64,000 nucleotides of DNA from Archilochus colubris (taxonomy: Eukaryota > Chordata > Aves > Apodiformes > Trochilidae): NCBI GenBank assembly GCA_023079485.1, contig CM041083.1, positions 155,886,552 through 155,950,551 on the forward strand, read 5' to 3'. The notes beneath the pieces are model-generated. The model did not search any database. It had not been told where the DNA came from and saw only the letters and a list, made by a program, of their open reading frames with translations. Position 1 is the first letter of the stretch. Every line of letters starts with the position of its first letter. This document shows positions 1-64,000 of the stretch, piece after piece. A program made the position numbers and the translations under genes.

Positions 1-837
1 AAATATAACATACTGTCTTCCTTATGGTATGTTCTATGAATTGTAGTAATTGTACCCACTGAAAGCTCTGTTCAGTTTATTAAACACACCTTTCAAGCTA
101 CATACCATTCAATCTTAAACACAAATGGCCTTAAGCAGAGTACACCTGCCTAGGTGGTTTTGTTCAGTCAAAGCAGCAAATGTCAAGTGAAATGATGTTC
201 CTGAGATTTTTAATCCTTTATTAATATGGTAAAAGAGAAACAAAGAAAGATAATTTCTATGATGGGAAGAAACTGGTGTGGACCAAAATGTGATTGTACT
301 ACTCACAGCTAGAATCATCTAAGCAGCTACTCCCTGAGAATGTGATCAGATTCTTTAAATTTAAGATGCATACAGCCTATGAATCTTACATTAGTTTAAT
401 TTTCAAGAAGAACAGCCCCTCAGGAAGCCTTAACATTTTGCAAAACTGTTAAGACATATTTTTTTCCCTGCTACTTTTCTTTGCCACTTCCCCTGTAAAA
501 GGGAAAAGGTGCTTAGTATAAAATTTGACCATGTATACCAATGTTTAAAATGTTTGAATCAAAAAAGTATGGATTCAAAGTTGTCACAGTATAATGCTGG
601 GCCTGCAATTAACAAATGACAGATGGTCTCTATTAATCCCCTTTGCCTGATAGAGAAAGGAGACAAAAAGGGATAGAGACTTACAGGTTGGAAACTAAAC
701 TGCACATCCTTGATGAAAGAGTAATGATGAAAAGAACAATTTTTAAATATATACAAATATACCTGAAAACAGTATCATGTTCCTCTCCAATTTTCCCCAA
801 TAATGCTCATGTCACCATGGAGGCTTCAAGGCAGACC
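1..837. other. AT-rich unannotated sequence
   Basis: No exon, RNA gene or recognisable repeat is visible. The short open frames on both strands lack any family resemblance, have no coding-like composition and overlap each other, so I treat them as chance frames in AT-rich DNA. Confidence 0.5.
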
Positions 838-1335
838 CTATAAAAATCCCAGGCTGGAGTCCTGAAAACAGTGGCAGACAGGAGCTGTATGCAGGAACAT
901 ATGGATTCAGGAAGGCACAGATTGGCATCAAAGGCAGACAGATGAATGTAATCCTATCAGGATGCTGGCCCTGGATGAAGAAGCCTTAACCCTCATGATC
1001 CCTCAAATTTGTATCAAAAATGATGCATATGGGATGGAATACTGCTTTTTGTCAATTTTGGTCACCTGTGAGCTCCACTCCTTAAAGGAGAACTGGAGGC
1101 GTTGTCCCTTTACTCTCTCCTTCTGAAGAATAAGATGTTTCTCAGAACCAGACATTGGCCTTGGTGCTGCATACCATTATCCAGCTGTAACTATAAACAT
1201 CATGTGTTATCAGTCCTAGAAGCTGACACTGAGTGAGGAACATACCTTTAACTTCAGCAAGTGCAGCTACTCAGAAGAGATTCAGCTGAAAGGAAAATCA
1301 CAAGAAAGAAAATTGGTTCTAACCTGGCTAAAACT
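838..1335 (-). mobile_element. LTR-A copy 1 (endogenous retrovirus LTR, solo or fragment)
   Basis: This stretch is clearly the same repeat as 46855-47350, 55361-55650 and, in the opposite orientation, 39935-40345. Shared blocks include the CTATAAACATCA and GTGTTATCAGTCCTAGAAGC words and a GATCCCTCAAATTTGTAT block. Read on the minus strand, that block lies in the place of the TATA box seen in copy 3 (TATATAAATTTGAGGGATC), followed by an R/U5-like stretch. Promoter-then-R order with no coding capacity fits an LTR. I infer the retroviral origin from this layout and general resemblance to bird LTRs. No target-site duplication is evident and no internal retroviral gene lies beside it. Edges are approximate. 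Confidence 0.6.
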
Positions 1336-2804
1336 AGGGGAAAAATTATTAAAAACCAATAAATAAATTTCTGCTCATTTTAGGAAATCCTAACTGATTT
1401 GCAGGAGGGTATCGTGTAACATATCAAGAACAGACATACAACAAAACCAAAACCAAACCAAGCCAACAACCATTTCCTGTAATTTTAATCTGAAAATATC
1501 ACTTTTATGTGTTTGTCAAATTTACTTTTGGAACAGTCGATTGTTAAGTTGGCTGTTTAATAAAATGTCCAGAGATAAAAATAGTTTAAGTTTATAGCTT
1601 ATTCTACAGTTTTAATATTGTATTTAATACTGTCTGTTCATTTCATACCATGGTAGCTATATTTTCCATCTTCCTCAATTGAAATATAAGAGATTAAACA
1701 GATTTGTCCATCTATATTTCAATGGTTATACAAAGTATAACATCTAAACCATTGAAACAGTAATCTAAACAATTTCCTTAAATAAAATAATTAATGAATA
1801 CTGTCTATCCATGACCTTTTTCCAATTGCATTGTACTTGTATTTGTATATTCATCTTCATTATACCTGATGAAATTCAAAGTAATTGTACACAGTAGTGT
1901 GGAAGATCCTTAGTATTGCTTGTCTGTAAAAAATACAACTCTAATGAAAAATATTGTCTAGCTTGCTCTTTTCAGTTTTAAGTAAATAACTAGGAATGCA
2001 AATATAGTAAAAAGGTCATTAAAATCTGTGCAGATGTCCATTTGCAATCGTTTTCTTGCTGTTGACTTGTCATAGGAATCACAGCTCATTGATTCACAAT
2101 TTAATGGTTCACTGTCTCTTTGCATTTCAATTCACAGTTGTCATCCTGGTAGCAGCAAAATCTGAAAGCCTTAAAGCCCTGAACCTCCATGGTTCATAGA
2201 TCTTAATTTTTCCATCTGCAGACTAACAGTTTCTTATTTCTCTCAGTTGGTCTTTCATCAGAACTTTTCAGTCTCTGATAGTAACTGTGCAAGATGTACT
2301 GTGCACTGCTACTTCAGTTAAATTCTCTTGCCTCCTTAACTAAGATGTATTAAAAATTAGGTTTTGTTTTTAGACTGGAAGGGACAGATTAAACAAACAA
2401 ACAAGTAAAGAAGCAAAACCATTCATGTATGCTATCAGCTGGTCTAGCTATATTCTTGGGGGTTTATTTTTAAAGATTGAAATAATATCTCCCATATACA
2501 AAAAAATATATATTAACCTGTGCTAGCCATGGCTGTAGCCACATAATGTAGTTGTTTTACCCATAGAATGCTGAAGTAAATGGGAAAGTATCCCACAATT
2601 ATCCTATAAAACAGAACAACAACAACAAAAAAAAAAGTGATGATGGAAGAGATCACTTGAAGAGCCTTTTTTTAAAAAATTTTTTTAGAATATCCTTAAA
2701 TTAAGTTTAAAGTAAATCATAGAATCATGGAACAATTATTATAGGGAGTGATTGCATAGTGTGATCTGGAATAAAGAGTAATAAGCCATCATCCACATAA
2801 ATTT
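1336..2804. other. AT-rich unannotated sequence
   Basis: Nothing assignable is seen. It contains a short A/C-rich stretch near 1438-1468 and an (AAC)n/poly-A run near 2616-2637. No open frame resembles a known protein. Confidence 0.45.
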
Positions 2805-3020
2805 ATAGGACCGTGGGCACATGGGAAGTAACCTCAAGAAGTGTTCATTTCAATCTCTTTACCGAAGGAGGTGCAGGTCTGACCCTTTCTTGGGGATTTG
2901 TTCAATCCAGTCTTGAAAATCTCTAATGACAGAGAACATCCTAGCACACCAATGGTACATGACTATTCTACAGGACCATTTCTTGGGAAGGTTTGTATGA
3001 AATTTTTCATTTCCTGTTAA
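2805..3020 (-). mobile_element. Old CR1/L3-type LINE 3' fragment
   Basis: A weak but ordered match to the 3' region of CR1-like LINEs read on the minus strand: a block resembling ATAGGACC...GGAAGTAACCTCAAG, then the part corresponding to 'TTGAAAATCTC..ATGAC.GAGA', then a CATTTCTTGGGAAGG-type block. It is much more diverged than the other CR1 copies here and probably belongs to an ancient subfamily. It lacks the ATTCTATGA tail. Confidence 0.45.
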
Positions 3021-3310
3021 AATTCAATATATAATTATTCTTAACAAAATCTACAATTCTCATTTATGTCCTCACATACCTTAAAAATACAAAATATTCA
3101 CAAAGACTATAAATCTATGCCTGACTTTTACCTTCACAACCAAGAAGGATGTTCAAGGACTAAAAAACTTTATTGTTGCAAAATTTTTTCTTGTTTAGCA
3201 ATTACATCCCTATTTCCCTTGTTGAGAATGAAGTATAAGATATTCAGACTCATTAATAGAGATTTTAATAAAATCCTCTAATTGATTCAGAAGAGGAAAA
3301 AGACACTTCC
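3021..3310. other. Unannotated AT-rich spacer
   Basis: The spacer between two CR1 fragments shows no recognisable feature. It could be decayed CR1 sequence linking the two, but I cannot align it by eye. Confidence 0.35.
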
Positions 3311-4052
3311 CAAGCCTGTTAATGTCCCTCTGGATGACATCTCTACCCTCTAGCATGTTGTCTTCACCACACAATTAGTGTGGTGGGTCATCAGCAAACT
3401 TGATGAGGGTGCATTTGATTCCACTGTCTGTGTTGTCAATAAAGATATCAAAAGGCAGTGGTCCAAGTACTGACCTTTGAGCAAAAACACTCATCACACA
3501 TCTCCATTTGGACACTGAGACACTGATCACAACTCTTTGGCTGCAACCATCCAGCCAGATCCTTATCCAATGAGTGGTCCATTCATCAAATCTGTATCAT
3601 TCCAGTTAAGGGATCAGAATGTTGTGTGGGACAGTGGTGAATGCTTTGTACAAATCCAGGTAGATGACCTCTGCTGCTCTGCCTTTGTCCATCAAGACTC
3701 TGATGCCATCATAAAAGGCCACCAAATTATTCAGGCAGGACATGCCCTTAGTGAAGCTGTGCTCGTCACCAATCACCCCTTTGTTATCTGCCTCCCTGAG
3801 CAGAGCCTTCAGGAGGATCTATTCCATGATCTTGCCAGACACAGAGGTAAGACTGACTGGTCTGTAGTTCCCTTGTTCCTCTTTTCTTCCATTTGTAAAA
3901 ATGGGGGCTTTCCAGTCAGTGGGAACTTTACCAGACTGCCATGACTTTTCAAATATGATGGACAGTGGCTTTGCAACTTCATCCACCAGTTCTTTCAGGA
4001 GCTGTGGGTGAATCTCACCAGGTCCCATGGACTTGTTCCCCTTCAGGTTCAT
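3311..4052 (-). mobile_element. CR1 LINE, internal ORF2 (reverse transcriptase) fragment
   Basis: A minus-oriented CR1 interior segment covering the reverse-transcriptase part of ORF2. On the plus strand it runs from the region encoding the stretch after the FADD box back to the start of the RT domain. Both the 3' UTR and the 5' part are missing. It is very similar over about 600 bp to 18279-18880, so the two belong to one subfamily. The right edge is abrupt, just after the block encoding the MNLKGNKSMGPGEIHPQ peptide. Confidence 0.9.
3819..4052 (-). pseudogene. CR1 ORF2 RT-domain remnant (77 codons)
   Basis: An open stretch whose translation carries classic CR1 RT motifs: MGPGEIHPQLLKELVDEVAK, then LSIIFEKSWQSGKVPTDWK, and NYRPVSLTSVSGKIME at the C-terminal end. 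In intact CR1 these lie at the N-terminal side of the reverse-transcriptase fingers/palm. A bulky deletion is visible between TDWK and NYRP (APIFTNGRKEEQG is shorter than the family norm). The ORF opens and closes within the repeat, so it is a dead remnant, not a host gene. Confidence 0.85.
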
Positions 4053-4210
4053 GATGAAGCAAAGAGGTAGGAGGGAAGATTTATTAAAAGTAGCACTGTT
4101 CCATCTTCTATTTATATATATAAAGCATTATAATCTAAGTTTGAAAAGCTAACTTCCTAAGATATATCATATAGCTACAGGAGGGCCTTTTTACAACCTT
4201 CTTCCTTGAG

Positions 4211-4264
4211 GTTTTTTTTGTGGTTGCTTGGGTTTTTGTTTTGTTTTGGTTTTGGTTTTGTTTT
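4211..4264 (+). repeat. T/G-rich simple repeat, (TTTTG)n-like
   Basis: An imperfect run of T stretches broken by single or double G. It abuts the 3' terminus of the minus-oriented CR1 at 4264. It is a low-complexity tract with no other signal. Confidence 0.8.
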
Positions 4265-4750
4265 CATAGAGTCATAGAATGTCAAGTAGCAAGGAACCTC
4301 AAGGATCATTTGGCCCAACACTTCTAATATTATTTATTTTTATATGTCTCAGCACCCCATCAAGATGAGCCTTGGGGTCTCATTTTGGGATTAGCTTGCT
4401 TTCCAAAGTGGGGTAATCCTTCACTCCCTCTGGAAGACCATTCCAATTTCTGACTGTCCTCACAGTGAAAATCTTTCCTCATGTGTTCAATCAGAATCTC
4501 GACATGAGCAAATTATGTCCGTTGCACCTTGTGTTGTCCATGTGATTCCTTGTAAATAAAGAGTCTCCATCTTTATAGCCCCCATTTAAATACTGGAACA
4601 GTGTGATGTTATCCCCTACTCCTTTTCTTCTGAAAGCTGAACAGACTCAGTTTTCTCATCCTCTCCTTGTATGACAAGGGCTCCAGTCCTCTGATCATCC
4701 CTGTGGCTCTCCTCTGGACCCCTTCAGCCTGTCTGCATCCTTTTCTCTTC
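4264..4750 (-). mobile_element. CR1 LINE 3' fragment
   Basis: Begins with the CR1 3' terminus read in reverse (TCATAGAGTCATAGAATG), followed by the 3' UTR and the end of ORF2. The latter includes blocks matching 'GGCTCTCCTCTGGACCCCTTC' and 'CTGATCATCCCTGTGG'. It is 5'-truncated at about 4750, as is usual for CR1. It belongs to an older subfamily than the copies at 36.6 and 53.5 kb, judged by many substitutions. Confidence 0.85.
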
Positions 4751-7520
4751 TTTCGGTTTGTGGTTTGCTTTGGAGTTCATTATTTATTTACTTATATTGT
4801 GATTCTGAAGTGCTGAAAACTAGTAAGAAGTTTCAGATCATTTATTGAGAAACCATTAAGAAAAAAACAAAACTAATACTCCCTAAATGCTCACTAACTC
4901 AAAAAAAAGAGATAATTTGTAAGGCAATATAGAGAGTTTCAGTGAGGCTCAGGAGTGATATTAGACTGTGTGGCAATCCATGAATCAGCAGTGCCACACT
5001 AAGATTCTCTGCTTGCTCAGTAGAGAACCATGAAAGATATCTTTAAACTATCTGTGAAAAGTTACTGTGCGTTAATTACACCAGTACTTCCTTTAGCAGG
5101 GATTATTACAAACTTCCCAAAACTTGTCTCCTACCAGCAATATTTGTTGTTTTTTTTTTTTTTTTCCTGCTACCTTGTTTCAATTAACAGTTTAGGAATG
5201 AGTGAAGTGCTTTGTTTTGATGAAATCTTGAACTTTTTGTATTTTGAATTTAGGAAAGGATTATGTAGATTTTTTCCATTTCTTCCCATTGTGATTCAAT
5301 GGGAACTACACACTTCCCTCAAGGTCTGGAAATCTCTGATAGACATAATAGTTCACTTTTATTTAATGTATTTGTTACTTTTGATTCTTAAATTTTAGAT
5401 AACTTGTCTCTGTCCGAAAGAAATTGATTCTGAGCATGAAATTTTTTCTGCTCTCATAACTGTAGAATTTGAAAGAAATAGTTTGCTTGGCTTTCACCAA
5501 CAATCTGTCTCCTTTTCAATGTTGAAACATATCCAGATCTCTCTTCACTGAAAGATAAAAGCTTGATAGACAATAGCCTACCATTAGAAATGCTAGTCTT
5601 AATTGTTCTCAATGAAGAAAGGATGGAATCACAAAGAAGCATAAATATACTGCAACAAAAATTTGCAGGAAAAAATTATCACAGGCATTTCCATATTATT
5701 TGAATTGGTTGTGAATCAAAATAAAGAAAGTAAAGGGTTTGTTACACATAAAAATAACGAAATATCTGATAGAACATAAGATCTTTCAGTGTATTCAGAA
5801 ACTGATACTGATTTTGCAGCGTGTGAAGATTTGTACTAGCTTTGCTTTTACAGATTTAATTGCAGTCTTCTTTACAAATTCAAAGTGTGTGTGCATACAT
5901 GTATGTACATTTATGCTTATATATCTATATATAAATACTTATATATATATATACATGTATCTATGCATATGTATAGTGTATGATATTTTTTAGACAAATA
6001 GTTGTGTATGACATTTGGCAAGACATTCATTAAATATATCTTCAGAAAGCCCCCAGGTGCTTTAGAATTTCATTCTTGAGAACCTCTCCAAAAACAGTGT
6101 GGAAAGAAGGTAACCTAAATTTTCTTTGTCCTCAATACAATTAAGGCATTTTATCAAATAAAGCTTAAATGCAAGATGCATAAGCAGTCCAATAAGCAGG
6201 TACCAGATGACAGGGATCCCCTCAGTGAGGGATTGTTCTTACACAGTAAGGTTCCATGTTGCTTATTTCACTTTTTTGTCCCATTAAATCTTGGTTTCAT
6301 TCCTGTGGGTCATTCAGTGACTGTTTTAATGGCACCATTCTAGAGAGCTTAATAATAAACTGATTAAAGCAGCTTCCTGGAAAATGTGAACTATTGATTT
6401 AAATCTCCTTAAGCTGCAGGGAGCAATGACAAGAACACTAATAACAAGCTGCTCTCCATAAAGCACTACTGTTCCTTTGAACTGAACTCAGGATTGCCTG
6501 CAAGTACAGAGCATGGGCTGAAACAAGGTGAATTGGGGACCCTGTGGAACAAGGCAGACTTTAACAGCTACTGTGCCACCGAAAACACCTAAACTGATTT
6601 AACTTGGTCTGATTTCTTCAGCCACTCATTGCACCATGGACGATCTAGAGTGAAAAATCTTAAGTCAGATGCACTTCAGGCACACATTATATAAAGTATT
6701 AAAGTCCTGAGACTTGTTTTGGGTTTTTTTCTCTCTATATAAGTATATATCTGTTTTTCACACATTATTTCTGCCTTTGCAGTAACTACACAAAGATATA
6801 TTTCCAGCAGCTATGTGCTGCAATCCTCATCCAGACAAAATTCCACAGACAGTTTAAGAGGTGTTCAGATAAGTGAAAAATAAGATGAACTTTCATCTTT
6901 CTTTATTTTTAAGTTACAGCTGTGTCACAGTATTTATATGATCTCATTGTGATTAAATTTCTGCAATATGCCCTCTACTAGAGATGAAAAAATGTTAAAC
7001 AAGTGTAACTATCATTTTGGTTTTTATGAGAAGGTAAGATTTTAGTTTCTTTTTGCTGTCCATGTAATTTAATATATAAATTTAAAAATATTTATTTTTT
7101 ATTATGTTCAATTTGGATTTCTTGCAGATCAGACAATCTAAACTATTACTTTATGGTATCATAATCTAATATGCCTGCTTCAATTAAATGTTGTATGCAA
7201 AACAGGAAAATATAGTTACATATGGCATTAGTATTTAGTGCTCTTATTTGATTCATTAATGTATTTCATTATAGAATTAAATTGGTCTTTTCAAATTTAT
7301 TAGATATAAAATATTAAGTATATGACATCGTTTAGGTTTTTAGAATGAAAAGTGTTTTTCATTTCTAATCTTCCTAATGGATTTTTAATGATTCATTTTC
7401 TAAATTATGTTTGATGACTTTTAGCAAAATTTGTTTCAAGTTAACATCTCTTGGTACTTGAAGAATACATGTCATGTATGCAAATACATGAACGAAATAC
7501 AAATTATAGTTAATGCTTTT
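4751..7520. other. AT-rich sequence without recognisable genes
   Basis: Contains a T16 run at 5150-5165 and a TA/CATA microsatellite at 5884-5978. The stretch around 6340-6560 is less AT-skewed and low in simple sequence and could be a conserved non-coding element. I cannot test conservation. The open frame 5030-5398 spans the T16 run and looks spurious. Confidence 0.45.
5884..5978. repeat. Degenerate TG/TA/CATA microsatellite
   Basis: A GTGTGTG start passes into alternating CATA/TATG and TATATATATATA units. It is a pure purine-pyrimidine alternating tract, likely variable in length. Confidence 0.85.
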
Positions 7521-7613
7521 TCACAGAATCACAGAATTATCATAGTTGGAAGGGACATCCAGAGATCATGTAGTCCAAATGTCCTGCTAAAGTAGGGTCA
7601 CCTAGAGCACAGG
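7521..7613 (-). mobile_element. Short CR1 LINE 3' end
   Basis: Starts TCACAGAATCACAGAATTAT and continues with GTTGGAAGGGACATCCAGAG and a 'GTAGTCCAAATGTCCTGC' block, the hallmark CR1 3' end in reverse. It is truncated after about 90 bp. Confidence 0.85.
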
Positions 7614-8185
7614 AATATATATTTCACCTTATAGCAGGGAATATATTTAAATGAGGGTAATATCCTTGAAAACAATATATGCTAATTGCATCTGTCACTC
7701 TTATTTATGATAATTAGTGTTACTCTAGATGTAGTTGCAATTAAAAAACCTAACAATATGGAAACAAAGCTCTCTGGGGAATAAAGAACTACTTAAAGCA
7801 AATAAAACTATCAGACTGTGTCTCTAAATAGACATGTGCTTTTATGAGTTGTTTTGACACTATGTAGTGGTATAAAAGGCAATTAATATTATAAGTATGA
7901 AAATATTAAAACTATGAAAAGAGACTTAATAGAAGCAGTTCATCTCACCTTGCAGGAATACAAAGATGTAAATATCTGGAACTACACAATTACCTTAGAC
8001 CTATTTCACTCTAATTGCAGATGAAAGGGTACTTTTACAAAGCTTTCTATGTGACTGCTAATCCAGTTCCTCTTCAATCTCTATAAAAGCAGTACATACA
8101 ACCAGCTTAGATACATATATTGATAATGTGAGGAAGGAGGGGAAGAAGATTCCCAAGCAGAGATTTCCATTTTGGCCTGTGGTAA
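7614..8185. other. AT-rich unannotated sequence
   Basis: No recognisable feature between the two CR1 ends. Confidence 0.4.
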
Positions 8186-8305
8186 GATCTGATCTAAGCA
8201 ACCTGATCCAGTGGGAGGTGTCCCTGCCCATGGCACGGGGGTTGGACAGAGATGGTCTTTAAGGGCACATACAACCTTGACCATTCTATGATTCTATGAT
8301 TCTAA
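8186..8305 (+). mobile_element. CR1 LINE 3' end
   Basis: A plus-oriented CR1 terminus: 'AGCAACCTGATCCAGTGGGA', 'GGTGTCCCTGCCCATGGC', ending with CCATTCTATGATTCTATGAT. Only the last ~120 bp are present. Confidence 0.92.
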
Positions 8306-8334
8306 GATGCCAAGCTCTTCCCTTCAACCCATAA

Positions 8335-8930
8335 AGGAGCTTGGTGGAGCAGTCTCTGAAAGAAGATTGTGAGGAAGATGTGGATTTGTAGATCTGAAGG
8401 ATCACAGTGGAGCTGCAGCCAGGGAGTGTCATGGGTGGACAGACATGGACCTGCAGCCTGTGCAGGATCACAGAGAGAGGCAGATGTGGATCTTCTGCAA
8501 CCAGAAAAGGTGACTGTTTCTGAAGCAGGCCATGACTATGTGGAGCAGTCTGTTCTTAAGAGACTGAACCTTGTAGGAGGGACTCATGTTGGCAAGGGCA
8601 AAAGCTGTGAGGAGTCCTCCTCCTGAGGAGGAAGGAGTGGCATAACCAAGATGTTGTGAACTGATTGATCCTAAATCCCCACTCCCCATTCCCTCCTCCA
8701 CCGAGGGGGAGGCAGGAGTGAAGTAATTCAGGCCTGAAAAGAAGGGAGAGGCAGGGGGAGGGCATTAAAATCTATTCATATTTTCTTTTCCTCTTGATGG
8801 ATTAAATTAATATTTTTCTTTCCTACTTGTGTTTGTGACCCCTTACAATAGTTGGGGAGTGAAAAATTCCTTGCTCTTGTCTCAGTTAATGAGCCAGTAG
8901 GTGGATTTTCTCCTCCTTATCCCATGGTTG
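8335..8930 (+). mobile_element. ERVL-like LTR, 3' two thirds (degenerate)
   Basis: Purine-rich, GC-richer sequence with repeated GGAGCAG/CTGCAGCC words, a GAGGAGTCCTCCTCCTGAGG block, then an AT-rich stretch (TTAAATTAATATTTTTC). After that comes a block that aligns in order with the 3' end of the LTR at 62809-63399: GTGACC..., then GAGTGA, TCTCA and GAGCC words at similar spacing. From general knowledge, repeated 'CTGCAGCC..GGAGCAG' units are typical of a bird ERVL LTR family. The 5' third and the terminal CA are not visible. The open frames here (8369-8626 plus and its shadows) are by-products of purine-rich sequence. Confidence 0.6.
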
Positions 8931-11900
8931 ATATCCATTTGAGCCTAAACTAACAAATGTCTACAATATAACAAAAAAGAATTTAAAACTTTTTGGGTTA
9001 GACTATTATTTTCACTTCAAGCTCTCTCTGTGTTTAAACAGGGGAAACAAAGATAGAGGGAAAAATATCATCAATGTTGCTAATAATTTGAAATTTCTTG
9101 GAAAATCCCACTGGTGTTTCTAACAAATCTGATACTTGCTAATGTCCTCAATTCACCATGACTTCAGATGTGTTGGAAGATTCAATGATAAATCTACCAA
9201 CAATAAGGTCTGTGATGAGGACCCACGTTGCTGAATCTCCCAATTAATTAGTCAAGAGTGAAATTCTGTCTGGGGTTGTTTGTAATCACTATACATGTCA
9301 GAGGAAGCTGAAAAGCTTCTAAGGAGTGCTTGGTATATTGCTTAGTCTGCACCAGAACTCAACCAGGAACCACAGACACCTGAATTAGGAAACACTTTTG
9401 TGGCTTCGAGGTGTTGAAATGGGATAATCCTTGCCTGCAGTTTTCATCTAATTCAACATTACAGACTGAGTGAGACTGCTGATAGTCAATCAGAAGAAAA
9501 AAAAAAGTGGAAATTTTGTTAAAGTAATAATCCCTGTGTCTGAAAAATGTATTTCTTCTGATAAACCACACAATATTCCAAAGAATGTGAAGTAAAAGTC
9601 CCTCATTTAAGACATAGTTTAAAGAAGTACTAAGCAGTTAAAAAAGAAATGTAGCAAAAATTATGTAGTACAAAATTATTTTAAAAATAGAGATTATTAA
9701 ATTGACAATAAATTCACACCCATACCCTGCCCAATACTTACATTCCTTTTAATTTATTTTATATATAATTCTCATTTGGGAGGGATAATATTCTTCGACA
9801 AAAAGCCATTAATAAGCTAGATACATATTTAATCTTTCCATCACCTGTTCCATATAGTATAAATGGTTGCTTCCTTTAATCTAGTAATGCACCCATGAAA
9901 GATAATTCAAAGTATCCTGAATTTTTTTTACAACTCTGGTGACTTGGCAAACGAAAAATCACATTTGGTATATAATTGGCTTCAGTGACACTACTTTGTT
10001 AGAAAACAAAGCAAACAGAAGATACTTAGTCCTTTGGAAAACTTACAAGAACAAATACAACTCAAAACCTGGAAAATATTTAGTTTAATTTCTGCTTGCA
10101 TTATATCTAATGGAGATTAAAGGAATAACAAAAGGGAATACCTACCTTTAAACAGTCTGATATTTCCCAGGAGAAACTATTTTTCCATTGGCTGTACTGA
10201 ATTAAAGTACTTCCTATTGTCTTCTTGAAATTAGTATTATGCAGGAAAAAAATACAATATTGCTCATAAGACAATTAAAGCCTAAGGAGCTACTTCCAAA
10301 AATGAAAAATCTGTGTTCTTGTCTATAATCTGATGTTTTATGCATTTCCTATAAAAAACAACTACAGCCTTTTAAGAAGACCCTCAAATCTGTCTCTATT
10401 ATTACAAGTTAATATCCTAATAAAAAACATTTTTATTTTTCATGTTTTCTCTCTCCATAACTCAGTATTTTATTCTTGGTAAAAAGGGAAACAATTTCAA
10501 CAGAAATAAATAAAACTTTGTGTTCTTCTCATACCTATATCATAAGACTTTCCTAGTAATGTTTCCTCAAGTATTTTCCTGAAGCTAAGTCATGCAGTCC
10601 ATTCAGCAAAGTCTCTCCTAACTCTGTCCCTGTCATCATACAGGCAGTTCTTGGCATGTCTAGCAGCAAATATTCAAATATTTACAGAAATTTAATTTTG
10701 TTAAGCTGCACTTGAGTCAGAGTTGCCATATTTTAAACTTTTTCCATCATCTGCAAAATAAGAATGGTTTATTGAGTCTGAACAAAGGTCAACTGATCTC
10801 AATATTTTTTCCTCAGAAGAGATTATAAAACGAAGTAAAGACATTACTTATGAGTACTTCCTGGGCCTTTTGAAGTGTCTTTTGCTCTGATGGTTTCTTG
10901 AACCTGATACACAAAGACTAATGAATTAACACTTAACTGGTCTTTCTATTAAATAATTTTATAACTTCCCTTCTTAAATTTGTATGGAATTTTGTATCCT
11001 TTTGCAACTTGAATAGCATTAAAAACATTCCTTAATCTATGAAGAGCTATATCCTTTTCTTTATTCTGAATTTTCCTCCTATTTAAATTCATGGTCCTTG
11101 TTTTTGGTTTGGAACAGAAAGTGAAGACTCAATCACTATCCATTCTGTTCATATCACTCACAATTTGTTAGATTTCTATGGTATCCATTTTAAGCCATCT
11201 CTTTTTCAAAATGAAAAACTCTAACCTGCTCAACCACTATTTCACATGGAAGATATTTTATAGCTTTAAGAGAGCACAAGCCCACCAACCCTCTCCAAAA
11301 AAACCCACCTAGATCTAAAAGTGACCAAACAATCCAGCATACTATACAATGTATGCACAGCATTGATTTGGCAGAACCATACTGATATGATTGGATTTTT
11401 TAATTTATTTTTTTTAGGTATTGGACTTGTACCTTTCATTTCCCCCCCCCCTTTCCAATAGCTAGAAAATATCACATTTTCACAAACTAAATATCAAAAT
11501 CTCATTTAACTGCTCCTGTGTGCCAAGTGTTAGGTCACTGGGATTATTTTTCAGCAGATACATAATTTTTTATTTACAGTCACTCCGTCTCAGAATGTCC
11601 TTCTGAAGTTCTTCCACAAGTGTGCTTGTCCTGGGTCATCAGCAATATTTCTCATCCTTCTTTTGCAACTGCTTGTCCTTCTATGCTGTGCTGTTTTAAC
11701 TTCATTTAAAGCTCTATGTTAGAAGCTTTTTAAGAGCCTTTGTAAACACAAATATATCATGTCCCCAGATTTCCTTACCTGGGTTTGTTTCTGTTTCAGA
11801 TGAGAGCAGTTCTGTGTCCAAGTCCTTGAACAGGGGAAACTCTTTGACAGTCTGGTCTCAAAAGCTTTTCCATTGTTCCACTGAACTCTTAAAATGTATT

Positions 11901-14900
11901 CTGCTAAAGGGAAAAGATATGTATAAATGTCAAAAGTTTTGTCAATATTTAATCAGAAAACTTAATTAAACATGATTTTCTCAACAGAATTTCATCTCCA
12001 GAAGTAACAGTTAATACAGATAGCCTATTCTTTGTAAATGCTTCCCTGAAACTATTTGCTGTCAAACTAGGAACTTGAGAGACTCAAGCCAAAAGTTTCT
12101 GAGCTAATGAGTTCTTTTTCCTTTTAATTAAAATGAGACTCCAATAAAATAATAATTGTATAAGACACAGAAACAGAGTTTAAACCTATTTCAGAAAAGC
12201 AGCACTAGCTCTTACAGGAGTTCAAGCAACACTGAAATCTTTGATCGATGCAAAATTAGAGTACATGCCAATCATAAACCAAGAATCAGGAACACTCAAT
12301 TAGGCTCTCAGGATTTCAGAACTAACAGGGCTCCCATGCTGCTTAACGAGACTGAAGAAGTTATCTTAAAAGGATTTATGATCTTCTTTTGGACAACAAG
12401 AGCAACAACAAATTGTTACTACCCTTGGTAATGACAACCAAATATATAAGGCATTATTACAATAATATAACAGGGAAATTCTCCATACCTCACTGGATTT
12501 ATGAGGAACTTAGGTCTAGATACTTACTCTTCCTAGGTTTCTGTGGGGGGAGGTATGTTCCCCTAAAGCATGTAAAAATTATTGTCAGACATTATCTATT
12601 TTCACTTCAGATTTTTTAGAAAATTGTTTTCTGTCCCTTGTAAAATGAGATAATGGATCTCATCTGTAAAGAAAAGGGGAGGAAAAAAAAGCTTAATAAA
12701 GGCTGCAATGCCAGGAACATAGTCAGCAAAGTCACTTACCACATAGATATGATGAAAGTGCATTATAGCTTTCACTATGAGCAATTCTATGAATCTTTAA
12801 TTTCCTGTGCTATCTCATGGCCAGTTCTGCAAATGTTTTACCATAAAAAAAGTCCTGGGCTTCGGTGAGATTACTCACAAGGGTAAGGCAAAAGACAAGT
12901 TAGTCACAGCTTAGAAGATCAAACTACAAATAGTGAAAAGATTCACTTTTCAAGTTCTTTTGATCATGTACATCCATTTTTTCCTCTTTATTAAAAAAAA
13001 AAATAAAAAAAATTACAACTACCTCTTAAAAAGGAACCATGACAAAGTGTTTCCATTAATTCAAATATTTCCCTGGATAAAAATAAAAAAAAGGAAAAAA
13101 AAATCAACAGGGAACATTATAAATAAACAGTGAGTTGTATATGAGTTGCAGTGCCAATAAATAAACTCATAACATTCAAATAAGAAATGTTAAGAAAGAA
13201 ATTAAGCAGGTTGCTCTGGTTTTAGATATTTAAAGAGGTCATTGTGGAAAGCTATCTAATTTTTTTAATTAATTACCTAAAAAAGTAGCTCTCCAATGGA
13301 AAATTCTAAATATGAAATCATCTATCTAATCATCTTTAAAACAGAATGTTTATACTAATAAATTTATTCTGATTTTTCAATAATTGATTATCTTAATTCA
13401 TATTCCTGCATTTTGTGGTGTCTCAGACATGAAAACATAAAATGTCTGAAAGCTGCATTATGTCTTAAAAAATTAATTTTTGAAATAATTTAAATTGTTA
13501 TTTTTATTTTTGGTTGGTTTTGTTTTTGGGTTTTTTTTTTGCATTTAGTTCTAAAATAATTAGCAATTTTCATATTGTGTTTTCTGAAAGCTTTAAAGTT
13601 AATAAAACAAATCTATTCATAGTAAGAAGCAGTATTCAAATAACAAGAAGCAGTACATATGCATTGTTTTTTTAAATATAGCTGCATATTTAAAACTCCT
13701 TAACTCAGAGTTGACAGTACAGGACATAGTTTTTTGTAATGTAATAAATGCAAACTCATTACTTTAATGTCTATCTAAGTCATTATACTGCTATATAATA
13801 TAAATTTTGTTTGTTTCTGTTAGGAGCTGGATTTATTAGCCTGGTACAAAACCAGACTCATCACTTGCATTTTCAGTCCCAGAGAGCAAAGCATATTATT
13901 ATTCTCCCAACAATTATTTTTTATCTCATACACACTCTTATTTATTTCAGTTTATAACAAATTATATTTTTGAGTAGGGAGAAGAGGGATTGGTTCACCC
14001 TACAGTGAAGCTGGGAAAAAATCCAGTGCTTCAGAATTGAGTGAGGAAACTTACATGAACTGCAAATGAAGCAGGATTTAATTTTGTTTGAGCTTTTCTG
14101 AGCATGTAAGACAAATAAATTGGAAACATATGAAACTGAGTAGTACCACTTTTTTTCTCCTGCTACAGATTTTCATTTGTTGTTTTGAACCAAGTCAGTT
14201 TCATATTTCACTCTATCTCCAAATGATATATTAGGAGTAGAGATTGATTGACTCTTTCCTGAAAAAGATGCCATTATCCACAATATACTCTGCCCTACTC
14301 CTTCATGACAAGTAATGTTTAATACACTGTAACTATTCATTATATTCTGTAGCTAAGCCATTTATCTGAGAATAAAGCCTTATGTTTGGGAGACAATGCA
14401 GGATACACAGTTAATAGATCTGAGTAAATGCTGTTCATATTCAATATCAGCTGCTTATGCAAAATTAGCCATCCAGTGTGGAAAACTCTCTTCACATCAA
14501 AGTAATTTCAAATGAATTAGTATTATATTAAAGACAATAATATGCTCTTTTCTTCTGCTCTGGAGATTTGCAACAGTCTATCAACTATTTCTGTTTAATG
14601 CAATTGGAGAGTTGACTGCTGACTACAGATTCATGTGCAGAGATTTTTCTCATAAAATATTCAAACTCATCTGCTTCGCCTCTAATGAGTCAAACTCCCT
14701 TCAAAAAAAAGAAAAAAAAAAGAAAAAAGAAAAAAGAAAAAAAATTGAGCAAGCAGAGACTATGGAATCAATTTAGCTAAAGAATGGATTGCCATCCACG
14801 ATCAGGCTATGTCCTTAGTTCACATAATATACTTCAGTAGTCTACTTCACTATTTTGTTAAAGGGTCAGCACTTAAAGAAATCAGCACAATCTTCTCAGA

Positions 14901-15531
14901 GTAAACAGATATTGCCTGTTCCAGAATGTTTTGAGAGCTGAGATGTGGTAATTAAGTATCCCACTAGTGGCAATATAGCATGATAAGAAAATAGCCATCA
15001 TCCCTATTCACAAAGAAAGGAGAAGTGATCTGGGTAATTCCAGGTCAGTATGCAGATTTTTAAAATAACAAAGGCTTGTCAAGCCAACTTGGAAATCTTA
15101 GGGTAGAGAAAAATAGATTTTTAGTAAATGTGTTGCCAAGAGAAGAAGAGGTAATGCTTTAAAGAGAGAAGAGCTATTCTAACTTAAAAGAATATTGCCC
15201 TGGAAGGAAATGAACATGACAACACCATAAATGAAATTTAGTCTAGAAACCAGAACTGATTTTTTTGAACAGCCTTGGAAAATTAATGAAGGCAAAAATA
15301 TACATTTTAAAAGTACAACAGAACTGTAATCATGTAACATCATCACGACAGAAACAGTCCGGGCATCATCCCAGATCTTCCTTCAACTCTTGTATCCTAT
15401 TTTCCTCTAGAAGATGTGGACAAAAGCTCAGGGATACAGATTGAATGGAACTGGTATGTGGCATAGCTGTTACAGGGTATGTGGTATGCTGTTTGACAGA
15501 GGAAGTACTCTTACATGGAGCAGATCACCCT
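8931..15531. other. Long AT-rich stretch, no gene or large repeat recognised
   Basis: About 6.6 kb with no CR1 signature on either strand. It contains a poly-C run near 11445-11454, A-rich runs near 12990-13012 and 13081-13101, a T/G-rich run at 13499-13540 and an A/G tract at 14703-14744. Open frames up to 91 codons (12156-12431) show no family motif. The blocks at 11060-11280 and 14540-14660 have balanced composition and could be old repeats or conserved non-coding DNA, which cannot be decided here. Confidence 0.45.
14703..14744 (+). repeat. (A)nG microsatellite
   Basis: Runs of six to ten A separated by single G over 42 bp. Confidence 0.9.
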
Positions 15532-16166
15532 GAAAAACATCGTAAAGGAAATGGAAAATAAGGAGGTGATTGGTGACAGCCAGCCTGATTTCACTAAGAG
15601 GTAGATACCCGTGTGACAAATTCAGTGGCATTCTATGAAGGGGTTACAGCACTGGTGGATAAGGGAAGAGCAACTGATGTCATTTACCTGGACTTGTGCA
15701 AAGCATTTGACACTGTCCTGCATGGCATCCTTGTCTCCAAACTAGAGAACCATGGAGTTGACAGATGGACCACTTGATGTAAAAGAAATCAGTTGGATGG
15801 TCACACTTGAAGAGTTGTGGTCAACAGCTCAATGTCCTTGTGGACATCAGTGACCAGTGGTCTTCCTCAGGAGTCAGTATTGAGGCTGATGATTGACATC
15901 TTTGTTGGCTACATTGATGGTGGTATCAAGTGCACCATCATCAAGTTTGCCAATAAAACCAATCTGTGTGGTGTTGTTAACATGCTGGAGGGGAGGAAAG
16001 CCATCTAGAGGGAACTTGACAGACTTGAGAGGTAGGAACATGAAGTTCAACAAGGTCATGTGGAAAGATCTGTACATGGGTTGGGATAATCCCAAATACA
16101 ATTACAAGTTGTGCAGAGAACTGATGGAAAGCAGCCCAGAGGAGAAGGACTTTGGTGTGATAAGCT
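15532..16166 (+). mobile_element. CR1 LINE, internal RT fragment
   Basis: A plus-oriented ORF2 segment without the 3' end. Translating it in pieces gives CR1 palm-domain text: [20 protein letters not shown] followed later by GIKCTIIKFANKTNLCGVVN and the KFNKVMWKDLYMG-like block. Frames are broken by stops and indels. The 3' boundary, near 16166, is followed by a separate CR1 tail in the opposite orientation. Confidence 0.9.
15817..16008 (+). pseudogene. CR1 ORF2 palm-domain remnant with mutated catalytic box
   Basis: The open stretch aligns with the CR1 region that normally reads [10 protein letters not shown]. Here the box reads KFANKTNLCG, so both catalytic aspartates of the F/YxDD motif are gone. 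Upstream in another frame, [14 protein letters not shown] keeps the first catalytic aspartate. Reverse-transcriptase activity is impossible. It is an old, neutrally decaying copy. Confidence 0.85.
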
Positions 16167-16190
16167 CAGCATGATATGGCAACCACCTAA

Positions 16191-16239
16191 TAACAGAATT
16201 GTCATGGTTGTAAAAGATGTCTAAATCACCAAGTCCAAC
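16191..16239 (-). mobile_element. CR1 3' tail interrupted by the foldback element
   Basis: TAACAGAATTGTCATGGTTG followed by a 'CACCAAGTCCAAC' block matches the first ~50 bp of a minus-oriented CR1 3' end. It stops exactly at the TGTAGTGG start of the next element, so it was probably the target of that insertion. Confidence 0.6.
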
Positions 16240-16454
16240 TGTAGTGGAACAAAACAATCAGACGCCTCTGATTACCGAGAAGTGGGTGTGAGCCAGTATC
16301 AAATCCACCTGTGCCCAATTAGGGCAGGCCCCCTATTGAGCATGTGCAAGACCAGGGGGCCAATAAAAGGTGAAACTCACAGCCACAGACTAGCTCACTC
16401 CCGAGCACTGTATTACCTTTATTGCGCCACTAGCGCTCATTGCCTCCAAGGTGA

Positions 16455-16530
16455 GGCTCTCGTGGCGCAGCTGGTTAAGACCCAGTACTGCAATGCCAAA
16501 AGCCCCAGGTTCGAGACTCCACAGAGAGCC
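16455..16530 (+). other. tRNA-like sequence in foldback element (copy 1)
   Basis: A 76-nt unit with a 7-bp acceptor-like stem (GGCTCTC with GAGAGCC), an A-box-like TGGCGCAGCTGG, a B-box-like GGTTCGAGACT, and TCCA right after the acceptor. The last is the order discriminator base plus CCA of a mature tRNA. The D, anticodon and T stems do not pair well, and the GTGG/CCAC pairing next to the acceptor extends the hairpin instead. I therefore call it tRNA-derived or tRNA-like, not a functional tRNA gene, and assign no anticodon. Confidence 0.55.
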
Positions 16531-16580
16531 TCCACAGTGCTCGGGAGTGTCACAGAGCTCATAGAGGTCAATGTTTCAAC

Positions 16581-16608
16581 TTTATTGCATACAAGCTCAG
16601 TTTATATA
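16581..16608 (-). promoter_or_regulatory. Putative LTR TATA box and poly(A) signal (minus strand)
   Basis: Reading the minus strand, TATATAAA (16608-16601) is followed about 15 bp later by AATAAA (16586-16581). The AATAAAGTTGAAAC context aligns with AATAAAAGGTGAAAC of the left arm. This suggests the right arm is an inverted LTR with homologous R region but a different U3. Confidence 0.45.
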
Positions 16609-16929
16609 CTGTTTCAGCTGTCCATGCCCCCTCCACCACACTCCAAAACAACCTTCCATTGATCACCCAATTCTGTTCACGTGCAGCAAAAGCGAATCCT
16701 ATTGGTGTAGGGGTGGGAACCACGAGCTTAGCACCGGCCCGCACCTCCCACCTTGTGGTTAACGATGTCCTGCATAGCATCCACTTTTGCTTGTTTTTCA
16801 CTTCGTGCCTCCTCTTAATCTGATGTCAAGGACAGGGTGTCCTTGTCACTCTGAGCAGCCTCAAACATAGGGTTGTGCATACAAGCATGCTGGAACACAG
16901 CATGCCCCTGCCTTTCAAGCCATTCCTCT

Positions 16930-17174
16930 ACAGGTAGATTTAGATTAGATATTAGAAATAAATTCTTTACTATAAGGGCTATGGGACTCTGGAAGTGGTT
17001 GCCTAGAAAAGCTATGGATACTCCCTCCCTAGAAGTGTTCAAGACCATTTTGGCTGGGTCTTGGAGCAACCTGATCTAGTGGAAGTTGTCCCTGCCTGTG
17101 GCAGGAAGGCTGAAACTACATAATCTTTGAAGTCCCTTCTAACTCATTCTATAATTTTATAATTCTATGATTTT
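16930..17174 (+). mobile_element. CR1 LINE 3' end
   Basis: A plus-oriented CR1 3' portion: 'AGATTTAGATTAGATATTAG', 'AGCAACCTGATCTAGTGGAA', and an end in ATTCTATAATTTTATAATTC/TATGA. It covers the last codons of ORF2 and the 3' UTR. Confidence 0.92.
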
Positions 17175-17875
17175 CAACTCAGAAAACAAGTTCAGAAGCT
17201 TTAATTGGCTTTCAAATTTTACTCATTTCAAAAATTGGTTTTGTGTTTCTCCAGACATAGGAAGCTTGCTGAGCTTTTCTGGTTATTTAGTTTATTTTTT
17301 CTCCTGTAACAGCTGAAAAATAAAACAAAAAAAGGTCAAGAAGTTCCCATGCTACCTCCTGTTTTTTTCCTTTTCAATATACACCGGAGTATCTCACAGC
17401 CAACACTTACTTAATTTGCAAATCAGTCTTTTGAAGTGTTCATAAATGTACTAAGATGACCCTAAATTGCTGGAAGCAGTTTTCTTCTTGCTTGTAGCAG
17501 CCTCTCCAGGAGTATTCCCCAATAAGCTTATTATGCTGAAAGGCTTCAAGAAAGGCATTTTCATGTCAACTTTTTAATGTTTGGTGGCAAATCGCTTTTG
17601 TAGTGATTTATTTAATTCATTGGTATCATCAATTCTAAAAGACCGCACTGTTGCTCATTGTTTTTCAGATTCCTTAAAAATCTGCTGATAGCTAAAGAAA
17701 GAATTTTTATTATGTTGCTTTCATTTATTTAAAAGAAGGTGGGTTTTTCAGTTCTATTTATCTTCTGATCAATTTTCAAATATGTTGGTATCTATTCCTC
17801 CTAGATGAGTAACAACAGATAAACAGTACATTCTCTGCTTTGAATATTGAAGACAAAAGATCCTTCTCTAGAGTA
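17175..17875. other. AT-rich unannotated sequence
   Basis: Nothing assignable is seen between the CR1 3' end at 17174 and the next CR1. There is no coding-like frame. Confidence 0.4.
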
Positions 17876-18271
17876 TAGAATGATTTGGATTGAAAAAGCC
17901 CTTTAAAGATCACTTAGTTCAGCCCTGCTGCAGTGAGCATGGATATGTTCAAGTAGATCAGGCTGCTCAGAGAGCCTTCCAGACTGACTTCGGTTTCCAG
18001 GTATGGGGCTTCTGCCACCTCTCTGGACCAGTTGTTAAAGTGTCTAATCATCATAATCATAAAAAATTCTCCCTAACATCTGGTCCAAATCTACCTTCTT
18101 TTAGTTTTAAACCATTACTCCTTTTTCTGCCACTGCATGCCCTGATAAAAGGTTTGTGCCCATCTTTCTTATATGCCTCCTTTAGGTATTGAAATGCCAC
18201 AATGAGGTCTCCCCAGAACATTCTCTTCTCCAGGCTAAACAAGCCCAACTCTCAAACTGTCTTAGTATGAG
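17876..18271 (-). mobile_element. CR1 LINE 3' part (3' half of an internally deleted copy?)
   Basis: Minus-oriented 3' UTR and ORF2 end: TTTGGATTGAAAAAGCCCTT, the 'AACCATTACTCCTTTTTCTG' block, and GGTCTCCCCAGAACATTCTC through TTCTCCAGGCTAAACAAGCC. It passes with only a few bases' gap into 18279-19130, which is the RT segment of CR1 in the same orientation. The ~700 bp of ORF2 expected between them are missing. Confidence 0.9.
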
Positions 18272-18278
18272 ATATGCT

Positions 18279-19130
18279 CGGGTCTGAGTACTGACCCTCG
18301 AGGAAAAACACTCATCACACATCTCCCTTTGGACACTGAGACACTGATCACAACTCCTTGGTTGCAACCATCCAGCCAGATCCTTATCCAATGAGTGGTC
18401 CATCCATCAAATCTGTATCATTCCAGTTTAGGAATCAGAATGTTGTGTGGGACAGTGGTGAATGCTTTGTACAAATCCAGGTAGATGACCTCTGCTGCTC
18501 TGCCTTTGTCCATCAAGACTGTGATGCCATAATAAAAGACCAAAAAATTATTCTGGCAGGACATGTCCTTAAGTGAAGCTGTGCTGGCTGTCACCAATAA
18601 TCCCTGTGTTATCTGCTTGCCTTAGCAGAGCCTTCAGGAGGTTCTGCTCCAAGATGTTGCCAGACACAGAGGTGGGACTGACTGGCCTGTAGTTCCCTTG
18701 TTCCTCTTATCTTCCATTTGTAAAAATGGGGGTTTTCCAGTCAGTGGGAACTTCACCAGACTGCCATGACTTTTCAAATATGATGGACAGAGGCTTTGCA
18801 ACTTCATCCACCAGTTCTTTCAGGAGCTGTGGGTGAATCTCACCAGGTCCCATGTACTTGTTTACCTTTAGGATCTTTAGGTGGTCTTGAACTTGTTCTT
18901 CATTTACAGTGGGAGAATCTCCTTTTTCTGGCCCCTGCTTTTGGCTTCTCCAACTTGGAGGGTGACCAGAGACATTGATGGTGAAGACAGAGGCAAAGTA
19001 GTCATTAAATACCTCAGCCTTCTCTATGTCTTGGGTGACCAGATCCAATTTGTGGACTACCAGATCCAATTTCCTCTGTACTTTTTCTTTCCTAACCTGA
19101 TTTCTTGCTTCTCTGAAGCAAGTTGTCATG
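18279..19130 (-). mobile_element. CR1 LINE, internal ORF2 fragment
   Basis: A minus-oriented RT segment starting at the GGTCTGAGTACTGACCCTCG block and running to the block upstream of the RT domain. It includes a small local duplication (CCAGATCCAATTT twice at about 19040-19075). Closely similar to 3311-4052, but it extends ~250 bp further toward the 5' end of the element. Confidence 0.92.
18707..19129 (-). pseudogene. CR1 ORF2 remnant, N-terminal side of the RT domain (140 codons)
   Basis: An open frame with CR1 landmarks in order: KAEVFNDYFASVFT (pre-RT linker), VNEEQVQDHLKILKVNKYMG, GEIHPQLLKELVDEVAKPLS, and IIFEKSWQSGEVPTDWK, ending before the expected NYRPVSLTS block. The N-terminal residues up to LVTQDIEK contain the LDLV repeat produced by the local duplication. 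The catalytic FADD region lies beyond this frame. It was retained by chance and is not a domesticated gene as far as can be seen: no promoter, no splice sites, both edges inside the repeat. Confidence 0.88.
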
Positions 19131-20233
19131 TATGTATAATGTATTTAATGCTTACTGACCATCTTGTCAAAGATCAGATGTCCATATAAAAATGATCTGA
19201 CTGAATAAAACTACTTCAGTTCAGTCCTATTGTCTGTTTTACCACCTAAATAGGTATACGAGAAAACAAATTTTGAGATGAGATAAACACTTTCTTTTCT
19301 ATATCAGATGTAAAAGACCGTTGAGAATTATTTAGATCTTAAATTTCTGGAGGGCAGAAAGTTTTTTAAGACCTCTGAGACATGAGGGCAATGTAATTCC
19401 ATAACCCACTGAAAAACTAAGCATTTAGAAGCATAAGTTACAAACAATTTGAAAATATATTTGCCTGTAATCAGTACAAGAATTTTTCAGACAAACAGTG
19501 CTCTAGCTTATTACTTCATACACTTCTCTTGCTTCTAAGCAAACGTAGCTCCTGTAGCTTCACTAATTAAAATCTATGTGGCACAGAGAAGCTAATTATG
19601 ACATGTCTGTACAGTAACCTGAATATGCTATCCAAATATTTATTATCAGATTTCTCATCACATCTGGGAGCAGCATATTCACTTCCTTTTTGTTTGTTTG
19701 TTTCAGATGTTTCATTTAATGACATTAAAGTTTCAGTGGCTTCCAGTGTACTGTTTCCCTTCATTAAATTTCACTTTGAGTTTTACTTTTCTTTTTAAAG
19801 TATACCACTTCAGTAAAGTGCACTAACTGCTTTATTTACAAGAAAAAATTGACCTGATTCACACAGTGAAATCTAAAAGAGTCTGAATGGAAATTCCAAA
19901 TAAAGAATAGCATGCAGCTCCACACAGCAATAAACTAATTCCCATTGTTCTCCTTGGTAAGATCTCTTCTGTGGTTGCCATTCAGAGGAACCAGACACTG
20001 TCTGCACACTTAGCAGGGTGCCTGAACACCTGAGGCACGATTTCTGTAGGCAGGAAAATTTTAACTTAACAGCTGCAAAGCTCAAGCCAGGATCTAAATT
20101 TTATTCTTTGTTTGGGCTATTTAGTCTCTTTGAGTATAAAGGAATCTGACAGTGATATCTGTCATTATAGATGTTCTTTCTCTGATTGTTGTTAAAAATT
20201 AAAGGTCAGCAGGTGCCAATCTCTATTTCACTA
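19131..20233. other. AT-rich unannotated sequence
   Basis: No recognisable feature and no coding-like frame. It separates two CR1 copies of the same orientation. Confidence 0.4.
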
Positions 20234-22620
20234 AATCACACAAAATCACAGAAGGGTCCTCTAAAGATCAGCTAGTCCAACCCTCCTGCTAAACCAGTAT
20301 TGCCTGGAGTACATTACACGTAATTGCATTCAGGTGGGTTTTGAATGTCTTCAGAGAAGCAGACTCCACAGCCTCCCCAGGCATTCTGTTCCAGTGCTTT
20401 ATTAACTTCACAACAAAGAAACTTTTTCTCATGTTTAAATTGAACTACTTTTGTTCCATTTTGTGCCCGTTGTCCTTTGTCCTGTTGCTGGGCACTACTG
20501 AAGAGTCTGGCTCCATCCTCCTTTCACTCACCCATTAGATATTTATTATTAATAAGGTTATTATTAATAAGTTTTTCCCTCAGCCTGAGCTCTATCAAAC
20601 CTTCCCTGTAAGACTGATGCTCCAGTCACCCAATCATCTTTGTTGCTTTCCACTGAGCTCTCCAGAAGTCCTCTTTCTTGAACTGGGGAGCCCAGAACTG
20701 AACACGTTATTCCAGATGTGACTTTACAAGGTCATAAGAGACAGGGAAGATAACCTCCCTCAACCTACTGTTCCTAATGCATCCCAGGGTACCATTGGCT
20801 TTCTTGGCCACCAGGGCACAATGCTGGCTCATTTCTAACTTATTGTCCACCAACATCCTTCTTCTCAGCACTGCTTTCCATCATGTCAATCCCCAACTTA
20901 TACTTATGTATAGTATTGTTCCACCCCAGGTGCAGGACCTTGCATTTACCCTTGTTAAGCCTCATTCCTATGCCTAACTCTCCAACTTGTCGAGGATGTG
21001 CTGGATGGCAGTGCAACCCTCTGGTGCATCATCCTCTCAGTTTTTTTGGAACACTGAACTTGCTGAGAATATATTCTGTCCCCTCATCTAGGTCAATGAT
21101 AAGTTTGTTAAACAAGACTGGACCCAGTACTGACACTTGGGAGACACTACTGGCCACAGGCCAACAACTTGACCCTGCATCATTGATCACAACCCTCTGA
21201 GCTCTGTCACTCTACCAGCTCTCAATTCACCTTCCTGTCCACACATCTAAGCCACACTTCCTGAGTTTCTTAATGAGGATGTTATGGGAAACAGTGGCAA
21301 AAGCCTTGCTGAAGTCAAGGTAGATTACACCTGCTGCTCTCCCCTCATCTAACCAGACAGTTATGACACCATAGAAAGCTAAGAGATTGGTCAAGCATGA
21401 TTTACCCTTGGGTTAATCTATGATGACTTCCTCCAATAGCTTTCTTTTCTTCCACATATTTAGAGATGACATCCAGATGACTTTGCTCCATCACCTTTCC
21501 AGGGACAGATGTGAGCCTAACCAAGACTTCTTGCTCTTTTTGAAGACTGAAGTAATTTTGGCCTTCCTCCAGTCCTCAGGTAACTCTTCAGTTCTCCATG
21601 ACCTTTTAAAGATGATGGAGTGGCTCAGCAATAACATCTGCCAGTTCTCTCAGGACTTGTGAGTGTATCCCATCAGGGTATATGGAATTGGGGCCAGTTT
21701 GGCCAAGTGGTCTCAATCCTGGTCTTCCTCTACTAAAGGGAAGTGTTCTTTTCTCTAGAGCTTTTCCTTTACTTGGGATTAACGAGAGCTGGTTTTAGCA
21801 TTGAAGGCCTAAGCAAAGAAGACATTCAATAACTCCAACTTCTCTATGTCTTCTGCCACTGGGGCACCCACCTCATTCATCAGCTGGCCTAGTCGTTTTT
21901 TTGTTTGTTTTTTTTTCCCCTAGTGTTCCTTTTTTCTATTGAAATACTGAAAAAAACTTCTTGTCGTTTTTAACTACAGTGGCCAAGTTGAGTTCTACTT
22001 GAGCTTTAGCTGTTCTGATTTTTCCCATGCATATCTTCAGTACATCTTGGTATTCTTCATAAGTTGTAAGCTCCTTTTTCCAAAGACTATAAACTTTCTT
22101 TTTGTTCCTGAGTTCCAGCCAAAGCTCTCTATTCAGCCAGATTGATCATCCTCCCTGTCGGCTCATCTTTTGGGACATAAGGGATAACCAAGAGTTCCTC
22201 CTAGGAGTATGACAAATCTTCCAGGCTCCTTTGACCTTCAGGATTGTCTCCCAAGAGACATTTTCATCCATGCTCCAAAATATGGGTGAAAACAGGTCAG
22301 AACATGCCCTCTGGCAGTCCAGAGTGGCTGTTCTACTGACTCCCCTCATTGCTTCTCCAGGAATCAAAAACTCCATCATTTCATTATCGCTCTGCCCAAG
22401 ATGGCCTCTAACCTTTACACCCCCAACAAGACCCCCTCTGTCAACAAGGAGCAGGTCCAGAAGGGTGATTTCCCTGGTTGGCTCCTTCACCAGCTGTGTC
22501 AGGAAGTTATTTTCCACACACTCCAAGAACCTCTGGAATTGTTCCCTCTCTGCTGTCTTATATTTACAGCAGACTTCTGGGAAGTTGAAGTCCCCTATGA
22601 GAACAAAGACAAGCTATCAT
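20234..22620 (-). mobile_element. Longest CR1 LINE copy here (~2.4 kb, 5'-truncated)
   Basis: Minus-oriented, from a decayed 3' terminus (AATCACACAAAATCACAGAA) through the 3' UTR, the whole RT region and into the C-terminal part of the endonuclease region. Landmarks on the plus strand: 'GGTGCAGGACCTTGCATTTA' about 20930, 'GTCAAGGTAGATTACACCTG' about 21315, and the endonuclease-side block 22380-22620. Many indels and stops. A 14-bp tandem duplication (TTATTATTAATAAG) sits at 20544-20572, and a T-rich expansion near 21896-21917. It stops near 22620, so ORF1 and the 5' UTR are absent. Confidence 0.93.
22146..22526 (-). pseudogene. CR1 ORF2 remnant, end of the endonuclease region (126 codons)
   Basis: The translation keeps CR1-type text: VENNFLTQLVKEPTREITLL, DLLLVDRGGLVGGVKVRGHL, GQSDNEMMEFLIP and RGVSRTATLDCQRACSDLF. 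The SDNEMMEF box corresponds to the SDH-type motif of apurinic-like LINE endonucleases, where histidine is expected at the third position; here it is asparagine. That makes the nuclease inactive. The antisense open frame 22231-22662 is a shadow of this one. Confidence 0.85.
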
Positions 22621-24200
22621 GGGTTTTTTGTTTTGTGCTTTGTTTTAGTTTCCTTGTTTTGAGATTGTGGTTATTCTATGGAATTTCTTTCTTTCTACTA
22701 GTACCTAGTCTTTGCAGAGATCAGTTGAAGCTTTATTTGAAACTTATCTCTCTTATGTCTACATAAGACTTCCATCTCTGATCAACACCAGCATTTTATT
22801 CTTCCAGCTCAGTGTTTCTTTTCTTCTTTTTACCCTAGATATCATGAAAGATTGAACAACTGTTTGACACAAGGTACACAGTGGCACTCCATGTCACTCA
22901 GTTCTTTGCTTTCCACTGCAAAGAAAAACACTGAATTCTACTATTTCTTCCACATTTCCAAAACTTAACCACTTACAAATTTAAGTCTTTAACAAAACTT
23001 GTTTCAGTGCAAGTTGAACTTACCACAACTTCATCCATTTTCTCTTAAAATCTGTAGCTATCCAGCAGCAATGAACACCAGCTGACATAGAAATGTATCA
23101 ATTTGTTTAACTTCACAAAATATTCAATTATGTAGTACCAGTCTGTATCTTGAGCATTGTCTAGGAAGCTGCTATTGGGTTACGAGAGGCTAGGGGGTTC
23201 AAGGACTCCAGTGGCATGACACTGTGGAAAGTCTGTGTCTGGGCTCTGGCAACACTAAAAGTATCTCTGATTAATGTTTTTTTTTTCCAATTTCTTTTTC
23301 AATAATTTTAACCTGAAGAAAAACAAGTGAGGTTAATACATGTTATACTGTTTAGAAATACCCATAATAATTCTGAGCAATATGGCTCATATATGAAAAT
23401 CAGAGTAATCAGACGATTCCTGTGGAGTTCAGCTATGGAGAATCTTACTGTAAGATTACCTTAACAAGGCTATACTGGTGCTGGATGGAACATTCTGAAT
23501 GATATATCTCATGAAATACAACAAGTAATATTACGTGTTGGCACAAGACATGACGAGAAGCTATATTAATGCCAGCAAAATAACATGAACTGTATCCCAC
23601 CCCTCTATCCAAGCTGCACAATCCATGTCAACAAGAAGAAGCTCTTCTCCTCTAAGCCAGGTGGCCTGTGGGGAATGATCTTCAAACAGTGTTACTTCAG
23701 ACATCTTCTAGGAAACGCCCAGGGGAATATGAGTGATATAGGTCAAAAATGTGATAGAGACTAGGCTAAAAATTACGTGACAAAGGGAATGCCAGACAGT
23801 GTATCAGCCTGTGATCTCTTAGCTCACTAATATGGATATACACATGCATGTTCTCATATTAACAAGCCTATGTTACAATGAGCTTTCAACCCCCTAAAAA
23901 AACAGTTGTCACAGTTTATATCTTCATATGCTTTGTACTTGGGCATATTCCCAAAATGCTATCTATTTATTTACTTCTTTCACACTTCTTTTTGGTTGGG
24001 ATTTATTTCTTTTAAAAAATTAATTATTCACTCTCTGACCTCACTGTCTAACACAGTACTGTCCTAAGTTTCATTTGCATCTATACTTGATGTTTGCCAT
24101 GAATGTATGTTTGTACTCCAGTTATTCTTCTTCTGCATCCTAGATCACCAGTTCTTTATATTTTTATTACACTAGGGCTATGTTTATTACCTTACATTAT
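22621..24200. other. Unannotated sequence
   Basis: No CR1 signature. The stretch 23160-23290 and the stretch 23560-23780 are GC-richer than their surroundings and could be decayed LTR pieces, but I could not match them to any other part of the window. Confidence 0.35.
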
Positions 24201-24320
24201 TCGTAGAATCATTGAATGGTTTGGGTTGAAAGAGAACTTAAAGATCATTTGGTTGCAAGCACCCTGCAGGTGCAACCTCCCACTAGAATAGGTTGCTCAA
24301 AGTCCCATCCAATGGGACAA
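24201..24320 (-). mobile_element. Short CR1 LINE 3' end
   Basis: TCGTAGAATCATTGAATGGT, then TTTGGGTTGAAAGAGAACTT and 'GGTTGCTCAAAGTCCCATCC'. About 120 bp, minus-oriented. Confidence 0.9.
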
Positions 24321-26450
24321 TTTTCTTTCAGATTTTGATTTTACTCTCTGTGATTCTGCCTGTCTTCCATTTTGTGCTTATCTTCAAATTCATGTCTTCC
24401 TTCTTAAATTCTTTTTCATGTTCACTTTCCTTTTGAAGTACATAGCTTTTTATAGATTGAAGCTGTTTTGGTTTTCTGTATTTTTTTCTCTTTACTTGTG
24501 TTTTGTTTAATCATTATTTCATGTGATATTAAACATAGCTAAACAAATAGTTTATAATTTTTCTAAGTTACTTAATTTATTTATCAAAGAATGAAAAAAA
24601 AAATCCTGAAATATTTTCCGTAAGGCTGGTATTTCTGCAGTATCTGAAGAGGAGTGAGATCAGGACAGTGATTTGATTGATTAGTGTGCAACAAATCTAA
24701 TCAGCCTGTCTCTGTTGGCTAAATTACTGACTTTCGTTACTCAAAGGGAACATCAGTAGAAATTGCAGCAACATTTCTAACAGCTGGAATCTAAAAAAAT
24801 AGGATTATGCTAAAAGAAGAGCTTTTATGCACGCCAGGAGCAAAAATCAAAATGCCTCCTTTGTTTTATTCTGCACAATGAACTAGAAATTATAACCAAT
24901 TATAATTCTGCTTGGGCTGAGCTTTCTTTTTTGTTGCAGCTATAGAGGATATGAACAATGGACAATTACTAGGGCAGATAGTGATTTTAAAAACACAACC
25001 TCTTTTGCTTTACAAATCTCATTATTGAACCCTCTTATTAATTGGAAATTAGTGAGGTCTGTAAATACCTATTCTAGCTTTTTTCTAAGTGAGGAGAAAG
25101 AAGAATGAGGAAAATGTGAATGCACTCTACTGATTTTACCATAAGGGTGACTGAGTAAGAGGTAGAATAGGGCTGCAGAACTGGGACCCTATATCAAAGA
25201 ACTGCTATTATGTTCAACAAAAGCTTTGCCATCCAAAAGGCAGGGTGGACCCTAATGTTACATTTTCTGTGTAAGCTTCAGTGTTACTGCTGCATGCACA
25301 GACATTAATGACATAATCATGGATTATGTCCAAATTTTGTTTAGCTGTTGATGATAAACCTAGTCTCTCAGCCAGTTCAAATGGAAAAAAAAGCATTATC
25401 CACATGCAAAATGTAGCAGCTCCCTGCATGGAGCCTCAATTCAATACGAAAAATCCCCACCAGGTGGAATTTAGTGGGAGGTAATGACAATGACGTCCTC
25501 TTCTGATAACATCTGTGGGGTCATCTCCCTGTCGTCCACAGATTGAATTATAGCTCCTAGATGGTCTGATAAAACTCATCAAGATTCTGTGTTAAGATTA
25601 TTTTTTTACAAATAGGTTCCAAACACCTCTGAGGCATTTGTTGATCACCTTTAAAGTCTTAGTCTTGTTGCATGGTGTTATGCTACGTCTCTGACAGCTG
25701 TTGGTTTCAGACCTGAAGCATGTTAAGGACGTTGTTAAACTGAGAAGATTCAATAAAGAAAAAACATTGTTTTCTTTTATTTATTGTTTATGATGTTTCC
25801 TTTAATAAAAAGCTTTGTTATCGAGATTAATTTAATTAGTTAACTAAATTAACATACCTACAGATTTACACAGAAAGACAGACCTGGTATTTTTCACGTG
25901 TGAAGTTGAATACTCTCCACTATTAGTCTATAAAATTTTGTTGTGCTTCTACTACCTAATTGAAGACTTTCCTGCCAGGAATGTTATATCTGCGTGTCAT
26001 ATTCTTCTGACAAAGTGGAAGAATATGAGCTGAAGTCTTCTAAGATGTATGTAGAATATGCTCTACAGTACTAACACCTATGAAATGAGAGATTTTTATA
26101 AGGGACATTACTGCAGCATGATAGGTGATTACAGGAATTAAAATTTCAATCACTGTGGTCAGCAAGAAGTAGTAAATAATAGTATGTGAAGCTTGTGCTT
26201 GCATAGAATTAAATTTATTTTCACAATCTCATGGAATGAGTATCTGCCAATTAAACCATTAGCCATGTCAATATCACCTGAAACATTAATTTCTTATAAA
26301 TTTGTCACTGAGGCTCCAATGTGCCCTAAGTCAAACATACATACAGCACAGTGCAAAAACAGTGACCACTGCCTTCTGAAGGCAATTTTTTATTATTTGC
26401 ATTAAGTAAATATTGTAAAAAGACCTTTAAAAAGTCTCTGTCTTTAAAAA
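24321..26450. other. AT-rich unannotated sequence
   Basis: No gene or repeat recognised. The block 24610-24790 has balanced composition without simple sequence and is a candidate conserved non-coding element, unverified. Confidence 0.4.
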
Positions 26451-26735
26451 GAACTGTGTTCTGTTTTGGGCCTCCTACTACTAGAAAGACATGGAGGTGC
26501 TGGAGCAAGTCCAGAGAAGGGCAATAAAGATGAAAGGTCTGGAGAACAAGTCTTACAAAAAGCGTGTGAGGAAAGTGGGGTAGAAAAGGAGAGAAGGAGG
26601 CTTAACAGAGGCTGGTAGTGAGTTGAGTGTTGGTCTCTTCTCCCAAGTAACAAATGATAGAACAAGAGGACGTGTCCTGAAGTTATTGCAGGAAAAGTTT
26701 AGATTGGATACCAGGAAGTTTCTGCACTGAAAGGG
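26451..26735 (+). mobile_element. CR1 LINE, 3' ORF2 fragment
   Basis: Plus-oriented: 'GGAGGTGCTGGAGCAAGTCC', 'AGAGAAGGGCAATAAAGATG', 'GGTCTCTTCTCCCAAGTAAC'. It resembles the 53.5 kb subfamily region in content but is more diverged and lacks the 3' terminus. Confidence 0.88.
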
Positions 26736-28548
26736 TTCCAAATAAACAGACAGTTCCAAAACAAATGGCTTTTGGAGGTGCACAAAAGATAAAGAATGGA
26801 GTTTGTTGCCAAATTTAGATAATTTTAATCTGAGCTGGGGAAATTTTTGGAATCTATTAATTACTACATTTGGATGAGAGCACCCAAAAATATAATCTAT
26901 GAATGCTGTGTTAGTATGGTTATTCAGCCACTGTGATATTTTCTTTGTTTGTTGTTTTTTTTGTTTGTTTGTTTGTTTGTTTGTTTTTTGATGGCACTCA
27001 ATTTAAAAATGGGAATTGGCTGTATCAATTAGGCTGGTCCACAGTTTTAATGCATGTCAGTTAATAAGACATTTGCATCATTAAAAAAGATAATTCCTTT
27101 AGATAAAAATTGCTCTAAAGCTCAAAGGACTTGAACATTCCTTCTTCTTTCTGTCACTAAATAGCCTTAAATTAGTTTTTCACCCATCAGCAAGAAAAAA
27201 ATAAATTTGAGCTATGGAAATTTGTCACACTGTTCACCAAAAGACACCTAAAATATCACAGAAAATATTTTTTCACTGACATTGTCTCTCAATGAACTCT
27301 ATCCATACACAGTATGATATTAATATAACAAGCTGGCTTATTTGTATTGCTCACAAACCATCTCTTCCAGTAAACAGATTTTTATCCCAAATTTTATCCC
27401 AAACTTTTTGGGATTTGTTGGACCATTTTCATGTATTATAATAATTTTATTAAAGAACTGAGTTCATTCAAGATATATTCTTCTAGGGAGAAAAATGCAA
27501 CACCACCCCCACTCCTCCCTAGAAATCAAACAAAAAAAAAATATGACTCAAAACCCACAACAGGAGGATATATTTGAGAAGAAAAAGCAATAAACAAGTA
27601 GGTTGTGCATGCCTTACACGTGCATTCTGGTAAATCAAATGGTGAACCAAACACAGCATGTGAAAAAAAAAGAGTAACTCACAAATAAATAAAAAGTGAG
27701 ATACTATGCCTGGCAGAACAACTTGTGATATGCTAAGAATGTAATAGCACATATCAGGAATTCTTTAATCAAACTTTATAATGATTGATACTTGTTATTG
27801 GGTGCTGCCAAATATAGCTCACATCAGCTCTAATGTACAAAATGTCTTTCTGGATCAGTCTTGATGAAACTATGTTTGAATGTTTTGTTAAGCTCTTCTC
27901 ACAGCTGTAAAGGGTAAAACAGATGACAAGATTTCATTCTCCTTTGTTCTGCTGCTTTGTGTGAGTAGATAATGCTACAACAAGGTTTCTTTAGTATATT
28001 CTGACAAACTGGAGATTACCAATGTTTGCTTCATTGAATTTATCTTGCTCTGCAGGAAATAAAGTCTGATAGCTACTTGTTCCTAGGAAGCTAATGACCA
28101 AAGCCACTTTCTCGTTCCAACTTTATCATTGTTAGTTTTGCTGAAAGCCATGCAGATTAGCAGAACAATAAATCACGGAGCAAATGGCTCTTACCAACAA
28201 ACTGAATTGATAAGTATGAGCCTCTAGGGAAACGTCAAACACCTATGTATAAAAAATCACACAGTTGTGGAACAATCTGTCAAAGACATATGAAGAGTTT
28301 TGATTGAGTTTTATTTTTTATTTTTTTGTTGCTGTCATTTGAACCTCTAGTTTCATCATGCAACTTGGGCAGTGTGAGCTTTTGTGATTTTTGTGATTTG
28401 ATTTATGTACTATACCTTTTAATTTCTTGAAGTCCACTTGATACAAGGAAGGCTGCCATTTTTCTGAGGCGAAGTGAATTTCTTGTGTTGCCCAGAAATA
28501 TATTTTGCACTGAAAATACATTGTTCATTGTGCTTTTGTTTGGTAACT
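26736..28548. other. AT-rich unannotated sequence with a (GTTT)n repeat
   Basis: Besides the microsatellite at 26945-26990, no feature is recognised. Confidence 0.4.
26945..26990 (+). repeat. (GTTT)n microsatellite
   Basis: At least six consecutive TTTG units followed by TTTTTG. Confidence 0.92.
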
Positions 28549-29403
28549 GTTCACTTGAGGGAAGAGATGCCATCCAGAGGGACCTTAGAAGCTTGAGAAA
28601 TGGGCCAGTGCAAACTGCATGAGTCTCAACAACCCCAAGTGCAAGGTCCTGCATCTGGGTTGTGCCAATCTCAGGAACAAATACAAGCTGGGTACAAAGT
28701 GGGTTGGTAGTGGCCCTGAATAGAAGGACTTGGGGGGATTGATTGATGAGAAGCTGAACATGAGCTGGCAGTGTACAACACTGTACAGTAGTGTGCTGGC
28801 ACTGTATCCTATGATGCATCAAGAGGACTGTGGCCAGCAGATCAAGAGAGATGATTCTTCCCCTCTACTCTGCTCTTGCAAGACCCCACCTCAAATACTG
28901 CGTCCAGTTCTGGTGTCACCACCATAAAGAGGGAATAGATCTGTTGGAACAAGTCCAGAGGAGGGCTACAAAGATGATCCAGATGTTGGAGCACCTCTGC
29001 AATGAGGGAGCTGCGATTGTTCAGCCTGAAGAAGAGAAGACTCTGGGGGGATGTCATAGCTGCTTTCCAGTACCTGAAGGGAACATACAGAAAGGATGGA
29101 GAGGAACTTGCTATACAAGTGTCCAGTGACAGGACAAGGGGAAAAGGTTTTAAAGTGAAGGAGAATAGGTTTATAAAAAACCTTTAGGAAATCTTGGGAA
29201 AATGTTCTTCGTTATGAGGGTGGTGAGACTCTGGAAAAGACTGCTGTTGATGTTGATGTCCCTTCCCTGGAGGTGTTCAAGGTCGGGTTAGATGAGGATT
29301 TGAGCAACCTTGTCTAGATAAGAGATTTTCCTGCCTATGGCAAGGAGGTTGGAGTAGATGATTTCTAAGGTCCTTTCCAACCTAAGCAATTTTATGATTC
29401 TTT
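28549..29403 (+). mobile_element. CR1 LINE 3' copy (~855 bp)
   Basis: Plus-oriented from the block after the FADD box ('GGGATGCCATCCAGAGGGAC'-like) to the 3' terminus (CAATTTTATGATTCTTTA). It includes 'CCTCTACTCTGCTCTTGCAAG', the thumb-encoding block, and the 3' UTR. A block near 29165-29205 is duplicated or scrambled (AAACCTTTAGGAAATCTTGG). Confidence 0.93.
28830..29129 (+). pseudogene. CR1 ORF2 C-terminal remnant (99 codons)
   Basis: Reads [20 protein letters not shown] then [20 protein letters not shown] and [16 protein letters not shown], the usual CR1 thumb/C-terminal segment. A frameshift after [14 protein letters not shown] moves the rest into another frame (29002-29187). Non-functional. 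Confidence 0.88.
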
Positions 29404-32400
29404 AAAAGTCTTAGAACAAGATGTAATATGAATGCACGGTGAAATCGAAACCAAAGTAAAAACAGACTAATTTTGATACAGTTTTATAACTGACTGGGAA
29501 AGGATAGATATTGGAACTAAATGACAGTTAACTTGACCAAAATACAAAAATATATTAAACAGATGGTTTCCTTTGCAAGTATAAAAAAAGTCAAATTAAA
29601 AGTATTTACTGAAAGTTTCAAATTAAACCATACGCCATTAACTGTTTGATGGAGAAAAAGCTGGTTTTAGTTACTGATTCTGTGCAACAGCTGTAACAGA
29701 CTGTACATTTCATCAACTGCATTTCTTAAAGGAAACTTATCAAAATATATTAACTTGATCTGAGAGGCTTAATCATCTCTATACATCTCTTTGTGACTGT
29801 AAATACTCTTCTAGTTTTAGTCTCCTAGATGATGCAGTCACAGAGATTTACACCTGCCCACACACAGTCAAAATCTGCTTAATTGAATCCTCCAGAAAGA
29901 CTTCATTGCTTGATCAACTGAATACATCTTTCTAACTGTAAGGTTCCATTTAGGTTGCAGAGCAGTGTATTTCACAATAAATCACACTGACATAAAAATA
30001 GAAATTTTTGTTCATTAACATTTTTAAAAGGAAATGTTCTGACAATCTGACCAATTTTTTTTCCTGGAATATAAAGAAATGATATTTTCTTTTTTCCCAA
30101 CATAACAACTAAAAGCAATTTCTATAATATGCAAATTTTTTATTCTCATATCAGTTCTGAAAAAAAAATTCAAATAACTCTCAAAGTGTTGACCTCTTAC
30201 ATTAATACATTAAAATTTTGTTCTCTAATACCTGTAATAAACTGAAAGTTCTTTGAAGAAACCATGGTGGAACTCCATTGATTTTCAGGGTAAAAAAAAA
30301 AAAGTTCTCTGACATTCCTCATTCCTTTAGACTTTGAACAGAAGCTGAAAACGTTTACTGCCTGCTAACCAGTAATTCTTTGTTTTTGCCACCCAGGCTT
30401 CCCAAAATCTCTTGAAGATTCTAAGGACTGTTAATGAAAGATTACAAGAAATGCATTTATATAAGAATTTTGAGCATCATAAACACAATAAAAATGATAA
30501 AAGTAAGTATTACACATGTAAACTACATTTTCAATATTCTGAAATTTGCAGTTGGTCTGGATATTCTACACAGAACATAGGATTTATGTGAAAGGTAGCA
30601 CAAATAAGAAGTTAATGTGGATACAGTAAAGCTGATGACCACTTTGTAACTTTCAGGAAATAATCAGTTTTCTTGTGCATAAATATAATAAATCCACTGG
30701 CAAAGAAGGGTGGGATGGAAAAGAATAGTGCCAAGAAGATGATGAAGTGGAGCCTATATTCTACACTGGGAGGAAATTATTTTTCTGATACTTCAAACCA
30801 TTTGATGAAAGTGCAAAGAAATTGATTCTAATGATGCTGACTGACTCAGAAGGATGTTACGTGACATTGCTTTGAAAACTGCATAGTACTATAATTTTCC
30901 TACCTTTTAAAGAATGTTTTCAGTCCATTTATCTTCCAGTTATCATCAGATTTTAAAATTAGTTTAACATTTTAAGCAAAAAATTCTCTACAGCATTTGC
31001 ATGTAACATTATCATGACGCTTTTTAAGGAATCTGGGGGGAAAATGACAAGGTACACTTTACAAAGCAAACATGGTAACATTAGTTAGTCAGGATCAGTT
31101 GTGAGAAATAGAGAATTAAAAAAAAATATTTTTGCTTTAATCATTAAAAGCACTATTATCCATATTACAAATATATAGAGGGATTATAGCTTCTAATTTT
31201 CATTTTGACTAGTTTTCTTTTGTTAAATAACTTCCAGACAAGAATGAATTTGAAGTGTCTGAATTAGGTACACAGGGACAGCATTAGATCTGTGAGAGAA
31301 TTTTGCAAGAAGGAGTTAGAAGGAATTATGTTTCAATATTTTTCTGAATTATCAGGATATAAAAACTTACTGAAGAAATTTTGAATGCATCTATTTTTAA
31401 TAATTATTTTGTCTCAGACACATACTAATGGAAGACACTGTTTTTCTCTTGCAATGTTGTCTTTTGTATGAGTGTCCTAAAATATGTTTCACTTGCATTA
31501 TCTGATAGCATTTGTAGTTATGCTTATATTGTTAAATTAAAAATCTATCTTTAAGAAATAAATTCACAAAACAGTTATGTTTTATAATATTTTTTGTAAT
31601 AGATTCCCACAATTCTTTTAAATCACATAACCATTTAATGTGAATACTCCTGAAGCCTTAGGAACAGGTACTGCTGTTGTTGGCTTGTTGGTTTTGCTCT
31701 TTTTATACTACAAAATTATAAATTATTCAAAATATAAAAATGGAGATGGATAATTCAATTCAAAATACATATATAAGGAAGAAAATGTCTAAAGTTTCAG
31801 TGTTTTTAAAAGCCCAAGGAGATTGAAAGTGAGTACCATAGCATTGTTTGAAGAGGTTCTTTGAAATGATGAAGTACATAAAGCCCCAAATTTACTTTCT
31901 CATTTTTATAGAAAAAAGCCACAAGTAATTAAATAAGTGTATTTTTAATACATAGTCAAATACAGTTATTTTTATTTTATCAAGAATGTAGGTTAGGAGC
32001 TAAAATGAGATAACTGATTTTCATCTGTGATGAGTTATGCATTGGTCAAGTGGCATTTGAATACTATATGAAATTAAAAATATTATTCTTAATATCCTTA
32101 CTACTAAATTGCTAGCTTGTTACTAATGATGCATTAAAGCAGAGAGACACACAATGAAGGAAAAACATGGGGCCTGGATTTGAACTATTTCTGAATTTTA
32201 ATGGATATTCATAATATATACAAGATGAGACACACATCTTTTGTAGACTTTACATCATACAACTAAATCTAATAAACACTACCCTACATTTCATAAATAA
32301 ATTCAACTTCAGAAATACCAGATGTCACTGTTATGTTTCTGATTATTTGTATTTCAGTATCAAAATAATCTAAATAGAGTAGGATAACTCTGGTCCCAAA

Positions 32401-32675
32401 GCAAATTTAAACTATCAGATAGAAGACTACTGCTTGAAAAGTAGAAAGCATAAACAGACCTCTGAGAGAGTTTATGTACATTGAACACTTGGGTATACAA
32501 ATGCTACTTCCAGCTGAATGTGTGATTATTCTCTTGTGGAATAAGGCAGAATTTGACTACACAGCAGTTCTTTACAGTCTGCATTTCACACTGAAAGGGA
32601 TGTCCCCTCCATCCAAATAGAAGTATTTGAAGCCTGCGTAAATGCTTGAAATTTGAAAAAAAATTATAGGTGAAC
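29404..32675. other. AT-rich stretch, nothing recognised
   Basis: About 3.3 kb without CR1 or LTR signature and without a plausible coding frame. Poly-A/T runs only. Confidence 0.45.
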
Positions 32676-32768
32676 TGTTATGCTACAGTCCGGGGTAACA
32701 TTAAAATTTATTTTGTTTTGACTCCGTGAGACAAAATCCAACCATAGAGGGGTCGGGTGCAAGCAGAT

Positions 32769-32774
32769 TTTATT
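32769..32774 (-). terminator. LTR poly(A) signal AATAAA
   Basis: AATAAA on the minus strand about 255 bp downstream of the TATA box, followed by a GCTTGCACCCGACCCC stretch. This is the usual R-end layout. Confidence 0.5.
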
Positions 32775-33027
32775 TGACAATTGACACAGGCAAAACTATA
32801 GAGCTAGGCTAAAGAGGGAGAGAGGAAAAGAAGATATGAGAGAGAGAGAAGTGGGAGAGAAAAAGGGTAAGAAAGTGGGAAGAAAGAATGAGAGAGAGAG
32901 AGTCAGAGTCACCAGCAGGGACCCAGCTGTCCAGCAAGTTTCTTCAAGATGGCGCTGATCCTGGACAGGGCCCGATGCGAGATGACGATGGGTCAAGAGA
33001 CGACCAAACAGCCCCAGCATGGACAGC

Positions 33028-33036
33028 CATATATAC
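33028..33036 (-). promoter_or_regulatory. LTR TATA box
   Basis: TATATATGG on the minus strand, upstream of a GGCTGTCC...GTTTGGTCG region that would hold the transcription start of the GC-rich LTR. Confidence 0.5.
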
Positions 33037-33096
33037 CCCTGAGTTCCTTTTGTTCCAAAGGGACAGCTTTCAGTCAGCTGCCACTGCAGCCAGGGG

Positions 33097-33270
33097 CATT
33101 GGCATCAGAGCCATTGCAGACAGGCTGCCTGGAGGGGAGCTGCAGCAGAATGGTGAAGTCCCCCACACACTCATCTGTTCTTATCTCCTTCCAGGTGTCA
33201 CCCCTGTTCTGCTTCAGAGAGGCCAGGTCCATTGGCATCAGAGCCATTGCAGACAGGCTGCCTGGAGGGG
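33097..33270 (+). repeat. Two identical 41-bp direct repeats in U3
   Basis: Positions 33097-33137 and 33230-33270 are identical over 41 bp (core CATTGGCATCAGAGCC). They are 133 bp apart, as in duplicated enhancer segments of retroviral U3 regions. Confidence 0.9.
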
Positions 33271-33851
33271 GGGCTTCCAGCACACAGCACTTATCTCTTT
33301 CCAGGCTCCACTCCCCACTCCGTTCCAGCCCCCTCTGCCAGGTACATCAGCATCAGTACAATCAAGGTGGTTTCCTCCACCCTGGCCAGGGCAATCGTGC
33401 CTGGAGGGACATCCCAGCATTGCAGGCTGGCCCTCAGAAAAGGGGAGCAGTCTCCACCCAGCCATTAGTTCTGATCATTTTGTGGGTGTCACCCCCTGCT
33501 CAGCTCTGGACAGAGCTTATCTTCCTCCACCCTAGGCAGGGCTATTCACTTTAAAATTGTCCTTTTGAGGCAAATTCCAGTTAGTGAGATCAGCGGACTC
33601 TCACAAGTTGTTATTGTGTTCAAATAACAGTTACAAAGCAAAAAGTGTTTAAGGAATGATTGAGTCAACTTGACTCAACTTGATTATGAGAAACCACATA
33701 ACAGTGCTGTTCTTCTCCGTGATAACATACTGAGAGGTAATTTTTAAGGAGTTATGAGCCATAAAGGCTTTAGTAATGTGGAGCAGAACAATACAACTGA
33801 TAAGATACCTTCCCTATTGCAAGCAAATTAGAACTCTTTGCACCAAAAACC

Positions 33852-33884
33852 TTTTTTTTTTGTTTTGTTTTGTTTTGTTTTGTT
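33852..33884 (+). repeat. (TTTTG)n microsatellite
   Basis: A T10 run followed by four TTTTG units. Confidence 0.92.
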
Positions 33885-36062
33885 ATTGCAGCAGCTTTGA
33901 ACACACCAAGGCACCTCTGAGTTCTACAGTTCTGTGTGCAAATGATGAAAAAAGTGTGAATTATGAAACAGAAAAAGAAGCTAGGAATACTTTCTGTTCA
34001 GGTATACTTGGAATTATTTGAAATAATGAAATAAAACTCAACACCCCAAATGACTCAATACACAACAGATTCAGGATAAAGAATAAAATTTTAGAAAACT
34101 TTGAGCATGTGCTGAGTGAGACAATCTCATCAGACATTAATGAAGAGTGGCATGAATCAACTGCCTACAGTGCAATGAACCATAGTTAGATGTAGTCAGA
34201 GTGACAAGTTCTTGTGAAAACTACTGTAGTATGCACTAAATTTGAATGCTTATGAAACATAACTTAAATTCTATGTCATGAAAATGTCCCCATTTGTCAA
34301 CTTGACTGAATCTGAGGGACTGGAAAATTTAACAGGTTATATGCAGTTTTATTAAAATAAATAGAGAATGATCTGAGAGGTAAACATTAGCCTAGTCTTT
34401 TCATTTTCTTTATTATCTTTTTAGACTGCTAAGTAGAGAAGGCTAAAATTCTGACAATTTTAGAAAATTTAGGAAAATATATATGTGGTGATAACCACAA
34501 AAATTTGTCTTACTACAGGGATCTGTTTAGTAAAATATTGTTGATACATCCAGCTCAAAAAAATTGAGTAAATTCTCTGTGACCTAACCTCCAATTTAGG
34601 ATGGACTATGAAGGATTTGAACTGTACAAAAATGACTATGGTTAAATTTCTCTTTGAAACCAGACCTTCTATCTTTTCAAAAGTTCAGGAGATAAGTTGA
34701 ATCAATAAGAAAATTAATAGCTAACATTGGTACATGCACTCATTAGATTTTACTGGATCTGGAGTTGACACAAAAAAGTCAGAATGACTTTATGTTTCCA
34801 TGTATATAGTAACATAGAAATTTTTTCCTCTTTGATTCTATGACATTTATCCAACCATTTATTTTGTAGGTGTTATTTCATAAGAAAACAAAATCCTTTA
34901 AAATTTTTTCACTTCTTTATGAAATTGAATATATGCATAAATAAATTTCCACACACAGGACTCATATTTGAGTGTGAGTGACATGAGAAATAATTAACAT
35001 CAACTTCAATGTACCAAAATATATGAAAACCTTTTAACAACAGAGGCAAAAATCAAGACTAACTATGCCAAATAACATGCAAGATCTTGCAGCGATTATT
35101 TATGCTAAATAATAAGTGTTACTTAGAATTCATATTTAAGCCTCTAATTTGAAAGTTAATGTTCCAATACTTAATGCCTACTATTACTTGGATAATTGTT
35201 GTAAATATTACTGTTCTTATATTTTCACCATATTAGTGTAGGAGGATTCTGCATTGCTTAGAGCTTCTCAGCACTATGACCATAAAAGGAAGCAATATTA
35301 GTCATAATGAAGCATTATATCCTGCTATTTTTATTCATTCAGACTAATTACTATAGTGAGTTTTCATATTTGAGAAAAAAAGTGAAGAAAAAACGTATTT
35401 AACTGTATAAGATTCTTCGCTGTCAATTATCTCAAAATTAAATTCCTAATTTTTTAAAAGTACCTGTAATGTTTTGCTTCTGAAAAATGCTACATAAAGT
35501 ATAATTTTATCTAATGTTAGGCAATAAGACCTTGACAATGCAGGAACACTTTAGAAAACTGAGGTAAATCATCAGAATTATAAAACTAAAACACATTACA
35601 CCATTCTGTGGATGCTGGCATTCAAATAAAGTGGTCATGGTTCAACACAGGTTGGTCTTTCTAGAAACATCATTGAGTTAGAACAAACTAAGGTAATTTT
35701 ATTTCTGAGTGGCATACCCATAAAGAGCCACTAATGTACTTACCCTCTCAATTTGAGCCATGTAGTCTTAAGCTTCCTTAAAGTTTCAATGCAGATCTAC
35801 CTTAAAGGATTTACAAAAAAGCTTTTAAAACTAGTCAATCATAGAAATATAGAAAAGTACTCAAGTGTTTTCCTTAAACTTGCTTTAGATAACTGGAATA
35901 TCAGTTTACATTAAGTGTAAATAGGATATGTTATTCTCTTCAGTTACAATTTTTAGCTGTTTTCACTTTAGTGCTCATAGTTAATTCACAAGTGACTTCA
36001 TTTTTTTAGCTTCCCAGAAAATGTACCCAGCATTGGTATTTATTTAGTACCAACAATAATCT

Positions 36063-36178
36063 AAAAAAACCCAACCAACCAAACAAAAAAACAACAACAA
36101 CAACAAAAAAACAACCAAAACCCCACAAAAAACTCCTAATAAAAACAACAAAGCAAAACAAGAAAAAAAAACCACCAC
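36063..36178 (+). repeat. A/C-rich low-complexity tract
   Basis: Runs of A with CC, (AAC)n and CCAACC units over about 115 bp. The minus-strand open frame 36006-36200 (rich in F, V and L) is a by-product. Confidence 0.88.
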
Positions 36179-36259
36179 ATAATTTCTGCAAGTCAACCAT
36201 TCATTATAATTTTATAGGAGTCGCGTGTCTTAGCATGTTCTCACTGGTAATTCACAGAA

Positions 36260-36642
36260 GCATAGAATCATAGAATATTCTGAGTTGGAAGGGACTCATC
36301 AGGATTTCTGAGTCCAATTCCTTCTCCTGTGTAGGGCACCTCAAAAATCACACCATGTGCCTGAGAGCATCATCCAAACATCCAAACTCTTGAACTCAGG
36401 CAGGCTTGGTTCTGTGACCACTTCCCTGGGGTGCTTGTTCCAGTGCTAAACCACCCACAGGGTGAAAAACCTTTTCCTCTTAAACCTCCCCTAATCCAGA
36501 TTTCTACATTTCACCAAGTCCCATCTTTGGTCACAGGAGTGAAGAAATCCATACCAGACCCATCTCTTCCTCTTGTGAGGAAGCCGTAGATTGCAGTGAG
36601 GTCGTCCCCAGCCTTCTTTTCTCCAAGCTGAACAATACAAGT
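36260..36642 (-). mobile_element. Older CR1 LINE, 3' part of a split copy
   Basis: Minus-oriented CR1 3' end: GCATAGAATCATAGAATATT, 'TGAGTTGGAAGGGACTCATC', to TTCTCCAAGCTGAAC. It is interrupted at AATACAAGT (36634-36642) by a younger CR1. The same element resumes at 37581-37690. Confidence 0.9.
36634..36642 (+). repeat. 9-bp target-site duplication, left copy
   Basis: AATACAAGT here and at 37581-37589 flank the nested young CR1 exactly. Confidence 0.8.
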
Positions 36643-37580
36643 ATTTAAATCATAGAATCATATAATTGGCTGGGTTGGAAGTGATCTCAGAGATCATCAA
36701 GTCCAACCCTTGATCCACTACCACTGCAGTTACCAGACCATGGCACTGGGTGCCACATCCAGTCTCTTTTTAAATATCTCCAGGGATGGAGAATCCACTA
36801 CTTCCTGGGAGGCAGCCCATTCCAATGCTTGATCACCCTCTCGGTAAAGAAATTCTTTCTAATGTCCAACCTAAACCTCCTCTGGCACAACTTAAGACCG
36901 TGCCCTCTTGTCTTGCTGAGAGTTGCCTGGGAAAAGAGACAAACCCCCACCTGGCTACCCCCTCCTTTCAGAGAGCTGTAGAGAGTGACGAGGTCTCCTC
37001 TTCTCCAGGCTGAACAGCCCCAGCTCCCTCAGCCTCTCCTCATAGGATCTATGCTCGAGTCCCTTCACCAGCCTGGTTGCCCTCCTTTGGACCCGCTCCA
37101 GGACCTTGATATTCTTCTAAACTGAAGGGCCCAGAACTGGACACAGTACTTGAGGTGCGGCCTCACCAGTGCTGAGTACAGGGGCAGAATCACTTCCTTG
37201 GACCTGCTGGCAATGCTGTTCCTGATACAGGCCAGGATGCCATTGGCCTTCTTGGCCACCTGAGCACACTGCTGGCTTATGTTCAGCTTCCTGTTGATCA
37301 AGACTCCCAGGTCCCTTTCTGCCTGGCTGCTCTCCAACCACTCTGTCCCCAGCCTGTAGCTCTGCATGGGGTTGTTGTGGCCAAAGTGCAGGACCCGGCA
37401 CTTGGCCGTGTTGAACCTCATCCCATTGGAATCAGCCCAACTCTTCAGTCTGTCCAGGTCCCTCTGCAGAGCCTTCCTGCCTTCCAGCTGATCGACACTT
37501 CCCCCCAGCTTAGTGTCATCTGCAAATTTGCTGATGATGGACTCAATCCCCTCATCTAAATCATCAATATACTAAATAGA
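36643..37580 (-). mobile_element. Young CR1 LINE nested in an older CR1 (938 bp)
   Basis: Minus-oriented, starting at the 3' tail (TAAATCATAGAATCATATAA) and running to the palm-encoding region, where it is 5'-truncated. It has few disruptions and shares its subfamily-specific 3' end (TTGGCTGGGTTGGAAG, 'GCACTGGGTGCCACATCCAG') with 53504-53962. Flanked by the 9-bp duplication AATACAAGT, unusually clean for CR1, which generally leaves short or no duplications. Confidence 0.95.
37065..37575 (-). pseudogene. CR1 ORF2 fragment with intact FADD box (~170 open codons)
   Basis: The minus-strand frame stays open from about 37575 to 37065. It includes [20 protein letters not shown] (catalytic F-A-D-D at 37526-37515), [37 protein letters not shown] and [20 protein letters not shown], the RT palm end, thumb and connection. 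A frameshift near 37090-37070 replaces the expected [13 protein letters not shown] with unrelated residues. The 5' truncation removes most of the RT domain, so the copy is dead, but the conserved catalytic box and low decay point to a late insertion. Confidence 0.88.
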
Positions 37581-37690
37581 AATACAAGTGACTTCAGCCT
37601 CTCCTCCTAAGTCATCCCTTCCAGGCCTCTCACCATCCTTGTGACTCTCCTTTGGATGCTCTCCAATAGCTTGGTGTCTTGCTGTAATAT
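37581..37690 (-). mobile_element. Older CR1 LINE, continuation after the nested insertion
   Basis: Begins with the second AATACAAGT, then the expected continuation of 36642: 'CAGCCTCTCCTCCTAAGTC', 'CTCACCATCCTTGTGACTC', 'TCCTTTGGATGCTCTCCAAT'. Joined to 36260-36633 it reads as one 5'-truncated CR1. Confidence 0.88.
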
Positions 37691-39934
37691 AAACTATTTT
37701 CAAATAAGTAACCTTGATATTAGAGACTACACCCTCCATGTATGGAGTATCTGAAATAATTTGGTCAGAGGAGTGAGCTAGGATAATATGTTGCTACATA
37801 CTGTGACTTTTTGTCCAATTTTACCTTAGATTTTTATTTTTAGCAACACACTATCCAAGCTGTGTGTTAACAGGGATGTTTTGTTCAGGGAGTTCTACTG
37901 AGTGCAGAGACAGTGTGAGCAAACTGTAGACAACATAAATGTACAATAAAGTTATTAAATCTAGAATACACAAAGAATACTAGACTAGTATCTTCATAAG
38001 ATCCCCCCACCCACAGGCACAGAGTCTTTTTTGACCAACCTTCAGTGAGGATGTGAAGAAGGAGGGCTACCCCCTGTTCCAGACTTTTTTGTCCCATTGT
38101 CTTATGCCTTTTCGTGTTAGTACTCTCCTTGAACCCAGAAGAAACTAACAATCCTGTCTGGACATTTGTACGTCTATCTGCACTTTAACCTTTCTCATTT
38201 TGTAAAGTTCAATCTTCTAAACCTTTTCAGAAGATTTCTCACAACTCTGCTATCTCCTCAGAAGTCTGAGTCAAGGTGATTAGGCTGTTCCATATCAGTG
38301 CTAAGGTCTTGGATGACAGGCAGATGAAACCTTAGGGATGGGAGGAAGATTATAGAAGGCATTACAGAGGTAGGAGGTTAAAAAAAAAATACAGAAATGT
38401 CTAAAGGCTATGATATTTCTGCTGTCTGATTTGTTATTCTGTTTGATTTGTAACATAGTTATCCCCAGATTAGCGAATGTTATCACTTCCCTGATTCTGT
38501 TTGCCATTTGTAGTTTAAGTCAGGGAAAGCTGACTACCTGACAAAGGTTAAATAAATAAATAAACAAATATGGGACACTTGATCGGGTTTCTGCATTTGT
38601 GTGCATTTTTTTTTCATGCAGTTCACACAATTTAATGGAGAAGAAAAAGAGAAGCTTCTACAGAACAGAAATGACAGTATTGGTCAAAAGTACTATTTTC
38701 TACTCTCAAAAAAGCAGAAAAACATCAGTCTTCAGCTCACGGGCAGATATCAGTGCATCAGCCCTTACTCAGTGCTTCACATCTGATTATCAAGAAGTGC
38801 TGGAGGCAGAACATTAATTTTGAAAGCACAGACAGTAATAGTCTGATCTCTGGATGAGACCTTATGCAGCTAAAAATAGAAGAACCAAATATGGATGTTC
38901 AAGGAAGATACAAACTGGGAACCAGGGAATAAAAGGCACTATGTACAACTGAGAAACAGTTCATACCAGTCAGGATCCTTAGGGTTGTTTCCAAGGGCCT
39001 AAGCACTCAGGACCCCCATTTTTCCTAGGAGGAGACTGAAAACCTTGGATTTTGGAGACCAGACAGTGACCACAAATCCCAGAGCCTAGTGTCTTAGGCC
39101 CAATTTATTTTCATTTCTTTTAACTGTACTTTGTGCTCTTTCAAAGCATAGATCTTTTCCTGCCCTTCTTAGACCCACCTGTGTAGGAAACCTGAGTCTC
39201 CATGCTCCTTGTCAAAGTGTCTGGTTTCACCCAAGTTATAAATGTCAGTAAATACACCCCTGATATGAGAAAGAAATATGACAGGAAAAAAGTGACACCT
39301 ATTAATTTTACCATTTCAGTAATTGGTTTTTTTGATCTGTAGTGTTGAGCATAGAGATTATTTGAACACATAATTAACTGTTACTTTTTCTATCAATTTT
39401 TTCTTATTTGATTAAAAAAAAATCTTTCCTACAAATCTGAGGAAGTTGAAAAGGGTATCAAATAATTTTTTTAAGGCAAGTATGAATGAAATGTTAGAAA
39501 AATACTGAGGATTCAGTATAAATCATCTTTCAGAAAACCAAATGCATTTAAAAGCATCAACAGCATTTTTATGATATTTACTGGGATTGCTACTTAATAT
39601 TGTTGGTTAGAATGTTTAATTGAATGAAATAATGAAAAGTTTATGAACGCTATATGAGCATCAATTTGGTAAGAATTTATTAGAAAATTAGCATTAATTT
39701 GCATTTGTGGTCTGGCTCAAATTCTTGAAGTTAAAACCAGAAGAAGAATAATACATACATACAAACATTAGCAAATCAATAGTTTTACTCATTGTTCAGC
39801 GCTCATACAAGCAGCAGTGATTAAATTCTATCTTGTGGAGTGGAATAGTAAAACCTACAAGGGGTAGAAATAGTTATGAAAAGGGCATAGCAGAATGCTT
39901 AGAGTATTTAAAGAAAAATGTTCCCATCTATACT
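37691..39934. other. Unannotated sequence
   Basis: No recognisable repeat or gene. The block 38960-39110 is less AT-rich, and its origin is unknown. Confidence 0.35.
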
Positions 39935-40345
39935 GTCCTGATCTAAGCAAGGATAGAACCAATTTTCTTTCTAGTAATTTTACTTTGCAGTTAATTCTCT
40001 TCTAAGTAGCTGCACATGCTGAAATTAATGGTATGTTTCTCAGTATCTTCTAGGAGAGACAATGCTCAGTGTTTACAGTTACTGTTAGAGAATGGAATGC
40101 AGAACCAAGGCCACTGGTCCATTCTAAAAAGCATCTTATGCTATGGGAAAAAAAAAAAAAAAAAAAAAAAAGAGTAAAGGGATTACACCTTTGGCCCTCC
40201 TCTGGGGCTGAGAGATCCAGACCAAATGAAGTATTCAGCCCCATGCACACCATAGTATAACTCTGAGGAATCATGGGGCTTAGGATCTTCATCCATGGTC
40301 AGTGTCCTGGAAGGATTCTGTCAATTCATCTGCCTTTTTGTCATC
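39935..40345 (+). mobile_element. LTR-A copy 2 (inverted relative to the others)
   Basis: This is the reverse-complement relative of 838-1335: 'TAAGTAGCTGCACATGCTG', 'AGAATGGAATGCAGAACCA', 'AGCATCTTATGCTATGG', a degenerate TATA-like TATAACTCTGAGGAATC at about 40255, and 'TCCTGGAAGGATTCTGTC'. A pure A24 run (40148-40171) lies within the U3-like part. Homology to copy 3 fades near 40345. Confidence 0.6.
40148..40171 (+). repeat. A24 homopolymer inside LTR-A
   Basis: Twenty-four consecutive A. The other LTR-A copies have only a few A at the corresponding place, so it expanded after insertion or marks a length-error-prone site. Confidence 0.9.
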
Positions 40346-41334
40346 ATTAAACAGTGACACATATTTCTCTTCATTCCTTGAAACACTGACAATGAGAGTG
40401 ATTTCTCATATTTTCAGACACCTCGATGTTTGAGAGGGTTTGCTTTTAAAGACTTGGTTTGGGCACTTATCTTGAATTGGCAATATTAGTAAATTACAAC
40501 CCATTTGTATTCTTCTGGCTGCATATATACTGTCAAAAAGGAGCTACCTGTTCTGTACCTACTGCCCTGTCTGATCTGCTGCTCTTGCTGCCAACCTTTC
40601 TTTCTTAGGTAAGTAAGGTTTTTGAGGACAAAATCATGACAGGAAAGTGCTTCTCCGAAGGCTCTTACTCTAATATCTCAGCACTTTTGAATGAATGACA
40701 GATCCTGTATCATTCTGCAAAAGAAATTTAAGCAGCTACTTAACATCCTTGTCCTTATCAGATTTATGAAAAAAAAAAAATCTTTCAGAACCACAGATCT
40801 GTAATAGGCACCCTGATTTTCCAGTCCTGGCTCAGGAGTCAATCTGTATGCAACTAACTGCATACAGTGGTGCACATGTACTACAAGATTATAACTAAAA
40901 AATCTCTAATGTTATGGCTGTAAATATTCAAATTGTTTTTTAAAGGCTAAAAAGTATAACAAAGAGTTTTATGGAAAGGGTAATGCTTTCAACTTAAAAT
41001 ATATGTATTCCTAGAGATAGGGGCTACATTTATAATAGTTTTTAAGCATCGTATATTTAATTCATGGGCAAAGATGAAGAGTTTGTTTTTTATTAATGTG
41101 TTACTGAAAACAAAACAGAAAGAGTAGAGAACAAAACAAGATCTTGAAAACATTTAAGTGCTAGGGTAAAGTTATTTAAGACTCTTCAGTAATATTAAAT
41201 CTGAATGGCTATTATCTCAGTATTCTTGGAATAAAACCAGGTGAGTAAATACGTTTGCATATCTATACTCCAGAAAATATTATGTTTACCTTTCCTAGAA
41301 TGTTTTCAACAAGTTCACATACAGAAAAAAATCC
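40346..41334. other. Unannotated sequence with a recursive-splice-like motif
   Basis: Apart from the motif at 40589-40617, no feature is recognised. Part of 40346-40680 might be the internal leader of the LTR-A retrovirus, which I cannot confirm. Confidence 0.35.
40589..40617 (+). promoter_or_regulatory. Candidate recursive (zero-exon) splice site
   Basis: A pyrimidine-rich run (ACCTTTCTTTCTTAG) directly abuts GTAAGTAAG, giving the juxtaposed 3'/5' splice motif YYYYAG|GTAAGT with AG at 40607-40608. Such sites are known in very long introns. It could instead be chance or a retroviral splice signal. Confidence 0.3.
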
Positions 41335-41610
41335 TGGGGACTGGTAAAATGCTGGAGGTCTGCCCTGCTCATCAGAGGGACCTAGGCAAAGTGCAAAAAT
41401 CAGTCAACAGGAACCTCATCATAAAGTTCAACAAGAGCAAATGCGAAGACCTTCGAATAGTACAGAATAATTGCAGACACAGGCTGACCACCAACTATCT
41501 AAAAACAGCCTTGCAAACAAGAGCCTGGAAGTCCTAACAGACATGATGAACATGTCAAGTGATGTGCAAAAATGTACAGCCATGTGCAGAGCCCTGCAAT
41601 AATTAATTGA
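41335..41610 (+). mobile_element. Degraded CR1 LINE fragment
   Basis: Plus-oriented and old: GTCAACAGGAACCTCATCAT, 'AAGTTCAACAAGAGCAAATG', 'AATAATTGCAGACACAGGCTG' and 'TGGAAGTCCTAACAGACATG' follow the order of the CR1 segment after FADD. One reading gives KFNKSKCEDLR, the usual FNKxKCKVLH block. Confidence 0.7.
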
Positions 41611-41844
41611 CTTATAACTGCCCTGACAAACTGGACATTGTGCTCTGATGGGGTCCTCCTTTGATAATCCATCTGGACACTGTTCTTCCTAGGAGAGCTC
41701 CTCATTTGGTAGCCACCTTGATAAATGAGACAATGTCCTCATTTATTAAGGAATGGTGGCTAGCAAGAGGAGCTCTGTGGAGATGTAGTGCCACCTTGCA
41801 AAAGACCATTTTCCTGTTTAAGGATAAAGCACGTGCATGTAAAT
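41611..41844. other. Unannotated sequence
   Basis: No feature recognised. A short local duplication of GAGAGCTCCTCATTT/GAGGAGCTCTG-like words is present. Confidence 0.3.
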
Positions 41845-42360
41845 AAGGGTCATTGCTCAGTCAACCTGGCTGGGGAGGGTCAAGTGACGAGTGGACCCTC
41901 ATGTCCTGCTGACTCATTTCCAGAAAATTCTTGAACCCTACATTGAATCTGTGCAAAGTAGGCTGAACCTCAGCCAGGAGAGGTGAAGCCTGCTAACATG
42001 AAATAGGCATACTCTGAACCTGAGTGCATGCACCCATCACCCAAGGATAGCAACATCATGCCTAGATTGTCACTGGATCCAAGGGTAGCTTTTTCTATTC
42101 CCTTTTTCATTATCTTTTTTTATCTCTATCTCTCTCTGTTTCTAACCTTATTCTTGGCATGTAAAGTTACCATTGTTTGTAATTTTTCTAAGTTCTGTTG
42201 GTTGTAACCTGTTTTGAGAGTAAGATTTTATTAAGTTCTGCTAATTTTAATGGTAGTGTGGCATCTGTTTGGCAAGTTTAATAATTTTATGCAATTTTAA
42301 TTAAAGTTATATTTTATATAAACCTCCTGGGTAACGGTCTTACTCTTGGAGTACCATACA
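41845..42360 (+). mobile_element. Probable endogenous retrovirus LTR (3' part best preserved)
   Basis: The 3' half has a pyrimidine-rich block (42090-42140), then 'CATTGTTTGTAATTTTTC', TTCTGTTGGTTGTAACCTG, 'GTTTGGCAAGTTTAATAAT', TTATATAAACCTCCTGGGTA and a possible end at CATACA (42360). From memory this resembles the R/U5 end of bird ERV LTRs, but nothing else in the window matches it. No duplication is visible and the left edge is a guess. Confidence 0.42.
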
Positions 42361-42848
42361 AAGAATTCAAGAGGTTAATCTCACTAAATGGATTGTTAAA
42401 AGATAGCTTTTATTTCCTTCTTCTGAATCTCAGACATCTATTTTCATATAAAATATTTCAGGGAATTTCCAGTAACACTGTTAATTATGAGAGTAGATGA
42501 GCTGTGTTGAAAATATATTAAATTACAATTCTAAAAATGAGAGTTTAAAAAAATGGAAAAAAAAAAAAGAAAGAGAAAGAAATAAACAATGAACTTGTCA
42601 GCTTTACATCTATTTTCCATTCTGACCATTTACCTCATCACTAGTATATCTTTGACACTTTTGAAAACATATTAATAAGTTCTAATATATCTAAGTTCTG
42701 TCAGTTCTAATATATTTTGTTCTTTATTGAAGGAGCTAGTCATAATTGTCCTTTCTTATTTTGGGACAAATAGTTTCATTTATTCAAAGTACTTGTTGTC
42801 ATTTTCCTGTTTAAGTCATTATCAAGCCACAAAGTATATCTCTGAATT
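42361..42848. other. AT-rich unannotated sequence
   Basis: A-rich run near 42548-42583. Nothing else recognised. Confidence 0.4.
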
Positions 42849-43022
42849 TCATAGATCGCAGAAACACAGAAACACAGAAAGGCTCAGGTTGGAAAAAACC
42901 TTAAAGATCATTGAATTCCAACCCCCACTGAATGGACAGGGACACCTCCCTCTAGACAATATTGTTCAAAATCTCATTCAACCTCTCCTTGAACACTTCC
43001 AGGAATGTTACAGGCATCCACC
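42849..43022 (-). mobile_element. Short CR1 LINE 3' end
   Basis: 'TCATAGATCGCAGAAACACAG', GGTTGGAAAAAACCTTAAAG, 'CATTCAACCTCTCCTTGAAC', 'ACTTCCAGGAATGTTACAGG'. The terminal motif carries a duplicated AACACAGA unit. Confidence 0.9.
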
Positions 43023-44062
43023 CGTAAGAAGTTGTTTATTTAAGAAGTAGTTGCAAATTAACCTTTCTGAATGACTATCTGACCCTGTGAAATAAAAGCA
43101 CAAAATCCAAAATAAGACTCTTTTTAAAAAATTAGTTTATTATTTGATAAGGAGGTGGGGATAAAACAGTAACCAAAATATTGCAAAATATTTTATTATA
43201 TCATGAAAGCATGTTTTATGTGTGCTGCACACTTCCTCTGTTGACAAAGCCTGCCAGTTTTCAGACATGGAAAAGGTAATTTCATTTTGTAGAGAAACAT
43301 TCTTCTTTTGCATTGATGTACTATAAAACTGATAGAAGATAACTTTTAAATTATAGACAGTTTCAAATTAATGTATTCAGGTGTAAAATAATTTTATTTA
43401 AGTAAAGCGTGCATGCTTTTTAAAAATTCAGAAAAACATTTTATGCCTTCAGGTACAAACACTTTGTGCTGATGCTTCACAGAGTAATAGTCAATAATAT
43501 CTTTTTTCTATTTTTCCAGGCAGGAGAGTGGAAATATATTAAAACGTGAGTATGTGCTTTCTTTCTTAAAGGACACCTGAAGTAATTCTCTTTTGCTGCG
43601 CAATCAGGCATGGAGGAGGAACTAAAAACAAAGAAACAAAAAAGTGAGCAAAACTCATCCTGAAACACATATTTATAAAATACTGCTTTTGACAATCTCT
43701 TGTTGATATATGCTTACCTAAGTAGTAATATAGAAGTTATATACAGAAATATAGAAGTTATAAACTTATAGTGCATTCTAGTTTAATGAAGTGAGTTAAG
43801 GACAGATGATGTTTTAGTATTGGAAGATTAATCACTTTTAAAGGCTGGGAGAAAGTAGAAACAATTGAAGATATATTTCATTTTCAGGAGAGCTGTGGCA
43901 GTGTATCTTTGAGAGGCATTTATATTTAAAATTATGCAGGAAGGAAGACTGGATATCCCAAATGTTTACAAGGACCACAGCACAAGTTTATGAGTTCTTA
44001 TAAACACAGGTGAAAAACTTCAACTCTGTATTAGACTAGAATATCAGAGGAAAAGACAGCTT

Positions 44063-44100
44063 CAAGCATAAGTGAAATATGCAAGCAAAAGTGAAATATG
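44063..44100 (+). repeat. 19-bp tandem duplication
   Basis: CAAGCATAAGTGAAATATG is followed directly by the same unit with one base changed. Confidence 0.9.
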
Positions 44101-44239
44101 ATATTAGGGAAACTTGAGGCCATGTAGCACAATTTGGATCAGTTCTGAGAGCAGGTTTCTGCAGAATTACATTGTTCATGCTTGGGTTTGGCTATACTGA
44201 AACAAGTCAGTGATCCTTAAGTGGAGCAGTTGAGGACAT

Positions 44240-44284
44240 TATTTAAGTATGTGCTATTTAAGTATTTGCTATTTAAGTATGTGC
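44240..44284 (+). repeat. 15-bp tandem repeat, three copies
   Basis: TATTTAAGTATGTGC occurs three times in tandem with one substitution (ATTTGC) in the second unit. Confidence 0.9.
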
Positions 44285-44675
44285 ATATATGTTTATAAAT
44301 GCAAAGGTATAGAACTAGGCTAAGATACAGCTGTTTTCTCTCTTTCCTCAAGGCCTGGTTAAATGTTTAGAGTCACAAAAGTTATGTTCTTAGTCTTCAC
44401 CTTGTCTTCAAAGATACATGTAGAAGCATTTTTTTACTTACAGTTGATTCTTGCTTTTTTTTTAAATCCTGGTAAATTTGCTAAGTGAAGGTGTTCAAAA
44501 CCACTCAGCAGATTGCTTCACATCACACGGCTTTTAACTTGTTTGTCTTAAACACAAAACATACATAGCTGTTAATATTTCTGACTCATTTCTTTGCCTC
44601 TTAGAATTATTATCCTTTGCAAGACAACATCAAGACGACTAATTTTAACTGGATGTCAGCCTGAAAAACTGAGCT

Positions 44676-44710
44676 ACTGAATTATAGGTTTCACACACCT
44701 ATAATTCAGT
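44676..44710. repeat. Perfect 14-bp inverted repeat (hairpin)
   Basis: ACTGAATTATAGGT (44676-44689), a 7-nt spacer, then ACCTATAATTCAGT (44697-44710). It lies 40 bp before a CR1 3' end. No T-run follows to suggest a terminator. Confidence 0.88.
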
Positions 44711-44750
44711 TGACACAGGTCTGTGTCATGACATCAATCAAACTTTACAA

Positions 44751-45172
44751 TCATAGAATCATAGAATGGCTTAGGTTAGAGGGGACCTTAAAGATCTCAA
44801 CACTGCCAAATCCTTCGCCTCAGGGCTACTTTCAATCCATTCTCTCAGCCTGTAATTCTGCTTGGGATTGCCCCAACCCAGGTGCAGTACCTCGCACTTG
44901 ACCTTGTTGAACTTCATGGAGCTTGCAGAGTCCTACCTCTCAATCTGTCTAAGTCCCTCTAGATGTCTTTCTTTCCCTCTGTGTTGACTGCACCACAAAG
45001 CTCGGTGTTGCCAGTAGACTTTCTGAGGGTACATTCTATTCCACTGTCCATGCCACTGAAAAAGATATTAAACAGCATTGGTCCCAATACCCCTCACCAC
45101 TGATCTCTACTTGGACATTGGGTAGTTGACCACAACTCTTTGATTACAACCATCTAGCCAGTCCCTGTTATA
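44751..45172 (-). mobile_element. CR1 LINE with an internal deletion
   Basis: Minus-oriented. The terminal 3' ~50 bp (TCATAGAATCATAGAATGGC, GGTTAGAGGGGACCTTAAAG) jump straight to the RT region (CTACTTTCAATCCATTCTC, 'GGTGCAGTACCTCGCACTTG', to 'ATCTAGCCAGTCCCTGTTAT'). About 600-700 bp expected between are missing. Confidence 0.9.
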
Positions 45173-45520
45173 TATGGTTATCTATGAAACTATAAAAAGT
45201 ATAGTTGTAACAGTCATATAATAGCATGCATTATTTTGTCTCAGTGGAAACTTTTCATCTCTATCTGAGAGGGAAGAAACAGCTGACAAATTCAAAACCA
45301 CCATTATCCCTTCAAAATCAAGAACAATACATTGTGCACAATCAGCTGTCTTGGAAAAAATTGCCCATTTGCTCAAAAGCTGATGAAATACTCATTCCTC
45401 AATATACCAGCTGGGAAGTCAGAAAGGCCCTAAGCACTGCCAGCTAGGCAATGCCACAAAGCTCAACTCCCCTTTCACAATAACTGGGAATATGTGATGT
45501 AATGAACTATTAAAATCACA

Positions 45521-45540
45521 AATCGAATCATAGAATCATA
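45521..45540 (-). mobile_element. Minimal CR1 3' tail
   Basis: AATCGAATCATAGAATCATA matches only the last CR1 bases. It is either an extremely truncated insertion or chance. Confidence 0.4.
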
Positions 45541-46640
45541 CTTATGCAGAAGCCTCACAAAACACTGTCCTTGACATGAGCAGACAGCTTAGGATACTCA
45601 GCTAATAAACTCATAGTGTCTATGGAATCTATTTAGCACACTGGGGGCTTCCCAAACAATTAAAGCTTATAACTGAACTTTAGCAAGGCATTTACAGCAA
45701 GTGAATAACCTCCTTGTGGTCCAGTTACACTGTTATCTGACAGTATCTTGTGTATTGACAGCTGTGCAGCAAGCTGAAATCACTGAAATTTTGGCAAAAC
45801 AAGTGTTCAAGCTGTTATGGTAGATGAGCAAATTAGAATGATGAGTCAATAACTCCTCTGCAGTCTGATTTCTGTTGGATGTTGGCATAATAAAAAAAAT
45901 TGTTCAATTTTCATAATATACTTTGAAAGTTAGCATGATGTAGTCTCCTTTGCTATTTAAAGTGCAAGCTGCTAGAATGATTCACAGAAAAAAAATCCAT
46001 CAACTGACACAGAGGCAGAACTTCTAGTAGATTGCATAACTTTTCCTTCTATGCACAGGTTTTCAGATGTGCAGAATTGTTTACAACTATTGGAAGATAA
46101 CTATATTTAGAACAGAGACAATAGTTTAGCTTCGGCCTTTGTAGTGGTGGGTTTGGACAAATCTTTCATATTAGATTCTCCATCTTATTAGGACTATGAG
46201 CAACTACTTGAGTCCTCCTTTACTGAGAAAATTACAAGTGAAAAAGGGAAAAACATTGGAGAAAGGGAGAGAGTTTCAAGAGATTTACTCCTTCAAGTTT
46301 TCACCACAATCATGATGAGATTGGGGGATTCATTGACTCACAGAATTTGAGAACTCTGGAACCCCCAAATCACCGTAGGTAGGACTTTTCTTTTTGTTTT
46401 ATGCTGCATTGAATTGCTGTGTGTTAATTCTGGAACAAATATGTCAGTCTGTAATATCAAAGGCAAAATGCTCATTGTCATAATAAATTAAATAGAATTA
46501 TATGAATATTAACCTTAACTCAGGATAAGAAACAAAAGAAACTTTCATTGTATACTATCTGTCAGCTTGCAGATCAATGAAAGAAAAAAGAATGCATTTG
46601 AATTTAATAATTTATAAATCTCATCCCTTTAAGAGATCTG

Positions 46641-46688
46641 TTTTTTTTTTTTTGTTTTGTTTTGTTTTGGTTTGGTTTGGTTTTTTTT
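46641..46688 (+). repeat. T-rich (TTTTG/TTTGG)n simple repeat
   Basis: A T13 run, then TTTTG and GGTTT units, then T8. Confidence 0.9.
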
Positions 46689-46854
46689 ATGATGTGTGTA
46701 CAGTAAACACTGAATTTCCATAAATATTATGTTACCATGACAATAAAACCTGAGAAGTCTGTAAATCTTGACATTTCATGTTGTCAGGAATGTCTATAAA
46801 CATTGTCCACATCTTAACTTTTGCAGGCTGCATTTAACAGATTACTGAAAAAAA

Positions 46855-47350
46855 AATTTACTGCCAGCTGGGAGCTGGAGGCAGGAACACACAGATTCAG
46901 GCTGGAACGGATCAGGACCACAGGCAGATGAAGGGATGGAATCCTCCCAGGATGCCAAAGCAAACAGAGACAGGTGAAGAAGGGGAAGCAGGAAGGGAAG
47001 GAGCCCTTGTGATCCCTCAAATTTATATAGAGTATGACGTACATGGGATAGAATACTCTGTTTGGTCAATTTTGTCCATGTATCTTGTCTGTTCCTCCCT
47101 AAGAGAGGGCTGCAAGTGGGACCTTTTTACTCCTTCTTCCTCTGGAGAGCAAAATGTTCCTCAGAGATGAGCAGTGTCCTTGGTTCTGCACACAGTCTCT
47201 GACTGTAACTATAAACATCAAGTGTTATCAGTCCTAGAAGCAGACACTGTCTGAGAAACTCGCTGTGAATTTCATCAAGTGTAGCTACTTACAAGAGATT
47301 TAGCTGAAAGCAAAAGTACAAGACAGAAAATCACCTTTATCCTGGCCCAA
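46855..47350 (-). mobile_element. LTR-A copy 3 (best preserved)
   Basis: The best-preserved of four LTR-A copies. On the minus strand it has U3 sequence (AAATCTCTTGTAAGTAGCTA, 'GACTGATAACACTTGATG'), a clear TATA box TATATAAATTTGAGGG (core at 47029-47021) and an R/U5-like part ('CATCCTGGGAGGATTCCAT', CTGTGTGTTCCTGCCTCCAG). No internal retroviral gene adjoins it, so it is a solo LTR or fragment. The overlapping open frames at 46814-47170 are shadows. Confidence 0.65.
47021..47029 (-). promoter_or_regulatory. LTR-A TATA box
   Basis: TATATAAAT on the minus strand, at the position where the copies at 838-1335 and 39935-40345 carry degraded versions. Confidence 0.5.
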
Positions 47351-48795
47351 CGTAGGATATCAGGTAATTGAGTAAGTTATCTTGTAGTGGAATAAAAAAA
47401 ATAATTCAATATATTATCTAGTTGTTGAGCAAATAGATCATTTTTAGGGAAGCAGACAAAATGTGGCTCCGAATCCAAAGGCTTGTGCTCCTTAGAATGT
47501 TTTTTGTGGATTGTGTGTGATTTTGTTCCAGTGGTGTCTAAAGACAGACATTTTTTATTTTTGTGTGGTATAACATGGTGGAAGTTAAATTTAACATTGG
47601 CTTTAATTTAACAATGCATTACAAAGTATTAATTCAGATATCCTCTTCACACAGGCACCTCTTTTCAGAGATTATTTTCAGTAACATAGTAGAAGAGTAA
47701 ATAAAACTGCTTTTTCTGAAAGGTGATTGTCTTCAGAAATTAACAACTGTTACATGTGTTACGGTGAAATTTTGTCTAGGATGAAGTTATCTAATAAAAT
47801 AATTTTAAAGCAATACTTCTTCCATCTGGTAAATAGAATTCATAGTCTTTAGATTCAAACTGATTTAATGAAAGAGCAATTGTCTAGGCAGTCATTAGAA
47901 GTTCTATTTTCACTGAAAATGTGCTAGTTGAGATTTTGCACTTGAACAGAATCCTCTCATCTGAAATTAGTTCAGTTATTTGCATACATACAGGCCACAG
48001 ATGGATAAGGGATTCAAAAGTAAAAGTGCCATCTGCATTTGTCTTTAATGACAAGTTATATAGAAATCTGAAAACCTCATTTTAAATAACCACACTGTGA
48101 AATGTTTCAAAAGATCTTCACAGTCTTCATCTGTTCTGACCCTGCAAAATTATTACTATAAAAGCCATCTATGTCTAAGATAAGCAGCAGTACTTATCAC
48201 TTGTAATTAGGGATGTAATAAAGTTCTCTTCCATATACTGTTTGCATAACGCTAGGATATAAACTCTGTAATGGAACTACAGTACGTACTTTTTCTATCA
48301 GCGTTGATATGTCCAAAAATTACTCTTTTTTTCTGAAATTGCAGTCATCAGTGGTGATGATCAGTTACATGAAACTGTAACCTTTCTAGGACAAAATACA
48401 AGATGTAATGGTAACATTTGTGTTTTTAACACAGTCATTATGAACTGAACACGTGCAACATTTTTCAAGTGCTTCTTATGTTTGAGAAGAATACACATAT
48501 GCTTCATTACATGGATAATTTGATCAGCTTTACCCAGTATCACAAAAAAATATATCTGAACAGAGAAGAAAAAAAATAAATGGATGCCAAAACCTTCTAT
48601 TTGGATGGTTATTAATGCTCAATATTTGAACTCAAATACTGAATAAGATCCTTGGGAAACAACAACTGAATCCTAAATTGACAGGGTTTTAATTTCAGAA
48701 TTCCTCTTTTGTCAAACATAAGTTTTAAATTTATCAGAAAAATCTTTGTGCTTAATGCTGGGAAGGTTAATTACCATTTGCTCTAGCATTGCTAC
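47351..48795. other. AT-rich unannotated sequence
   Basis: No feature recognised. Confidence 0.4.
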
Positions 48796-49277
48796 TATTA
48801 CAAAAAAGATATGGATGTGCTGGAGTGTGTCCAGAGAAGGGCCACGAGGATGATCATAGGTCTGGACCACCTCTTGTGTGAGGACAGCCTGAGAGAGTTG
48901 GGGTTATTCAGTCTGGAAAGGAGAAGGCTCTGAGGAGACCTTATTGCAGCCTTCCAGTACCTGAAGGGGCTTACAGGAGAGCTGGGGAGGGACTTTTTAG
49001 GGTGTCAGGTAGTGATAGGACATGGGGGAATGGATTCAAACTAGAGGAGTTTAGATTTAGATTGGAAGCCTGGAAGAAGTTCTTTACCATGAGGGTGGTG
49101 AGACACTGGAACAGGTTGCCCAGAGAGGTGGTGGAAGCCGCATCCCTAGGAGTTTTTAAGGCCAGGCTGGATGGGGCTCTGAGCAACCTGATCTAGTGGG
49201 AGGTGTCTCTCTCCATGGCAGGGGGGTTGGAACTAATGATCTTAAACGTCCCTTCCAACTCTGAAAATTCTATGATA
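48796..49277 (+). mobile_element. CR1 LINE 3' copy
   Basis: Plus-oriented from the ORF2 C-terminal block ('ATATGGATGTGCTGGAGTG') to the terminus (CTGAAAATTCTATGATAATA). The last ORF2 exon-like block reads [20 protein letters not shown], then [20 protein letters not shown], typical of CR1 C-termini. Moderately decayed, with a stop in the FSLERRRL stretch. Confidence 0.94.
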
Positions 49278-49474
49278 ATATAATATTTCATATTTCTTGC
49301 AATGGTGAAAGAATTTGTTCACTGTTGCAGAATAATTTGTAGTGTGGAGGAGAAAGAGGAAAATCTAAAACTGTGCTACAATGGCATATTGTTTTAGGTT
49401 AGGGTATGATTAATGTAATCTGACCTGGTTGTGTCTCCTCCCAGATTCTCGTGAGAATTAATTCTACCCTAGTT
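49278..49474. other. Spacer between two CR1 copies
   Basis: About 200 bp with no recognised feature. Confidence 0.4.
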
Positions 49475-49968
49475 GAATCCAGGACAGGCCCCTAATATAA
49501 GAAGAACATGGAGCTGTTGGAGCAAGTCCAGAGGAGAACCACAAAGATGATCAGAGGGGTGGAACATCTTTCCTGTGAAGACAGGCTGAGAGAGTTGGGG
49601 TTGTTCAGCTTGAAGAGAAGACTCCAGGGAGACCTTGTAGACACTTTCCAATACATAAAGTGGGCCTACAGGAAGTCTGAGGAGGGATTATTTTACAAGG
49701 GCATGTAGAGATGGGATGGTAGGGAATGGTTTTAACTTGGATGAGTGTACATTTAGGTTAGACATTAGGAAAAAATTCTTTTCTGTGAAGGTGGTGAAAA
49801 ATTGTAACAGTTTTCCCAGGGAAGTTGTGGATGCCCCCTCCGTGGAAGTGTTCAAGGCAAGGCTGGATTGGTCTTTGAGAAACCTGTCACATGGAAGGTG
49901 TCTCTGTCCATGCAGCAAGGTTGGTACTAGATGATCTCTAAGGTCCCTTCCAACCTAAACAATTTGTT
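49475..49968 (+). mobile_element. CR1 LINE 3' copy
   Basis: A plus-oriented copy covering almost the same CR1 interval as 48796-49277. It begins at 'AGGACAGGCCCCTAATATAAG' and ends 'CTAAACAATTTGTTAATTA'. It encodes [20 protein letters not shown] and FSVKVVKNCNSFPREVVDAP across two frames. Sequence differences from its neighbour show two independent insertions, not a tandem duplication. Confidence 0.93.
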
Positions 49969-51447
49969 AATTAAAATAACGATAAAATATACTTATATGT
50001 AAGATAAGTTTTTTTGTTTTATTTTCAAGAATCTACTCATTAAAAGTAGGGTTCTTGGTTCCAAAACCAAAACACACCCCACACCCAGCCCCCCCAAAAA
50101 AATCAACCAACAAACAAACAAAAGACAACACAAAAGAGCACAAATGAAGAAAATATGTCTTTCAATATATTTTAAAATCCATAAAGAAACACAAATGCTA
50201 TTCTTTCAGTAAGGGTAACCCTTTTTTATAGTTTTCAGGTGAAGTAAAATACCTGGGAACTTACTGAATTTTGCATACATAGTCTAGTGGACTGCTGTAC
50301 ACACTGGGCAATGGCTACAATGATTTCAAACAATAATGAATGAATTTATTGAAATAAATGGACATTAGGGAAATCATGCAGTGTGACTGCTGGGAAGCAT
50401 ATATAAAAACCTGAAAACCCTAATATTGAACTAGATCAAAGGAAGCAGCTGTTTCTCTATGATGCTAGTTAAGCTATCAGTATGAGCAATTAAACACAGT
50501 GTGTTAAGACCCAACTATTGTAAAAAGAAAACAAAAAAAGTTGATTTGGGAGATACAGCTCTGTTAATAAAGCACACTAAAATTAAATGAACAAATTATG
50601 CAGCTACTCCTGTAAAATGCACATTGGCAAGACATTACCAACAAAGCAATATAAAATATCTAGTTCATAAAAATCACCAAAATATTAATTAACATTTCTT
50701 AATTATAATTTGCAGTTACAGTGTGCTAATCAAACCTGTGCTAGAATGCACACTAAAATTCATCAAACTTCATGTTTTATAAGTGAAGCTTATCCTCAGC
50801 ATTTACTTTTTCTCAGGCTGAACGTTACAACATGGAATAATCCTATTCAAAAAGCTTTTGCAGAATGAAATAAGAGATTTTTAAGCATACAAAAATTACT
50901 TAACATAGATGTGTTGTCATCTTCTGTTATTTAGAAGGTGAAGAGGGTAAAAATTTTTATGGGAATAAGTTTATTTGTGATCTGAATTGTCCTTTGATAA
51001 TGTCTGTCTTTTTTCCCTGGTCTCTATAAAGTAATCATACCCTAGTTAAAAATCCTAGACAAATATTTAAAAGTTAGATTAAAAGCGACCATTTTCAACA
51101 TGTATTGTCAGAACTACAAACTGAGAAAGATTTAGATTTCAGAGTGAATTTTCATTATGATCTGATTTTTATCCCTCTCTTCACCTTGTTGTCATTTTCC
51201 TTCTAAAACAAAGGAATTAAAGATTTTTATGAAAGTGTTTCTCTAGAGCAGAAAAAAGGGACTAGACTGTCATCACACATTACAGTTAGAAAAATTTGGG
51301 CAAGTATAAAATAATTTTCTCAGTATAGTTAAAAATTATTTTCCCAAAGTTTTGTTTTATTTGAGCTCCTGATGAGATCTGAGAAGCAAACCAAACTTGA
51401 AGGAATGATGTTCAGTATCCTGCCCTTCTATACAGCTGTACATGCCA
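49969..51447. other. AT-rich unannotated sequence
   Basis: Contains an A/C-rich tract near 50058-50131 (CCCCACACCC, (AAAC)n). Nothing else recognised. Confidence 0.4.
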
Positions 51448-51773
51448 AGAAAGTGACTTGGATTTACTGGACTGTGTCTGAAGAAGGACAGCAGAGATGG
51501 TAAGGTGTCTAGAGCACAGGTTTTATGAGGAGCATCTGGGGGAACTGGGGTTGTTTAGCTTGGAGAAAAGGAGGCTGATGGGAGACATTGATCCCTACAA
51601 CTGTTTGAAAGGAGGTTGCAGCAAGGTGGGCATCAGTCTCTTCTCCCAAGTAACAAGTGATAAGACGAGAGGAGATGGCCTCAAGATGATCCACAGGACG
51701 TTTAGACCAAGTATTAGGAAAAGTTTTTCCACTGAATCAAGCACTGGAACAGGCTGCTAAGGTAGGTGGTGGA
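51448..51773 (+). mobile_element. CR1 LINE, ORF2 C-terminal fragment
   Basis: Plus-oriented. The reading [55 protein letters not shown] shows the CNCLKGG-type subfamily (as at 53.6 kb) with many changes. It lacks the 3' UTR. Confidence 0.9.
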
Positions 51774-51784
51774 AGGTTTTTTGC

Positions 51785-51930
51785 AGGTACATGTACTGAT
51801 TGGACAAGGCGCAATGGCTTTAAACCGGAAGAGGGTAGATTTGGGTTAGATATTAGGAAGAAATTCTTTAGTGTGAGGGAGGCTGGTGAGACACTGGATC
51901 AGATTGCCAAAGGATGTTGTAGATGCTGAG
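51785..51930 (+). mobile_element. Second CR1 fragment abutting the previous one
   Basis: Repeats the same CR1 interval again ('ATGGCTTTAAACCGGAAGAG', 'GGTTAGATATTAGGAAGAAA', 'GGCTGGTGAGACACTGGATC') but from a different subfamily. It is a separate insertion or recombination product next to 51448-51773. Confidence 0.88.
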
Positions 51931-53214
51931 ATGTAGCATGTGAAAGTCGTTAATACCTGATGAGCTCTGCAAGTCAGTAGTCCAGCTGAGTTCACAAGAC
52001 CAGGTGAACTCAGGACATCAATAGTTTGTTGCATCTTTCCAAGACCACCAGTAGACACCAGTATCAACAATGGGTTTGTGTAATTCAGACCACATCCAAG
52101 ATCAGTGCCTGTGAGAAAATGAGGCAGAAAGATAAAGTGAAATGGGAGATAATGAGGAGATAATGAAAGATAAAAATTATTTGGCTTGTTGAACAGTTTC
52201 AGGGATCCAAAACAAATATTTTATTGCCTTAACCACCCAAGTCACAGACTACTGTCAAAAGCAGGGCCCTGGAACTGCACTTTTTCCTGTGAAGTTCGAA
52301 TCTACAGGAATAGCAAGGAGAAAAATAAATAAAATGGAATGATATGTGGCTAGCACATATGTCATTAGAGCGCTGCTACTTCTATTTATTTAACTATTTA
52401 AGAGAGACAAAAGCATTTATTAAATTGTCCATTTTTAAGTTAATGAACTTGAATAATGTTTGTCTAAGATCCAAATTAGATCTAGCTGTGAATTATTTGT
52501 CACTAAAGGGAAAAATTTATAAAGATTATTTATAAAAATTATGGGAGTTCCAACAAAATTCTGATATTTTAGGAGCAAGAAATCATATGACTTGGAACTA
52601 CATTTTTTCTATTTTGGACAAAATATTAGGGTGATTAAATCAGGACGACAGCAAGAGATATGTTATTAAAAATAAGTTGGTTAAACTGGTCTGTAAAAAC
52701 TAGATCTAATTAAACCATTTTCCTTTACTCTGGAAAAGGTGTATTTAAAATCATTTGTTGATAGAAGTTTGGGCTTCTCCACTGTGTTTGGTTTTGTTTC
52801 TTGCAACACTTCTAAAATCAAAGACAAAATTAATAATCTCAAATTGTAGTAGTTTGCAAAAGAGACTTTTACTAGCAATGCCTTACAAATTCTCAATCCA
52901 GTGTCATTCGGTTATATTAAAGTTTGAAATTGTATTATAGGATGTCATTTCTTTATTTCAACATGCTTAAATGCCACATAGGATCCAAACAAGGGGCATG
53001 AAAAACAGCATGAAGCCATTACAGGATGAATTACATCAGCTGAGCTTCAGAAGTTTGTTAGATGTATGCATCAATTATTTTAAATGATATTCAGTAAAGT
53101 TGTGTTTTGAAAAGCTCCACAGATCTCTTGACAATGTCAGAACAAATTGCAAAAGCTTCAAGTGGATAACAAAGAAATTTACATCAGAAATTCAATGCAA
53201 ACTTGTCCTCAAGG
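51931..53214. other. AT-rich unannotated sequence
   Basis: No feature recognised. The open frame 52344-52535 is low-complexity-like and not coding. Confidence 0.4.
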
Positions 53215-53503
53215 ACATCTTCTGATCTCCACAACTTCTCAGAGATTATGGACAGTGGCTTCGCTATGACATCAGTTGGCTCTCTCAACACCCTGAGGTG
53301 GATGGACATCCTGACCCAATATTATTCCTCTGTTTCTGCTTGCTGTTAATGTATCTGAAGAATACCTTCTTGAAGTTTTTGACATCTCTGGTCAAATTTA
53401 TCTCAAGCTTTTGTTTTCCTAACAGCTTTTCTGCGTAAACTGGTAATGGCCTTGTAATTTTCAGCCAGTAGTGTTCCACCTTTCAGCCTCTGGTATGTTT
53501 TGA
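53215..53503 (-). mobile_element. Old CR1 LINE ORF2 fragment, left piece of a split copy
   Basis: Diverged minus-oriented CR1: 'CAGTGGCTTCGCTATGACATC', 'GCTCTCTCAACACCCTGAGG', then the linker region 'CTTCTTGAAGTTTTTGACATC', 'GGTCAAATTTATCTCAAGC'. A young CR1 interrupts it at about 53504. It seems to continue at 53963-54140. Confidence 0.72.
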
Positions 53504-53962
53504 TTCATAGAATCATAGAGTCATAGAATTGGCTGGGTTGGAAGGGACCCCAGAGATCATCGAGTCCAACCCTTTTACCACCGTTGCGGTTGCTAGACTA
53601 TGGCACTGAGTGCCACATCCAGTCTCTTTTTAAATAGCTCCAGGGACAGAGAATCCACTACTTCCCTGGGCAGCCCATTCCAATGCCGGATCACTCTCTC
53701 CGTAAAGAAATTCTTTCTAATATCTAACCTAAACTTCCCCTGGCACAACTTAAGACCATGCCCTCTTGTCTTGTTGAAAGTTGTCTGGCAAAAGAGACCA
53801 ACCCCTACCTGGCTACCCCCTCCTTTCAGGCAGTTGTAGAGAGCGATGAGGTCTCCCCTGAGCCTCCTCTTCTCCAGGCTGAACAGCCCAAGCTCTCTCA
53901 GCCTCTCCTCATAGGGTCTGTGCTCAAGTCCCTTCACCAGCCTGGTTGCCCTCCTTTGGACC
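53504..53962 (-). mobile_element. Young CR1 LINE 3' copy, nested
   Basis: Minus-oriented, complete 3' terminus with an extra unit (ATCATAGAGTCATAGAATTG), same subfamily as 36643-37580 ('TGGCTGGGTTGGAAGGGACC', 'GTGCCACATCCAGTCTCTTT'). About 460 bp, 5'-truncated. Few differences from the related copy indicate a late insertion into the older CR1. No clear duplication flanks it. Confidence 0.95.
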
Positions 53963-53976
53963 TGAGCAGACTTCAC
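53593..53976 (-). pseudogene. CR1 ORF2 C-terminus, uninterrupted (127 codons)
   Basis: The frame is open from the truncation point to the natural ORF2 stop. It reads [58 protein letters not shown] and [20 protein letters not shown], ending [11 protein letters not shown]. The first residues (MKSA) come from flanking DNA. Intactness reflects recent insertion. Without RT or endonuclease it has no activity. Confidence 0.9.
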
Positions 53977-54140
53977 AGTTATGACTTGGTGTCTCTTGCT
54001 CCACCTACTTCTCTGGCCTTTAAAGGCGATGAACTGTTTTTTAATTAGGAGAGCGTTCTTGAAGAACTCCCAGCAATCACTAGATCCTTTACCGATCCCT
54101 TCCAGCTTATCCCTGAAGTTTGCTCTTTAAAAATCTAAAA
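53963..54140 (-). mobile_element. Old CR1 LINE, right piece of the split copy
   Basis: 'CTTCTCTGGCCTTTAAAGGC', 'GATGAACTGTTTTTTAATTAG', 'TTCTTGAAGAACTCCCAGC' and 'CTTATCCCTGAAGTTTGCTC' resemble the CR1 region between RT and endonuclease. The position and orientation fit a continuation of 53215-53503. Confidence 0.55.
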
Positions 54141-54286
54141 CAAAGATATAAAGATGCTAGAAGCTTACTTCAGAGACAGAAATACTATTATGTATTTAAG
54201 ATTTTTTTAAATTTTAGTATGCAGTAAAGCCCAAATATTTCTGTTCCTTTTGTATAAGTCCTTGTCAGATATAATAGTTTTCTATC

Positions 54287-55105
54287 ATCATAAAATCATA
54301 GAATGTCTTGAGTTAGTGGGGACCTTAAAGATCATCTTGTTCCAATCCTATTTCATGGGCAGGGTTGCCCATGACACCTATCTCACTAGACAGGTTCCTC
54401 AGAACACCAACCAACCTAGCCTTGAACACTTTCAGGGACAGGGCATCCACAACTTTCCTGGGCAACTCCTTTCAATGTCTCATCACCCCTAAGGTAAATA
54501 TTTATTCATAACATATACTATAAATATACCCTCTTCTATCTAAAAAGCATTACCTCTTTTCCTGTCTCTAGCTGCCCTCATAAAAAATCCCTCTCCAACT
54601 TTTCTGTAGCCCCCCTTCAGGTACTGGAAGATACTGGAAGGCCTGTATAAGGTCTCTCCAGAGCCTTCTCTTCTCCAGGCTGAAAAACCCCAACTCCCTC
54701 AGCTTATCTTAATAGGAAAGGTGCTTCAGACCTCTCATCATCTTTGTGACCCTTCTCTGGACTCATTACAACAGCTCCATATCCTTCCTGTGTTGAGGAC
54801 TCTAGAACTAAACAGTTTTCCAGGTGGTGTCCCACGAGAGCAGAGCAGAATCACTTCCCTCAAACTCCCTCAAACTTAGGGTCATGGTTCCTTTGATTGC
54901 AGCCCAGAATATGGTTGGCTTTCTGAGCGACATGTGCACATTGTTAGCCCATATTGAGCTTTTCATCAACCAGTTCTTCCAAGTCCTTTTCCTCAAGCCT
55001 GCTATAAACCTATTCTCTGCTCAAACTATAATTGTTCTTGGGATTGCTCTGACCTGAGTGCAGGACCATGTACTCGGCCATATTGAGCTTCATGAACTTC
55101 ATGAC
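54287..55105 (-). mobile_element. CR1 LINE 3' copy (~820 bp)
   Basis: Minus-oriented from the 3' terminus (ATCATAAAATCATAGAATGT) through 3' UTR and ORF2 C-terminus to the 'GCCATATTGAGCTTCATGAAC' block. A stretch of unrelated AT-rich bases (54494-54530) interrupts the 3' UTR, and 'GATACTGGAA' is duplicated near 54625. Older than the 53.5 kb copy. Confidence 0.93.
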
Positions 55106-55360
55106 CACTTTGAATGTGTTTTTATGCTGTTTTTGTAATTGGTATGAGTGTTATATTGGAATTTTGAGTTTGGCTAAATCACCTGTGAATGTATCATGAC
55201 CTGGAACTTTTCATCATCCAGTGTTTCAAGGTGTATAGGTATATTTAACCTGAGAAAAATGGTTTCTTTAACAAAAATTTGAAGTACAATTTTTTTTACT
55301 CTTTCCATTTCAATAACAATTCCATTTCAATCTAACAGAATGAAATATAATATTTCTTTT
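55106..55360. other. Unannotated sequence
   Basis: No feature recognised. Confidence 0.35.
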
Positions 55361-55650
55361 TGCAACAGTTTGGCCAATTTGGTCATCTGTCTGCTCCTCC
55401 CTAAAGAACGGTTGCAGGTCAGACCTCTTTACTCCCTTTCTCTTTCTAAAGCATAAGATGTTCCTCAGAACCAAGCAGTGGCCTTTGTTTTGCATACCAT
55501 TCTCTATCTGTAACTAGAAACATTGAGTGTTATCAGTGCTAGAAGCAGATACTGACTGAGGAACTTAATATTAATTTCAGCAAGTATAGCAATTAACAAG
55601 AGACTTAGCTGAAGGTAAAATTACAAGAAAAAAAATTAGCCCAAATCAGG
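55361..55650 (-). mobile_element. LTR-A copy 4 (U3 part only)
   Basis: Matches the right halves of 838-1335 and 46855-47350 ('GTCTGCTCCTCCCTAAAGAA', 'AAGATGTTCCTCAGAACCAAG', 'TTGAGTGTTATCAGTGCTAG', 'AGCAAGTATAGCAATTAACA'). Similarity stops near 55361, before the TATA region. Confidence 0.62.
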
Positions 55651-57070
55651 ACACATTTGAATTAAAAGTAAATTGATGTGTGTCCAAATTCCTGTTCTAC
55701 CATATCATACTGATATTCCTGGCAAATTCTCCATATATAAGCTCATAAATAATATAGAATCTAAGTGAGACAGTAATTATGTATTTAATTATTCACAAGT
55801 CAGATGTTTGAGAACAGAAAAACACAAGAAAAAACATGCTGAGTGAAGGATAGCCTAGAGCTCAAGAAATGTAACCACTTTAAAGGAACCTAGGTGCCCT
55901 CCTTAGAGTTCTATTTCCATTCAATTTTTCGGGGAATGAACAGACTTGAGTTGAAGATGAAGTAGGATTTATTTTCTTCTTTAAAACACCACACATAAAT
56001 GATTGTTTGTGGAATTTAGTAGTATATATATATATTCCTTGGATTTTAGCTAATAATTAGCTTCATATTTCCTTGGAAAATAATGCCAGTCTAAGAGGGC
56101 AACCTACAGGAAAATATCTTGCAATAAGGAAAATCTTTGAGAATTAGCACATCATAATTTGCCTTACAGTATGGTATAGCAGCACTGATTATTAGTTAGG
56201 AAAAATGAAGAGGAAAACTGGTAATCATCCTCAATCCTTAAAATTATTTCAGGATATGAGCTGAGAAAATTTTCTGAGAAAATTACAGAAGAAAATGCAA
56301 GTAAATGAAGTAAATTACTGTAAATGATCATCAGCTATTAGTATTCTGGCAAACTTAACTATTTCCCAGTATATATTGCCCCACATAGCAAAAAAACAAA
56401 CAAACAAAAAAAAACAACAAACCCAAAAAAGAAGAAAAAAAAACCCCAGACAAACAAAAACCCAAACATCAACAAAAAACCACAAAAAACCAACCAAACC
56501 AACCAAACAACAAAAAACAAAACAAAAAATCAAACAAAAATATCACCAAACCCTCCCTCCAATCAAATAACAAAAAAAATCACCAAAAAATATTTTGTTT
56601 TTTTGTATGACTTACTTGTTAGTGTATTTCTTAAATTATGGGTTTTGAGGAAAACTGCTTGACTTTTTTTCTCAGCATTTGAATATGTAGTCAGCAGAAA
56701 TACTAGGCAAATATTTCAAATGCAGACATTGTGACAATAAGACTACGTTCTGAAAATTAATTATATCCTCTAATCATTCTTTGTTTACTAAGCATAATTT
56801 AATACAAGCTTTCATTCACAATTTTAATACAAGTTTCATTCACATAATGTGTTAATTTAAAGAATAAAACAAAAAAAAATAAACAACAGCAAAAAGCATC
56901 CCACTCCCTATCTATCTATTTAGCTATCAAAAAGCTATCAAAAGATCTTTTCTTTAAAGATTGTGTTCCATCAAATAAAAATTAAAGTAAATATGAGTGG
57001 CTTTAATGTATCTTGTGATGCCACAAAACCTGCTAACAAAAAATTCAACCCTTATAGTTTTTAAATAATA
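55651..57070. other. AT-rich sequence with an A/C-rich tract
   Basis: The tract at 56389-56597 is the only recognised feature. No gene. Confidence 0.4.
56389..56597 (+). repeat. A/C-rich low-complexity tract (~210 bp)
   Basis: Mostly poly-A interrupted by C, CC and CCC, with (AACC)n-like parts. Two open frames of 64 and 72 codons on opposite strands derive from composition alone. Confidence 0.88.
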
Positions 57071-57076
57071 GAAAAC
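57071..57076 (+). repeat. 6-bp target-site duplication, left copy
   Basis: GAAAAC immediately before the TGTAGTG start of the palindromic element. The same six bases follow its last base at 57647-57652. Confidence 0.85.
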
Positions 57077-57646
57077 TGTAGTGAAAAGAGGCAACCAGGT
57101 GCCACTGATTGCCAGGGAGTGAGCATGAGCTTGTGTCAAGCCCACCTGTGCCTGATTAGGGCGGGCCCCCACTGCACATGAGCAGGACCAGGGAGCCAAT
57201 AAAAGGTAAGACCTAAGACACAAACTCAGCTCACGCTGGAACTCACAATCTCGGCATGCTTGGCTTTCAGCACTGCACTACCTTTATTGCTCCACTAGAG
57301 CTCATCGCCGTCAGGGTGAGGCTTGAGTGGTGCAGCTGGCTAAGCACCTAACGACGCAGCCCAAGCAATGCTGAGGGCTGTGGGTTCGAGACTTCTCAAA
57401 GCCTCACCCTGACGGCGATGAGCTCTAGTGGAGCAATAAAGGTAGTGCAGTGCTGAAAGCCAAGCATGCCGAGATTGTGAGTTCCAGCGTGAGCTGAGTT
57501 TGTGTCTTAGGTCTTACCTTTTATTGGCTCCCTGGTCCTGCTCATGTGCAGTGGGGGCCCGCCCTAATCAGGCACAGGTGGGCTTGACACAAGCTCATGC
57601 TCACTCCCTGGCAATCAGTGGCACCTGGTTGCCTCTTTTCACTACA
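57077..57646. mobile_element. Perfect palindromic LTR-like insertion with tRNA-like loop
   Basis: The left arm 57077-57324 and right arm 57399-57646 are exact reverse complements over 248 bp with no mismatch or indel, enclosing a 74-bp loop. Ends are TGTAGTG and CACTACA (TG...CA), flanked by the 6-bp duplication GAAAAC. TG/CA ends plus a 6-bp duplication are characteristic of retroviral-type integration. Each arm reads inward like an LTR: CCAATAAAAGG (57197-57207) then CTACCTTTATTGC (57278-57290), which gives AATAAA on the other strand. The arms carry the 49-codon start MCLRSYLLLAPWSC in both orientations, a chance frame. The old relative at 16240-16905 shares the left end and centre. What made a two-ended U3 unit is unknown; I infer a snap-back reverse transcript. 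Confidence 0.9.
57320..57403 (+). other. tRNA-like loop of the palindrome (copy 2)
   Basis: 84 nt closed by GGCTTGA/TCAAAGCC (one bulged base). A-box match TGGTGCAGCTGG at 57328-57339 and B-box-like GGTTCGAGACT at 57383-57393, preceded by GTG as in T-arms. The length and the GTGG...CTAAGCACC start recall long-variable-arm (class II, Leu-like) tRNAs, but the T and anticodon stems do not pair well. It matches 16455-16530 in box spacing class and in the shared words CAGCTGG and GGTTCGAGACT. Confidence 0.55.
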
Positions 57647-57652
57647 GAAAAC
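57647..57652 (+). repeat. 6-bp target-site duplication, right copy
   Basis: GAAAAC directly after the CACTACA end of the palindrome. Confidence 0.85.
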
Positions 57653-60520
57653 AGTACGGAAAATCAACATACTTCTAGCAGCTTTCTGCCCAAACATTAA
57701 TATTCAAAATTTCTGATATTTTTTTCTGATAAAGAAGCATAAAATTTTTTTAAATTGAAATTGCTAATGATGCTTTACCATGTATACAAATATATTGTCA
57801 TGGTAAAAAAATCAGTGTATGCATCTAATAATGACACCATAGTTATAGTCATTAATGTGAGATGTATCCTTTAAAATTATCTAGTATTTGAATATATATA
57901 TATATATTTTTTTTAACACATTTAGCAGATAATTTTTTCAAATAATTGTTTCAGGCTAACAAATCCAAGTCAACTTCAGTACGGTTCATTACCAGGAATG
58001 CATAACTCTCTAGGTTTTACACATAGATTTGACAGTAATTACAGAACTACTTTCTTGCATATGAATTGTAGCCTAATTAAACTAGCCTGCAGGCAGTCAC
58101 AGCAATGATGCTGGTTAAGCAGCATTTTTTACATTCCCAAATGTTATTCTTTTTGCTTTTGCTGATTTCATGTATTTTCTGCCAAGTTAAGCTAACTCAG
58201 GCAATGCTGTAGGGGAAATATTCATTGAAAATTCATTCTTTTCCAGCGGTCTTATAGAAGCTAACAAAACAGACAATGATCCAAATGTAATAAAATGTCC
58301 ATTTATAAGTTTTATTAATTACAGATATTATTGATTACAGAACCAATGAGAATTTGCAATTAAAAGCTAATGGATCAGTGAATATATTTTGGAGATTGTT
58401 TAATAAGCTGCTCTGCATTTTTGGTCATATGAATGATCAAGCATAAAATCTGCTTAGTACCCTTAGCGATTTTTCTTTCTGGAGGTTTTGATCTGGGACA
58501 GCTTACTTGCCATAGAACGCTGTTTTAAAGTCAGTAGCTCTAGGTTATATACTAGTGGTAAATTACGTCATTCTTTAGCATGGTTTTAAAATTTACATTC
58601 ATGAAATATAAGGTTAAATGACAATCTGAATATCTCTTTGGTAGACATAATTATTATGTGGTATACCTGTGATGGCTTTTTTGTTTTAGTTTTTTTTGGG
58701 GGGGGGTTGTTTTGTTTCATTTTGTTTTGTTTTAAGGACATTTACAAAAACACAGTTGACAGGGAGCTTCTCTTTGTACCTTGAGAAAGCCGGGCTGTAC
58801 TGCTGAGAGTTTAGCCAGGGGGTTGAAGGTAATGAATCTTCCTCTGCACTGTTCCTTGTGTTGAACATGCCTACATTTAGTTGGATCTGATTGTTAGTTC
58901 TTCTGAAGTGGTTGTTCCCCTTTATCTTGTTTTAACCACATTGTATTGTTTACAATAATCTTCATGCTGATTAACAGTGTGCTGTTAATTCAGATGAAAT
59001 GTTCATGAGCATATACTGAGGTTTCTGAACATTCAGGTTCTCTTACTGGTGGAATCACATGCTTCATACATCTTCACTTATGACAATAGAGCATCAGACA
59101 CACATATAAGTGGAATCATGTTTCTATTTCATCAGCCTACAACATGTATTTATGCTACGGAAAAAACCCGAAAGATTTGTAATTATTTTTAACGCAAACC
59201 TTTACACATTTAATTTAGGCACGTTGAAAATAAAATCTCTGAGATGAAAGTTATGTTTGTCTGCTTTGTTGCTGTCTTTTCTTCTTATTGGCTTCTCCCT
59301 TACATGTTATTAAATACATATTTTCACATGCCTTTACCATGTTTGGACCAATGTGGACTATTAATAGTGGATCAATATCGGCTGACTTTATAAGCTTCTC
59401 AAAAATTATAGTTATATTTTCTATCTCTGGTACAAAAGGAGAGTATGAAATGTAGGTGTCAGATTGGCACCTCCTGAACACAATTTCCATTCTTCTATGT
59501 ACAGAATCTCCAAAAATAATTATTTATCTTCAATAAGTCCTGAAAATTATTTTGGAAGCCCATCTTGTGTGCTATGCCAGATGAAGGACAAGAGACACTT
59601 CATCCATTGCCACAACTGGATCCTTCAGAAATAATTTCCAATTCCTATATTGGAAACATGCCAGATAATTCTTATTTTTCAGGAACGATTTTTGTTTGGT
59701 TTTTTTTTACCCTAAATTATTTTTCTTTTTTTGGGTAATATTTTTTTAATTCTTTTTTTGGAGGAGACTGCCTGTACTTTTTCTTGTTTGACCATTAAGA
59801 ATATTTCTCTTCCTGCTTGATTTTACTCCTGAGTTTAAAGAAGCATATTGAATGTATATGTCTAAGCTTCCTTGATTGACCACCCTTTTCCTTCCAAATA
59901 AACAACAGCTTGCTTTTAGCACAGAAGGTCTTTCCAGATTTATCAAATATTAAAACTAAAAATAAATCTGTTTGCAGCTGTATTCAACACAATAGCAAAG
60001 ACAGCTATTTATCTAGAAACTTCAGTTTTTCTTTGTAGTCCTTTCTTTGCTGCTGGTTTGGGGTTTTTGTTTGTTTTCTTTTCTGATTCTGAACAACCAC
60101 ATATGAATACCAGATATCTATTCATAATTTTTTCTTGGATTTTTCATGATTGCTACTAAGTTTTGACACACTCTTTCAAATAGCTGAAGCTTGAAAAAAA
60201 TTCTAATAATACTCTGACTCTCATTTTCAGTATCTGGGGCTATTGAGTAAAAAACCAACAGAGAATTTTAATGAAAATTTAAAATTTCAATCTACAAGTT
60301 ACCCAAAATGAGCTTCAATTTTTTGCTAGCTAAAATTACTGCTATGTTAGGATACCATCCCACTGAAACAGAAAAAGAAACTTTACTACAATTTTAAATT
60401 CAGATAATGGGCACAACTGTACAGCCAAGATTACATTTCATCTGAAGCCAGGAAGTCCGAGAACAGGAAAAGATGCTTCAGCATGATAATATGCCAAAGG
60501 AATGCATACTAATTCTGCTA
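57653..60520. other. AT-rich unannotated sequence, possible conserved non-coding block
   Basis: Has (TA)n/T8 at 57894-57914 and a T/G tract at 58681-58733. The block 58040-58440 has even composition, homeodomain-like ATTA/TAAT cores and CCAAT and no repeat signature, so it may be regulatory. No exon recognised. Confidence 0.4.
58681..58733 (+). repeat. T/G-rich simple repeat with G9 run
   Basis: TTTTTTTT then nine or more G, then (TTTTG)n. Confidence 0.88.
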
Positions 60521-60865
60521 TTCACAGAATTACAGAATGGTTGAGGTTTGAAGTTCTTGTTCAGTCAGTGTCTCCAAGAACACTCTCAGAACCATCTGCA
60601 AGGATGGAGATTCTGCATCCTTTCTAGGCAAATTTTCCAGTGGTTCTACATGCTCACAGTTAAAAATTGTGCGCTGATGTTCTGACAGAATCTGCTGTAT
60701 TTCAGGTTGCTCTTTGTCTCCTACATTTCTCATACTGAGGAGTTCAGCCCTGGACACAGCATTCCAGACAGATTTCGTCAGGGCTGAATAGAGAAGCAAG
60801 ATCACTTTCTTGGTCTGCTGGCATCACTCTTCCAAGCACAGAACTACCATCAGTCTTCTTTGTTA
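60521..60865 (-). mobile_element. Degraded CR1 LINE 3' fragment
   Basis: 'TTCACAGAATTACAGAATGGT', TGAGGTTTGAAGTTCTTGTT, 'TTTTCCAGTGGTTCTACATG', 'GGCTGAATAGAGAAGCAAGAT' and 'GATCACTTTCTTGGTCTGCTGG'. Order follows CR1 from the 3' end into the thumb region with gaps of several hundred bases, so it is internally deleted. Confidence 0.75.
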
Positions 60866-61207
60866 AAGGCTGACATTGGTAAGACAATTAGTCATTACTG
60901 GCTTGTGCTAGTTGGTCCCCCCCTGGACTTTCAAGTCACATTTATAAACCTACAAATTCAAAATGCTAGTGTTTTTCTGCCAGGAAACTTAACACCCTAC
61001 TGCTAGATAATTTCTCACAAATTGATGTAAACTTTTCTCATTTTGGGTCCTCAAAGTATGTTTCTAGCCTGATTATTTGTCAGGGAAACATACTGAAGGA
61101 AGCAGAATTTGTGATTTTTCTCTTCCACTTACGTAAACATTTTCTGATGCAGTAAGAAATGTAACTGCCATATCTGCTAAACTGTAAATTACAAAAAAAA
61201 AAAAAAA
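60866..61207. other. Unannotated sequence
   Basis: Ends in an A17 run at 61193-61209. No feature recognised. Confidence 0.35.
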
Positions 61208-61424
61208 AATAGACAACAGACTCCTAAACTTCCTCTGGAAGTCCAAGGTGGCATCAGGTCCAGTTTGCCTTCCATAGTTGGCTTCCCCCACCAGATGTGT
61301 CAGGAAATTATTTTCCACACAGTCCAGGATCCTCTTAGACTGATTCCTCTCTGCTGTACTGTATTTCTAGCAGATATTTGGTGAGTTGAAGTCCCCTATG
61401 AGAACAAGGTCTAGAAATCATGAG
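61208..61424 (-). mobile_element. CR1 LINE endonuclease-region fragment
   Basis: Minus-oriented. It corresponds to 22300-22615 of the long CR1 ('GTGTCAGGAAATTATTTTCC', 'CTCTCTGCTGTACTGTATTT', 'GAAGTCCCCTATGAGAACAA'). One reading gives MENNFLTHLVGEAN. No flanking CR1 sequence is present, so it is an isolated internal piece. Confidence 0.85.
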
Positions 61425-62518
61425 ACTTATTTCAGCCTCTTATAGAGTATTTTTTCTTCCTCTTTACTATTTTCACTCCCACACTTTGCCACTAATACCA
61501 ATGAACAAAAAGGACAGTGACTATTGTCTAAAAATTACTCTGTGATTCTAAAAACAGATACAAAGTTGTTATACATCTAGGAGAGCATTATCATGTAGGG
61601 AATGTAGTATATAAGAAACTGAAGGTATCTTTGTTTTGAAGGTACATTTCCCTACCAACTTAATAAGTCTCATGAATAGTGTTAGGAATTATTCTTAAAG
61701 GAGATACTAATTTATTAGGGATGAGAGATTCTGAAATACGTCTTCTGAACTGCTATTTAATATTGGTTCTGTCTTTAAAAAGAAACAAAAAATCAAAAAA
61801 ACCAATAAGGTCTTGATTGTTTCAACATTCAACAAATATTGTAAATACAATTAAAAATACAAAGAAAAAATGCTCTATCTGTTCTAGAAACCCAATAATA
61901 ATTCATGTTTCTAGTATTTCTCACATCCACCCCTATTTTTTTTATACAGAGAAATACTTTGAACAGTTGCTATGTTTTATGATGAAGGATTTTTGATTGC
62001 TGTTTCCAAGGATTCTTTATTGAAGGAAAAAAATCTATTGCTCTTTGTTCCACTGGGTAAGCAGACTGACTTCTTTTAAATTAACATTATTTTAGGGCAT
62101 GGTTTGTTTTAATAATCTGAAATTTAGTGTAAATTTGATAGAGTAGAGCTTTTAGTCCACTGTCTTCTGCAGTTAAGAGGTACATGCTGAAAATGGCAAT
62201 AAAATTCTGCATCCCATAATATTTTTATTTTTATTATTGTTTAGCTATTGAAGGGGCAAACAACATTTACATAGCACAAGACGCACATATTCTAGATATC
62301 TACAAGACTGAAATTTCTCCCAGATTAAGTCAGTTTTCTTTTAATCATAAGCATTTTTTGGCTCTGAAGCAGACATCTTTTTTAATTCAGCACTCAGCAG
62401 TACTGTGGAATATTGATCTGCAGTCAGGTGCTGACAGTTATTTTGCTTAAGCTGCATGTTTACTGAACTGCAAACACAGCAGTGTTAAATATACATGTAA
62501 GACTTGTTTCTACTACAC

Positions 62519-62553
62519 AAAACAAACAAGCAAACAAACAAACAAACAAAAAA
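62519..62553 (+). repeat. (CAAA)n microsatellite
   Basis: Seven or more AAAC units with one AAGC variant, ending AAAAAACCC. Confidence 0.92.
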
Positions 62554-62640
62554 CCCACATAGAAAATACTTGTTCTAAATGGTTTTGACTGTTTATTCTA
62601 ACTTTTATTTTAACAAAAGGACAGCTATTAAGTAAATTGG

Positions 62641-62684
62641 TTTTTTTTTCTTTTTTTGTCCCTCTTTTTTTCTTTTTTTTTTTT
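62641..62684 (+). repeat. T-rich tract
   Basis: T9-C-T7, then T7-C-T12. Confidence 0.9.
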
Positions 62685-62808
62685 AAATTTGAGAAGTAGA
62701 GAATAGAGAATATAATGCTATGAAAAAAATTCCCCCACTAATCTTATTTTAGTTTAGTAGGATAAATTCATTAATATAAATGATTGTTTTTTCTGAAGAG
62801 TTATTCCA

Positions 62809-63399
62809 TGGTCTTGGGGGCACACTTCACAATCTGACCATAGGTGTCAGAGTGCTGGTAGTGTGGAGGCCTGCAGATGTGGTAACATATGGGAGGACGT
62901 AGAGGGTGGCTGGGACTACCTTGTTCTGAACTCAGCCTGTTCCAGCCAGTACAAACAATGGGCTTACCAGAGCCCTTCAGCTAAGATGGTTGTGCCTTGG
63001 GGAAAATATATTTAAGAAATGACACAGCAGTTGAGGGGAGAGAAGAAGGGAAAAAATGTGAGAGAACCATTCCTGTATACCCCAAAGTCAGAGAAAAAAA
63101 AATATGAGGAGGTGCTCCAGACACTGAAACAGATACCTTCACCACTTCCCACAGATATCCATGCTGGAATCTACACTAGAGCATGTGGATATTACTTAAA
63201 GCAGCCTGCTACCCACAGAGAGATCAATAAAGTAAAATGATTTTCACCAAGTTGAGTCTAGTTTGCTCATGATGGTAATTAGTAAGTGATATCCCTGTCT
63301 TTATATTGACCCACAAGTTTTTCCCCCTGTCTGGTTGAGGAGAAAGAGTAAGAGTGGTTTGATAGGTGTCTGGCATCTTGCCAAGGTCAACCCACCTCA
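62809..63399 (+). mobile_element. ERVL-like solo LTR
   Basis: Opens with TGGTCTTGGGGG, continues with 'GGTGTCAGAGTGCTGGTAGT', 'GGCTGGGACTACCTTGTTC', a promoter-like block AAATATATTTAAGAAATGAC (63003-63022), a purine-rich block, and a 3' end 'GTTGAGTCTAGTTTGCTCA', TCTGGTTGAGGAG, 'CAAGGTCAACCCACC' closing near TCA (63399). The 3' block aligns with 8780-8925. No flanking duplication is seen (TTCCA versus ATGTC). The order and words match a common bird ERVL LTR from general knowledge. No internal genes adjoin it. The 73-codon frame 63019-63240 lies in R and is not a protein. Confidence 0.72.
63003..63022 (+). promoter_or_regulatory. Putative LTR promoter (TATA-like TATATTTAAG)
   Basis: ATATATTTAAGAAATGAC lies mid-LTR and precedes the purine-rich region, the expected place of a U3/R border. 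Confidence 0.4.
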
Positions 63400-64000
63400 A
63401 TGTCTTTAAGAGATGACAGAGCATTTGCAAGGTAAGACAGACACAGTACTGTTCATGGGAAACATGTACCAGCAGGTGGAAATAAGGAAAGCTATTCTAG
63501 GGCATCTTGAAAGGCACAACAAGTCTATATTTAGGTGTGAATACATTTCACTTTTAGTTACTAGAAAGGTGATTCAGTCTGAGCTTAATCTGCTCATTTA
63601 GCTGCGAGCTAAATGAGGACACTGACTTTTTTGTCAATACCATTAGTAAAAAAAGGTGAGTTGTTCTCTTCACTTCCCCAAGGGAGGGGATTTAGATTCA
63701 CACACACATATCTAATATGACTTACTAGTTCCTTGAGTGTCCCCCTTGAGCTCCTTGTTGCTAAGAAATGCAGGTCTCATCAGTCCTGTGCAAGCCCTGT
63801 GTGAATGCCTCCTATAATGTTTAATAACATCAGAAGCCTGCATGTGTGAGACTGAGGCAATCTTTTCTGTGTTTTTACACCAAACAGTAGAAGCTTGCAA
63901 GGTATTTGAACACAGTTATACTTCATCTTGGTACTGAAAATGCCAATATGATCCAACTAGTCATAACTTTGGGAATCCACACTTTCATCTGCTGGGACTG
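63400..64000. other. Unannotated sequence
   Basis: Downstream of the LTR there is no primer-binding site or gag-like frame, supporting a solo LTR. No other feature recognised. Confidence 0.4.

Follow-up and report, generated by a model that had tools for sequence, protein, structure and literature searches.

Background

Endogenous retroviruses and other LTR retrotransposons, with which we consider their short derivatives TRIM and SMART, are recognized by direct long terminal repeats (LTRs) flanking an internal region, by TG...CA ends and by a short target-site duplication (TSD) of fixed length; TG...CA ends with a 6-bp duplication are the retroviral pattern. The tRNA-derived SINEs are short, non-autonomous elements with a 5' tRNA head bearing A and B boxes, and their LINE-driven insertion gives duplications of variable length. 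Foldback elements and MITEs possess terminal inverted repeats, with mirror-image arms placed around a short centre. In birds, the chicken repeat Hitchcock appears in the accessible part of PMC4992247 with 27,033 in its count column, as read, and with the class 'undefined'.

Here we describe a family of palindromic elements in the hummingbird Archilochus colubris, starting from a window of 64,000 nucleotides (the whole stretch of DNA that was analysed; CM041083.1, positions 155,886,552 to 155,950,551). The family displays the TG...CA ends and fixed short duplication, here of 6 bp, expected of an endogenous retrovirus, and shares both with proviruses sampled in the same genome; however, in contrast to LTR retrotransposons, TRIM and SMART, its arms are inverted rather than direct, both of its outer ends are the same end, and neither a coding part nor a primer-binding or polypurine layout was recognized in it. 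Like tRNA-derived SINEs it is short and non-autonomous and has a tRNA-like domain with A-box-like and weaker B-box-like motifs, but this domain is central instead of forming a 5' head, the duplications are of 6 bp rather than of the variable LINE type, and no 3' tail was seen. It has the terminal inverted repeats of foldback elements and MITEs and the same mirror-image arrangement around a short centre, from which its retroviral-type ends and, in the first family, the lack of separately inherited left and right arms distinguish it. Like Hitchcock it is abundant and unclassified in a bird, and it may prove to be a relative of that repeat. In the open-licence literature searched, including the accessible parts of PMC4992247 and PMC5006616, we recognized no description of an element of this build.

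A perfect palindrome with retroviral-type ends

The palindromic unit (57077-57646, 570 bp) begins with TG, ends with CA and has no mismatches between its arms (Table 1); a chance origin of such a perfect 248-bp inverted repeat is excluded. The first-pass annotation of this DNA had reported the palindrome with its exact 248-bp arms and 74-bp loop, and on recomputation these proved correct to the base, as did the TG...CA ends and the 6-bp GAAAAC duplication; its statement that the two outer ends are the same end is supported. The repeat finder itself returned arms of 249 bp (57076-57324 and 57399-57647), the flanking C and G pairing by chance, and the 248-bp limits of the window copy were fixed through the TG and CA ends. 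A 7-bp duplication (AGAAAAC), shifted by one base, is an alternative for the window copy only, the family fitting 6 bp. The annotation had further attributed the identity of the arms to recent insertion or homogenization, which finds support both in the complete absence of mismatches and in the 4.2% that separates these arms from the closest of 78 other arms. One private substitution of the window copy is present in both of its arms, as is a 12-bp gap that is shared with one other arm (L020_R).

Table 1. Coordinates of the features of the two copies of the element in the window
Feature	Position	Strand	Basis
Left target-site duplication, GAAAAC	57071..57076		read from sequence; family TSD test
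Left arm, 248 bp, begins TGTAGTG	57077..57324	+	inverted-repeat detection
CCAATAAAAGG inside left arm	57197-57207	+	
Central spacer, 74 bp, core of tRNA-like domain	57325..57398	+	fold and box motifs
A-box-like motif	57328-57339	+	consensus from general knowledge
B-box-like motif	57383-57393	+	consensus from general knowledge
Right arm, exact reverse complement of left, ends CACTACA	57399..57646	-	
Right target-site duplication, GAAAAC	57647..57652		sequence; family TSD test
Second copy (subfamily 2), left arm, ~70% identical	16240..16452	+	sequence comparison
Second copy, tRNA-like domain, closing stem GGCTCTC / GAGAGCC	16453..16533	+	
Second copy, 16-bp right-arm remnant	16534..16549	-	perfect inverted match to 16396-16411

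A dispersed family with two subfamilies

A search of the window's own genome (1.0998 Gb in 182 contigs) with the unit as query found 80 matches, spread over 40 places that were each hit on both strands and nearly full length, with 76-100% identity; these were the places scored out of 2,556 first-look candidates, and the 39 others were retrieved with their flanks. The first-pass annotation had called for just such a genome-wide search for copies that keep arm, loop and inverted arm, and all 40 scored places turned out to be palindromic, a figure which shows that palindromes are many and not what proportion they form, since a symmetric query ranks palindromes first. A second subfamily of the same build shares about 70% identity with the first and has members that are mutually close (96-100% identity; 40 scored of 1,941 candidates, 39 copies retrieved with flanks for analysis). 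That no other palindromic copy might exist, the outcome which the annotation had set against its own reading, is contradicted by the further palindromic copies in both subfamilies, and we rejected the notion of a single-locus oddity or artefact in view of the many copies dispersed in the genome. The shared build was seen at at least 104 scored places across the two subfamilies (40 + 40 + 24 additional, tallied by eye). A truncated arm occurs at 17 of the 40 subfamily 2 places and at 8 of the 40 places found with a mirror query.

The window itself contains a relic of subfamily 2 (16240-16549) that had escaped the first-pass annotation; its right outer end and duplication were looked for and not found. 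It adjoins an LTR-like sequence on the reverse strand (16550-16930) with TATATAAA and AATAAA. We considered this sequence as a second LTR joined via a tRNA and rejected that reading in favour of flanking DNA: among ten copies lacking the right outer end no two share their right-hand sequence (L078 and L079 enter CR1-like repeats), and because these sequences all differ the LTR-like stretch is more simply, and probably, flanking DNA. Elsewhere in the window there is a dispersed repeat pair (3460-4050 and 18281-18875, 92% identical over 595 bp), as well as two CR1-like tails, in keeping with a bird or near relative as the source of the DNA. At 32840-33554 a pair of open frames that overlap (231 and 220 aa, neither with a Pfam match) enclose a 49-bp repeat (33089-33137 and 33222-33270, 96% identical). 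A weak RVT_1 match on the reverse strand (37068-37571; E 6e-4, below the Pfam cut-off) falls within sequence resembling further dispersed repeats of the window. The Pfam scan covered ten window frames, none lying in the element.

Insertion footprint and empty sites

In the TSD test the best TG/CA pair was taken at most 3-4 bases from the expected ends. The check for 6-bp duplications copy by copy, likewise suggested by the first-pass annotation, found them exact in 28 of 40 first-family copies (a further 7 at 5/6, 1 at 1/6 and 4 without TG/CA in range). In subfamily 2 the right outer end is kept in 30 of 40 copies, 26 of which have exact duplications (2 at 5/6, 1 at 1/6, 1 without TG/CA). As a control, the next six bases outward matched at 4/6 or fewer in 65 comparisons. 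Probes made by joining the two flanks with a single copy of the target (n=68) identified clean paralogous empty sites within the genome for four copies other than the window palindrome, namely L012, L104, L114 and L017. The empty site of L012 is in a CR1-like repeat, with 81% identity over 300 bp and no gap at the junction; that of L104 is represented by three junction-crossing alignments, all in its own tandem array; those of L114 and L017 have 69% identity, ungapped at the junction in the former and with a one-base gap close to it in the latter. The L024 probe had its junction spanned, but by an alignment gapped within a simple-repeat tail, and the match of the L036 probe was L036 itself.

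A search for the integrase domain PF00665 recovered at least 150 matches, all above the cut-off among the 150 scored of 2,360 candidates. Most of these 150 are situated, by eye, on contig C32 (32 Mb), a pattern that would suit a female-specific sex chromosome in which retroviruses find a refuge. Six proviruses sampled beside integrase matches have LTR pairs that are 99.1-99.7% identical over 310-461 bp; by eye, four have exact 6-bp duplications, one has a duplication with one mismatch and one is unclear. The exact duplications of these young proviruses indicate that recent 6-bp integrations exist in the genome. Neither a TGTAGTG start (one begins with TGTAGA) nor a match to the arms was seen in any of the six LTRs, and none of the six primer sites, compared by eye, resembles the central domain of the element.

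A tRNA-like domain at the centre

The first-pass annotation had described the loop as a 74-bp joining segment; the length stands, but its tRNA-like nature had been overlooked. Together with a closing stem that continues the arms, the domain occupies approximately 57318-57405, and the stem places GAGGCTTGAG opposite CTCAAAGCCTC in the window copy and GGCTCTC opposite GAGAGCC in subfamily 2. Box motifs were scored, against consensuses from general knowledge, in 41 domains (those of 40 first-family copies plus that of the relic at 16 kb). The A box matches at 9/9 positions in 25 domains, 8/9 in 13 and 7/9 in 3, while a 9/9 match occurs in 1 of 1,025 shuffles and the opposite strand reaches 7 at most. 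The B box is weaker (9/9 in 1 domain, 8/9 in 15, 7/9 in 22 and 6/9 in 3), with at least 8/9 in 16 of 41 domains against 11 of 1,025 shuffles. The domain with its A-box-like motif is retained in the two subfamilies, which are about 30% apart.

ARAGORN at default settings called no tRNA in the element, and with a relaxed threshold drew tRNA-like folds on both strands. Rfam at the gathering score gave no tRNA (best match tRNA-Sec, 13 bits, E 2.7), and neither Rfam nor ARAGORN at default settings assigned the element to a family. The consensus fold of the 41 domains supports the closing stem but did not recover a cloverleaf, and only 1 of the 18 pairs shows a change kept at both of its positions. 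We call the domain tRNA-like, and not a tRNA, because the default ARAGORN and Rfam calls are absent and the fold has no cloverleaf. A degenerate pattern of the domain found no exact match among viral contigs.

Relationships among the arms

On average an arm is closer to its partner in the same copy than to the arms of other copies: in the first family (40 copies, trimmed) the arm distance is 5.0% within a copy against 10.3% between copies (untrimmed, 5.6% against 11.1%), and in the 23 full-span palindromes of subfamily 2, also trimmed, 1.8% against 3.6%. Counting trimmed columns and leaving gaps uncounted, 9 of 40 first-family copies and 4 of 23 in subfamily 2 have no difference between their arms. 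For 47 of the 80 first-family arms the nearest of the 79 others is the partner in the same copy, the remaining 33 being closer to another arm. States confined to a single copy but carried by both of its arms number 35 for the first family and 20 for subfamily 2, alongside 170 and 84, respectively, that are restricted to a single arm.

The left/right tests were run on alignments from which the first 3 and last 12 columns had been trimmed. Swapping the left and right labels in the first family gave a statistic at least as large as that observed in 958 of 1,000 permutations, the largest column difference being 0.125 against a permuted mean of 0.16; by this test of 40 copies we found no separate left and right arm lineages. 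The untrimmed test of this family has one column with a difference of 0.95, which we take as an edge effect of unequal cutting of the arms at the domain. A slight distinction between left and right remains in subfamily 2 (trimmed, 27 of 1,000 permutations; untrimmed, 42), where a single column close to the inner end has a left-right difference of 0.35 (4/200). Judged from the sequences, this pattern seems to fit a process in which one arm is made from the other in each round and the two then decay independently; strong gene conversion may be an alternative source of it.

Three of the 40 first-family copies (L028, L036 and L039) are chimeric. Their outer halves are alike, with 0-3 differences per 25 columns, whereas from about the CCAATAAAAGG stretch inward the inner halves differ strongly, by up to 12 of 17. 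Both arms of L045 lie near this deviant inner half, and L045 together with the chimeras reveals a third arm type, which has the outer half of the first family and a different inner half. Two templates with a common outer half must have met to form the chimeras, for which template switching between RNAs would be the simplest account and recombination between genomic copies the alternative.

Truncated copies

Among the 40 right arms of subfamily 2, 23 span the whole arm (five of these with 9-40 gapped positions), 7 are without the inner part and 10 without the outer end. No CA with an exact duplication was detected within about 900 bp in the latter ten. In six of the seven inner-truncated cases the right arm starts at nucleotides 6-8 of GAGAGCCT, at the domain's 3' edge (L060, L064 and L074 by computation, with 2-3 bases of overlap; L065, L069 and L085 by eye). 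Such starts could be read as traces of reverse transcription that the 3' end of the tRNA-like domain primed at varying positions, and this reading predicts truncation of the right arm only. The mirror query (40 places scored of 2,099, of which 16, by eye, are also in the subfamily 2 sample) allowed the left arms to be considered, with 20 of the 40 places retrieved and read, including all 8 truncated ones. Here 32 left arms span the whole arm, 4 lack the inner part and 4 the outer end; L103-L106 are truncated in the same manner as the right arms, two of them up to the edge of the domain, the other two with 12-13 inner bases left. The right (17) and left (8) counts come from differently built queries and are not comparable as numbers. 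As left arms are truncated too, the right-only truncation predicted by variable-site priming was not found, and we rejected the variable right-arm starts as decisive proof of priming. Centre-proximal deletion is well known for palindromes and predicts truncations on both sides; it is sufficient to account for those seen here, and we regard variable-site priming as a doubtful explanation of them.

A proposed mechanism and its alternatives

Based on these observations we propose, with a probability of about one half, that the elements are non-autonomous and copied through RNA, that the tRNA-like 3' end primes the copying of the element's 5' leader, and that the resulting hairpin is inserted by an integrase of the retroviral type. 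The RNA would carry the arm as a 5' leader ahead of the tRNA-like domain, whose 3' end would already be paired in the closing stem, so that a reverse transcriptase could extend it over the leader. The product would be a perfect hairpin, its second arm newly copied from the first; synthesis of the second strand would convert it into a linear duplex with two identical ends, and the integrase would insert this duplex with duplication of 6 bp. The RNA intermediate, its transcription by Pol III, the self-priming, the second-strand step and the donor of the integrase are the steps that we infer, and the weakest point is how the 5' end of the RNA would come to fall at TGTAGTG. The model would explain the palindrome, the central domain and the identity of young arms, and it would also explain the weak or absent left and right lineages, the chimeras and the insertion footprint. 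We rate as evenly balanced the proposition that the window palindrome is a recent member of a multi-copy family of non-autonomous retroelements in which an arm, a tRNA-like domain and an inverted arm follow one another. More tentatively, we suggest that the family may form a class of its own among mobile elements, a hairpin retroelement that primes itself, whose domain would serve as Pol III promoter, loop and primer at once, whose second arm would be made afresh in every round, and which would borrow a retroviral integrase by presenting the same end twice.

The mirror-image arms and the lack of a recognized coding part, both typical of MITEs, could instead point to a DNA transposon of the foldback or MITE type, with long terminal inverted repeats, a transposase duplicating 6 bp, a captured tRNA-like centre and arms kept alike through gene conversion; recombination between elements could then yield the chimeric arms. 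We consider this unlikely, because the TG...CA ends with 6 bp conform to the pattern of the young proviruses sampled here, and because gene conversion would be required to wipe out any left and right lineages of the first family, yet the arms drift after insertion; the retention of the A-box-like domain across the two divergent subfamilies also argues against it. The LTR-like character of the arms, the TG/CA ends and the 6-bp duplications, together with a tRNA-like centre at the very place expected of a primer, raises the alternative that the palindromes are by-products of endogenous retroviruses, namely aberrant reverse transcripts of proviruses in which an LTR was copied twice, inverted around the tRNA primer. 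Strand transfer could in that case give the chimeric inner halves. The recurrence of the same build in two subfamilies and the absence from the six sampled proviruses of the arm as an LTR and, by eye, of a matching primer site make such an origin quite improbable. Palindromes are also a known source of assembly error, as the first-pass annotation had cautioned; for the family an artefact is barely credible, being contradicted by dispersed copies that differ in duplications, divergence and truncations, and by the paralogous empty sites.

Implications

If the self-priming mechanism is true, a non-coding RNA would parasitize retroviruses in the way that SINEs parasitize LINEs, and would do so with a single end sequence in place of two LTR ends. 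Perfect palindromes and double-stranded RNA would then arise naturally from the family across a bird genome, and each insertion would be dated by a clock of its own, the differences between its two arms.
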